A stretch of 41,256 bases of DNA from a virus, in the IMG/VR virus record IMGVR_UViG_3300048549_000110, positions 1 to 41,256 of that record. One strand, 5' to 3'. Below the pieces are notes generated by a model that saw only the letters and a list, made by a program, of their open reading frames with translations, did no database searches and was not told where the DNA came from. The position numbers and the translations under genes were made by a program. Of this stretch, positions 1 through 41,256 are shown one piece after another (positions within the stretch are counted from its first letter, which is position 1; each line of letters starts with the position of its first letter).

Positions 1-610
1 CCCCAGCAACACCGAGCATGTGGAACGGGTGCATAAGGATATTGTGTTCTGCTTGGAATACAAGCATGTAGTTAAAAGTACCAGAGATACCAAGAGGCAT
101 AGCATCGGAGAAAGAACCTTGACCGAACGGATAGACTAGGAATACTGCACTTGCAGCAGCGACTGGTGCTGAGTAAGCAACACAGATCCAGGGGCGCATA
201 CCAAGGCGGTATGAGAGTTCCCATTCACGTCCCATATAGGCATAGATGCCGATCAGGAAGTGGAAGACTACGAGTTGGAAAGGACCACCATTGTACAGCC
301 ACTCATCGAGAGATGCTGCTTCCCAGATGGGGTAGAAGTGAAGACCAATTGCGTTGGAGGATGGGACAACAGCACCAGAGATGATGTTGTTTCCATACAT
401 AAGTGAACCTGCTACGGGTTCGCGGATGCCGTCAATATCGACGGGAGGTGCTGCTACGAAAGCAACGATGAAGCAGATGGTTGCCGCCAACAGAGTTGGG
501 ATCATCAGTACACCGAACCAACCAACATACAAACGGTTGTTGGTGGAGGTGACCCACTCGCAGAAAGATTCCCACGAGGAAGTAGATTGTTGTCTTGAAA
601 GTGTGGACAT
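1..610 (-). CDS. psbA: Photosystem II D1 protein, 3' end cut by window
   Basis: Phage copy of the D1 reaction-centre subunit, which replaces photodamaged host D1 in the thylakoid membrane during infection. The first 203 residues are visible; the rest (D1 is about 360) lies outside the window. The N-terminus reads [13 protein letters not shown] and continues into the near-invariant D1 block with [27 protein letters not shown] and the first three membrane helices. Residues matching Tyr161 (LVYPFGQG), Asp170 (SFSDAMP), Glu189-His190 and His198 ([14 protein letters not shown]) are all present, so the manganese-cluster and P680 ligands look intact. The frame is open throughout with no intron. There is no clear Shine-Dalgarno before the ATG, but a consensus promoter lies about 150 bases upstream. 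Identification is certain. Confidence 0.98.
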
Positions 611-658
611 TTTGAAAAAGGGTTAGGTATGAGTGCAGGGAAACACTAGTAAATTATT

Positions 659-681
659 CCTGTCTCACCCTCAGAGGCAGG
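659..681 (-). other. Possible hairpin in the psbA 5' leader
   Basis: On the psbA mRNA strand CCTGCCTC and GAGACAGG flank a 7-base loop, giving an 8-position stem with one mismatch. It lies between the promoter at 758-786 and the start codon at 610. There is no T-run after it, so it does not look like a terminator; it could stabilise the leader or affect translation. Only the pairing is seen, the role is inferred. Confidence 0.35.
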
Positions 682-757
682 TATTAAAGACTGTTGTTTA
701 GACACGCTGTTTAGTCTTGGTAAGGCGTGTTGTGTGTCGTTTTGTAACGACTCATAT

Positions 758-786
758 AATATATAGGCATTATCCGATTTTGTCAA
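758..786 (-). promoter_or_regulatory. Sigma70-type promoter for psbA
   Basis: TTGACA (786-781), 17-base spacer, TATATT (763-758), reading toward psbA. The -35 box lies in the last codons of the upstream gene. The match to the bacterial housekeeping consensus is near perfect and suggests early expression by unmodified host RNA polymerase. Confidence 0.75.
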
Positions 787-1057
787 CCCCTTCCTGCTGA
801 ACCAGTTCGTAATCTGTCCCCTGATCTGTCTCGATCAACCAGGACTGGAAGGCATCATAAACGACTCGGAATGCCTCAGGAGCACCCTTGCCTTCTGTGA
901 ACTGTCCCAACATGCCTTGACATGCACCGCTGGATGTGTAGTCATGACAGAATTCATATACTTTTCTATCAATCTGACACCCATGCATGACAAGGGCGGC
1001 TAAACAAAAGCGCCTATCATCTAGGCGCTCAGGATTGTATCTCCAATCTTCAATCAT
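770..1057 (-). CDS. Hypothetical protein, 95 aa
   Basis: Not recognised. The ATG at 1057 (MIEDWRYNPERLDD) is chosen because it overlaps the stop of the preceding small gene as ATGA; four codons upstream a further Met is possible. The protein is acidic to neutral, has three Cys in the first 45 residues (CLAALVMHGC, CHDY) and no membrane segment. Its final codons hold the -35 element of the psbA promoter. It has the look of a soluble host-takeover protein, but no function is supported. Confidence 0.7.
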   Translation of the reverse strand: MIEDWRYNPERLDDRRFCLAALVMHGCQIDRKVYEFCHDYTSSGACQGMLGQFTEGKGAPEAFRVVYDAFQSWLIETDQGTDYELVQQEGVDKIG

Positions 1058-1215
1058 AGTGATACACAACGTAGTTCTTTTTTACAGGTGGGAGAGATAC
1101 TCATTCGTGAGCAGAGATAAATGTAAAACTCTGCCTTGATTCTAGTGAGATTATTGTAGTGTTTCAATCTGATCCATCTACCATTCAAATTAAATTCTAA
1201 TGCGTATCTCTCCAT
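1054..1215 (-). CDS. Small hypothetical protein, 53 aa
   Basis: Open frame MERYALEFNLNGRW... ending in ...CKKELRCVSL. Its TGA stop overlaps the ATG of the next gene (ATGA), the usual coupling in this genome, which is the main support for it being real. It is basic and rich in Arg/Lys, with three Cys in the C-terminal 20 residues. No strong ribosome binding site is seen before the ATG. Not recognised; it fills what would otherwise be an empty 190-base gap. Confidence 0.5.
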   Translation of the reverse strand: MERYALEFNLNGRWIRLKHYNNLTRIKAEFYIYLCSRMSISPTCKKELRCVSL

Positions 1216-1245
1216 TGATCTGCGTTCAACACAGATTTATTTAGT

Positions 1246-1353
1246 TTACCAGATGCCAGGGATAACCTGTCCTGTCAGTGCGTATGCACCGAGTGCTGCG
1301 ATGACTCCGAGCATTGCTGCCCATCCATTGATGCGTTCTGCTTTTTCGTTCAT
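1246..1353 (-). CDS. hli: High-light-inducible protein, short form (35 aa)
   Basis: Single-helix chlorophyll-binding stress protein of the Hlip/SCP family, thought to dissipate excess light energy and protect photosystem II or chlorophyll intermediates in the thylakoid. The sequence shows the core ExxNGxxAMxG pattern (ERINGWAAMLG) followed by a hydrophobic helix and the ending TGQVIPGIW, typical of short cyanophage and Prochlorococcus Hlips. The Arg common at the seventh position is Trp here, a variant also seen in this group. Its ATG overlaps the peroxiredoxin stop (ATGA), so the two are translated together. Confidence 0.93.
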   Translation of the reverse strand: MNEKAERINGWAAMLGVIAALGAYALTGQVIPGIW

Positions 1354-1838
1354 TGTTCTTGTAGATAGTTGAGTACGGTTTGTGGAGATGAAACAGAGTA
1401 GGGATCTGCGGGGCAGAGACCTACCTTACCAGGTTCTTCAAAGATCCTTTCAATCTCACCATTATTTACTACCATAGCATATCGCCATGATCGATATCCA
1501 AATCCAAAGTTTGCTTTGTTCACTGCCATTCCCATGGCGCTAGTGAATTCACATGCTCCGTCTGGAATTGGTTTTACATTTTGAACTTTGACTTGACTGA
1601 ACCATTGGTTCATTACAAAGGAATCGTTAACAGAAATACAGTAGACTTCATTAACATACTTCATGAACTCAGGATAAAGTTCATCGTATGCAGGTAGTTG
1701 TCTTGTAGTACAAGTGGGTGTGAATGCACCAGGTAGTGAGAATACTACACTACGCTTACGATCAAACAAATGATGGGTATCAATGTCTACCCAGGTGTCA
1801 CCCTTACTGTATTTGAAAGTTACCTCAGGTAGGAACAT
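1350..1838 (-). CDS. Peroxiredoxin, Prx5/AhpE-type thioredoxin fold
   Basis: Predicted thiol peroxidase reducing H2O2 or organic peroxides. It contains the Prx5-type active-site block PGAFTPTCT with the peroxidatic Cys at residue 43, followed by QLPAYDELYPEF and the SVND strand typical of the family. A second Cys near residue 143 (GLCPADPY) could be the resolving residue. The start at 1838 (MFLPEV) is chosen over an in-frame ATG 33 bases upstream because GAGGAG sits 7 bases before it. Length 162 aa fits the family. It is co-transcribed between two hli genes and upstream of psbA, which suggests protection of the photosystem from reactive oxygen. Confidence 0.9.
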   Translation of the reverse strand: MFLPEVTFKYSKGDTWVDIDTHHLFDRKRSVVFSLPGAFTPTCTTRQLPAYDELYPEFMKYVNEVYCISVNDSFVMNQWFSQVKVQNVKPIPDGACEFTSAMGMAVNKANFGFGYRSWRYAMVVNNGEIERIFEEPGKVGLCPADPYSVSSPQTVLNYLQEQ

Positions 1839-2175
1839 CGTTAGTCTCCTCAGTAACTTCCCAAGAACCACCTACACCACCGTCCATGTTGACAACAATG
1901 TCTGGTGTCTTTGAATGATGTGGTTCGTGAGGTCTGTCCATAGGTTGAGACTTAGTGTCGTCATTCCTGGATAGGTTCTTGATCACAATGAAGGCATCCT
2001 TATTGAACTTGCGAGTACCATAAGGTGTTGCCCACTTCTTATTGTAGTTTTCACCTTGGTGGATGCCAGAGACAACAGTGCCTCCAACTTCAACCACGAT
2101 GTTGTCATGCCTCACGTCCCATCCGAGAGCAGCAACTGTCTCGATCAGGGACTCTTCTGTATAAGTTTGTTGCAT
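1825..2175 (-). CDS. Hypothetical protein, 116 aa
   Basis: Not recognised. It starts MQQTYTEESLIETVAALGW and has a Gly/Val-rich beta-like middle (NIVVEVGGTVVSG), followed by a polar tail with DRPHEPHHSKTPD and a Gly-rich end. No membrane segment. Its ATG shares a base with the TAA of the upstream hli gene (TAATG), and its 3' end runs 14 bases into the peroxiredoxin gene, carrying that gene's ribosome binding site. It is clearly part of the hli-Prx-hli operon, but its role is unknown. Confidence 0.75.
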   Translation of the reverse strand: MQQTYTEESLIETVAALGWDVRHDNIVVEVGGTVVSGIHQGENYNKKWATPYGTRKFNKDAFIVIKNLSRNDDTKSQPMDRPHEPHHSKTPDIVVNMDGGVGGSWEVTEETNDVPT

Positions 2176-2393
2176 TAGAAACCAAAGATACCAAAGAAAA
2201 ATACACTACCACTAGTAGCGTAGGAAATAACAGCAGCAACAAATCCAAGCATAGCAGTACGTCCATTCAGTTTTTCTGCACGTTCGGCATAGGTTTCGTA
2301 ACCATAGCGTTCTGCTTCGGTTGGGTCAATATACATACGGGGTTCAGTTGCCCACATGTTTTGCTGGCCACGGTCGTTAGAAGTAACAGTCAT
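2175..2393 (-). CDS. hli: High-light-inducible protein, 72 aa
   Basis: Hlip family chlorophyll-binding single-helix protein. A polar N-terminal 40 residues (NMWATEPRMYIDPTEAERYGYET) precedes the canonical motif ERAEKLNGRTAMLGFVAAV with all conserved positions (Glu, Asn, Arg, Ala-Met, Gly-Phe), then a second hydrophobic run ending in FFFGIFGF. This is the classical ExxNGRxAMxGF form, unlike the shorter paralog at 1246. It heads an operon that continues into the 116-aa gene, peroxiredoxin and short hli, and is preceded by its own sigma70-type promoter. Confidence 0.95.
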   Translation of the reverse strand: MTVTSNDRGQQNMWATEPRMYIDPTEAERYGYETYAERAEKLNGRTAMLGFVAAVISYATSGSVFFFGIFGF

Positions 2394-2420
2394 GAGTTGT
2401 AAAGTTATGTAACAGGTCCT

Positions 2421-2449
2421 ACTATATAGGATTTGTTAAGATTTGTCAA
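2421..2449 (-). promoter_or_regulatory. Sigma70-type promoter for the hli-Prx operon
   Basis: TTGACA (2449-2444), 17-base spacer, TATAGT (2426-2421), ending 28 bases before the hli ATG. The TGA inside TTGACA is the stop codon of the upstream gene at 2446. Confidence 0.7.
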
Positions 2450-2739
2450 CCAAACGAGATCATGTCTTGACCAGGAGTGTTGATTTCAATGTTGCCTGCT
2501 GCTGCCACGGTGTCACTCAGATCAAAATTAATATAATCTGATGTACTGAGTCCTAGATCCTGAGTGAAGGCACTTGTAGCGCCTCCTGGAATCCTCTCAG
2601 TGATAGTTTGGAGACCTTGATAGTGTCGCCATACCTCACTAAGATTGTTGCGATCAAATGTAGGATCGTCAATTGCTGCTTTCAAAGCAGATCGCAGTGC
2701 ATCTACTGCGTTGTTAAATTCATTACGAACGTTTGTCAT
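2446..2739 (-). CDS. Hypothetical protein, 97 aa
   Basis: Not recognised. Starts MTNVRNEFNNAVDALRSALKAA with a predicted amphipathic helix, followed by a polar section and an acidic C-terminus ending GQDMISFG. No Cys, no membrane helix. Start overlaps the stop of the upstream gene. Its stop codon is embedded in the -35 box of the hli promoter. Confidence 0.75.
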   Translation of the reverse strand: MTNVRNEFNNAVDALRSALKAAIDDPTFDRNNLSEVWRHYQGLQTITERIPGGATSAFTQDLGLSTSDYINFDLSDTVAAAGNIEINTPGQDMISFG

Positions 2740-3017
2740 TAGTCAGTGTCCTTTGGTGATTTTACATTGTCTCGCACATAGCAGGGAACTCCTGCTGGAT
2801 CCAACCACTTAGTGTATTCAAAGTCATCCATCGCTGTGCTCATCTGCATAGCATTGTCACAGAGATACATGTCCTGGTACCTTCCAGTACGGGCATCAGT
2901 CTTTTGAATACGAAAGTCGGGAGTACCGTTATCGAGAACACCTGTCTCGACATAGCGGTAGGGAAAGCGTTCTAGGAGAACAATCGGTGTCATGTACTGG
3001 TGAGATAACCTAGGCAT
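2739..3017 (-). CDS. Hypothetical protein, 92 aa
   Basis: Not recognised. The ATG at 3017 (MPRLSHQYMTPIV) is preferred because it lies 12 bases after the upstream stop; a GTG ten codons earlier would overlap that gene by 19 bases. The protein is rich in aromatic residues and short beta-like stretches (PIVLLERFPYRYVETG, DARTGRYQDMYLCDN) and ends in a charged tail. It lies just downstream of an oxygenase in one transcript, so a joint role is possible but unproven. Confidence 0.7.
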   Translation of the reverse strand: MPRLSHQYMTPIVLLERFPYRYVETGVLDNGTPDFRIQKTDARTGRYQDMYLCDNAMQMSTAMDDFEYTKWLDPAGVPCYVRDNVKSPKDTD

Positions 3018-3028
3018 ATGATAGCACG

Positions 3029-3649
3029 TTATAGGAAATGATACCACCCTGTCGCGATCAGTTTCTCTGATGTGTCTGATTTGCGACCCCTATGGGTGTA
3101 GGTCCAATCGCTAGGCCAGATGACAGTCAAACCTTTTTCAGCAGGAACATATAGATCTTGATGAAACCATTCGGTACCACCATCGGGCACATCATTTAAG
3201 AACGTCATCCAAACGAGGTGTCTATAAGTATTAGATCTACTCGATGACTGTCTTTCACAGTGCCACATGTGGTAACCACCACCTGGTTTATAGTATTGAA
3301 GATTGAAGAACTCTTCCATCTTCCAGATATTTGTCTTAGAACAAAGAGGGAAGTGATCGACATAGTTATTCACTACACGGTTCACTTCCCCAGTGAGATC
3401 ACGAACTCTGCTATCAGTGATCCCAATAAAGACAGGGTTGTCCATGGAATCTTTGATAGCAGTGTTTACCATGCCACCACCATTATCATCAATCGTTTCC
3501 CCAGGCCATTTCTCAAAGATAGTTTGAGTATGATAAAAGTCAACGATGCCATCAACAACGCTCTCGTCAATCTTCTCTGTGTAGATAAAATCGGTACGAG
3601 GATTCGCTATTCGGCCATCATACAGTATAGGTTCTGGGTTAAGTTTCAT
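3029..3649 (-). CDS. 2OG-Fe(II) oxygenase, prolyl 4-hydroxylase-like
   Basis: Member of the double-stranded beta-helix oxygenases that use Fe(II), O2 and 2-oxoglutarate to hydroxylate a substrate. Visible core: a metal-site region YHMWHCERQ in which HxE replaces the usual HxD, the strand HLVWMTFLNDVPDGGTEW, then KGLTVIWPSDWTYTHRG with the distal His and a downstream region ending TGWYHF. Length 206 aa is normal for phage members. Substrate unknown. The neighbour upstream ends directly before the ATG. One of six such enzymes in this window. Confidence 0.85.
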   Translation of the reverse strand: MKLNPEPILYDGRIANPRTDFIYTEKIDESVVDGIVDFYHTQTIFEKWPGETIDDNGGGMVNTAIKDSMDNPVFIGITDSRVRDLTGEVNRVVNNYVDHFPLCSKTNIWKMEEFFNLQYYKPGGGYHMWHCERQSSSRSNTYRHLVWMTFLNDVPDGGTEWFHQDLYVPAEKGLTVIWPSDWTYTHRGRKSDTSEKLIATGWYHFL

Positions 3650-3859
3650 TTAGACAAGTACATTATCTGCTATAAGGTGGTCAATAAGGTAGGCATAATC
3701 TTCTTCAACATCTGAACCAAAGAACCTGACTCCTTTATTTTCATAAAAGCGACAGACTTGTGAGAACAGATGAGGATACTGGATTTCCAAGGAGATGTCT
3801 CCGTTGGCAGCATCGCGAAGGATTTGCAAAGAGTTTGCAAATCTAGATTGGATCGTCAT
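3650..3859 (-). CDS. Hypothetical protein, 69 aa
   Basis: Not recognised. Mostly helical and acidic (MTIQSRFANSLQILRDAANG ... VEEDYAYLIDHLIADNVLV). The start is supported by AGGAGAGAG 6 bases upstream. It follows the tRNA gene on the same transcript and ends directly against the oxygenase start. Confidence 0.75.
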   Translation of the reverse strand: MTIQSRFANSLQILRDAANGDISLEIQYPHLFSQVCRFYENKGVRFFGSDVEEDYAYLIDHLIADNVLV

Positions 3860-3891
3860 GATCGTCTCTCTCCTACTTATTCTACTGTGTT

Positions 3892-3909
3892 CGGGGGGCG
3901 TAACCCCGA
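3892..3909 (-). other. Hairpin just 3' of the tRNA gene
   Basis: Directly after the tRNA discriminator base, TCGGGG pairs with CCCCGA across a 6-7 base loop. There is no T-run, so termination is doubtful; it may define the 3' end for tRNA processing or separate the tRNA from the downstream mRNA. Confidence 0.45.
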
Positions 3910-3983
<74 letters not shown>

Positions 3984-3986
3984 ATG

Positions 3987-4505
3987 TTACCGCCAAGCGG
4001 GTCCCTGGATCCATCCTACAAGGGATAGACGGGTGCCTGAGGTCACAGGAGCAACCATGTGTGGGTCATCCGAATGGAAGAACACCATGTATGCTGACTT
4101 CAATGGGACTGCCTGATTGATTAGATGGAACTCACCACCTTCAAAGTTATCATTCAGTAGGAGAGTGAATGATATCTTACGAATCTTCTGATCATTCCTC
4201 TTAAAGGGATGCCATTCAGATTCATCTTGGTGCCAATCATAACGATGACCTTCACTATACTTTGTCACCTGCAAGGGTTCAACAAAGTCTAGATCAAAAA
4301 ACCAATTCGCTGCTTCATTCACACGAGTAGCATAAGACATGATGATATCATAGAGTGTTTGAGAATCAATGAAGGCGACTTCACATTCTCTAACGTTCTC
4401 TATTTCTGTTGTCTTAAAGTTCTTGTGTTCTGAAACTATTTGATTGATCTGTTCAAACTCATCATCAGTCAGTTCGACAGTGACATAACGATCACGGTAG
4501 TTCAT
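3987..4505 (-). CDS. 2OG-Fe(II) oxygenase, PKHD/PiuC-like
   Basis: Predicted Fe(II)/2-oxoglutarate hydroxylase of 172 aa. The Fe site HxD is in YDWHQDESEW, followed by the strand ISFTLLLNDNFEGGEF; the distal His is in DDPHMVAPVTSGTRLSLVGW, where the Arg after VTSGT would bind 2-oxoglutarate. The PVTSGTR stretch is the hallmark of PKHD-type hydroxylases. The start at 4505 (MNYRDRYVTVEL) gives a family-like N-terminus with 14-base overlap to the upstream small gene; an earlier in-frame ATG at 4583 would add 26 unlikely residues. Substrate unknown. Confidence 0.88.
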   Translation of the reverse strand: MNYRDRYVTVELTDDEFEQINQIVSEHKNFKTTEIENVRECEVAFIDSQTLYDIIMSYATRVNEAANWFFDLDFVEPLQVTKYSEGHRYDWHQDESEWHPFKRNDQKIRKISFTLLLNDNFEGGEFHLINQAVPLKSAYMVFFHSDDPHMVAPVTSGTRLSLVGWIQGPAWR

Positions 4506-4632
4506 AAATGGATTTAATTCTTTCGTTAACTGCATATGCTGACATGTCAGCACCCTGCTCCACATGTTCATGGAGTTCGTCAATCAGAAGTTCTAACATG
4601 TAGAAGTCTTCTGAATCAAGATAGTCATCCAT
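4492..4632 (-). CDS. Small acidic hypothetical protein, 46 aa
   Basis: Open frame MDDYLDSEDFYMLELLIDEL... , a short, strongly acidic helical protein. First gene after a consensus promoter (4660-4688), which supports translation from the ATG at 4632 rather than the longer reading from 4719 that would lie upstream of the transcript start. It overlaps the start of the downstream oxygenase by 14 bases. Acidic mini-proteins of this kind are common among phage early genes; no function can be assigned. Confidence 0.6.
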   Translation of the reverse strand: MDDYLDSEDFYMLELLIDELHEHVEQGADMSAYAVNERIKSIYELP

Positions 4633-4659
4633 GGTTTGCTCTAAGTCCAGAACTCTATT

Positions 4660-4688
4660 AATATATAGCAGGATGACTGCGATGTCAA
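4660..4688 (-). promoter_or_regulatory. Sigma70-type promoter, early-type
   Basis: TTGACA (4688-4683), 17-base spacer, TATATT (4665-4660). The TGA in TTGACA is the stop codon of the upstream oxygenase (4685-4687). It would drive the 46-aa gene, oxygenase, tRNA-Arg and further downstream genes. Confidence 0.75.
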
Positions 4689-5284
4689 CCGCCTTGTTGC
4701 AGTTGGATGCGTGGCACAACCGCGTGTGGTGTCATCTCCTTACCCATAATGTTGAAAGAAATGATAGTGCGAGACACATCAGTGAAGTTAGGTTCCTGCA
4801 TGTGTGGTAAGTATGATGGAAAGAACACACAGTCACCTTCATTTACATCAGGCATGTAGTCCACCACCTCACCGTTGATGTAGTTGTGGAAGGGTGCGAA
4901 GAATGTAGTTGCCTTATGGATCTCAGGTTTGAAATCAACATACAATACAGCAGTGATTCCCACAGGTCCATGGTTATGTACCCCATGAAACATACCATTC
5001 TTGGTAGTCTGATGCCACATTGCTACAATCTTTCTGATGTCCAGAGGGTAATCAATCTGCATCTCATCTAGAATTGGATCTAAACAGTCTAATACATCCC
5101 AATAATACTTGGGCATGATCTTCTTACCAACTAACTCATGATAATCTGTGTCCATCTCATGTAGATTGAGACGACCACCAGTGATATGTGCCTGAGGACT
5201 GTTCTCATTACACTTATCTAGTAAGATAGGTTTCCACTTGTCCCAGTCAGGAACTTTGAAAGATTCAATTGGAATTGTAAACAT
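4685..5284 (-). CDS. 2OG-Fe(II) oxygenase, phage PF13759-like
   Basis: Predicted oxygenase of 199 aa related to the phage 2OG-Fe(II) family found in many cyanophages. Visible core: MFHGVHNHGPVGITAVLYVDF, where the HNH region replaces the classical HxD, and GDCVFFPSYLPHMQEPNF with the distal His, followed by SRTIISFNIMG with the candidate 2-oxoglutarate-binding Arg. The ATG at 5284 (MFTIPIESF) is chosen as the natural start; an upstream in-frame ATG at 5305 adds seven residues inside the nuclease gene. Overlaps the nuclease by 20 bases. Confidence 0.82.
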   Translation of the reverse strand: MFTIPIESFKVPDWDKWKPILLDKCNENSPQAHITGGRLNLHEMDTDYHELVGKKIMPKYYWDVLDCLDPILDEMQIDYPLDIRKIVAMWHQTTKNGMFHGVHNHGPVGITAVLYVDFKPEIHKATTFFAPFHNYINGEVVDYMPDVNEGDCVFFPSYLPHMQEPNFTDVSRTIISFNIMGKEMTPHAVVPRIQLQQGG

Positions 5285-5603
5285 TTTTGATAAACCATTC
5301 AGCATCTACAACCGCAAGGGGTTTCTTTCCATTCTTTTTCATGAATAGAATTGGTGTGTTATCACCAGAGTTTGCACACGCTTGATCGTATGCATCATAT
5401 ACATTGAGTTTTTCGACATTCTTACATTCAATACTGAATGGAAACTTCTGTCTGGCATCTCTCGCCATCATAATATCTTCACCACCAGCACCCATACTAC
5501 GAGACTCAATATCTTCTGGGTGAATATCTCTATGCTCGATGAGCATGTCTCTCACCCACTGCTGGAACCTACGTCCCTTTGCTTTCGCGCTCTGTGGCCT
5601 CAT
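5265..5603 (-). CDS. PD-(D/E)XK superfamily nuclease, Holliday-resolvase-like
   Basis: A 112-aa protein with the compact layout of small phage nucleases. A basic N-terminus (KAKGRRFQQWVRDML) is followed by a GAGGEDI loop with Asp43 and then the strand FPFSIECKN with E59-C-K61, the E-x-K catalytic signature. The C-terminal half (YDQACAN, TPILFMKKNGKKPLAVVDAEWF) matches the helix and strands that complete the fold. Such enzymes cut branched or single-stranded DNA in recombination and packaging, or act as host DNA nucleases. The exact substrate cannot be read from sequence. It is encoded among small accessory genes. Confidence 0.75.
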   Translation of the reverse strand: MRPQSAKAKGRRFQQWVRDMLIEHRDIHPEDIESRSMGAGGEDIMMARDARQKFPFSIECKNVEKLNVYDAYDQACANSGDNTPILFMKKNGKKPLAVVDAEWFIKNVYNSN

Positions 5604-5802
5604 AATGTTTCTTGTACTTAAAGTATACTTTGTAGTAGCGGTTACACGCTTCTCTTATATACTTATAATCCTCAGAGTCAGTCCCATCTGGGGGAAGAGC
5701 ACTGAGGATTGCACAACACCCCTCCATCTCTGAGATCAATCTAAGATATACGGTGGGGTGTAAGTTATCGGAATCTATATTCCACTGGTGTTTAATCGGC
5801 AT
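5569..5802 (-). CDS. Hypothetical protein, 77 aa
   Basis: Not recognised. The start at 5802 (MPIKHQWNIDSDNLHPTVYL) overlaps the end of the upstream small gene by 11 bases; longer in-frame starts would be antiphase to that gene. A middle part with two Cys (EMEGCCAIL, REACNRYY) leads to a Lys/Tyr-rich C-terminus. It overlaps the nuclease gene by 35 bases. Soluble; function unknown. Confidence 0.6.
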   Translation of the reverse strand: MPIKHQWNIDSDNLHPTVYLRLISEMEGCCAILSALPPDGTDSEDYKYIREACNRYYKVYFKYKKHYEATERESKGT

Positions 5803-5953
5803 AACCATCATCGTCATCACCAAGACGATACCCAATCTGTGGTTCTGATGATTGCACTGTGTATCGTTGGGGATCTTCCTTGATGGCATCTTCTAGACTG
5901 ATTGCTAGAAGTTTGAGGTTATGAGCGATTGCTTTTACCTTATCGTAATTCAT
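5792..5953 (-). CDS. Small hypothetical protein, 53 aa
   Basis: Open frame MNYDKVKAIAHNLKLLAISL... ending in an acidic tail GDDDDGYAD. The start is very well supported: AGGAGGAG lies 6 bases before the ATG, and the ATG overlaps the stop of the upstream gene as ATGA. The helical N-terminus and acidic C-terminus suggest a small soluble protein. Not recognised. Confidence 0.75.
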   Translation of the reverse strand: MNYDKVKAIAHNLKLLAISLEDAIKEDPQRYTVQSSEPQIGYRLGDDDDGYAD

Positions 5954-6171
5954 TCAGTCTCCTCCTGCTTTGGTTTGTTGAATCCAAATGGTCCTACACC
6001 ATGGTCTGCTCTCTCTTTCATGACTGCACCACTCAGTGCTTCCATGACTTTGAGTACATCCTCAGACTTGGTAGGTCCTGGTCCCATACGTTCAATGACA
6101 TAGTTGTACTTGTCAAAGAACTCATCGGATACACATTTGTAATCTTCTACTGTGATTCGTGTGTCCTTCAT
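5950..6171 (-). CDS. Hypothetical protein, 73 aa
   Basis: Not recognised. MKDTRITVEDYKCVSDEFFD... is charged and helical, with the ending VGPFGFNKPKQEETE. It is coupled at both ends by ATGA overlaps, with talC upstream and the 53-aa gene downstream, so it is translated with talC. The C-terminal codons form the strong ribosome binding site of the next gene. Confidence 0.78.
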   Translation of the reverse strand: MKDTRITVEDYKCVSDEFFDKYNYVIERMGPGPTKSEDVLKVMEALSGAVMKERADHGVGPFGFNKPKQEETE

Positions 6172-6842
6172 TCGTCATCATCCGTGTTAATAAAACGTTG
6201 TACCTCTGCCCAGTCTTTCTCAAACTGGGTAAGTCCTTCGCGAGTAAGGACATGATCATACATCTTCCAGAATACCGTGGGTGGCATCGTAACTACATTA
6301 GCACCATACAGGAAGCAGCGGGAGACATGATGCACATCTCTTAATGATGCAGCCAGTATCTGTGTGTCAATGCGATGAGTAGCATACACACCAGCAATCG
6401 CACGTACAAGTTCCACTCCACTCACACTGTTGTCGTTACATCTTCCTACAAAGGGTGACACATACTTAGCACCTGCCTTAGCAGCAAGGATTGCCTGTGC
6501 CGTAGAGAAGATAAGGGTTACATTTACATCAATTTCATTATCAGAAAGAGTCTTACATGCTTTGAGACCTTCTACATTGCAAGGAACTTTGATTGTAATG
6601 TTTGGATTGATCTGAATATAAGCATCTGCCATCACTAGCATCTCTTCTGCTGTTGATCCAGATACTTCTGCTGAGATAGATGATGTCCAGGGGAACATAT
6701 CTGAGATCTCTTCTAATACTTCTTCGGGGTCTCGCCCTGCTCTGAGCATCAACGTAGGGTTAGTAGTCACACCATCGATAAGACCAGTCTCTACTGCTCT
6801 CTCGATTTCGTTAGCATCACTACTATCCAAAAAGATTTTCAT
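6168..6842 (-). CDS. talC: Transaldolase, TalC/FSA-like type
   Basis: Predicted pentose phosphate pathway transaldolase that moves dihydroxyacetone units between sugar phosphates, a well-known cyanophage auxiliary gene thought to steer carbon toward the pentose phosphate pathway and nucleotide synthesis. The start MKIFLDSSDANEI and VTTNPTLMLR match the family. The Schiff-base Lys lies in NITIKVPC, followed by NVTLIFSTAQAILAAKAGAKYVSPFVGR. Length 224 aa fits the short TalC class. Two consecutive ATGs exist (6845 and 6842); the second is chosen for family fit and spacing from AAGG. A strong terminator hairpin ends only about 20 bases upstream of this start. Confidence 0.95.
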   Translation of the reverse strand: MKIFLDSSDANEIERAVETGLIDGVTTNPTLMLRAGRDPEEVLEEISDMFPWTSSISAEVSGSTAEEMLVMADAYIQINPNITIKVPCNVEGLKACKTLSDNEIDVNVTLIFSTAQAILAAKAGAKYVSPFVGRCNDNSVSGVELVRAIAGVYATHRIDTQILAASLRDVHHVSRCFLYGANVVTMPPTVFWKMYDHVLTREGLTQFEKDWAEVQRFINTDDDE

Positions 6843-6863
6843 CATAACCTTAATAATTGTAAG

Positions 6864-6886
6864 AAAAAAGGACCCATGTGGGTCCT
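6864..6886 (-). terminator. Rho-independent terminator between the DUF4278 gene and talC
   Basis: AGGACCC-ACAT-GGGTCCT followed by six T on the minus strand; a 7-bp perfect stem with T-run, textbook form. It ends transcription of the upstream small genes but lies only about 20 bases before talC, leaving no room for a separate talC promoter, so talC must be reached by read-through or by a promoter upstream. Confidence 0.85.
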
Positions 6887-6900
6887 GGTATTCAATTCGT

Positions 6901-7053
6901 TCAAGCAGTTTTGGTGTCAGGTACAACCTTACGGTTGACTCTGGTACCGCGATACATGAGATCAAATCTTTGCTTAGCAGTTTGCTCAGCAATGACCTTC
7001 TCTTTGTACTGCTCGGTGTCGTATGCGACACCACGGTAAGTGACTTGTGCCAT
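6901..7053 (-). CDS. Small DUF4278-like protein, 50 aa
   Basis: Open frame MAQVTYRGVAYDTEQYK... with a second block LMYRGTRVNRK. The pair of YRG motifs is the signature of DUF4278, a small family of unknown function common in cyanobacteria and their phages. CAGGAG lies 8 bases before the ATG. It sits between the 54-aa gene and a strong terminator, making a two-gene unit from the promoter at 7334. Function unknown. Confidence 0.8.
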   Translation of the reverse strand: MAQVTYRGVAYDTEQYKEKVIAEQTAKQRFDLMYRGTRVNRKVVPDTKTA

Positions 7054-7093
7054 GGATTTACTCCTGAAAGTGAGGTGGTTAGACCCCGTTCCT

Positions 7094-7258
7094 TCAATCG
7101 TATGCGTCCCATGGGTAGCAATCAGGCGTTGATTCCTTCATGACCTCAATCAATTCCACCTTATACTCAGGAGGAATGTTCTCATTTGTTCTCATCCGAA
7201 ACATAATTGCATCGGCCTGAGCGCAAGTGAGTGATGTATAGAATAATAGTTCTATCAT
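7094..7258 (-). CDS. Small conserved cyanophage-type protein, 54 aa
   Basis: Open frame MIELLFYTSLTCAQADAIMF... ending CYPWDAYD. The layout, hydrophobic start, conserved-looking TCAQAD, PPEYKVELIEVMKES and a closing C-P-W-D motif, resembles small proteins I have seen in marine cyanophages and Synechococcus, which are mostly annotated as hypothetical. Two Cys (residues 12 and 48) could pair if the protein reaches the periplasm. It is the first gene after a consensus promoter about 75 bases upstream. Confidence 0.7.
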   Translation of the reverse strand: MIELLFYTSLTCAQADAIMFRMRTNENIPPEYKVELIEVMKESTPDCYPWDAYD

Positions 7259-7327
7259 GGGATGAACGGCTCCGTTCCGCGATTTACTTGCGCCAACCAG
7301 GATATAGAGTCCTGATCAGTGAACGAT

Positions 7328-7342
7328 GGGTACATTGTACCC
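7328..7342. promoter_or_regulatory. Palindrome covering a -10 box (possible operator)
   Basis: GGGTACATTGTACCC is a perfect 7-base inverted repeat around one central base. It includes the whole -10 hexamer of the promoter at 7334-7362, so a dimeric repressor binding here would block initiation. It could also form a hairpin at the start of the RNA. Only the symmetry and position are seen. Confidence 0.5.
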
Positions 7343-7362
7343 GATAATATTTATAATGTCAA
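7334..7362 (-). promoter_or_regulatory. Overlapping sigma70 and T4-late-type promoters
   Basis: TTGACA (7362-7357), exactly 17 bases, TACAAT (7339-7334). The spacer contains TATAAATA (7355-7348), the exact T4 late promoter element. The two genes it drives could thus be expressed both early and late. Confidence 0.72.
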
Positions 7363-7497
7363 GTCTCTTTTTCGCATCCTAGTGCCTGGTCGCCTAAGGT
7401 CTTTCTTCAAATCATTTAAGAATTTGATGTGATCCCCAACAGACCTGACAGGGTTGGAGGGGATCCTCTTCTTATGCTTCCACGACTTCTTACTCAA
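7351..7497 (-). CDS. Possible small basic protein, 48 aa, TTG start
   Basis: Open frame from a TTG that overlaps the nrdB stop (TTGA), reading (M)SKKSWKHKKRIPSNPVRSVG... to ...RKRDLTL. It is very basic (about one third Lys/Arg), which could mean nucleic acid binding. The stop falls within the TTGACA-TATAA promoter, the same stop/promoter overlap seen at other genes here. The non-ATG start and lack of a visible Shine-Dalgarno make this uncertain. If it is not a gene, 7363-7493 is untranslated and holds nothing else I can see. Confidence 0.4.
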   Translation of the reverse strand: MSKKSWKHKKRIPSNPVRSVGDHIKFLNDLKKDLRRPGTRMRKRDLTL

Positions 7498-8663
7498 AGT
7501 TGGAAGTCAGCAAACGTAGCACTCTCAACATCTTGCTTGATGCCACCGACTACATAGGATTCAATCTCAGTCTCTTGTGGTGCGTTCTGCTGACCCTTAG
7601 AGTTCAACCAGTGCTCAGTCCATGGCAGTGGGTTGTTCTTAGCAGGGATATCGAACATGGGTTCGAGACCAATAGACTTCATACGACGGTTAGCGATCCA
7701 CTCAACGTACTGTGAGAGTAGTCTCTCGTTCAGTCCGATCATAGAACCTTCTTTGAATAAGAAGTTCGCCCACTCTTTCTCTTCGGTCACTGCCTCAGCA
7801 AACATCTGACGAACAGTTTCTTTCTCCTCTAATGCAATCTCTTGCATCTCAGGATCATCACCTTCCTTCCACTTCTTCAAGATCTTCTGAGTCAGAACGA
7901 GGTGCTGTGACTCATCCCTGGCAATAAGGGAGATAATTTTTGCTGAACCTTCCATGAGTTTAAGTTCACCAAAAGCAAAACTACAAGCAAAAGAAACATA
8001 GAACCGTATACCTTCAAGGATGTTAACATTAGCAATTGCCAGATAGAGTTTACGTTTCAGATCCCTCAGTGTCTCATCACGGCAAGGTGATCCTTCCCAA
8101 TCCTTAGACCACATGTCACCCTCTGCCCATGAACCTACTGCATTCAAGAACACATCGTATGCTTTGGTAACAGACTTAGCACGTCTAAGAATTTGTGGTT
8201 CGTCTAGTGTAGTATCCAGAACAATGGAGGGATCAGGATATACATTCTTGATGATGTGTGTATAGGAACGAGAATGAATCTGTTCCATGAACTGCCACAC
8301 ACCCATGGCACCTTCTAGTTCTGGCAGAGAACAGTATGGTGAGAATGCCATACCAGGTCCACGACCTTGTACAGAATCTAGAAGGATCTGATACTTCAAG
8401 TTAGAAGTATAGATGTGTTGTTGCTGTGCATTAAGAGTTTTGTAGTCTACTCTATCTTTTTGTAGTGATACTTCTTCGGGTCTCCAAAAGTATCCGAGTT
8501 GTGTCTGAGTTAGTTTATCAAAATCAGGATACTTGAACTCGGCATACTGCTGCATACCTAGCGGTGCTCCGAAGAACATCGGTTGTTTTTTAGTGTCAAC
8601 CTTCCTGCTGTTGAAGACTGTGACTCCCATTCTCTGCTCCGTATGTTCCGTAGTTTGTGACAT
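7494..8663 (-). CDS. nrdB: Ribonucleotide reductase class Ia small subunit
   Basis: Beta subunit of the aerobic ribonucleotide reductase, which holds the di-iron site and tyrosyl radical used by NrdA to make dNTPs for phage DNA. The iron ligands and radical site are visible in order: FMEQIHSRSYTH (Glu, His and the radical Tyr spaced as in E. coli E115-H118-Y122), NILEGIRFY (E204 position) and ARDESQHL (E238-H241). Length 389 aa is normal and there is no intron or break. It follows nrdA with a small overlapping gene between them. Confidence 0.97.
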   Translation of the reverse strand: MSQTTEHTEQRMGVTVFNSRKVDTKKQPMFFGAPLGMQQYAEFKYPDFDKLTQTQLGYFWRPEEVSLQKDRVDYKTLNAQQQHIYTSNLKYQILLDSVQGRGPGMAFSPYCSLPELEGAMGVWQFMEQIHSRSYTHIIKNVYPDPSIVLDTTLDEPQILRRAKSVTKAYDVFLNAVGSWAEGDMWSKDWEGSPCRDETLRDLKRKLYLAIANVNILEGIRFYVSFACSFAFGELKLMEGSAKIISLIARDESQHLVLTQKILKKWKEGDDPEMQEIALEEKETVRQMFAEAVTEEKEWANFLFKEGSMIGLNERLLSQYVEWIANRRMKSIGLEPMFDIPAKNNPLPWTEHWLNSKGQQNAPQETEIESYVVGGIKQDVESATFADFQL

Positions 8664-8778
8664 AATTTAAAAATGAATTTATCCTTGGAGGGAAGTCCAA
8701 AGACTCACAGACTGCAAGGTAGGACTCGAAGTCCTCTTGCAGTTCTGCACATAATGTGATGGTGATTTCCTTAGACAT
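8596..8778 (-). CDS. Hypothetical protein between nrdA and nrdB, 60 aa
   Basis: Not recognised. The ATG at 8778 (MSKEITITLCAELQEDFESY) overlaps the nrdA stop by 8 bases. The N-terminal 40 residues resemble a small alpha/beta protein, and the C-terminal 22 are antiphase-overprinted on the nrdB start (68-base overlap). Glutaredoxin genes often sit near nrd genes in phages, but no CxxC motif is present, so it is not a glutaredoxin. The coding region up to the nrdB start is believable; the overlapped tail less so. Confidence 0.6.
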   Translation of the reverse strand: MSKEITITLCAELQEDFESYLAVCESLDFPPRINSFLNYVTNYGTYGAENGSHSLQQQEG

Positions 8779-11068
8779 TGCAGGCGTCACACTCAGACTC
8801 ATCGCCACTCAAAATGTCATCGACAAGGGCATTGAGTTTCTGTTCTGTGTCATCGGTGTCTTCATCCTTCTTATTATCATAGGTGTTCTGATAGTAAGAT
8901 GTCTTCCACCCATACTTGTACGTAGTTAAGAAGTCTTGTGCCATCACAGACACAGGAATCTCATTGTCATTGAACTGGGTAGGATTGTATGACCAGTTGC
9001 CACTGATCGCCTGATCGAAGAACTTCTGCATCACTGCAACAATACGAATGTAACCCGCGTTAGAAGGCATATCCCACAGCAGTGTGTAGTTGTTCTTTAA
9101 TGAATTATATTGTGGAACAATCTGTTTAAGAGGTCCCTTCTTTGATTTTTTAATGGACAGGTAGTCGCGAGGTGGTTCGATTCCATTGGTTGCATTTGAC
9201 ACAACGGAACTGCTTTCCGAAGGCATCTGTGCGGACAATGTTGAGTGCCTAAGACCGTGGGCGGCGATAGATTCGCGAAGACTTTCCCAATCATAATTGT
9301 ACTCTGGTGCTGCTAGTTCGTCAACCTCCTGTTTATATGTATCGATAGGTAGAATTCCATCATGATACTTAGTACGTTCGTATCCATCACATGCTCCCTT
9401 CTCCTTAGCGATCTGATTAGATGCTTTCAGAAGGTTGTACTGAAACGCTTCGGTGAGTTTATGAACTTCCTTGTATGCATCAGGGTTGTCATACTTTAAT
9501 CCACGTTTTGCTAGGTAATGTGCCAGACCGATGAATCCAATGCCCAGAGAGCGGCGTGAGAGGGTGCTACGACGTGCTGCTTCCACAGGATAGTCTTGAT
9601 AGTCAATCAGTTCTTCAAGACCACGAACAGCAAGGTCGGCAAGGTCTTCCATCTCATCAAGATCACGTAGTTTTCCTACGTTGATTGCAGATAGAATACA
9701 CAATGCAATCTCACCACCATCATCATCGATATGATTAATAGGATCAGTAGGTAGTGTGATCTCTTGACACAGGTTAGACATGTTCACCTTATCCTTGAAG
9801 GATGAATGTGAATTACAATGGTCAAGATTCATCAGATAGATACGACCAGTCTCTGCTCTCTCCTTCAAGATGTTAAGGATCAGTTCCTGCGCTCCCACAG
9901 ACTTTCTCTCAATGGACTCGTCTCTTTCGTATTGTAGGTAGAGATCATCGAATGCATCAGTACCAAAAGCATCATAGAGACCAGGCACATTATTAGGAGA
10001 GAATAACGTAATAGATTCATTTCTAATAAATCTCTCATAGAATATTTTACTTAACTGAATAGAGTAATCAAGTTTACGTACTCTATTATCTTCTGTACCC
10101 TTGTTATTTTTAAGAACAAGGATGTCTTCTATTTCTTGGTGCCAGATTGGGAAGTGTACTGTTGCCGATCCACCACGAATGCCATTTTGAGTACAGCATC
10201 TGACAGTGCTTTCAAACTTTTTGAGGAATGGAATAACACCTGTGTGTTGAACTTCTCCGCCTCGGATCTTAGCGTTGATTCCACGGATTCTACCTGCGTT
10301 GATACCGATTCCTGCACGCTGAGCAACATAGTAGCCAATCGCCATGTCACTAGAAAAGATACTATCGAGGGTGTCATCAACATCAACAAGAACACAGCTA
10401 GCAAACTGTCGAAGGGGAGTTCGTACCCCTGCCATGATAGGCGTGGGGATGTTGATTTGGTGCTTGCTGATTGCGTTGTAGTATCGTCTGACATAATCTA
10501 ACCTGATATCCTGTGAGTATGGTGCAAACAAAGTTGCAGCAATCAGCATGTACATGAACTGAGGTGTCTCATATACTTGACCGCTACTACGATCCTGTAC
10601 AAGATATTTATCAGTTACCTGACGTAGACCAGCATAAGTAAACAGGTAGTCACGATCATGTTCAACATAACTATCAAGAATATCCCACTCTTCTTCTGAA
10701 TACGATTCAAGAACAGCAGGATCATACACACCCAACACTACACCACGTTGAATCTGTTCATACAGATGAGGATGTCCTTCTGGATGCCCATTGTATACAG
10801 ACTTACGAAGACTGAATAGAAGTAGACGTGCAGCAACGAACTGATAGTTAGGAGCATCCAGAGAGATCAAATCATTAGCAGACTTGATAAGAATCTCTTG
10901 GATATCTGCTGTCGCAATACCATCAAAGAATTGCAAGTTAGCATTCATCTCAACTTGACTTTCAGATACACCTGCAAGGTCCTTACAAGCGTGTTCAACC
11001 ATCACATGAATCTTATTGAGATCTAGACCTGCAACAACTCCATCTCTTTTTACTACTGTCGTGCTCAT
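8771..11068 (-). CDS. nrdA: Ribonucleotide reductase class Ia large subunit
   Basis: Catalytic alpha subunit converting ribonucleoside diphosphates to deoxy forms. An ATP-cone-like N-terminus (VVKRDGVVAGLDLNKI) is followed by the ten-stranded barrel with GIGINAGRIRG, NGIRGGSATVHFP and the active-site loop MSNLCQEITLPT, holding Asn, the thiyl-radical Cys and Glu. LSAQMPSESSS and the C-terminal CDACNV (the redox Cys pair) are also present. 765 aa is the usual length. Start at 11068 is set by ATGA overlap with the primase stop. No intron or intein is seen. Confidence 0.97.
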   Translation of the reverse strand: MSTTVVKRDGVVAGLDLNKIHVMVEHACKDLAGVSESQVEMNANLQFFDGIATADIQEILIKSANDLISLDAPNYQFVAARLLLFSLRKSVYNGHPEGHPHLYEQIQRGVVLGVYDPAVLESYSEEEWDILDSYVEHDRDYLFTYAGLRQVTDKYLVQDRSSGQVYETPQFMYMLIAATLFAPYSQDIRLDYVRRYYNAISKHQINIPTPIMAGVRTPLRQFASCVLVDVDDTLDSIFSSDMAIGYYVAQRAGIGINAGRIRGINAKIRGGEVQHTGVIPFLKKFESTVRCCTQNGIRGGSATVHFPIWHQEIEDILVLKNNKGTEDNRVRKLDYSIQLSKIFYERFIRNESITLFSPNNVPGLYDAFGTDAFDDLYLQYERDESIERKSVGAQELILNILKERAETGRIYLMNLDHCNSHSSFKDKVNMSNLCQEITLPTDPINHIDDDGGEIALCILSAINVGKLRDLDEMEDLADLAVRGLEELIDYQDYPVEAARRSTLSRRSLGIGFIGLAHYLAKRGLKYDNPDAYKEVHKLTEAFQYNLLKASNQIAKEKGACDGYERTKYHDGILPIDTYKQEVDELAAPEYNYDWESLRESIAAHGLRHSTLSAQMPSESSSVVSNATNGIEPPRDYLSIKKSKKGPLKQIVPQYNSLKNNYTLLWDMPSNAGYIRIVAVMQKFFDQAISGNWSYNPTQFNDNEIPVSVMAQDFLTTYKYGWKTSYYQNTYDNKKDEDTDDTEQKLNALVDDILSGDESECDACNV

Positions 11069-12054
11069 ACTTTTTTCCAATCTGTAAGTTTAAGTTTTGC
11101 TTGTAACCCTTGATAGGTGTTGCCTTTTATTATAGCACTGGGGTCAAGTCCTTTCAGTACCATATCATTGATATCCTTTTGTTTAATTGTATTAGGCCAT
11201 ATTACAATTGGGTCTCCCTGATCAACAGTTCTCTGCATTCTCTCAACAATTTGTCGGTTCCTTGGTTCGTTGTCGAAAACCCAGACCCTAGATCGATAAG
11301 GTAGAGAGCGGTGGTCAACATCGCTACCACACATAGCAACAGAGTTGGTAATGAAAGTGGAGTCGAATGGTCCTTCCGTGACATAAACTGTTTCCTCAGG
11401 GTTAATATTATTTTGACCGAATAGTTTTAAACGATCTTCAAACATCACGGTGATGTATCGTAACGTGCTAGTTGGTGCCAGAGATCTACCCTGGATACCA
11501 AACCAAGTACCGTCCTCGCCAATGAGAGGGATAATAATTCTAGGTCTATCGTTTTGCAAGGATTCAAACGTTTGTTTCTGGGTGTTAACCCATCGTTTGA
11601 ACTTATCTGCATAGTAAAAACATCCTATCTTTTCCTCAGGGATCAAACGATCTAGCAGATATTTCTTTGCGAGATGTTCATTATTTAGGTCTTTGATATT
11701 CACCAAACCTGATGTAGGTTTCTTACTGAAACGTGGTTTACTAGAAGGCACGACAACCTTAGCAACAGTTGTTGCTTTGCCAGTGGCATTGTTTCTATAC
11801 TTCTCTAACTGGTACTCTGAGTACGTGTTAGGATCTTGATCTTTTAGGAAGTTAGCAAGCGTCCTACCCATGCCACAGTTGTGACACTTGAAGACCATGC
11901 GTTGCTTCATGACAAAAAAGTATCCTCTCGCTTTGTTCTTATGCTTAGAGGAGTCCCCACAGTAGGGGCATCTAAAATTATAGAGTCCGTCCTTGACCTT
12001 CTTGAACTTCTCCAATCGCCAACTCATTCTGTTGACGTAAATCTCGTCCAGCAT
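11065..12054 (-). CDS. 61: DNA primase, T4 gp61-like
   Basis: Makes RNA primers for the lagging strand with helicase gp41. An N-terminal zinc finger, CPYCG ... CHNCG (about residues 25-62), precedes a linker and the TOPRIM catalytic domain, whose first motif is VYVTEGPFDSTFI with the catalytic Glu, followed by a VWVFDNEPRN block with the metal-binding Asp. Length 329 aa matches phage primases. The start at 12054 overlaps the preceding gene by 77 bases; an ATG at 12027 just before the zinc finger is also possible. Confidence 0.9.
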   Translation of the reverse strand: MLDEIYVNRMSWRLEKFKKVKDGLYNFRCPYCGDSSKHKNKARGYFFVMKQRMVFKCHNCGMGRTLANFLKDQDPNTYSEYQLEKYRNNATGKATTVAKVVVPSSKPRFSKKPTSGLVNIKDLNNEHLAKKYLLDRLIPEEKIGCFYYADKFKRWVNTQKQTFESLQNDRPRIIIPLIGEDGTWFGIQGRSLAPTSTLRYITVMFEDRLKLFGQNNINPEETVYVTEGPFDSTFITNSVAMCGSDVDHRSLPYRSRVWVFDNEPRNRQIVERMQRTVDQGDPIVIWPNTIKQKDINDMVLKGLDPSAIIKGNTYQGLQAKLKLTDWKKV

Positions 12055-12442
12055 CAGCCATGCCCAGTACCGTGGTACCTAGAATAGCAGATCGATCATC
12101 AGGTGTCAATGATCTGAGCAGTCCTTGACCTGGCACACTGACGAGGAAAGAGATCACAGCAAGACCACCAAAGATGGACCACATCTTTTTCTCCATCATC
12201 CTGAGTCTTTCATCTACAAGACGGATGTCTCTCTCACAACCTTTCTTGATTGTGTCTGTCTCTTTATTCAGATCTGCATGAAGTCTATCTACTTTTTCAA
12301 ATAGAATTCCATCAACTTCACTCTGTGTAGATAACTTTTCATTATGTACAGCAAGTAGTTGACCCATCTTTACAGAATTATCCTGCAATGAGTCTACTAC
12401 TTTTTCTAATCTTTCTAGAATTGCTGAGTTAATGTCCGCCAT
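11978..12442 (-). CDS. Coiled-coil protein with one membrane helix
   Basis: A 154-aa protein. Residues 1-85 form a heptad-rich coiled coil (LERLEKVVDSL, VDRLHADLNKETDTI, DERLRMMEKK), then a single hydrophobic helix MWSIFGGLAVISFLVSV, followed by a soluble tail. This plan resembles XhlA-like or holin-accessory proteins and some phage membrane anchors, but the family is not certain. It overlaps the primase start by 77 bases. A role in lysis or membrane attachment is possible only by analogy. Confidence 0.7.
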   Translation of the reverse strand: MADINSAILERLEKVVDSLQDNSVKMGQLLAVHNEKLSTQSEVDGILFEKVDRLHADLNKETDTIKKGCERDIRLVDERLRMMEKKMWSIFGGLAVISFLVSVPGQGLLRSLTPDDRSAILGTTVLGMADAGRDLRQQNELAIGEVQEGQGRTL

Positions 12443-12447
12443 GTATC

Positions 12448-12816
12448 TTACATCCCTAACGCTTGTTGTCTTTTATCCCAATAGAATTTAATAACTTGGT
12501 TAGGATAAAGTCTCGTGACTTTAAACTTCTTCGCCATCTCTGGACGATAGATCTTTCTCAGTTCAATCTTAATTTGTGATTCCGACTTCCCATATAAAAT
12601 GAAGTCAGTCTGACCATCTTCAAACGACACTCTAAATGGTAGATAGTTTTTATCTACCTGTTCAGTCGTGAGCATCTCACCGACACTCTTCTCAAACTTC
12701 CTCTTCTTTACTTTACGTTTGGTTAAACGTGTAATGCCAGGAGGTTCGTGTGATGGGGGTAGTGCAGTCTCTGCACCAGTACCAACTGAATTAGTAGGAG
12801 CGTCTTCGTTAATCAC
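12448..12816 (-). CDS. Conserved hypothetical, basic, 122 aa
   Basis: N-terminal 30 residues are flexible and rich in Pro, Ser and Gly (PTNSVGTGAETALPPS, PPG). A strongly basic stretch RLTKRKVKKRKF follows, then a compact domain with VSFEDGQTDFILYGKSES and MAKKFKVTRLYPNQVIKFYW. The start MINED resembles the neighbour at 14323. The Thr-Asn-x-Val-Gly-x-Gly leader is familiar from marine T4-like phage structural proteins, so a virion role is plausible but inferred. ATGA-coupled to the upstream gene. Confidence 0.7.
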   Translation of the reverse strand: MINEDAPTNSVGTGAETALPPSHEPPGITRLTKRKVKKRKFEKSVGEMLTTEQVDKNYLPFRVSFEDGQTDFILYGKSESQIKIELRKIYRPEMAKKFKVTRLYPNQVIKFYWDKRQQALGM

Positions 12817-13181
12817 AGGTCTTCTAGTATCTGTTTTGCTAGATCATCAATAGGAACATCAGCAAGACTACCACCGCTAGATGGATAACGGTTTAAGTAT
12901 ACTATAAAGGTCTTCAAGATAGACCAGTATTCCCTTTCAAGTTTATACATTAACAGAGGTAATGTACCATCACCGAACACATTATATAGGATAATCATAT
13001 GGTTCAATATTAAATTAGTACGCAAAACCCCCGTGCTCAGGTACCGTTTGAGTAATCTTTTAAGATACTTAAACTTCTTCATGTCTTCCATGAAGTCGTC
13101 AACCGTGACTGAGTGGGGGTTTTCGTAATACTTAATAGCAAACATTAAATGATTGCTTTCGTTTAGTTCATCAAATCTCAT
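12813..13181 (-). CDS. Conserved cyanophage hypothetical, 122 aa
   Basis: Helical protein MRFDELNESNHLMFAIKYYENP with a cluster of Leu/Lys/Tyr helices (YLKRLLKRYLSTG, LMYKLEREYWSILKTFIVYLNRY). The sequence looks like a family conserved in T4-like cyanophages near tail and head genes, but I know of no function. Ends with ATGA coupling to the downstream gene. Upstream stop/start spacing is 16 bases after the structural protein gene. Confidence 0.72.
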   Translation of the reverse strand: MRFDELNESNHLMFAIKYYENPHSVTVDDFMEDMKKFKYLKRLLKRYLSTGVLRTNLILNHMIILYNVFGDGTLPLLMYKLEREYWSILKTFIVYLNRYPSSGGSLADVPIDDLAKQILEDL

Positions 13182-13197
13182 AACGAAGTGTCAGTTC

Positions 13198-14019
13198 TTA
13201 ACTACCGAAGGTCAATGTTGCTGCACCATCGGTGATCACCTCTTCTGTACCGCCAGCAGACGTAATCTTGACGCGATACTTGTTGCCGTCCAGAGTGTCA
13301 GCAGCGAGACCACTGTAAGCAAGAGTTGCGGTCGTGAAGTCTGCATAGGTGATGCCAGTGTCAAGGGAAGCAGAGATGTTAGTCCAACGCTTACCGCTTG
13401 CTGTCTGACGTTGCCAGACATATGCAAGAGCACCAGGTGTGCCTGTGGTGGTGGTGGTAAGAGTAAACGTACCAGCGCCAGAGGAAGATGTAGAAGCAGC
13501 AGGTTGTACAGTGACAGTTACAGCAGATGCCACGTCGGCAACCACAGTATCGTCAGCGTCATCACCAGCAGCGCCAGCAGCAGCATGGACGAATGCTAAG
13601 CACTCTGCCTTATGCTTGGTGTCGCCAGCAGCAGTGGTGTATGTGCGATACAACCACCAACCAGGACCATTGATACCGCGAGACTTGTTCTCAGCGAGTA
13701 ACATCTCAGTGGTGTCAACGAATACAAGATCGTATGCATTGCTGTCACCACCCTTGACAACAAACTCAGCAACTGCCTTAGGGGCAGTCCTACGAACAGC
13801 ACCAGCGAGTGCAGCAGCAGTGCTACCTGCATATGCTTTGTGCAATTCGATTGTAGTTGTACTAGTAACTTGCTTAACAATGTAAGCGACGTTGGATAGT
13901 TCCAAGATGTCGCCTACAACTACGGTGTCTGCTGCATTCTTCGTAACAGTGGCGTCACCATTGGTGACCGCTACGTTGTTCGCGAAAGTTGCGGCATCAA
14001 TTTTTCCAAATACAGCCAT
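13198..14019 (-). CDS. Virion structural protein with C-terminal Ig-like domain
   Basis: A 273-aa protein with the Ala/Thr/Val-rich, beta-strand composition of phage surface proteins. The N-terminal domain MAVFGKIDAATFANNVAV, with SNVAYIVKQVTSTTTIELHKAY, is typical of capsid or tail decoration proteins. Near residue 180 a Thr-rich linker leads into an Ig-like domain (GALAYVWQRQTASGKRW ... LDGNKYRVKITSAGG). An exact T4 late promoter lies about 40 bases upstream and a ribosome binding site (AAGAGAG) before the ATG. It could be a head decoration protein like Hoc, or a tail component; which one cannot be decided. Confidence 0.8.
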   Translation of the reverse strand: MAVFGKIDAATFANNVAVTNGDATVTKNAADTVVVGDILELSNVAYIVKQVTSTTTIELHKAYAGSTAAALAGAVRRTAPKAVAEFVVKGGDSNAYDLVFVDTTEMLLAENKSRGINGPGWWLYRTYTTAAGDTKHKAECLAFVHAAAGAAGDDADDTVVADVASAVTVTVQPAASTSSSGAGTFTLTTTTTGTPGALAYVWQRQTASGKRWTNISASLDTGITYADFTTATLAYSGLAADTLDGNKYRVKITSAGGTEEVITDGAATLTFGS

Positions 14020-14054
14020 TGTTCTCTCTTAATTGAAGGGTTTGTCCTATAACT

Positions 14055-14062
14055 TATTTATA
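14055..14062 (-). promoter_or_regulatory. T4-type late promoter TATAAATA
   Basis: TATAAATA on the minus strand, 36 bases before the structural protein ATG, inside the T-rich tail of a terminator. Exact match to the T4 late consensus, recognised there by gp55 and clamp gp45. Confidence 0.8.
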
Positions 14063-14093
14063 AAAAGAAAGAGACCGACCCAAGGGATCAGTC
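14061..14093 (-). terminator. Rho-independent terminator overlapping a stop codon
   Basis: GACTGATCC and GGGTCGGTC form a 9-position stem with G-T pairs around a 3-base loop, followed by TCTTTCTTTTT. The TGA of the 67-aa gene lies in the stem. The T-run merges with the next late promoter. Confidence 0.75.
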
Positions 14094-14291
14094 TTCTTCG
14101 CGAGCAGCGATTGCTTTGGTGACAACTTCTAAAAGTTGATCGTCCATATCAGTCTTGGTCAACTTAACTGCCTTAGCAAGAATAACAAGACAGATCTCAA
14201 CAAGTTTCTCACCCAGTTCTTCATTGTCGGGTACCTTAGCAACAGCGTCAGAGATAATTTTCTTCGCTAGTGGGAGTAAAAATCCAAGCAT
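14088..14291 (-). CDS. Small helical hypothetical protein, 67 aa
   Basis: MLGFLLPLAKKIISDAVAKV... is an all-helical protein with a hydrophobic N-terminus and amphipathic helices (LVEICLVILAKAVKL). It is reminiscent of small phage proteins sometimes annotated as hypothetical or holin-like, but the hydrophobic runs are too interrupted for a sure membrane helix. Translation starts right after a 22-base perfect palindrome and no Shine-Dalgarno is visible. Transcript ends in a terminator overlapping the stop. Confidence 0.7.
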   Translation of the reverse strand: MLGFLLPLAKKIISDAVAKVPDNEELGEKLVEICLVILAKAVKLTKTDMDDQLLEVVTKAIAAREED

Positions 14292-14296
14292 GGTTT

Positions 14297-14318
14297 TATA
14301 GAGTAACGTTACTCTATA
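14297..14318. repeat. 22-base perfect palindrome
   Basis: TATAGAGTAAC and GTTACTCTATA are exact inverted repeats with no loop. It is the whole space between the 76-aa gene stop and the 67-aa gene start, 5 bases before the ATG. It has no T-run. It could be a protein binding site or a mRNA hairpin; CTATATA on the left edge also resembles the -10 elements of this genome. Confidence 0.8.
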
Positions 14319-14322
14319 TAGG

Positions 14323-14553
14323 CTAGTCTGCTGTGAACTTCTTATCTTTCATGTAACCCCACTTACCTTTGTGAAGGGCGCGTACACCTTTACTAGTTTT
14401 AGTAGGAGCATCATCAGATTTCTTCACAAAGTCTTTGTAACGCTTGCCATATTTCATGCGAGCGTCTTGTTCTTTGTGCTTCTCAGCGTCTGATGCTCTC
14501 TTCTTCATATACTTCTTATCAGTAAGCATTGAAGAAGAGATTTCGTTAATCAC
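14323..14553 (-). CDS. Small basic hypothetical protein, 76 aa
   Basis: Very Lys-rich, hydrophilic protein (DKKYMKKRASDAEKHKEQD, YGKRYKDFVKKSDD), without membrane or Cys residues. Composition suggests nucleic-acid binding or an internal head protein, as many phage head components are short and basic, but this is inference. Its ATG overlaps the stop of the 127-aa gene (ATGA). Confidence 0.72.
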   Translation of the reverse strand: MINEISSSMLTDKKYMKKRASDAEKHKEQDARMKYGKRYKDFVKKSDDAPTKTSKGVRALHKGKWGYMKDKKFTAD

Positions 14554-14933
14554 TTAGAACTCTTGCCAGCGGCCTTGTCGTCATGATCCTGAGTCATCTG
14601 CATCATCTTTGCTTTCATGCGATCCTTTGCTTTCTTTTTAGCATCGGAGTCATCCACCTTAGCAGCAGCGGGTGCTTCACACTCTTCTTTCTTAACGTCT
14701 TGACCTGGTTCATACCACTTGCCATCACCATCAGAATCCTGCCAACGCTTACCTGCCTTGGCGGCCTTGATGTTCTTCGCTTTCTTCTTAGCGGATTCTC
14801 TTAGAGACTCCACCTCGGTACGAACAATTTTTCTTAGTGATTCAGACATGAGATCTTCCTTCTTAGGGTTGATAATTACGTTACCTTTCTTCTGAGTGGT
14901 AGTAATATTTTGTTTAACTTGATCGGTCTTCAT
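14550..14933 (-). CDS. Charged protein with DxDGDG motif, 127 aa
   Basis: Highly charged, low-hydrophobicity protein. A helical N-terminal half (SLRKIVRTEVESLRESAKKK) leads to GKRWQDSDGDGKWYEPGQD, a D-x-D-G-D-G calcium-loop-like motif followed by WYEPG; the rest is Lys/Ala/Asp-rich (KKKAKDRMKAKMMQ). This RWQDxDGDGKWYEPG block recurs in marine T4-like phage proteins. Probably a head-associated or scaffold-like protein, since its neighbours are late genes, but that is inferred. ATGA-coupled to the long upstream gene. Confidence 0.72.
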   Translation of the reverse strand: MKTDQVKQNITTTQKKGNVIINPKKEDLMSESLRKIVRTEVESLRESAKKKAKNIKAAKAGKRWQDSDGDGKWYEPGQDVKKEECEAPAAAKVDDSDAKKKAKDRMKAKMMQMTQDHDDKAAGKSSK

Positions 14934-16450
14934 TGATCGAGACCCATTTCAGAACGCCATGAATATGTATTCTCTTCGCCCATGCGTCTTGCTACGCCAC
15001 GAGCACCACGGGAAACTGAACGAGCAACGCCGCCCACAACTTTCTTGATACCAGACTTAATCTTATCACGCAGTCTAGTGCGTGGTTCACTGCTAGAACT
15101 ACTGGAACTTCCACTGTTGTTGCTAGTAGAACCAGAGGAATCGGATGATGTAGAACTACTACCACCACCTTGGGATCCACGCTCGTAACCTTTCTTGAAG
15201 TTACTAGCAGCGCCCTTAGCAGCACGACCAGCGGCACCAGCAGCATACCCAGCACCCTTAGATGCAGCAGCACCTGCCTTTTTGAGACCAGACTTAACAG
15301 CAGATCCAGCAGACTTCAATGCTGCTTTCATCTTCTCGCGTCGTGCTCCAACCTCAGGTTTTGCCTCAGGTTTCTTATCACCAAGACGCTTACGTGCCTC
15401 AGCACCAGCATCTCTACCAGCAGTCTGACCTGTGCCAGCAGCACCAGATGCTTTGTCCTTCAAGCGAAGAGCATTGACCTTAGCAGGACTGGTGACCTCA
15501 GTCAACAGATCGATACCATCCAGAATCTCAAAGGTTTCTTGAAGATCTTCGATGTCGAGTTCGTTAAGTGCCTCTACACAGATGTCATGCAGTTCTTCAA
15601 ACGTATAGTCATCAAATGCTTCGTCAAGAATAATCTCATTGACGAGTGCATCAAACTCTTCGTTCTTCTTTTTGAGTGCTGCCTTACGGAATGTTAGATC
15701 AGTGCGACTACCGCTGTCCATCTTACCCTGACTTGCAGGTTTCTTAGACCCACCAGCAGGTTGAGGACCAGCATCACTACCAGTTCTCCTACCCTGAGCA
15801 TACTTGGATCCACTCATCTTAGAGTCGCCAGAGACCATCTTGCCTGCATCAGATCTACCGTCCTGATACTGCTTCTCACTCTGACCGTGCTTACCCTTGT
15901 AGAGTTCGTCAATCTGATCCTCTTCCTTCACGCAGTTAGGAACTTCCTTACCACCTTTCTTCTTAGTACCACTTGCTTTGTATCCGTCCCAGCATGAGGA
16001 AGCACCGACGTTCTTACGTGCTGCCTTCATACCTTCAACCATCTGGTTGTGGAGATCATCGATATCAATCCACTCCCTCTGCATGTTCAAACCGATATCT
16101 TCGGGTGCCTTAGCAGTCTTCTCGCCTTTCTTACCGACAACAGAATAACGACCATCAGACTTCTTGCCTGTGATCACCATAGACTGACCACCTTGTGAGA
16201 TCACTCTACCGATATTACGATCATCTTTGAACTTACCTTTGTTCTTAGTGATCAGTTCCTTTTCGATAGGGAACCCAGCGTATCCTTCTACGACTTCTTC
16301 GTGTGAGTCGATAATCTCTTCGACTGTGGTAACTGCGGATCGAAGACGAGCGGTGGGTGCCTGCTTACCTTCCTTCACGCAGTCGAGAATTGTGCGCTGT
16401 TCTAACAGGGAAAACCCCATTAGTGCAGCACTAACCTTGATATCCAGCAT
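14930..16450 (-). CDS. Large low-complexity virion-associated protein, 506 aa
   Basis: Start at 16450 (MLDIKVSAALMGFSLLEQR) is chosen because a late-promoter element lies just upstream of it. It has a mixed N-terminal domain and, at about residues 153-174, a C-W-D-G-Y ... G-G-K-E-V-P-N-C-V motif. A helical acidic middle (FDDYTFEELHDICVEALNELD) is followed by a long Ala/Lys/Gly segment (KSAGSAVKSGLKKAGAAASKG) and a Ser/Gly run (SSSTSSDSSGS). The C-terminus is Arg-rich (VSRGARGVARRMGEEN). Composition fits a scaffold, internal head or tail-fibre-associated protein. No enzyme motif is seen. Confidence 0.75.
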   Translation of the reverse strand: MLDIKVSAALMGFSLLEQRTILDCVKEGKQAPTARLRSAVTTVEEIIDSHEEVVEGYAGFPIEKELITKNKGKFKDDRNIGRVISQGGQSMVITGKKSDGRYSVVGKKGEKTAKAPEDIGLNMQREWIDIDDLHNQMVEGMKAARKNVGASSCWDGYKASGTKKKGGKEVPNCVKEEDQIDELYKGKHGQSEKQYQDGRSDAGKMVSGDSKMSGSKYAQGRRTGSDAGPQPAGGSKKPASQGKMDSGSRTDLTFRKAALKKKNEEFDALVNEIILDEAFDDYTFEELHDICVEALNELDIEDLQETFEILDGIDLLTEVTSPAKVNALRLKDKASGAAGTGQTAGRDAGAEARKRLGDKKPEAKPEVGARREKMKAALKSAGSAVKSGLKKAGAAASKGAGYAAGAAGRAAKGAASNFKKGYERGSQGGGSSSTSSDSSGSTSNNSGSSSSSSSEPRTRLRDKIKSGIKKVVGGVARSVSRGARGVARRMGEENTYSWRSEMGLDQ

Positions 16451-16472
16451 TGATCTAGGGAAAAGTATAGTA

Positions 16473-17525
16473 TTATTTATTGGAAATAGACTTTTGGTTC
16501 TTGACGAACTCACTGAACTTCTTCATTTCCTGCCCAGGAGTCATGTTCTGAACCGCTTGTCTGTACTTGTCGGTACCAACTTTCCAGTCATTACCACTAC
16601 CATCGTCAGCAGAATGATTGGATTGGTTGTCACTTACTTCACTAATATCCTGCAACCAAGTGCGATGTTCAGTGCCATCAGGCATCTGCATGATGACATA
16701 GTTAGTACCTCGGTGAGCAACTGTACCACGCATACCACTGTCGTCATGCTCTACAACTGCACCAACCTTAAAGATATGATCTAGCATATAATGATCTCGG
16801 AATGCTGCAAAGTCTAGTATAGGTGCATACTCCCAGACAGATTCCTTGACTGCTGCTGCTTTCTCTTTCTTTGCAGGTGCTTTCTTCTTCTCAGGTGGTT
16901 TCATACCATCGATGACGTGCTGCATCATCTCCTTAGACTTCTTATATCCACCTGTACCAGCATGGAAGTCATCGTGCTTGCCACCCTGAGCATGTTTTCT
17001 CATCTCACTAGCAGAGAGTTTCTCAATAGGATCTTCACTGTCAGGGTTACGAGCACCAGCAGATTTGATATTGATAGACTTGAAGTCGTAATGCTTACCG
17101 TTATATTTCTGTGTCAAGTTCTCAAACTCTTTGACACGATCATCACCAACAACCATAGTGACATGCTCATGACCCTCATCATGTAGGTCACGTAGGATGT
17201 CAAAGATATTTCTATGCTGCTCAGAGTTCTGAATAGCATCCTTATGACCCTTGAACATGCCACGCATGTGTTCAATCTTCTGCTCAGGGTGCAGAGGATT
17301 CTTCTTATGATCCTGTGATCTAGAAGGATAGATCCGATAGTTACCAGAGTCACCAGCATGTGACTTGACAGCATCCATCAACTTACCATGACCAGCATGG
17401 GGAGGGTTGAACCTACCGAAAGTGATAGCAACATGCTTGTCGATTACTTCATTCTTCTTCTTAGAAGATGATGCTTTCTTAGCAACAGCGGCTGCTGCTT
17501 CGATAATGAACTGACGAAATCTCAT
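16473..17525 (-). CDS. Cytidylyltransferase-fold protein with capsid-targeting-like N-terminus
   Basis: A 350-aa protein. A short leader MRFRQFIIEAAAA precedes a basic linker and a nucleotidyltransferase domain of the HxGH superfamily: ITFGRFNPPHAGH (H43-A-G-H46) and SASEMR (residues 171-176), the counterpart of the ISxxxR motif. Such enzymes transfer AMP or CMP to a phosphate (NMN adenylyltransferase, PPAT, CCT). The C-terminal half is a separate domain with SH3/KOW-like strands (FKVGAVVEHDDSGMRG, NYVIMQMPDGTEHR). The leader resembles those of T4 internal head proteins, with a likely protease site I-I-E|A. Substrate unknown. ATGA-coupled to the upstream gene. Confidence 0.85.
   Translation of the reverse strand: MRFRQFIIEAAAAVAKKASSSKKKNEVIDKHVAITFGRFNPPHAGHGKLMDAVKSHAGDSGNYRIYPSRSQDHKKNPLHPEQKIEHMRGMFKGHKDAIQNSEQHRNIFDILRDLHDEGHEHVTMVVGDDRVKEFENLTQKYNGKHYDFKSINIKSAGARNPDSEDPIEKLSASEMRKHAQGGKHDDFHAGTGGYKKSKEMMQHVIDGMKPPEKKKAPAKKEKAAAVKESVWEYAPILDFAAFRDHYMLDHIFKVGAVVEHDDSGMRGTVAHRGTNYVIMQMPDGTEHRTWLQDISEVSDNQSNHSADDGSGNDWKVGTDKYRQAVQNMTPGQEMKKFSEFVKNQKSISNK
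16474..16481 (-). promoter_or_regulatory. Late promoter-like AATAAATA
   Basis: AATAAATA on the minus strand, 24 bases before the ATG of the 506-aa gene, overlapping the TAA stop of the cytidylyltransferase gene. It fits the cyanophage late pattern NATAAATA, one base away from the T4 consensus. Confidence 0.55.
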
Positions 17526-18718
17526 TTGCCCCAATCTTTTGCTACGGTGAAGTTTGCACGAGAGAATTCAAGTCTATCAACAAGTTTGACTGCCATGCCA
17601 TCCTTGATGGCCACAAATCCTTCTGGACTAGTGACTTTGTATCCTTTCTCATCTTCTAGAAATGTACCAACACCCTCAATTTTTTTGAGGCGGTTGATGA
17701 TCTGTTCCTTAGCGTTAATGAGATTCATAAATCCTCCCAAGGCGCGATAGATTTCAGACTTATTAGTATTTAGGTATTTAATTGCCTCTTCTTTTTTCTT
17801 TGCCCAGTTATCCTTTGCCTTAGGTGTCGTCACACCTGCTTCTTTCGCAGCATATCTAGACTCAACAAAGGTCTTGAACCCATTTAACATCTGCGATGAA
17901 CTAGTAGGCATATTACCTGACTTGATCACTTGGTTGAAATAAATCTTAAACAAAGCAGCAGGTCCCATACCCTTAGTAGTACCACCGATCTCATTCAAGA
18001 ACTTCCTAGATGAATCTAAGTTGCGCTTGGCAGTTCTCATACTCATGTCTAGTTTGTTCTTCTCTCCTGCACTGAGGTTTGCAATGCCGTTGGTGTTGGT
18101 GAAGTCTGATGAGAATACTGCCACATCAGACACACCTTGAAGACCAGAAACATTAACACCAAAACCAGCAGACATTTCAGCAAGAGTCTGACCAGTGTAC
18201 TTAGTATGAAATACAATACCAACCGTAGACTTACCTACCTTGCCACCCATCTCGGTTGCTTTCTCTACACAGTAAGTAATAGTATTAGGTTTGAACTTGT
18301 AGCATCTCTTGCCACCCATAGTAACCAGTGGTGGTGTCTCTGTATACAGAAGATCTCCTTGGATCACACCCGTGATAGGCAACTTTGATAGGTAATCGTA
18401 TGCAGCAACCAACTTAGGATGCACACCAGTGCCGCCATACCATAGGTCAATCTCTTCATGGGAGTAGCATACCTTAGGTTCGGTCTTAGCAAAGACAGAC
18501 TTGGTTCCAACAAAGAACATGTCCGTCTCAGGGTCTATGCCACAGATGATAGCAGGAGCACCATCCCACTTCACAGTAACCTTAGTATTACCACCACCAC
18601 TACCAGTGGTTAGCATACCTTTTAGACCCTCCAAGAATGCAAGTGCATTCTGAGCACCAGCATATCCATTATTGAAGATATCATCTTCGAGGTGTTCGAG
18701 GTGTGTGTTCTTACTCAT
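17522..18718 (-). CDS. Ligase-like nucleotidyltransferase (DUF6267-like)
   Basis: A 398-aa protein starting MSKNTHLEHLEDDIFNNG. It shows the ordered motifs of the ATP-dependent DNA/RNA ligase and capping-enzyme superfamily. Motif I is K50-W-D-G with APA following, motif IIIa is FFVGTKSVF (about 69-76), motif III is VIQGDLLY (119-125), and near the C-terminus lie EGFVAIK (366-372) and VKLV (377-380) as motifs IV and V. It resembles a family of marine phage proteins I know as DUF6267. Between them is a long helical insertion (residues 220-350) not usual in ligases. The predicted active Lys is present, so it may be active. ATGA overlaps both neighbours. Confidence 0.78.
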   Translation of the reverse strand: MSKNTHLEHLEDDIFNNGYAGAQNALAFLEGLKGMLTTGSGGGNTKVTVKWDGAPAIICGIDPETDMFFVGTKSVFAKTEPKVCYSHEEIDLWYGGTGVHPKLVAAYDYLSKLPITGVIQGDLLYTETPPLVTMGGKRCYKFKPNTITYCVEKATEMGGKVGKSTVGIVFHTKYTGQTLAEMSAGFGVNVSGLQGVSDVAVFSSDFTNTNGIANLSAGEKNKLDMSMRTAKRNLDSSRKFLNEIGGTTKGMGPAALFKIYFNQVIKSGNMPTSSSQMLNGFKTFVESRYAAKEAGVTTPKAKDNWAKKKEEAIKYLNTNKSEIYRALGGFMNLINAKEQIINRLKKIEGVGTFLEDEKGYKVTSPEGFVAIKDGMAVKLVDRLEFSRANFTVAKDWGK

Positions 18719-20055
18719 GGTTGTACTCCGACTTTATCGCGGTAAGGGTTGCCAATAGATGATTTCTCTCTGAGGTGGTACTGGTCTGTGGGTTTGAGGT
18801 TGTTCTTCAAGTGGTTTTCCATGTAGAAGACTGGCATTCCTTTGTTCGTAGCGAACTTGTAGTAGGTGACCTCCTTCATAACAAAGTGCTCAATGACCTC
18901 ACGATACACCAGTCCTCCATCCTTGCTGATCTTTCGTAACATCATTTGACAGATGAGAGAGGCGATGCCAACTTTGCCACTACTGTGCTTGGGTGCTTCC
19001 CAGTAGTCCTTAGCATCATTATAATACATCTCTGCCAGTTTCAACCAGGAGGCTTGTGCCGCTTTGACATCTGATTCCTTAGGGTCACCACCCTTCACCA
19101 TAGCATCAATGTTTTTGACCACCTCTGTGGGTAATTTTGTCTTTAATTTAAGGTCCTTAGCAATCAATTCCAGTGCAAGGAAAGAACCATCCTTCACTTT
19201 GTTCTCAGCAAGAACTTCTAAGATCTTAAACTCAACAGTCTTCTTATATTTCTCAACCCAATCATCTTTCTTACCATCAATCTGTTTCTTATTGATAAGA
19301 GAAATAATATCCTGAGGTTTAACTACGTTAGTTGTCTTACTGATCTTCTTAACGGAGAAGGGGTATGACGTATTTTCCTCATCAAATATAACAAAGTCAA
19401 TCAGTGGTTCATTACCAGCAGCAGGTAGGAACACCTGTGCATTCTTCTTATTTAACCTACCATACCCTAGTTTATCTAAGTCAGCAGCACCACGTTCCAA
19501 TACACATAGTGGAGCAGTAATCTCAGAGAAATCTTTCTCCACGTTATTCATAATATCAATGTATTCTGATGCTGCTAAGTCTGCATATGCTTTAAGTAGT
19601 TCCTTCTTCTCAGTAGCACCATGCTCCATACAAAAATCAGTTAGTTCAATTAGATACTCTTTGATTACCAGTTGAAGATCATCCCTTTTCTTAATAGCAG
19701 CGATGACTTTCTTATAGTAAGTATCAAAAGACATCTTAGTATCCATAGGAATGTCAAACGCCTGAGGTTTTAACTCAGGCATCTTCTTCTTACCTGTGGC
19801 AGACCTAGGTTTGCCTAACAAAGGAGTAGAGATCCACCCCGACTTGTCATTCTGATACAAGACTTCTATTCTGGCCTGGTAGTTACCACCTTTGATGGGT
19901 TTAACATGAACACCATCACCCTTAGCGATAACTCCTACCTTTGTTTTACTCTGAGCACCATCGTATACAACGATCTCTTTCTTAGATACAATCTCAAATC
20001 CTTTTTGGTAATGACGTTTGTAGTCATCCCATGCTTCTTTAATCGATCTTGCCAT
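18715..20055 (-). CDS. Unknown 446-aa protein with possible nuclease core
   Basis: N-terminal 80 residues look like an SH3-type beta domain (KEIVVYDGAQ, GVHVKPIKGGNYQARIEVLY). A helical domain follows, then LIDFVIFDEENTSYPFSVKK with D220 and S234-V-K236, which resembles the D...(D/E/S)xK core of PD-(D/E)XK nucleases, followed by NVVKPQDIISLI. The C-terminal third is helical and basic. The nuclease reading is tentative because the usual acidic residue is Ser. It is first of a tightly coupled trio with the ligase-like and cytidylyltransferase genes, and a late-promoter-like CTAAATA lies 25 bases before the ATG. The N-terminus contains S-I-K-E-A, another possible prohead protease site. Confidence 0.68.
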   Translation of the reverse strand: MARSIKEAWDDYKRHYQKGFEIVSKKEIVVYDGAQSKTKVGVIAKGDGVHVKPIKGGNYQARIEVLYQNDKSGWISTPLLGKPRSATGKKKMPELKPQAFDIPMDTKMSFDTYYKKVIAAIKKRDDLQLVIKEYLIELTDFCMEHGATEKKELLKAYADLAASEYIDIMNNVEKDFSEITAPLCVLERGAADLDKLGYGRLNKKNAQVFLPAAGNEPLIDFVIFDEENTSYPFSVKKISKTTNVVKPQDIISLINKKQIDGKKDDWVEKYKKTVEFKILEVLAENKVKDGSFLALELIAKDLKLKTKLPTEVVKNIDAMVKGGDPKESDVKAAQASWLKLAEMYYNDAKDYWEAPKHSSGKVGIASLICQMMLRKISKDGGLVYREVIEHFVMKEVTYYKFATNKGMPVFYMENHLKNNLKPTDQYHLREKSSIGNPYRDKVGVQP

Positions 20056-20263
20056 CTTCTAGGCACTGATTATCCAAACTATTTAGATAATCTCTTTCAT
20101 TCTGATATGGTTTCTCTTGACCTGTCCACAGTTTATATCCCTGCACTACCTCTGGGACTAACCACTGGTCCACTCGATAGCAAGACATCCAGTTGACTGG
20201 TTGAATACAATTCATAACAACCACTTGAAAGAATGCTACCAAGTGAATCCAGAGGGAGAGCAT
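20039..20263 (-). CDS. Hypothetical protein, 74 aa
   Basis: Start ATG at 20263 shares a base with the MazG stop (TAATG). It begins with a hydrophobic stretch MLSLWIHLVAFFQVVVMNC, which could be a membrane anchor or signal, then a polar C-terminus (GQEKPYQNERDYLNSLD). A downstream ATG at 20215 would remove the hydrophobic segment. The 3' end overlaps the next gene by 17 bases and contains the late-promoter element. Not recognised. Confidence 0.6.
   Translation of the reverse strand: MLSLWIHLVAFFQVVVMNCIQPVNWMSCYRVDQWLVPEVVQGYKLWTGQEKPYQNERDYLNSLDNQCLEDGKID
20080..20086 (-). promoter_or_regulatory. Late promoter-like CTAAATA
   Basis: CTAAATA on the minus strand, 25 bases before the 446-aa gene. 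It is a near match to the late pattern and sits at the right distance, so it may start the late trio 20055-16473 separately from the replication genes upstream. Confidence 0.45.
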
Positions 20264-20934
20264 TAGATGTCACCTTCCACACGGTTCTCAGACTCTTCGA
20301 TAGAGAAACTACCTTCGGAGTAACGTGCAGCAAGTTTCAGAGAGTTGACATACAGAACATGATCAAAGGTCACTTCTAGTGCATGACATGCTTGTGCTGC
20401 ATACCATAGAATGTCACCAAGTTCTTTGATGAGATGTTCTTTGTTAGCATCATTCCAGGGTTTGCCTTGGAACTTCAACTTCTTCACAATCTCTGCAAAC
20501 TCACCTGACTCAGCAGTCAGACCAGCAGCAGCGGTGTCAAGACGAGCAATGTTACAACCATCTTCATGGAGTTGACGAAGACGTTCGATGTATGCAACCT
20601 GATCCTTGCTTGGTTTGGAGCAGGTATCATCAGCAAAGTGCAGATACTTATCAAGATCCACACGGAAACGTTCTTCTTTCTTCTTATTCTTTTCTGCTTC
20701 CTTCTCTTTGATCTTCTCAGCAGTCACCCATGCATTGAAACCCTTCTTATTGATGAAATCCTCAGGAGTTTTAGGAGTATCCTCCTGCATATCTTCAAGT
20801 TTATCCTGCATACCGTCCTTGATATCTTGGGCAGTATTAGAAAGTTTCTCTGCTGCTGCTGAGGCAGCATCATTACTCTCAAAATTAACGTTAACGTCGT
20901 TGTCGCGGGATCTTTTGTTAGCGGAGTCGGTCAT
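20263..20934 (-). CDS. mazG: MazG nucleotide pyrophosphohydrolase with long N-terminal extension
   Basis: All-alpha NTP pyrophosphatase that hydrolyses (d)NTPs; cyanophage MazG has been proposed to modify host ppGpp levels or the nucleotide pool. The catalytic part is at residues 130-210: AGLTAESGEFAEIVKKLK (EXXE) and LIKELGDILWYAAQACH (EXXD). The first 110 residues form a charged, Ala/Glu/Lys-rich extension with coiled-coil character, longer than in common phage MazG of about 130 aa, and may add an interaction role. Start at 20934 is set by ATGA overlap with the gp41 stop. Confidence 0.92.
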   Translation of the reverse strand: MTDSANKRSRDNDVNVNFESNDAASAAAEKLSNTAQDIKDGMQDKLEDMQEDTPKTPEDFINKKGFNAWVTAEKIKEKEAEKNKKKEERFRVDLDKYLHFADDTCSKPSKDQVAYIERLRQLHEDGCNIARLDTAAAGLTAESGEFAEIVKKLKFQGKPWNDANKEHLIKELGDILWYAAQACHALEVTFDHVLYVNSLKLAARYSEGSFSIEESENRVEGDI

Positions 20935-22313
20935 ACGTGCCAAGTGTCAAATTTACTTTGTGTTTTTGTTTCAAGGAACTTATCCTCAATGCCCTGACCA
21001 GAGTCAAGGATGTTGTCTTGTTCAGACTGATCACAATCATACAGTCTCATCTTCGCTCTGTCAATACCTATGATGAAACGTTTGTTCATTGTCGGATCAT
21101 TGTATCTATTCTTCAATTGTTTGACCATAATCTGACCTGTTGCTTCCAAATCCTCAGTAGAGATGAGAGCAAACATCAAGTCAGCAGTGGCAGGAAGACC
21201 AAATGATTCTGATGTGTCAGTAAGATCAACATCAGAACTACCATAACCAGACCTAGTGGTCTGTGTAGCAGTCATAATAGGTACATCCATCTCAACAGCA
21301 AGACCACGTAGTTCTTCTGCAATACCTTTGATGAAAGTATAGGAGTTCACCACAGCATTCTTGTAACGTGCAGAGGCACAGATGTTTAGGTAGTCAATGA
21401 AGATGATATCAGGAGCGAAACCACGCTTCATACTCAGTTCATTCAAGAGAGACTTGAAGTGATTGACGTGAGCAGATGCAGTAGGGTATTCCTTAATCAC
21501 TAAGCGACCTTGGGTCTGCTTAGCAATCTTATCTACTTTTGTTCGGAACTGTTGTTTCGTGAAGAGAGGGTCCGAGAGTTGCTTGATGTTGATGTCCAGG
21601 AGGTTGGCGTCAATTCGTTCAGCAATCTTCTCCTCTGCCATTTCAAGTGTAATATAGAGTACGTTCCTGCCTTGCAAGAGGGCGGCACTAGCCATATGGC
21701 ACATGAATAGACTTTTCCCGACACCCGTTCCAGCAAGAGCGACATTGAGAGTCTTGCGAGGCAAACCACCTTTTGTGATTTTGTTGAAATATTCGAGATC
21801 AAAGGGAATCTTGTCGTGCGTTTGGTGGTAAAAGTCATAGCGGTCGTCGGAGTCTAGTAAGTAATCATGTCCCACAGTATCATCAAAGCATGTACCTAAT
21901 GCTTCTGCCATGATGTGGGGAATGGCATCTTTGGTGCGAGTCTTGTCTTGACCATCAGCAATCTTAATAGACTCCATCAGTGCAAGATAGATCGAACGTT
22001 CTTTACACCACTTCTCAGTAGTATTCAGTAACCATTCATCATTATATTGTGTGTCATCAATCCTGGTATCAAGGAATGATTCGATATCTTTTATGATATC
22101 CTCACTCAAATCTCGTCGCTTTTCAATCTCAATTTTGAGAGCAGTAGTCTCAGGAATAGTATTGTATTCCGTTACATAATCATTTATCTGATGAAACAAT
22201 ACCTGGTGTGGTTGGTGATCAAAGTATTCATCTTTTAGGAAAGGGAGTACAGATCTACAATAGTTTTCATCACGTATAAGTTTACTGAGAGTAATTTCTT
22301 CAATCTTTTGCAT
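20931..22313 (-). CDS. 41: Replicative DNA helicase, T4 gp41-like
   Basis: DnaB-type hexameric 5'-3' helicase that unwinds the fork and works with primase gp61. The N-terminal helical domain is followed by a RecA-like core with Walker A VALAGTGVGKSLFM, then VLYITLEMAEEKIAERI, Walker B-type IIFIDYLNIC, a DnaB-type sensor region TATQTTRSGYGSSD, and the C-terminal LKNRYNDPTMNKRFIIGID. Length 460 aa is as in T4. Start overlaps the oxygenase stop (TAATG). Confidence 0.95.
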   Translation of the reverse strand: MQKIEEITLSKLIRDENYCRSVLPFLKDEYFDHQPHQVLFHQINDYVTEYNTIPETTALKIEIEKRRDLSEDIIKDIESFLDTRIDDTQYNDEWLLNTTEKWCKERSIYLALMESIKIADGQDKTRTKDAIPHIMAEALGTCFDDTVGHDYLLDSDDRYDFYHQTHDKIPFDLEYFNKITKGGLPRKTLNVALAGTGVGKSLFMCHMASAALLQGRNVLYITLEMAEEKIAERIDANLLDINIKQLSDPLFTKQQFRTKVDKIAKQTQGRLVIKEYPTASAHVNHFKSLLNELSMKRGFAPDIIFIDYLNICASARYKNAVVNSYTFIKGIAEELRGLAVEMDVPIMTATQTTRSGYGSSDVDLTDTSESFGLPATADLMFALISTEDLEATGQIMVKQLKNRYNDPTMNKRFIIGIDRAKMRLYDCDQSEQDNILDSGQGIEDKFLETKTQSKFDTWHV

Positions 22314-22876
22314 TAAATGTAGTGTAGATAGGTACCAATGATGTGTTTATTTTGTTTCAATGGTGGTAGTCCTGCATGAGGATAGGTCCATGTGGGTGGG
22401 AACACCAGACATCGACCTGCTACTGGTTTAATTTTGATTCCCATCTTAGTAAACCACGTTTCACCACCCTCGTCAACGTCATTCAGATAGAAGAACAATG
22501 CAAGGAACCTCCTAGCACTACTGTGGTCACCAACATCAACGTGAGGATCAAAACGATCATCATCTTCTGCAATGTACTTCTTCAAACGAATCTGTTCAAG
22601 TGCATTCTCTGCTGGCCATGCTGATCGACTATCAGTGTCTTCCATATACTGTTCAGACACATCTTTGATTGCTTCAATCAGACGATTGTGAACCTTACCC
22701 CAGATAGAATCAGGATTGTTCTGAGCATAGTCAGTCACATTGAACTGATGAAACTGTGGACGACCATCACGGTCCCAGTATTCCCACTGAACATCTCTGG
22801 AAGACTCCATGATGTTCTTAACAAGATTATCATCAAGAACATTATCATATGTTCTGATGTAGTGATCATGCTCCAT
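22313..22876 (-). CDS. 2OG-Fe(II) oxygenase, prolyl 4-hydroxylase-like
   Basis: A 187-aa dioxygenase. It shows HxD in [15 protein letters not shown], the strand [33 protein letters not shown] with the distal His, and Lys in [12 protein letters not shown] for 2-oxoglutarate. All catalytic residues are in place. The start at 22876 ([12 protein letters not shown]) leaves an 11-base overlap with the uvsX stop. It lies between gp41 and UvsX, a replication neighbourhood where a hydroxylase is not expected from T4, so it may be a host-modifying or DNA-related enzyme. Confidence 0.9.
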
Positions 22877-23879
22877 AACTGAACTCCTTTTGTGCGACCT
22901 CATCTAGTGCTTGCATTACTTCTGGGGTGAAATACTTCTCAGGATCTTTGAGAATCTGTTTAGAATAAAGAGAAACGTCCCCCATCTTATAACGGTTACC
23001 CACACGCTCGAAGACTCCGTGCTTCTCACCCAGTTCCAGTAGTCCATAATACTTGTCAAGTCCACGCTCGTCATAGAATAGGCGTGTCTCGATCTTAGCG
23101 TTCTCCTTAGTGAATCGTGACTTCTTGGTTTCGCATTTGATGATGTTACCGATCACATCTTTACCATCCTTCTCCTTAGACTTGGATAAGAATATAATAG
23201 ACGATGCAGCGTACTTCAAACCACTACCACCGCCCATTTCTTTCATTGGCACATAGGCACCGATGACATCATAGGTGTGATTGGTAACAATCATAGGTAC
23301 ATTCGCCTTACCAAGTTTCAGTGTGAGTACACGGAAGATAGACTTGACGATCTGAGAGCGAGTCATGTCACGAGTCTCAGAACCTGCCTCAGCATCTGTG
23401 ACTTCCTTGGTAGTTGATAGCATACCCAGTGAGTCTAGACAGAACATCAGAGGTTTGCGTTCCTCAGGTTTCTGTTCTAGATACTTATCAACAATCTTGA
23501 TTGCTTGTGTACGAAACTCTTGCACTGTAACAACAGGAACGATCATCATACGCTTTGAATCGATACCACGACTCTCGATCATGTCACGAGAGATTGCAGA
23601 CTCGGACTCAAAATATATGCATCCAGCATCTGGATCAGAATCAAGGAAATTACGAACGATAGCGAGAGTAAAAAAAGTCTTTCCCGTGCTTGATTCACCA
23701 GCAATAGCCGTAATCTTATTGGAAGGAACACCACCAAAAAGAGACCCACTAACGACGGCGTTAAATAGATAGCACCCAGTATCAACGAAAGATGCAACAT
23801 CGCCAGCAGCGACCCCTTCGTTAACAATACCAGCATACTCATTGCCGATCTCCTTTACTACATCATTAAGAAAACTCAT
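22866..23879 (-). CDS. uvsX: UvsX RecA-like recombinase
   Basis: Strand-exchange protein of T4-type recombination-dependent replication. Walker [11 protein letters not shown], the pattern [21 protein letters not shown], Walker [13 protein letters not shown], the loop ATP region [14 protein letters not shown] and the C-terminal [21 protein letters not shown] all match the UvsX family. Length 337 aa is slightly shorter than T4 UvsX (about 390). ATGA overlap with DNA polymerase upstream. No UvsY is seen in this window. Confidence 0.95.
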
Positions 23880-26377
23880 CCGAATAAAAACTCCAAAGTG
23901 TTACGTTGTTCTGTGGACCATCCTACCGTCGTCAGTATAACACGGACTGGACGTAAAAAGGACTTCTCAAATTGTTCATCATAATCTATCGATGAGTGGA
24001 CATTAAACTCTTTGGGTAGAGTCTGGAAGAATGAGATAACATTCTCACCAATCCTGTTTGGTTTACGTAGATAGATGTACTTGATCTTCTCACCCTCCTG
24101 AATCAGGGGATACTTGTGAGTAAGATTTAATTTCTTGCAATAGTGATTGTATAGCAAGGAACCTCTGACATGCATAGGACATCCAGAACCATAGATGTTC
24201 CTAGGTGAAGAGAATTTACTTATGTTATTACATCCACGAGGGAATGCAATCTCTTCAAGAGGGAGACTTTCAAACTTACGCCTGAACTGTGCAATATACT
24301 TCTGGATATCTGCTTCTGTACCATTCATAACAACATTAAGTGCTTCCTTAATTGCAGTACGACATGGTGCAGGTGTAGAAGACTTAACTGCTTCGATACC
24401 CATGATCTTTAACTTAGGTTTCTCATACCTAACACCCTCACTGTCCCATACATTGAGCAGGTATCGTTTCTTTGCAGTCCAGATACCACGATCAGCGATG
24501 TTCTCTCGCTTCATTTGCATCTTTTGATCATATGCCGAAACATACGACGCCAGGTTTTGATACGATTGTTCAATAAAAGGTTCCAGTTTCTCCTGACAGA
24601 TCTTGTCAAGTAAGGAAACAGTTGCTGCTTTATCGTTAGACTTACCACTAAGAAATTTAGTAACAAGAGGTCCAAGATTAAGATAGATTGAATCGGTGTC
24701 AGATGCAATGACATAATCTACCTCCTCTGTTTGCAATATTTTATTTAGGTATCCGTTGACATCGGATTCGATCCATCTAATCGAGACTTGCCCCGAGAGA
24801 GTAATCGCCTCAGCATTTGCCAGATTGAAGTATCGGAAGTATTGGTTTCCGATGGCACCATAGGCACTGTTGAGTTGGATCTTTCTTGCCATTTGGATAT
24901 TGGTGTATCTTGCAATATCTTTTTGTAGTGCCACGGTTTCCTTAGGTGTGGTGGCATTTTCAAGAGACTGCTTAGCGTGAAGCATTCTCTTCTTGTATAT
25001 GGTCCGTTCATCGTAGATCCTTTGCATCATTTCAGGTAGGAAACCATGTATATCTTTACGGTACTGAGCACCGTTAGCACACACAGCATACTCTCCACTG
25101 ATCTCAACCTCCTTGTTCAGCAGTTTGTCAACAGACACCGATGGGTGTCGCCTCTCAACCAGAGTTTCTGGTGAGATGTTGTACTGCATGATGAGGTGAG
25201 GGTACAGAGAGTTAAGGTCAAAGGACACCACCCAGTCGTAAGCACCTGGTATGGGTTCTTTAACATACGCACCAGCATACTGATCATTCTTTTGTGTACT
25301 GATCTTAGGTGGAACCACAATGTTACGCTTCTTCAAGTCATTGTAGATGAGGGTGTCCCACATCCTGACCTGAGAATAGACATCACTGAGGTTAACCTTA
25401 GCGTCATACGCAAGAGTTAATGCCAGTTCGATGAGTTTCATCTTGTCTTCTAGACGGTCAACGAGTTCCACGTCAACGATGTTGTACTCAACAAACTTTT
25501 GCCAGTCTTTTGTATAGAACTCTTTAAAGTTCTGGTATTCACTGTGGTCAATCTTTGCTTGACCCAGTTCTACATTTGCAATGTGATCTAGACGATAAGA
25601 TTCCTGTGCAGAATAAGTGAACTTCTTGTACAGATCTAGGTAATCTAGAATTGTGACACCATTGATTTCATATGAGATGTGCTTACGACCCATCATCTCA
25701 ATTTCACGTTCCATCACACGGTTCCAGGGGGAGAGACCTTTCTTCCAAGTCTCTCCTAGCACCCGTTCAAATCGACGACAGATGTAAGGAATATCATACA
25801 GGTTGCAGTTCCAACCAGTGATAATATCAGGAGTGTTTTGAGACCACCAAGCATGAAAGTCCTCCAACATTTCTACTTCCTTCCAAAAGACACGATACTC
25901 CGTGTCCTTCGGTGTAAATTCCCTCGTACCCCAAGTTATCACCTCCTTGGTAGCAAGATTCTTCATAGTAATACAAAGTATCTCTTCTTGACACGCCTCT
26001 ACTGAGGGGAATCCATTGTCACAACCAACTTCGATGTCAATCGTATAGATCTTCATCGCGTTCATATCGAAACGAATCTCATCAGGGAACTTGTCAGCGA
26101 TGAATTGATACACGAACCTATCATACCCATGCACTTCCAACCCATCAACGTCAGTATACTTCTCGATAAACTTTCGAGCATCCCTAGCACCGTCAAAGTG
26201 TTTAGGATGAGCATACCTACCATCAAGAGTCTTATACTTAGACTCCTTGGTCTGGTTGTTAGGAACGAAGTACAGGGTAGGACGGCATTTCTCTCGGTAC
26301 TCAACGGGTTCACCGTTGTTGTATCCCCGATACAGGATAACATCACCGAGTAGAATCACATCCGTGTAAAACTGCAT
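23876..26377 (-). CDS. 43: DNA polymerase, T4 gp43-like family B
   Basis: Replicative polymerase with 3'-5' proofreading. Exonuclease motif I is YTIDIEVG, and the second exonuclease region holds [11 protein letters not shown]. The polymerase domain has motif [11 protein letters not shown], motif [17 protein letters not shown] and motif [10 protein letters not shown], and the C-terminus ends in a short clamp-binding tail (TLEFLFG). 833 aa is close to other T4-type phage polymerases; no split or intein. ATG at 26377 overlaps the upstream stop (TGATG). Transcribed with or from a promoter at 26426-26454. Confidence 0.98.
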
Positions 26378-26619
26378 CAACTAACCATCGATTTATACTT
26401 GCCCACCAGAGCGGCAGACGGATCTAGTATAGTAAAGATCAGGTCAGAAGTCAAGAACACATCTCGCTGATCTGTGTGCAGAGGATACTCATTGAGTTCC
26501 CCGTCAGGAGTGACACGAAAGCAGTCTTCAAGTAGTAGACTCGGTTCCTCGTCCAGTTCCGTCAGTTTCCCCAGCAGGTACGTGCTCGGATCGTTCTTCA
26601 ACAACAGTAATTTCAGCAT
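26377..26619 (-). CDS. Conserved hypothetical next to gp43, 80 aa
   Basis: Reading MLKLLLLKNDPSTYLLGKL... with an acidic middle (ELDEEPSLLLEDCFRVTPDGEL) and DLIFTILDPSAALVGKYKSMVS. It shares 92 bases in another frame with the upstream gene. Its only Met is the first residue, and no Shine-Dalgarno is seen, yet the TGATG junction to gp43 supports it. A sigma70-type promoter for gp43 lies inside it. Function unknown. Confidence 0.62.
   Translation of the reverse strand: MLKLLLLKNDPSTYLLGKLTELDEEPSLLLEDCFRVTPDGELNEYPLHTDQRDVFLTSDLIFTILDPSAALVGKYKSMVS
26426..26454 (-). promoter_or_regulatory. Candidate promoter for DNA polymerase
   Basis: TTGACT (26454-26449), 17 bases, TATACT (26431-26426), about 50 bases before the gp43 ATG and inside the preceding coding region. 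One mismatch in each hexamer. Confidence 0.5.
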
Positions 26620-26941
26620 CGGAAGCAGTTAGTTCGTTATATTTTTCGATCAGTTGATCGATAGGGTTGTAAATGAAAGTGACAGAGGGAATAGGAATGT
26701 AAATATGTGAGTTCTTAGAGAACGGTACATATGCAGTGAACTCCATGTCAATGGTATCAAGAGTCTTTGATGTCTCCTGCAAGGATGGTTCTTCAAAAAG
26801 ATTATGATTCTCTTGAATCACCACAGTGTAAGGTTTTTCTAACTTATATGCTAGTGGTGGACCTTCCTTGCTGTCACGCATTTCATACACATCAGCGATT
26901 ACGTCCTCGCCGTTTTGCATTCTTACGATTCTTACGCTCAT
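26528..26941 (-). CDS. Conserved hypothetical with Sm/LSm-like N-terminus, 137 aa
   Basis: The N-terminal 100 residues show the small-beta pattern of Sm-like proteins: VRIVRMQNGEDVIADVYEM, then PLAYKLEKPYTVVIQ, FTAYVPFSKNSHIYIPIPSVTFIYNP. Sm-like folds bind RNA, and phage members of this kind are widespread near polymerase genes but uncharacterised. The C-terminal 30 residues (EERSEHVPAGETDGTG) are disordered and coded over the start of the next gene. The Sm reading is by eye only. Confidence 0.72.
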   Translation of the reverse strand: MSVRIVRMQNGEDVIADVYEMRDSKEGPPLAYKLEKPYTVVIQENHNLFEEPSLQETSKTLDTIDMEFTAYVPFSKNSHIYIPIPSVTFIYNPIDQLIEKYNELTASDAEITVVEERSEHVPAGETDGTGRGTESTT

Positions 26942-27134
26942 AGTCTTTCTCCATCAATTGTTCATAAGTGTACTTTACCATATCAGTAAAGGCACGTCTA
27001 GCAGTAATGTTTTTAGTGTCTGCTAGGACGTGAACGTACTGCATAAAGTGATCCATATCCTCAGGGGATAGATCAAGAGTGAGTGTCTCACTCTTTTCTG
27101 CGTATGCAGGACACAGGTTAACATACATGTTCAT
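26892..27134 (-). CDS. Hypothetical protein, 80 aa, basic C-terminus
   Basis: MNMYVNLCPAYAEKSETLTLDLSPEDMDHF leads to helices and a strongly basic tail YERKNRKNAKRRGRNR that could bind nucleic acid. It overlaps the downstream gene by 50 bases. First gene after a strong terminator hairpin, head of the operon to gp43. Not recognised. Confidence 0.7.
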   Translation of the reverse strand: MNMYVNLCPAYAEKSETLTLDLSPEDMDHFMQYVHVLADTKNITARRAFTDMVKYTYEQLMEKDYERKNRKNAKRRGRNR

Positions 27135-27149
27135 GATTTACCTCAAACA

Positions 27150-27174
27150 AAAAGAGACCCCACGAGGTCTCTTT
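27150..27174 (-). terminator. Rho-independent terminator upstream of the 80-aa gene
   Basis: AAAGAGACC and GGTCTCTTT flank a 6-base loop, 9-bp perfect stem, followed by TTG. Placed between the 67-aa membrane gene and the gp43 operon. It also reads as a weaker terminator on the plus strand, where A-rich sequence precedes it. Confidence 0.75.
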
Positions 27175-27182
27175 GGTTGTAC

Positions 27183-27211
27183 ATTATATAGGTAGTTTAA
27201 TCATACGAACT
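27183..27211 (-). promoter_or_regulatory. Possible promoter with strong -10 only
   Basis: TATATAAT on the minus strand (TATAAT at 27188-27183) lies between the 67-aa gene and the terminator. No good -35 is seen at 17 bases (AGTTCG). If used, the transcript would start about at the hairpin. Confidence 0.3.
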
Positions 27212-27400
27212 ACCATAACTGATGCAGGTCTTTTTGTTTTCTGCTGATGATCTACACCACTGTCTCACATAGGCATCTGCATCCTGCTCCATGGAGAAGT
27301 GGGCATGGTTATGAAGCATTCCTATCAGTGCTATCATCCCCAGCAGCGTCAGGGAGGTCATCGTTCCTGGATTCGTTAGGAATTTGAGGACGAATTTCAT
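27197..27400 (-). CDS. Small membrane protein, 67 aa
   Basis: One hydrophobic helix (MTSLTLLGMIALIGML, residues 14-29) after a basic start MKFVLKFL and before HNHAHFSMEQDADAYVRQWC, a His-rich and then polar tail with two Cys. Looks like a short inner-membrane protein with C-terminal domain outside or inside the cell, unclear. The start at 27400 overlaps hsp20 by 92 bases; a later ATG at 27361 would still keep the helix. Function unknown. Confidence 0.6.
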   Translation of the reverse strand: MKFVLKFLTNPGTMTSLTLLGMIALIGMLHNHAHFSMEQDADAYVRQWCRSSAENKKTCISYGSSYD

Positions 27401-27833
27401 AAATCTTTAACTTCTGATGGTCAGGAATGATCTTCTGCAATTCTATCACAAGCAATCCATTTGTAAACGTGACTGTACCGATCTCCACATCATCAGAAAG
27501 GTTGAACCCCCTAGCAAATGTCCTAGTGCTGACACCCCTATGCAGATACTCATCTTCACCCTTTGCTTTTGGTGAGACGGATCTAATCAGCAGTACATTT
27601 GACTCAGTGGTGACTTCCACCTCATCTGGTGCCCATCCAGCAAGTGCCATTTCAATACGCCACTTGATGTTTGATTCCCTCACCAGATTATATGGTGGAT
27701 ATGCCTCATTGACACTACCCATTCCATATGAATGTAACCTATACATAACATCGTCTAACCCGATGCTATATTTCTCAACCGCATCCACTACGGCATTAAG
27801 ATCTTTATGAGAAAACTTCCTCAGTCCAGTCAT
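27309..27833 (-). CDS. hsp20: Small heat-shock protein, Hsp20/alpha-crystallin
   Basis: ATP-independent chaperone that holds unfolding proteins; a frequent cyanophage gene. The alpha-crystallin domain runs from about residue 45 to 145: YNLVRESNIKWRIEMALAGW, EVTTESNVLLIRSV, TFARGFNLSDDVEIGTVTFTNGLLVIELQK. The C-terminus is acidic, and the usual IxI-like tail is replaced by KIYEIRPQIPNESRNDDLPD with I-R-P-Q-I. 174 aa. Start at 27833 is set by AAAAGGAG 8 bases upstream; an exact late promoter lies 58 bases before it. Confidence 0.93.
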   Translation of the reverse strand: MTGLRKFSHKDLNAVVDAVEKYSIGLDDVMYRLHSYGMGSVNEAYPPYNLVRESNIKWRIEMALAGWAPDEVEVTTESNVLLIRSVSPKAKGEDEYLHRGVSTRTFARGFNLSDDVEIGTVTFTNGLLVIELQKIIPDHQKLKIYEIRPQIPNESRNDDLPDAAGDDSTDRNAS

Positions 27834-27890
27834 GTAACTACTCCTTTTAAAGCGAGATTGTATTGTGTGATCCCCGAAGGCAATCAAATT

Positions 27891-27898
27891 TATTTATA
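27891..27898 (-). promoter_or_regulatory. T4-type late promoter TATAAATA for hsp20
   Basis: TATAAATA on the minus strand, 58 bases before the hsp20 ATG and immediately after the T-run of the terminator for the upstream gene. Confidence 0.78.
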
Positions 27899-27902
27899 AC
27901 AA

Positions 27903-27933
27903 ACAAAAAAAATACGGGGTGGTGAACCCCGTA
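27903..27933 (-). terminator. Rho-independent terminator
   Basis: TACGGGG-TTCACCA-CCCCGTA with 7-bp stem and a run of at least seven T on the minus strand. It ends the 112-aa gene transcript, and hsp20 starts from its own late promoter just beyond. Confidence 0.9.
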
Positions 27934-27937
27934 CTTA

Positions 27938-28276
27938 TCATGCAACTCGCTCTACCATATATCCATGTTCGCGACGGTCAGCGTTGAAACGCTTGGTGGT
28001 TCTCCAACGCCTACCATGCAACATGGTTTTAGGTGGCGTTGCAGGGCGTCCTTTGCCTTCATCCCAATCAGATTTGGAAACTGGTTTCCAGAACCAGTCA
28101 CCAATGTTGTATGAATCATCGATCCAAGGATAAGAGAATCCACGACCACGAGTCTCTGCCTGAATCATAGACTGACGCAGACGTTCGTTGCCCCTTACGT
28201 ATGCAAACTTGGTATTAACGGGGTTGGGATCGGTGGAATCGGTTGCTGTGAATAGGTTTGTGGGAGTTGTGGTCAT
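27938..28276 (-). CDS. Conserved cyanophage hypothetical, 112 aa
   Basis: Hydrophilic protein MTTTPTNLFTATDSTDPNPV... with an aromatic core YPWIDDSYNIGDWFWKPVSKSDWD and a basic C-terminus (MLHGRRWRTTKRFNADRREHG). Single-gene transcript with a perfect sigma70 promoter and its own terminator, so it is probably a strongly expressed early gene. Not recognised. Confidence 0.75.
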   Translation of the reverse strand: MTTTPTNLFTATDSTDPNPVNTKFAYVRGNERLRQSMIQAETRGRGFSYPWIDDSYNIGDWFWKPVSKSDWDEGKGRPATPPKTMLHGRRWRTTKRFNADRREHGYMVERVA

Positions 28277-28303
28277 GTGATATTAGGTGTCTTTGACCCC
28301 TGT

Positions 28304-28332
28304 ATTATACGTAGTTACAAAGGTCCTGTCAA
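28304..28332 (-). promoter_or_regulatory. Consensus sigma70 promoter for the 112-aa gene
   Basis: TTGACA (28332-28327), exactly 17 bases, TATAAT (28309-28304): a perfect match to the consensus. Likely a strong early promoter. Confidence 0.9.
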
Positions 28333-28346
28333 GAGGTTTAAAAGAC

Positions 28347-28353
28347 CTAAATA
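28347..28353 (+). promoter_or_regulatory. Late promoter-like CTAAATA on the plus strand
   Basis: CTAAATA about 25 bases before the ATG of the 164-aa gene, the same motif and distance as at 20080. This would make the plus-strand cassette late, diverging from an early gene. Confidence 0.4.
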
Positions 28354-28377
28354 GAACTAGTTCCTACCATCGAGACG

Positions 28378-28872
28378 ATGAAGAAATTTCTTCCTCTCGT
28401 TATGCTTCTGATGACTGCTAGCGTTGCTAACGCTGGTGGACTTGTATCAAAACATGCCGCAAGTGTCCAACTCACCGTTGATTCAGCACGAACTCAGGCA
28501 ACTAGAATTGGTTCATCGTTTAGTATCTCAGGTACAAATATCGATACTACTGACGGAACTACTGCTCACACAGTTTCCGCTGGTACTATCACCTCTGGCA
28601 TCTATGCTCCTGGTACTATCTCTGCCACACAGGATACAGCAGGTTCGGCCTTCTCGTTCAGTCAGTCATATACACAGGCTGATGCAGTTCCAACTGCTGC
28701 TCCAACGGTAGGTGACGTTCCTAACTTCTCAAACACCACTTCTTATACTGCTGGTACAGCAGGGTCATTAGCAGGTACTGTGACATCTGCGGGTATGATC
28801 ACCGTGACGGCTGGTGGGGCTGGCACGACAGCAACAGGGCAATACGTGAGTGAGATCACTGTAATTGACTGA
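28378..28872 (+). CDS. Secreted Thr/Ser/Gly-rich protein, 164 aa
   Basis: Clear Sec signal peptide MKKFLPLVMLLMTASVANA, cleaved before GGLVSK. The mature part is beta-rich and low in charge (TIDTTDGTTAHT-like, SAGTITSGIYAPGTISATQ), with a block AGSAFSFSQSYTQ. It shares the second block's pattern with the next gene (PGAAFQFTETYQG), suggesting paralogs. Transport to the periplasm or beyond is likely; it could be a virion component exposed after assembly, an outer-surface protein or a secreted effector. No known domain recognised. GAG lies before the ATG. Confidence 0.82.
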   Translation: MKKFLPLVMLLMTASVANAGGLVSKHAASVQLTVDSARTQATRIGSSFSISGTNIDTTDGTTAHTVSAGTITSGIYAPGTISATQDTAGSAFSFSQSYTQADAVPTAAPTVGDVPNFSNTTSYTAGTAGSLAGTVTSAGMITVTAGGAGTTATGQYVSEITVID

Positions 28873-28880
28873 GGTTAGTG

Positions 28881-29318
28881 ATGAAAAATACGATCATCTC
28901 GTGTGCGATTGTTGCGGTGGGTGCAAGTGTCACACTTGTTCCTGCCCAGGCGGTCCCCGTGGTCCCAAATTTTACTCAGGGATCCATGACGAGCCACACG
29001 GAGACAACACAGACTATAACTGAGTCTATAAATAGCATGGACTACAACACTGGATATCAGTATTCTGCTACTGGTTCTGGTATCACCGCTAATGGCAACC
29101 TTTCCCCAGGGACAGGTGCCAGTAATGTAACTATTGACGGAGTGACTTCTTCATGGACAGGAGTGAACAACAGACCGACGTTTACACAAACAACACCTGG
29201 CGCAGCGTTTCAGTTTACAGAAACTTATCAAGGCCCAGGTTTAAGCAATCAAACAATTATAAACAGAACAACCGAGGTTACAAGCATAACCGATACCACA
29301 AGTATCTTCTCGCAGTAA
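28881..29318 (+). CDS. Secreted protein, 145 aa, paralog of the upstream gene
   Basis: Signal peptide MKNTIISCAIVAVGASVTLV with cleavage near AQA. The mature part is Thr/Ser/Asn-rich (NSMDYNTGYQYSATGSG, TSHTETTQTIT), ending EVTSITDTTSIFSQ. Shares PGAAFQFTETYQ with AGSAFSFSQSYT of the upstream gene. GAGG lies 7 bases before the ATG at 28881. The next gene overlaps its 3' end by 166 bases in another frame. Confidence 0.8.
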   Translation: MKNTIISCAIVAVGASVTLVPAQAVPVVPNFTQGSMTSHTETTQTITESINSMDYNTGYQYSATGSGITANGNLSPGTGASNVTIDGVTSSWTGVNNRPTFTQTTPGAAFQFTETYQGPGLSNQTIINRTTEVTSITDTTSIFSQ

Positions 29319-30034
29319 CCCTTTTATTTGCTAATCCTTCTTATGCTGAAACTGTTGGTGGTGTGTCTGCTACTGCTTCTCCTGTGGCTAATAGTTCAGG
29401 CTCCGTTACAAACCAAGCTATTCAAGTCCTTCAAGGACCTTACATTACAAACACATACGGAAGTGGTATACAATGTCAAGGTCCCACTCGCAACTTCACC
29501 CCCTATGTAACAGGATCTGCTTCTGCATCTAAACCATACGAACCATACTTTAATGATCCTGTGTATGATATCAGTGATCTAAATGAAGACGGTTTGATAG
29601 ACAATCCAGGAGACATCCTCTTCCATAAGAAAACACGTACTGGACAGAAAGATAATTATAGTTTAGGTGTAGGGTTCTCTATGACATGGAGTACACCCAT
29701 TGATAAGAAGTTGCAGGACCAATGTAAGGAAGCGGCAGCAGCAAGTATTGATTTGCTACAACAAACTGCTGCCAATAAAAGATTAGACTTTGAGATTGCA
29801 AGATTAAAAAATTGTGGATCTCTTATGAAGGAAGGAATCATGTTCCACCCCAAGAGCCCTTACTATAAAATATGTGCCGATGTCGTGGTGATGAATGTGA
29901 ATCAGATTAAAGATCACAGACATACTATCCCTTCGGTTTCAGTGCCTCCCGAAGAGTCCGAATTGCAAGATTCCTCTGACGCTGCTCCAAACGACGTTCG
30001 TTTACAGACGGTACCTTACTCTCCTTCCCCCTGA
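29153..30034 (+). CDS. Secreted protein with overprinted N-terminus, 293 aa
   Basis: The only ATG available in this frame is 29153 (MDRSEQQTDV), well inside the preceding gene. Its first 50 residues are overprinted and rich in Asn, Arg, Lys and Tyr, and then comes a signal-peptide-like HKYLLAVTLLFANPSYA at residues 49-65. The mature part has NSSGSVTNQAIQVL, PYFNDPVYDISDLNEDGLIDN with a DxNxDG calcium-binding-type loop, a GVGFSMTWSTPID strand and a helix DFEIARLKNCGSLM. The C-terminal tail overlaps the convergent gene by 110 bases. Secreted or surface protein of unknown function. Real start uncertain. Confidence 0.7.
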   Translation: MDRSEQQTDVYTNNTWRSVSVYRNLSRPRFKQSNNYKQNNRGYKHNRYHKYLLAVTLLFANPSYAETVGGVSATASPVANSSGSVTNQAIQVLQGPYITNTYGSGIQCQGPTRNFTPYVTGSASASKPYEPYFNDPVYDISDLNEDGLIDNPGDILFHKKTRTGQKDNYSLGVGFSMTWSTPIDKKLQDQCKEAAAASIDLLQQTAANKRLDFEIARLKNCGSLMKEGIMFHPKSPYYKICADVVVMNVNQIKDHRHTIPSVSVPPEESELQDSSDAAPNDVRLQTVPYSPSP

Positions 30035-30716
30035 GTTTAGCAATCTTTTTAATAACTTTCTTAACCGTTGGTTTGACTACTTTCAATAGTAGATCTGCCA
30101 GCGGTTTTGCTAATAGTGCTGATGTAGTAGCGATGACAGCAATGCCACCTACCTGCATAACTTGACCACCACTAGGTAGACCAGCAATTATTTGTGTATG
30201 TAGAGGAACTGCTTCTGTAACCTGTACACATTCATTACCAACTAGTTTATATTCAACAACTTCTTTTCTAAATCCTTCTACCAATGTACCAACAGGTTCC
30301 TTTGCTTCCTGTGCTGGTGTCGGACATTCTACGACAGCAGTAGCAACAGGTGGTGTGTTTACTTCTGGTGTTGGTGGTACTGGTTTTGGTTCATCTACTT
30401 TGGTACCACCAACGGTAGGTGGACCAGTTATTGTCATCCTGTTCGGTTCAAAAGAAATAGGGTTAAAACTGGGATAACCAGAATCGCAATACGTAACCAA
30501 ACCATTTGAATCATCAACCCCAACTTTATTGTTCTTAGAGTTATTAGTTTCGTGTGCTTCTACACACCCAGGTATGTCAACAACGGGTATGCCGATGTTG
30601 ACAGTAACTGGTGGACTTATATATTGTGAGTTGGAAGGTTCACTAAAACTCCAAACAGGTATATCTATCTGTCGGATTTCAATAATGTTAGTTCCAATCT
30701 CACGTATAGGTTCCAT
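29925..30716 (-). CDS. Pro-rich protein with C-terminal membrane helix, 263 aa
   Basis: Begins MEPIREIGTNIIEIRQIDIP with a beta-like N-terminus, two Cys (PGCVEAHE, TYCDSGY) and a long Pro/Val-rich region (DEPKPVPPTPEVNTPPVATAV). A membrane segment follows (GGQVMQVGGIAVIATTSALLAKPL, about residues 190-212), and a very basic C-terminus (VKKVIKKIAKLRGKESKVP, ERRLEQRQRNLAI) faces the cytoplasm if the N-terminus is outside. Its last 110 bases lie antisense to the convergent secreted gene. Function unknown; resembles TonB-like spanning proteins only in composition. Confidence 0.7.
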   Translation of the reverse strand: MEPIREIGTNIIEIRQIDIPVWSFSEPSNSQYISPPVTVNIGIPVVDIPGCVEAHETNNSKNNKVGVDDSNGLVTYCDSGYPSFNPISFEPNRMTITGPPTVGGTKVDEPKPVPPTPEVNTPPVATAVVECPTPAQEAKEPVGTLVEGFRKEVVEYKLVGNECVQVTEAVPLHTQIIAGLPSGGQVMQVGGIAVIATTSALLAKPLADLLLKVVKPTVKKVIKKIAKLRGKESKVPSVNERRLEQRQRNLAIRTLREALKPKG

Positions 30717-31027
30717 TAGAATGGCAGTACACTACCAGTTGCCGATGGCACCCCAGGTACGCCAGCACCTGGTACGGCAGCGCCAGCACCTGGTAAGGCA
30801 GGAATGGCACCACCAGTTGCACCAGGCAACTCAGGCACCGATGGCATGAGACCACCAACCAGACCAGGCAATGCGCCTACGACTGCTTCTGTCGCTGCCT
30901 CTGTTGCTGCCTTTGTAGCACTCTCAATGAGTGCATCCTTTTGAATATAGAGATAAGCACCACCCCCTAGAATTGAAAATGAAACTAGACCTGAAAGTAA
31001 CGCGATAACATTAACTACTTTTTGCAT
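30716..31027 (-). CDS. Small membrane-anchored Ala/Gly/Pro-rich protein, 103 aa
   Basis: One N-terminal helix (VVNVIALLSGLVSFSILGGGAYLYI), then a helical Ala-rich segment (ESATKAATEAATEAVVGA) and repeated Pro-Gly-Ala units (PELPGATGG, PGAGAAVPGAGVPGV). Start is supported by GAGGACACA. It shares TAATG coupling with the next gene, so both are likely made together. Composition suggests a flexible periplasmic spacer; no family recognised. Confidence 0.72.
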   Translation of the reverse strand: MQKVVNVIALLSGLVSFSILGGGAYLYIQKDALIESATKAATEAATEAVVGALPGLVGGLMPSVPELPGATGGAIPALPGAGAAVPGAGVPGVPSATGSVLPF

Positions 31028-31034
31028 TGTGTCC

Positions 31035-31367
31035 TCATTCGACGTGAATAGTACCTGTCATACCTGCACCCTGATGTGGACCACAGAAGAAATTATAGTC
31101 GCCAGCGTCAGCGAATAGAATATCTTGTGACTCACCAGGTGCAAAGAGCAGTGCCTCTCTCGAAAGATCGGGACGTGCTTCAACAATAATATTGTGAGGA
31201 GGTAGTGCCTCATTTACGAAGTGTAGTGTGTCACCTGCTGAGATTGTAATCTCATTAGGTTCAAATGCTAGGTTACCCCCAGCACCCATGACAACATCAA
31301 CGGCAAAGACTGGTGCTGCCATGAACATGACACCCAGCAAACAAATCAAACTAAGAAATTTTCTCAT
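31035..31367 (-). CDS. petE: Plastocyanin, photosynthetic electron carrier
   Basis: Blue copper protein that carries electrons from cytochrome b6f to photosystem I in the thylakoid lumen. Start at 31367 (MRKFLSLICLLGVMFM) gives a signal peptide ending AAPVFA. The cupredoxin fold shows EPNEITISAGDTLHFVNE and all four Cu ligands in the right order: H58 (PPHN), C95 (FFCGPH), H98 and M103 (GAGM). 110 aa is the normal precursor length. petE is a known but less common cyanophage gene; it complements psbA and hli in the same genome. Overlaps the upstream gene by 17 bases. Confidence 0.95.
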   Translation of the reverse strand: MRKFLSLICLLGVMFMAAPVFAVDVVMGAGGNLAFEPNEITISAGDTLHFVNEALPPHNIIVEARPDLSREALLFAPGESQDILFADAGDYNFFCGPHQGAGMTGTIHVE

Positions 31368-31632
31368 CTTTTTTCGGTAATGTAGGAGTTTTATCTTCAT
31401 CCTTTTTCTTGGAGGGCATCACTCCAAAAGTGGCTAAGGTTCCAGTGAACACACTGGCGATAAAAGTTGGATCAATATTTTTCTGAGGAATACCAGGAAC
31501 AGTTACATAGTTAAGGGTCAGAATTGCTGCTGACCATCCAAGTATAATAACTCGAACGAGAGTTGATACACCCTCATCCGCCCACTCAAATTTGTTGTCC
31601 TTCTTGGTTTCCTCTTTCTTTGGGTTATCCAT
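31351..31632 (-). CDS. Two-helix membrane protein, 93 aa
   Basis: Charged N-terminus MDNPKKEETKKDNKFEWADE, then two hydrophobic helices (STLVRVIILGWSAAILTLNYV and TFIASVFTGTLATFGVM), and a Lys/Asp/Pro-rich cytoplasmic tail. Size and plan are those of class II holins or small phage membrane proteins; no holin hallmark allows a firm call. It lies directly upstream of plastocyanin and after a late-type promoter, so late expression is likely. Confidence 0.7.
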   Translation of the reverse strand: MDNPKKEETKKDNKFEWADEGVSTLVRVIILGWSAAILTLNYVTVPGIPQKNIDPTFIASVFTGTLATFGVMPSKKKDEDKTPTLPKKDEKIS

Positions 31633-31651
31633 AGAGAAGAAGTAACTTCAC

Positions 31652-33100
31652 CTATTTATGAAGTAGATCATTACCAATACATAAAAAGTCAATATCTTTT
31701 TTACTAAACAACTCCTTCGCTTCCCAGAAACTAGATGCGATAGGACTACCACCTAAATTTAGTGAGGTATTGAGCAGTACACTGTCACCTGTGATGTCTT
31801 TATATGCTCGCAATAGTCTGGCATAGCAGTCATCACCTTCAACAGTTTGGATCCTACATGTACCATCGACATGTGTGACAGATGTCAGGTCATTATCAGT
31901 AACATTTACAGAAACATTCATCCAAGGCATATTTGCACCGTCAGGTACATCAAAGTGCCTTGGAGCGTCTTCTCGTAGGACTGAGGCACCATAAGGACGG
32001 AAGTGTTCTCTATGCTTAACCTTACTATTCAGCACATCTTTGATGTTTTCACACCTAGGATTAACAAGAATGCTCCTATGACCCAATGCACGAGGTCCGA
32101 TCTCACCATGACCCTGATACCAAGCAACAATATTACCTACTGCTAACTCTTCTGCAACTATTTTGATAGTCTCATCACTGACTTCCTCAGGTGCTTCATC
32201 ATCCTGCCAGAATGGGAACCCAGTAGCATCAAACTCCTCTGTATGGAAGCGTCTTCTAAGGAATTCTACTGCTCCTAAGGACAATCCACAGTCATTTGAA
32301 TGTGGAATAGTAGAAATCTGTTGTCCAGTCTGTGTAATGCGTCCATTGAACACACAGTTCAGTGCTACACCACCTGTATATCCTACTTCATCATCACCAT
32401 TACCCACATATTCTGCTAATTTATTTGCTGTTGTCTCATGAACAGTACGTAACCAATTGATATCAAAACTATTATCCCACTTCCTAGTCCACTGATCATA
32501 GTTCCAGATATCTTTCACCCTACTGATAGGGAACTGATCCAGGAACTTCGCATATTCTGTATCAATGATACCATATGCTGCTAGTCCCATGATCTTACCA
32601 GCAAGATCTAGACCATGTGGAGTGTTATCTGTAAGACCAAGAGCAGCACCCACCTTTGCCATCTCAATACCAATAGATCCTGTGATATCTACATCATGAG
32701 ACAGTTCTAAGTTGTCACCTAAGAACAGAGAATGGGACCTTCTGTTACTACCATACCCATCGAACACATAGTTAGTGTATGGAATGCCTACTGGCCATTG
32801 TGAAAGTACATGTGCCCAGTGGTGATCGATTGCAAACGTTTTACAAGGCAATCCGATATCTATCTCACGATAGAGTTCACCCTCATCAAAGGTTACTTGA
32901 TCGCTAACAATACAAAGGGCATCAACTTCGTTGATATGCACACCCAACTCATCAGTAAGGTCTTGCCACTGCCATGTATTGTCTAGTCCATGATGCTTTA
33001 TATGAAAATATCTCTCCGTAGAGAGATACTTTACTTTGGTTCCATCGGTATAGGTGATGTTGGAATCGTGATCCTCAACTCTCAATCCAATAAATTTCAT
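31652..33100 (-). CDS. Carbamoyltransferase, NodU/TobZ family
   Basis: Predicted O-carbamoyltransferase that moves a carbamoyl group from carbamoyl phosphate to an acceptor hydroxyl. The N-terminal Kae1-like ASKHA half contains FAIDHHWAHVLSQ, with the metal- and nucleotide-binding His-His pair, VFDGYGSNR and a GYTGGVALNCV phosphate loop. The C-terminal half carries AWYQGHGEIGPRALGHRSIL and HFRPYGASVL, the family signature. 482 aa, a normal length. In phages this enzyme is found near genes that modify nucleotides or sugars; the acceptor cannot be read here. First residues are preceded by no clear ribosome binding site. Confidence 0.92.
   Translation of the reverse strand: MKFIGLRVEDHDSNITYTDGTKVKYLSTERYFHIKHHGLDNTWQWQDLTDELGVHINEVDALCIVSDQVTFDEGELYREIDIGLPCKTFAIDHHWAHVLSQWPVGIPYTNYVFDGYGSNRRSHSLFLGDNLELSHDVDITGSIGIEMAKVGAALGLTDNTPHGLDLAGKIMGLAAYGIIDTEYAKFLDQFPISRVKDIWNYDQWTRKWDNSFDINWLRTVHETTANKLAEYVGNGDDEVGYTGGVALNCVFNGRITQTGQQISTIPHSNDCGLSLGAVEFLRRRFHTEEFDATGFPFWQDDEAPEEVSDETIKIVAEELAVGNIVAWYQGHGEIGPRALGHRSILVNPRCENIKDVLNSKVKHREHFRPYGASVLREDAPRHFDVPDGANMPWMNVSVNVTDNDLTSVTHVDGTCRIQTVEGDDCYARLLRAYKDITGDSVLLNTSLNLGGSPIASSFWEAKELFSKKDIDFLCIGNDLLHK
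31653..31660 (-). promoter_or_regulatory. Late promoter-like CATAAATA
   Basis: CATAAATA on the minus strand 21 bases before the two-helix membrane gene, overlapping the TAG stop of the carbamoyltransferase. Fits NATAAATA. Confidence 0.5.
33009..33028 (-). other. Stable C(UACG)G tetraloop hairpin in coding region
   Basis: On the minus-strand RNA UAUCUCUC-UACG-GAGAGAUA forms an 8-bp perfect stem closed by C(UACG)G, an extra-stable UNCG-type tetraloop. It lies 72-92 bases into the carbamoyltransferase gene. Confidence 0.6.
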
Positions 33101-33110
33101 TAATAATCAA

Positions 33111-33290
33111 TCAGTTGTGTTCCTTGTTCCACTTCTTACGAACTCTTTTGAGTTCTTTCAACTCTAACTTGATGTTAGCATAAGCAGTTTCAGCATCAAG
33201 TTTCTTTGCCATTTCCATGGCACAGATCATACCAACTCTTGTTCCGAAGAGTTGGATTGCTTTATCATAACAATCCATATCCTCATACAT
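33111..33290 (-). CDS. Small hypothetical protein, 59 aa
   Basis: Open frame MYEDMDCYDKAIQLFG... to ...RVRKKWNKEHN. A helical protein with Cys at 7 and 23, Met-rich centre (VGMICAMEMAKKLDAE) and a basic end. Only 3 bases separate it from the regA stop, and 10 bases from the carbamoyltransferase start, so it is part of the same transcript. Not recognised; possibly a small partner of a neighbouring replication gene. Confidence 0.72.
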   Translation of the reverse strand: MYEDMDCYDKAIQLFGTRVGMICAMEMAKKLDAETAYANIKLELKELKRVRKKWNKEHN

Positions 33291-33293
33291 GGG

Positions 33294-33716
33294 TCAGGTG
33301 TCAACAGTTACTTTCTTCTTACCGATGTTGTACTTACTTTCCAACGTCCACTCTTGCTTATCTTTGTAGGACAGAACTTTGATTTGATTCAAAGGTGCAA
33401 TCTCTACTAGTTCATCCGCTTGAAAATTAACTAGTCCCCAATCAAACAGAAGTTTAGCAATGCGATTCCTTCTTTCGATATCGTTCTTAGTAATGTTCGC
33501 TGGTTTACCATCCAGAGCGAACAGTTCTTTAAAATGAACAATGTAATACTTACCTTTCTTATGCAGAATATGACATGACTGGTAGAGTTTACGATCCTTG
33601 CGAGATGCAACACCAATTCTAGTTAGAGTTTCACGCACTTTTAAGAAATCATCTGGTTCTTTAAGTGCCACTTCCAACATCATATCCTGAGACCACGAGA
33701 TCTCTTCACTAGTCAT
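33294..33716 (-). CDS. regA: RegA translational repressor
   Basis: T4 RegA binds ribosome binding sites of early mRNAs, among them gp44, gp45 and regA itself, and shuts off their translation. The core EVALKEPDDFLKVRETLTRIGV, LYQSCHILHKKGKYYIVHFKELF, FDWGLV and YNIGKK follows T4 RegA closely. The start at 33716 has an ATGA overlap with gp62 and GGAGGAAAT upstream, so the protein may carry an extra 11-12 N-terminal residues compared with T4; an internal ATG pair at 33683 and 33680 matches the T4 start instead. Confidence 0.95.
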   Translation of the reverse strand: MTSEEISWSQDMMLEVALKEPDDFLKVRETLTRIGVASRKDRKLYQSCHILHKKGKYYIVHFKELFALDGKPANITKNDIERRNRIAKLLFDWGLVNFQADELVEIAPLNQIKVLSYKDKQEWTLESKYNIGKKKVTVDT

Positions 33717-34111
33717 CTTGAATTTCCTCCAACATTTAATTTAGTTTTGATGACTTCCAACTGATCTTTGTTGAGCAGTTTCAGGGCATCTCTCGCCTTG
33801 TCGGTGCTATATCCGTAGAACTGTTTTACTAGTTCTAGATCATCTTCTGCCGTGTATTTGTTCCAAGGCGCAAAGCGTTTGGATTTCCTAATACTATGTA
33901 GGTAAAAATTATATTGCATATCATTATCCAGATCATACAACATATTCATCTGATTTACATGGAGAATACAATCAAGATGACCAGCAAGACACTTACTAAC
34001 GACATAAGATGGATACTTTGCCATGGCACGTTCATCTTCATGAAGGTTACCTTGCTTCAAGTTGATACCATTGAGGTAGTCTTTCAGTTGATACTCAAAT
34101 TCTTTACTCAT
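33713..34111 (-). CDS. 62: Clamp loader small subunit, T4 gp62-like
   Basis: Partner of gp44 in loading the sliding clamp gp45. It shows the gp62 pattern MAKYPSYVVSKCLAGHLDCILHVNQMNMLYDLDNDMQYNFYLHSIRKSKRFAPWNK, abbreviated here to VVSKCLAGHLD and NQMNMLYDLDNDMQYNFYLH. 132 aa is shorter than T4 (187 aa), as in other cyanophages. Unlike T4, gp44 is not next to it: three cargo genes lie between. ATGA joins at both ends. Confidence 0.92.
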   Translation of the reverse strand: MSKEFEYQLKDYLNGINLKQGNLHEDERAMAKYPSYVVSKCLAGHLDCILHVNQMNMLYDLDNDMQYNFYLHSIRKSKRFAPWNKYTAEDDLELVKQFYGYSTDKARDALKLLNKDQLEVIKTKLNVGGNSR

Positions 34112-34938
34112 TAGAAGAACTGTTCTAGTGTATTAGGGGTTGGGTTGTAACTAGTGATGAGAAGTTCAGACTTCTTGTTGTTTGCTCTGTGCTTCATACC
34201 ATATGTAAGTTTGAAGTATCTCTGATGATGTTCACTGAACATACTTTCAATCTCTTTGTCTACATTATAGGTGACCATCCACTCACTCTTAGATTCCTTA
34301 GTCAGTTTAGCAAACCTTTCATGATCAAAGTTCTTATGCATCTCAGCATTGGTACCATATAGAAAAGAATTAATTCTGTATGGAGGATCTAGAAAGACAA
34401 AGGTATCTGAATCACCATCTAGTAGTTCGGAGTAATCTAGATTAGTGATACGCCAGTGTGCAATCAGATCTTGATAGTTTTTTAGATTCGCTGCTCCTCG
34501 CTTGGTGAAGTTTTGAATTGATGCACTCTGTGAGAATGAAGAGTTCTCAGTCAACCCTGAGTAAGAGCACTTATTAAGAACCCAAAATAGAACAGCTTGA
34601 CGAAAAGGATCGGCGTCGGATATTTCCTCTTTGCTTCTATTAAACAACTCCTTAGCAAGGTCAGGTGTAGGGTTCTCTTCTTTAATCGCATAGCATACAT
34701 CAGACAGTAGGTCACCTTGATCCCTGAGTGCTACCCAGAAATTGTAGAGATAAGTATATTTGTCATTAATCCAGACAGGGATCTCAGGATACAACTGAGA
34801 CATGTATATTGCCATAGAACCGCCACCCACAAATGGTTCTCTGTACTCATTAAATTTAGCAGGGCACCAGGGTTCTAGTTGTGTAACTGCTCTCGACTTA
34901 CCACCAGGATATCTGAGAGGGGTCTTCAATAGTTTCAT
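34111..34938 (-). CDS. dam: DNA adenine methyltransferase, Dam type
   Basis: N6-adenine methyltransferase, probably for GATC as in T4 and E. coli Dam. The S-adenosylmethionine site is LKTPLRYPGGKSRA (motif X/I) and FREPFVGGGS (YREPFVGGG here), and catalytic motif IV is VFLDPPYR. The rest matches the D12-class target-recognition domain (SYSGLTENSSFS, MVTYNVDKEIES). 275 aa fits Dam. The methylated site cannot be decided from the protein alone. It lies in a cargo block between gp62 and gp44 and is ATGA-coupled to the ExK gene upstream. Confidence 0.92.
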   Translation of the reverse strand: MKLLKTPLRYPGGKSRAVTQLEPWCPAKFNEYREPFVGGGSMAIYMSQLYPEIPVWINDKYTYLYNFWVALRDQGDLLSDVCYAIKEENPTPDLAKELFNRSKEEISDADPFRQAVLFWVLNKCSYSGLTENSSFSQSASIQNFTKRGAANLKNYQDLIAHWRITNLDYSELLDGDSDTFVFLDPPYRINSFLYGTNAEMHKNFDHERFAKLTKESKSEWMVTYNVDKEIESMFSEHHQRYFKLTYGMKHRANNKKSELLITSYNPTPNTLEQFF

Positions 34939-35453
34939 ACTGTTGACTCAATAAGATTATAAAGTTGGGATGCAAAGTCTCCCTTATCAATTGGTGTGAC
35001 ATTCTTTGCCAAGAAAGTCAGATCATCTGTATGCACTCGGAACTTAACGGAGTCATCCTTCAAAGTAACATGCTTCATACAAGCATCCCAAGTACAGATA
35101 GCAACTGTGTATGTTGCTGTGTCCCACAATAGCATGTAGTCAAAGGTTTTTTCAGGTACACCTGTGTTATTACCTTGAAAATTCTTCAAGGTAATTTCTG
35201 ATGTCCATGGTATCCTCTTACAAAATAAATTATCCTTACCCTTAGACTCATAGCGAAGTCCATCTTCTAATCCAAGGAAGTCCTGACCAATAGCAGTTGC
35301 TCCGACATAATTCAACTGACCACCACTGTACTTAGCAATAGAAATCTCTTGGACTTCTGCTCTGAGTGGTCTAGTTTGTCGCCGCTTCAACCCATCAGTA
35401 GACTTCACAACTCCAAAGATAGATGGAAAATCAAATCGTGTAGGGTCAATCAT
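34935..35453 (-). CDS. Possible restriction-endonuclease-like protein, 172 aa
   Basis: Not certainly recognised. The layout fits a PD-(D/E)XK fold: a beta strand with D58 and D64 (GQDFLGLEDG), then RYESKGKD with E69-S-K71, an E-x-K signature, then strands SEITLKNFQG, FDYMLLWDTATYTVAICTWD. This is the succession of strands seen in many type II restriction enzymes. It directly precedes and is ATGA-coupled to Dam, as a restriction-modification partner would be. Against it, the E-x-K could be chance, and the spacing from D to E is short. Alternative: a hypothetical cyanophage protein with unrelated fold. Confidence 0.6.
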   Translation of the reverse strand: MIDPTRFDFPSIFGVVKSTDGLKRRQTRPLRAEVQEISIAKYSGGQLNYVGATAIGQDFLGLEDGLRYESKGKDNLFCKRIPWTSEITLKNFQGNNTGVPEKTFDYMLLWDTATYTVAICTWDACMKHVTLKDDSVKFRVHTDDLTFLAKNVTPIDKGDFASQLYNLIESTV

Positions 35454-36073
35454 AATACGTTGATGTTTGCCATAGGGACACCTTGTGGACCAGCGTTGAC
35501 AGGACCATGGGGTAATGAGTTGAAAGACATAGTATAGCGGTCTTTTTTACCAGAGTGAGGATTGCTATAATGTCTTAACCATCCAGGGAAGATAAGAAGT
35601 TTACCAGGTTCCGCCGTGATACGTTCCTCAGGTCCGTCGAAGAAGTCGCGAGTAATCTCTAAGGTATCAAGATTACGGATATCAACAGGGTCATGGAAGA
35701 CAGTATCACTACCTTCGGTGAAATAATATACACCAGAGAGATAAGAATAGTTATGACGATGGAGAGGATGACCAGCACCTGATTGAGGTGGTGCCCAATT
35801 TGCCCATGATAAAGAGATACGTAGTTCTTCTACTTGAAGTGCAAGATCACAACGAATATAATCTAGACAGTCATGAAAGAACCCTGTCATCTCTTGCATA
35901 GGTTCATCTTTATGCAAATCACCCTTACTAGTACGAACACCAGCAGGGAAATTATACATTTGCATGTTCAAAGTTTTGATATATTCCAGTGCCTGATCAG
36001 ACATTGCCATGTCATCACCTTCTAAACGAAACTCATAGACTCTCGTAGGGAATAACTCATGGGTCTTTATCAT
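35450..36073 (-). CDS. 2OG-Fe(II) oxygenase, phage PF13759-like
   Basis: A 207-aa oxygenase of the phage-type family. The N-terminal MIKTHELFPTRVYEFRLEG is typical of PF13759 members. Fe site: GAGHPLHRHNYSYLSGVYYF, where the HxH/HxN replaces the HxD, and LIFPGWLRHYSNPHSG with the distal His; Arg in DRYTMSFNS may hold 2-oxoglutarate. The end NAGPQGVPMANINVL is short and hydrophobic. It is first of the cargo block after gp44 and is coupled by ATGA overlaps at both ends. Substrate unknown. Confidence 0.83.
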   Translation of the reverse strand: MIKTHELFPTRVYEFRLEGDDMAMSDQALEYIKTLNMQMYNFPAGVRTSKGDLHKDEPMQEMTGFFHDCLDYIRCDLALQVEELRISLSWANWAPPQSGAGHPLHRHNYSYLSGVYYFTEGSDTVFHDPVDIRNLDTLEITRDFFDGPEERITAEPGKLLIFPGWLRHYSNPHSGKKDRYTMSFNSLPHGPVNAGPQGVPMANINVL

Positions 36074-37011
36074 TTAAACTCACACCTCATCATGATCTCA
36101 GTCATGAATGCTACGAGGTTGATCTCCTGATCCATGACAAAGTTTGCTTTGTATTGGTACTCACCGATAACAAGAACTGCTTCGGGAATACTCTTTGGTT
36201 GTAAGTATGTATAGAGGGAATCATACACCTTTCTCATGACAGCATGAGGTTCGTTGTCCATATTAGCAACAACCCACTTCTTAACGTCAGTAAACTTACG
36301 ACCCTTCAAGTGACTCATAAGATCTGACATAGCAATATCAGAGAGTTGTCCTAGGATACCTGTATCAATCTTACCCTTAGAGGAGTAACGTTGCAGTTCA
36401 TTGATCGTGCGTCGGAAGTCAGGGAAGTGCTTCATCACAACTTCGCGAAGCACTGACATCTCAAACTCGATGCCTTCCTCTGCCATGATGGTGTGAACAC
36501 GCTTGAAGAAAGCAGCACCAAGTTGTGCTTTCTCTTTACCTTTCACATTAAACTCCACCACAGTGCAGCGAGAGTGCAGTGGTTGAGCAATCTTGTTCTT
36601 GTAGTTGCAGGTGAAGATGAAACGACAGGTGTTCTGGAACTCTTCGATGAACCCCCTCAGAAGCATTTGCACATCCTGAGTGGTGTTGTCTGCCTCATCG
36701 ATAATAAGCACCTTGTGACGTGCCTCAGAGGTCAGAGAGACAGTGGAAACGAATGCCTTGGCACGATTCCTTACCGTGTCCAGGAAACGTCCCTCATCAG
36801 ATCCATTGATCACATAGTAGTCAGCACCCAGTTCATTACACAGTGCCTTAGCAATAGTAGTCTTACCAATACCAGCAGGACCAGCAAGCAGCATGTTAGG
36901 GATCTCACCCTTGTCAAGGAAACCCTTGAACATGGTCGCAGTCTCCTCTGGAAGGATACAATCATCAACCGTCTGAGGACGATACTTTTCTACCCAAAGG
37001 AAATCATTCAT
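36070..37011 (-). CDS. 44: Clamp loader ATPase large subunit, T4 gp44-like
   Basis: AAA+ subunit that opens and loads the gp45 clamp. It has Walker A GPAGIGKTTIAKAL, Walker B KVLIIDEADN, sensor 1 FIFTCNYKNKIAQPL, the SRC (arginine finger) motif HSRCTVVEF, and a helical C-terminal domain. The N-terminus reads FLWVEKYRPQTVDDCIL, as in RFC-type loaders. 313 aa is close to T4 (319 aa). It is separated from gp62 by the Dam cargo genes, a noteworthy order. Confidence 0.96.
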   Translation of the reverse strand: MNDFLWVEKYRPQTVDDCILPEETATMFKGFLDKGEIPNMLLAGPAGIGKTTIAKALCNELGADYYVINGSDEGRFLDTVRNRAKAFVSTVSLTSEARHKVLIIDEADNTTQDVQMLLRGFIEEFQNTCRFIFTCNYKNKIAQPLHSRCTVVEFNVKGKEKAQLGAAFFKRVHTIMAEEGIEFEMSVLREVVMKHFPDFRRTINELQRYSSKGKIDTGILGQLSDIAMSDLMSHLKGRKFTDVKKWVVANMDNEPHAVMRKVYDSLYTYLQPKSIPEAVLVIGEYQYKANFVMDQEINLVAFMTEIMMRCEFK

Positions 37012-37020
37012 AATTTAGTG

Positions 37021-37548
37021 TCAAACCCAGTCAGGTTTACGATGTGGAAGTTTAATATAGTTATCTGCTACCCATGGTTTAGATGCAATATACATTTTGT
37101 ATGCATCGATGGTAGAGATACTAGTGTCAAGTTTGTACTCATCAGGCATTGCTCTGACGAATGGTGTGGTCTCCTTACCTGACCGACCCTGAGGATCAGC
37201 AGTAGGTAGGATCTCTTTCGCTGCTAGAAGAGTCTTCTGGCATGTGTGTACTCTACCATACCTAGCAGTGTACTCGTCACACATAGCAAGTCCATGAGCA
37301 AGCAACCACTGCCAGTTAGTTACGAACTCATTTGCCCACTTGGTACATGGGTGGTTACGAAAAGCACCCTTCTCAGTAGCATAGGGAGTACCGTCTGCTT
37401 TGGGAAGGGTGCCAAAACCATGACCCCATTTGTCAGAGCATACAATAGCAAGCATCTGACAGGTCTCTAAGGGCATCTTGACAATGTGCTTGTCAGGAAG
37501 AACCACAGCAGAGTGATATGGGGATGGGTCCGTAACGAAGATGTTCAT
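37021..37548 (-). CDS. Conserved hypothetical, 175 aa, DNA-glycosylase-like
   Basis: The N-terminus MNIFVTDPSPYHSAVVLPDK followed by HIVKMPLETCQML is found in a phage family of unknown function sometimes described as pyrimidine-dimer-glycosylase-like; that similarity is only of pattern and is not secure. Further blocks are KGAFRNHPCTKWA and NWQWLLAHGLAMCDEY, aromatic and Cys/His containing. Sits between gp45 and gp44 with TGATG overlap, so it is probably made with the replisome; a DNA repair role is a guess. Confidence 0.72.
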   Translation of the reverse strand: MNIFVTDPSPYHSAVVLPDKHIVKMPLETCQMLAIVCSDKWGHGFGTLPKADGTPYATEKGAFRNHPCTKWANEFVTNWQWLLAHGLAMCDEYTARYGRVHTCQKTLLAAKEILPTADPQGRSGKETTPFVRAMPDEYKLDTSISTIDAYKMYIASKPWVADNYIKLPHRKPDWV

Positions 37549-38270
37549 CAGTATTCTGAATCAGGTTCAAGAGCAATCATCAGTTCAAGATTTTCAACGG
37601 ATGAACTCTCTGTCATAATACCATGCAGTTTGGCGACCTTGCGCTCATACAGATCGATTCTGTAACCTTTCGCAGCACGACAGGGTTGACCACCAGTCAT
37701 CAGGATAGCGATGTTCTCGATCTTCATGCAGAAGCAGAAGTCTTTATCAGTCTCACCAAGTTCAATTTCCAGGGTGTTAGCAGTAGTGTTACGCTTATCA
37801 GTAACAATAGCATGTAGAACACCGTTCTTACCTTGGAAGCACAGGTCAGGAAGTTGGTAACCAGAGGCCGCAGCAAAGATCTGATACAGGTGTTCATTGG
37901 TCAGTTCAGTAGATACAGATAGTTCACCGATACTGTTGATGATGTCAGGTGGAACTGTAATCATGCTCTCATCAGCATAGTAATACTTCATCCGACTGTT
38001 GTTCATGCTGATGTCAACGTGCTTATCGTTGAAGTCAACGTCAGGAATGCTAGTAGTATTACGTGAGAGGACCTTGATGGTCTTCATCATGTTACCCAAG
38101 TCATAGATGGGTGCAGTACGCTGAAACTCAATGTCTTTGAAAGTACAGGAACCGAGAATATTCTTATTGTTAGAGATAGTTGAAACCTTCTGACCAGGTT
38201 TAAACATGATAGATGGGTTGATGTTCATGAACAACCCGAGGATTTCCAATTGTGGTTCAGTAAATTTCAT
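37548..38270 (-). CDS. 45: Sliding clamp, T4 gp45-like
   Basis: Trimeric DNA clamp for gp43, also activator of late transcription in T4. Sequence MKFTEPQLEILGLFMNINPSIMFKPG matches the gp45 N-terminus; YDLGNMMKTIKVL, ADESMITVPPDI and FCFCMKIENIAILMTGGQ are clamp-fold strands, and the acidic end (ELMIALEPDSEY) fits. 240 aa compared with 228 in T4. ATG at 38270 is chosen; a Met three codons earlier would overlap the upstream stop. Its presence fits the NATAAATA late promoters in this window. Confidence 0.93.
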   Translation of the reverse strand: MKFTEPQLEILGLFMNINPSIMFKPGQKVSTISNNKNILGSCTFKDIEFQRTAPIYDLGNMMKTIKVLSRNTTSIPDVDFNDKHVDISMNNSRMKYYYADESMITVPPDIINSIGELSVSTELTNEHLYQIFAAASGYQLPDLCFQGKNGVLHAIVTDKRNTTANTLEIELGETDKDFCFCMKIENIAILMTGGQPCRAAKGYRIDLYERKVAKLHGIMTESSSVENLELMIALEPDSEY

Positions 38271-38275
38271 ACAGG

Positions 38276-38560
38276 TCATTGAGGATAGTCTTCCGTTTTG
38301 GCATTTTTGTCGTTGAAGTGCATCAACAGTACAGCATAGTGTAGCACTTTTAGGATGTCACGTCTAGCAGTTCCCTTCTTATCGTATCGAGATGCATACT
38401 TCAAGATGTTAGAACGGCAGAAGGATTCCCCATCTCCACATGCTTCAATCAAGTCTAGGGTTTGAAACCCTTCGGGACCAGCAGAGTAGTGCTGACTGTA
38501 TGTACTAGCGATGTAATCTTTAAGTTCTTTAAGGATTTCATCCTCATTGTATTTGTTCAT
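38276..38560 (-). CDS. DUF3310-like protein, 94 aa
   Basis: Shows the DUF3310 pattern: GFQTLDLIEACGDGESFCRSNILKYASRYDKKGTARRD, here FQTLDLIEACG ... SNILKYASRYDKKG and ILKVLHYAVLLM, a helical signature found in many phage proteins of unknown function, often near nucleotide metabolism genes. The N-terminus (EDEILKELKDYIASTYSQHY) is an added helix. Upstream of gp45 and downstream of an oxygenase on one transcript. Confidence 0.8.
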   Translation of the reverse strand: MNKYNEDEILKELKDYIASTYSQHYSAGPEGFQTLDLIEACGDGESFCRSNILKYASRYDKKGTARRDILKVLHYAVLLMHFNDKNAKTEDYPQ

Positions 38561-38562
38561 AA

Positions 38563-39126
38563 TTAACAGAATCGTTCAAGTGTAGCAGTGTGTAGATCGA
38601 TGCGTTCAGGTTGTTTGTTGAGTTGTACAATGGCATCCCTCCTAAAAGGGTTCTGGACGTTGGATTCGTCCCACCAATGAACTACCCTACGGACACCTGA
38701 TGTAACTGGTCGTACTCTATGGATGATACCAGTCGGATAGATTACAGCGTGGCCTGCTGGAAGTTTAATACTAACACCAAAGTCACCAAAACGCAACTCC
38801 AACTCACCACCTTCATATTCATCGGGGTTACTGAGAAACAAGGTGGTAGATACATCCAACCTCAGACCATCATCAGAGGTAACCTCGTCCTGATGCCAGT
38901 CATAATCTTGACCAGGGTTGTACTTTTTGAAAGTAAAACCTGATCTACCACAGGTGAGAGTCAGTTCTGGTTGCATAGAGTCTTCGATGTAGTCATCTAG
39001 CAAGTCAGGTTCGATACCCTTATCTTCATCTACGTTCTTATGTGAATTCAAGACTAGGACGGGATCAACTTGGGAAAGGACTTTGGATATACCAGAGTCA
39101 TCAAGGATTTGTGTACGATATAGCAT
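38563..39126 (-). CDS. 2OG-Fe(II) oxygenase, PKHD/PiuC-like
   Basis: A 187-aa enzyme with HxD in QDYDWHQDEVTSDDG, the strand LDVSTTLFLSNPDEYEGGELEL, and VIYPTGIIHRVRPVTSGVRRV containing the distal His and the 2-oxoglutarate Arg. PVTSG is shared with the oxygenase at 3987, so these two belong to the same subfamily. Residues 60-190 hold the full beta-helix core. Substrate unknown. TAATG/ATGA-type coupling to the CobS-like gene upstream. Confidence 0.9.
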   Translation of the reverse strand: MLYRTQILDDSGISKVLSQVDPVLVLNSHKNVDEDKGIEPDLLDDYIEDSMQPELTLTCGRSGFTFKKYNPGQDYDWHQDEVTSDDGLRLDVSTTLFLSNPDEYEGGELELRFGDFGVSIKLPAGHAVIYPTGIIHRVRPVTSGVRRVVHWWDESNVQNPFRRDAIVQLNKQPERIDLHTATLERFC

Positions 39127-40217
39127 CAGGAATCAAGGATAGTAGGATTGATTTCAACATCAGAGTCAATCTTAGAGTACAATTCCAAGAAAGAATCGCG
39201 AGTCTCGTCATCGAAACGGTTCAGGCAGAGTTTAATTGCCTTCAAACGATTGTTAAAGATAGAGAATGCACGAATGATGTGGACCAGACGACGTGTTGAG
39301 ATCACTTCATCAACACCACCCTCAGCAAAGGTCTTACGGATGATCTCTGCCCAAGTGGTGAGGTTCTTAATGAACTCTGCATCACAGCAATCAAGTTCAG
39401 CACAGTAATTGTTGAGCATTTTACTCTCAATAGCAGGAGCAGGATACTCTTGCTCAAATGTCAGAGGAAAACGCTCCAAGAATGCCTCGTTCAGCACGTT
39501 GGTGCCGATGAAACGACCATCATCAGAACCCTTACCCTTGGTGTTGGCGGTAGCAAACACAGTAAACCCAGGTGACGGGGTGACAGTCCTACCTGTCTTC
39601 TTCAAATAAACTCCCGACCCTTCAAGAATAGATTGCAGACATAGGATTTTGTTTGAGGCGAGATCGATTTCGTCGAGTAGCAAGACTGCACCTCGTTCGA
39701 GTGCTTCAATGACGGGACCATTATGCCAAACAGTATCGCCGCCCACAAGACGGAAACCACCCACGAGGTCATCTTCATCAGTTTCAATAGTAATGTTTAC
39801 ACGAATCAGTTCTCGTCCGAGAGCAGCACATGCTTGCTCAACACCCATGGTCTTACCGTTACCAGACAGTCCAGTGATGAACGTTGGATAGAATACACCA
39901 GACTTAATGATCTTTTTCAGATCAGTGAAGTTTCCGAACGGTACATAGTTTTTGTCTTTGATAGGAATCAAGGTAGAAGTCTCAACAGCAGGGGCAGCAG
40001 ACGGAGCGTTATAGGTCTCTTCGAGTTCTGTCGCAGTAAGGTTCCACTTACCACGACCTGATTTGAACTTTTCCAATCGCTGACACACAGTGGGATAAGA
40101 AACACCAAAGTGATCAGCAGCAGCGAGTACCTGATTAGTATTTACCTCAGGAGTAGCATAGGTTGCTGTAAGGTACTTGATCAGATCGATAGTGTTGAGG
40201 TCAGACTTGGCAGGCAT
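39126..40217 (-). CDS. cobS: AAA+ ATPase, CobS/MoxR-like
   Basis: Known in cyanophages as cobS, named for the cobaltochelatase ATPase subunit. A short N-terminal domain (ATPEVNTNQVLAAADHFG, HTH-like) and linker precede the AAA+ core: Walker A GLSGNGKT (116-123), GHNGPV-like HNGPVIEAL, Walker B AVLLLDEID, sensor FTVFATANTKGKG, and an arginine-finger region LNEAFLERFPLTFEQEYP. The sequence fits the CobS/MoxR clade, which usually works with a VWA protein. No CobN is in the window, so the cobalamin role is not shown. It lies next to a VWA gene. Confidence 0.9.
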   Translation of the reverse strand: MPAKSDLNTIDLIKYLTATYATPEVNTNQVLAAADHFGVSYPTVCQRLEKFKSGRGKWNLTATELEETYNAPSAAPAVETSTLIPIKDKNYVPFGNFTDLKKIIKSGVFYPTFITGLSGNGKTMGVEQACAALGRELIRVNITIETDEDDLVGGFRLVGGDTVWHNGPVIEALERGAVLLLDEIDLASNKILCLQSILEGSGVYLKKTGRTVTPSPGFTVFATANTKGKGSDDGRFIGTNVLNEAFLERFPLTFEQEYPAPAIESKMLNNYCAELDCCDAEFIKNLTTWAEIIRKTFAEGGVDEVISTRRLVHIIRAFSIFNNRLKAIKLCLNRFDDETRDSFLELYSKIDSDVEINPTILDS

Positions 40218-40238
40218 TGGTTTGTTTCGTATGAAGTA

Positions 40239-40273
40239 AGTATAGGGCAGATTGGGGCAGAGTCAGGGGCAGA
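40239..40273 (-). promoter_or_regulatory. Candidate cobS promoter with three TCTGCCC repeats
   Basis: On the minus strand TCTGCCC occurs three times (start points 40273, 40261, 40251), spaced 12 and 10 bases, about one helix turn. TATACT follows at 40244-40239 as a -10, with CTGACT 16 bases upstream as a weak -35. The region is the gap between the VWA gene stop and cobS start. The repeats may be an operator. Confidence 0.4.
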
Positions 40274-40280
40274 GTGGACA

Positions 40281-41256
40281 CTACGCGATTTGTCCAGCAA
40301 AGGAGGAGAGCATCTTACGATTGATACTCTTCGACTTCAAAGATTTTTTGAAAGCAGATCGGATCTGACCTTTGGTTGCATCCTCAGCAACATCCATTTC
40401 CACATCAGAATTATAAGAACTAGATTGTATGCAATACAGTTCGTTATAACAGGAACCAACAATGGCAACAGACTTATCCCTTCGGAACATTTTGGAATAC
40501 TTTGCATGTACATCAAAACCATGCATACCTAAGGCATTGAGATATGAAGTCAGGTGACGTGATGAACAAATACGGAAACCCATGACAGAACACTCAGGAT
40601 ATGTGTCACGAATAACCCTAATCAGTCCCCTGGTCATTGACTGATGTGGATCTTTGATGTCAGAGTAGTACCTATTTTTCGTTCGGATCACACTCTCACC
40701 ACGAATAGCAGAAGGATATGGTTCATCAAAATAGTGACTATCAGTAGGGTCTTTTGCGATCCAAGTACACTGTGACTCTCCATCAGTCAAGACAACCAGG
40801 TGAGATTTCTCCACACCTGCTTTCTTTTGCCAGACTCCTAGGTACTCACGCATCACAATCAATGCTTCATTCAATGGTGTACCACCCAAACCCATGAATG
40901 GAGGAGGTGTAGGACGGAATTTATACATATTTCTACGATCATTCCAGTAGTTTCCTACCCTATACAGGAAGTTGCATTGACGTTTGAAGTTATTTTGATT
41001 ACCCTCGCTGGTCAATACGTTGACTAACTTGAACCGAGGGTCAACCCAGAAGGCACCTACACCAGATTCTGCAACCTTAGGAAGGTTTGCCATAGAAGTG
41101 TCAGAGTCAACACCAAAGAACTTCAACAGACTATGATCATTGACAAACGTGTAGACATCAAAAGGAATACCAACCTTCTTACAGAACTGTGCAAGGTTGA
41201 TGACCTGACAGATAGTCTCAAAGATCTCGTTTGCCATAGAACCAGACCAGTCAAGT
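40281..41256 (-). CDS. VWA-domain protein, CobT-like, 5' end outside window
   Basis: The frame is open to the window edge. The first visible residues read L-D-W-S-G-S-M, the D-x-S-x-S MIDAS metal-binding motif of von Willebrand A domains, so the Met at 41237 is internal. Other VWA strands are GVGAFWVDP, HLVVLTDGESQ (the second MIDAS loop) and SVMGFRICSS. The C-terminal tail is basic (FKKSLKSKSINRKML). A CobT/MoxR-partner VWA protein usually has an N-terminal region before the MIDAS, which lies outside. Pairs with the adjacent AAA+ gene. Confidence 0.85.
   Translation of the reverse strand, partial: LDWSGSMANEIFETICQVINLAQFCKKVGIPFDVYTFVNDHSLLKFFGVDSDTSMANLPKVAESGVGAFWVDPRFKLVNVLTSEGNQNNFKRQCNFLYRVGNYWNDRRNMYKFRPTPPPFMGLGGTPLNEALIVMREYLGVWQKKAGVEKSHLVVLTDGESQCTWIAKDPTDSHYFDEPYPSAIRGESVIRTKNRYYSDIKDPHQSMTRGLIRVIRDTYPECSVMGFRICSSRHLTSYLNALGMHGFDVHAKYSKMFRRDKSVAIVGSCYNELYCIQSSSYNSDVEMDVAEDATKGQIRSAFKKSLKSKSINRKMLSSFAGQIA

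Follow-up and report, generated by a model that had tools for sequence, protein, structure and literature searches.

What could a long perfect palindrome do when it stands almost on the start codon of a small phage gene? The question was raised by a first-pass annotation of the window analyzed here (41,256 nucleotides, the whole record of virus IMGVR_UViG_3300048549_000110), which is part of a T4-like cyanophage. A sequence search confirmed the 22-base palindrome (TATAGAGTAAC/GTTACTCTATA; 14297-14318, no strand) as exact, and with an arm of 11 it is the longest uninterrupted perfect palindrome of the window, where two others have arms of at least 7 (8 and 7). The remark that it is rare by chance also held, as just 1 of 200 windows simulated with a first-order Markov model reached an arm of 11.

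Three roles had been proposed for it: an operator for a dimeric protein, a cruciform, or an mRNA hairpin hiding the start. The last fits best, although without pairing to the AUG itself. We hypothesize, at a probability of about 0.55, that the palindrome encodes a small RNA hairpin located on the gene's own late-type promoter, where it times late expression.

Gene context and the late-promoter-like box

The gene behind the palindrome encodes 67 amino acids (14088-14291, minus strand; phrog_402, of unknown function, annotated in cyanophages as T4-GC 424). Of 50,697 phage records, 372 contain it; their names are those of Synechococcus or Prochlorococcus phages, cyanophages or, in one case, 'Marine'. 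An AlphaFold model of the protein, made without an alignment, has three helices (mean pLDDT 66.5). The gene is placed between DNA polymerase-uvsX-gp41 and primase-nrdA-nrdB, an order that would fit its presence on early/middle polycistronic transcripts; nrdA and nrdB are described as middle-cluster genes in phage P-HM2 (PMC5082946).

Upstream lies a gene of 76 amino acids (phrog_12705; 14323-14553, minus), near the start of which a perfect inverted repeat, of 11 bp with 22 nt between its halves, was also seen (14497-14507/14530-14540). Between the stop codon of this gene (14325-14323) and the start of the 67-aa gene (ATG, 14289-14291), the palindrome takes up nearly all of the space. It is set off from the ATG by five bases, AAACC in gene sense, so that 'directly before a start codon' and 'fills the intergenic space' were nearly, but not strictly, correct; that the gene lacks a Shine-Dalgarno was borne out, none being visible in its leader. 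Right after the 67-aa gene is a terminator-like hairpin (14072-14094, minus), and no cistron would therefore follow the gene in any read-through RNA. The next gene downstream encodes a head protein (phrog_613; 13198-14019, minus) and served as a control for late-promoter leaders; its late promoter is TATAAATA (14055-14062, minus). The T-run of the terminator passes straight into this promoter (14055-14094, minus), and similar terminator-to-late-promoter layouts occur in several relatives (12 head-gene leaders inspected).

What the mRNA-hairpin proposal had overlooked is a promoter-type element under the left arm, and with it the prediction that a hairpin would be possible only in read-through RNA. 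One base after the stop codon of the 76-aa gene begins CTATATA (14315-14321, minus), a T4-type late-promoter-like -10 box by sequence similarity, which has four bases in common with the 5' arm of the hairpin. Every one of the 186 distinct leaders that we collected for the 67-aa gene has such a box (TATATA in 146, TAAATA in 39, TACATA in 1), and its end is always 19-30 nt before the ATG. Because it exchanges with TAAATA at the same position, we infer that CTATATA is a late promoter recognized by gp55. The T4 late promoter TATAAATA is reported to span -13 to -6 and the Aeh1 late box CTAAATA to start at -12 (PMC1524935), and the cyanophage late promoter is given as NATAAATA (PMC2984593). If T4 spacing holds, the last A of TATATA is at -6 and +1 would be 14309, the first base of the hairpin loop; the late RNA would thus lack the 5' arm.

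ATAAATA is strongly strand-biased in the S-SSM5 and P-SSM4 pieces, as promoters should be (e.g., 16:0 and 18:0). CTATATA is rare in these pieces, and TATATA is rarer than ATAAATA/CTAAATA in S-SSM5, so TATATA could be another promoter class. The usual box of the 67-aa gene is TATATA, while ATAAATA/CTAAATA is used by the head gene downstream and by most other late genes in the S-SSM5 list.

A predicted hairpin confined to read-through RNA

On the minus strand, 5' to 3', the order is the 76-aa stop codon, CC with CTATATA, the 5' arm of the hairpin TATAGAGTA (14310-14318), whose first four bases are the end of the box, the loop ACGT (14306-14309), the 3' arm TACTCTATA (14297-14305), AAACC and the ATG (14291). 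The 34-nt RNA is predicted to form a 9-bp hairpin of -9.0 kcal/mol (z -5.2 against dinucleotide shuffles), and 0 of 200 shuffles fold as well. The RNA from 14309 to 14292 alone (18 nt), in which the 3' arm would be single-stranded leader, has no predicted fold (0 kcal/mol). Given the inferred start, the hairpin would therefore form only in a longer, read-through RNA (-9.0 kcal/mol with the 5' arm, 0 without), and the predicted cost of opening the leader is 14.6 kcal/mol in read-through RNA vs. 5.2 in late RNA. The antisense 34-mer folds better than the sense one (-11.7).

The hairpin ends 5 nt before the AUG, which is outside the stem, and sequestration of a Shine-Dalgarno or AUG in the helix is not found in the window. 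An intrinsic terminator at the palindrome was considered and rejected, as no T-run follows the stem (AAACC, then ATG); a terminator scan likewise found none there and one at 14094-14072.

Hairpins in relatives and the readings they favor

The annotation had asked for copies of the palindrome and had made its conservation in near relatives decisive. In the window, which is the virus's whole record, it is single-copy with up to three mismatches allowed, and the exact 22-mer occurs in three IMG/VR contigs, all at the same locus of near-identical phages. Conservation is accordingly mixed: near-identical phages alone have the perfect 22-mer, but the next relatives still fold, L010 with one change that gives a G.U pair and L005 with a shifted right arm and a bulge. 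In S-WAM1 (L085) and L176 the arms are of the GAATA/TATTC type, with GAATA in the 5' one, and all four fold at -6.1 kcal/mol or lower. Elsewhere, unrelated-looking stems stand in the same place (e.g., L032/L060, L045, L048, L056).

Four IMG/VR scans and named records gave 326 sequences, of which 323 had a recognized leader (the start pattern missed L003, L245, and L248). These comprise 186 distinct leaders, which single linkage at 8 edits of 34 nt groups into 58 clusters, each represented by its commonest member. Some contigs were matched by more than one query and are counted repeatedly among loci, but not among distinct leaders. When the box was held fixed and the remaining leader shuffled 400 times, the 58 clusters had a mean minimum free energy (MFE) of -3.41 vs. 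-1.64 in shuffles (z -8.7), a value reached by 0 of 400 shuffles, and 19 clusters were individually at p < 0.05. The excess is found in TATATA leaders alone (39 clusters, z -7.3) and in TAAATA leaders alone (18 clusters, z -5.3). With one preset value each for the GC cut (0.29) and the Shine-Dalgarno pattern, it is largest in leaders without a Shine-Dalgarno and with a GC of 0.29 or more (23 clusters, z -9.5), marginal in those of lower GC (26 clusters, z -1.9, 19/400 shuffles), and weak in Shine-Dalgarno leaders (9 clusters, z -2.4, 8/400 shuffles). AT-rich phages are mostly without the hairpin. Four of the nine Shine-Dalgarno clusters (L012, L043, L197, L204) fold at -5.3 or lower.

Two other late leaders have no such excess: gp19, the tail tube gene (80 loci, 47 distinct leaders, 10 clusters), gave z +0.1, and the downstream head gene (184 distinct leaders, 29 clusters) z +1.0, with 0 clusters at p < 0.05 in either; under the 27-nt rule of the head-gene control, the 67-aa gene still gave z -3.5 (22 clusters). 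In a position profile over 56 loci, the leader window (-32) was 2.25 below shuffles and upstream windows at most 1.36 below, so that the leader stands out within -110 to +10. Values elsewhere are as high or higher, in conserved coding sequence (-2.68 at +20, -2.05 at +110) and at the terminator (-4.57 at +200), and since these match or exceed the leader, the profile alone is weak evidence.

In the 20 clusters with an MFE of -4 or lower, the 5' base is upstream of the predicted +1 in 128 of 168 pairs. The mean predicted opening cost in these clusters is 13.6 kcal/mol for read-through vs. 4.2 for late RNA. Because a longer RNA is always costlier to open, the 47 gp19 leaders were used as a control, with means of 6.8 and 4.1 kcal/mol. 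The unpaired fraction around the AUG (-4 to +6) is about equal in both RNAs (0.50 read-through, 0.48 late), suggesting an effect on ribosome landing rather than hiding of the AUG. Column covariation over the seven closest leaders was not significant, with 0 pairs changed on both sides and 238 of 500 shuffles reaching the score. Of the largest cluster, 38 unique short leaders were also aligned, but its members are predicted to fold in different pairing registers, and the alignment was therefore not taken to a pair count.

Alternative to a hairpin confined to read-through RNA, transcription might start upstream of the palindrome and the late mRNA carry the hairpin at its 5' terminus, as a stabilizing cap or a processing site. 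The stem contains neither a Shine-Dalgarno nor the AUG, which would suit such a role, and the psbA 5'-UTR of cyanophage S-PM2d is described as structured, near a gp55 site and proposed to affect mRNA stability (PMC5931967). This is likewise a cyanophage leader hairpin near a gp55-type box, but it belongs to another gene, has a 36-bp inverted repeat, and is read in terms of light-responsive mRNA stability (PMC5931967). However, T4 spacing puts the start in the loop and leaves the late RNA without a 5' arm, a sigma-70 scan of 13900-14500 found no second promoter-like box, and the gp19 and head-gene leaders have no hairpins. We consider this alternative unlikely.

That the palindrome arose by chance over an ordinary late promoter is slightly less likely again. 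The restriction of the perfect 22-mer to near-identical phages is what one would expect in that case, and so is the absence of a hairpin of -4 kcal/mol or better from 120 of the 186 distinct leaders (66 have one), but the rarity of an 11-base arm in the simulations and the excess of different hairpins in the same place across the 58 clusters both speak against it.

If the perfect palindrome were a promoter-overlapping operator bound by a dimeric repressor or activator, its center near the predicted start would be a classical position. Yet this reading fits poorly and is improbable: arm letters differ widely among relatives while the pairing potential is kept, and G.U-type variants such as L010 would damage a DNA palindrome. 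As the main reading it was rejected on account of the single copy in the window, within three mismatches, together with the changing arms, no conserved or repeated site being found. The least probable is a cruciform, or a hairpin in the melted promoter that helps or impedes formation of the open complex, because, although the DNA is symmetric over the predicted melted region and sense and antisense stabilities are similar (a split of 11 to 9), A-T-rich arms of 9-11 bp are short for extrusion, and the two control genes indicate that late promoters need no hairpin.

Known late-gene hairpins and a proposed timing switch

In T4 genes e, soc, 49, and I-TevI, a hairpin is described in early read-through mRNA, with a late promoter inside its 5' strand and the Shine-Dalgarno or AUG in the helix (PMC3014915, PMC2988022). 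The window resembles these in that a late-type box is in or beside the 5' arm, the predicted start is inside the hairpin, the late RNA would lack the 5' arm, and a presumed late gene stands among early/middle genes. It differs in having no Shine-Dalgarno, an AUG 5 nt outside the stem, and CTATATA as its box; its start site is predicted and its read-through presumed. Since helix sequestration is not found in the window, we regard it as a variant that may work like the T4 genes rather than as a member of their group. Three relatives come closer, as GAGG is partly inside the predicted stems of L012, L043, and L204, a partial Shine-Dalgarno sequestration.

Other late-box leaders were surveyed in the same way. 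In S-SSM5, 4 of 25 reached p < 0.05 (gp25, T4-GC 533, the 67-aa gene, and T4-GC 1038), and in the P-SSM4 piece 1 of 15 did, at an ORF inside a longer gene. T4-GC 1038, which lies after psbD in S-SSM5, encodes a protein of 708 aa with the annotation major head protein, and in its leader (L089:40430-40466) AATAAATA runs into GAGGGG...CCCCTC and then a T-run before the ATG. Among the 12 of 17 loci that reach the start (two being the S-SSM5 and S-SM1 records), 9 have this fused form and L338, L339, and L342 do not. As in the window, a late box (AATAAATA/CTAAATA) leads into a hairpin in S-SSM5 and relatives, with the predicted start inside. Unlike the window, the stem is GC-rich and followed by a T-run, and would therefore act as a terminator on read-through RNA. 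The form, which combines a promoter with a terminator-like element, is seen in L089, L331-L333, L335-L337, L341, and L343.

In the gp25 leader (L328/L327; S-SSM5 53885), a hairpin, TACGGG/CCCGTA (p 0.017), likewise comes after a late box; for T4 gene 25, a conserved stem at the initiation region has been described (PMC3014915). T4-GC 533 has no general hairpin: of its 49 distinct leaders (80 loci, 2 excluded because the match began inside the protein and 13 without a start found), 30 have a late box in range and 3 an MFE of -4 or lower. In the portions of the open-licence literature that we drew on, the psbA 5'-UTR hairpin is the one hairpin described with a cyanophage late promoter, and an earlier description elsewhere is possible.

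Taken together, hairpins that change their letters in many relatives suggest a timing switch like that of phage T4. Read-through RNA from the upstream replication genes would carry the entire hairpin over the ribosome-binding region, and this early/middle mRNA would be poorly translated. Later, the sigma factor gp55 would act at the CTATATA box, so that the first base of the RNA is in the loop, at about 14309; lacking the 5' arm, this RNA would have an open 18-nt leader from which the 67-aa protein could be made. The hairpin would thereby restrict a late gene inside an early/middle region to late times.

More tentatively, and at somewhat less than even odds, T4-type cyanophages may have a general, rapidly re-invented hairpin on the late promoters of stranded late genes. 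This reading covers translational as well as terminator-like hairpins in leaders without a Shine-Dalgarno, selected for structure rather than sequence, at late genes among early/middle genes. If true, the timing logic of T4 genes e and soc would extend to marine cyanophages and to leaders without a Shine-Dalgarno, and a regulatory structure would be retained while its letters turn over. It would also provide a testable account of how late genes inside early/middle regions are silenced, and a late box running into a hairpin would be a signature by which others, such as T4-GC 1038, could be found.
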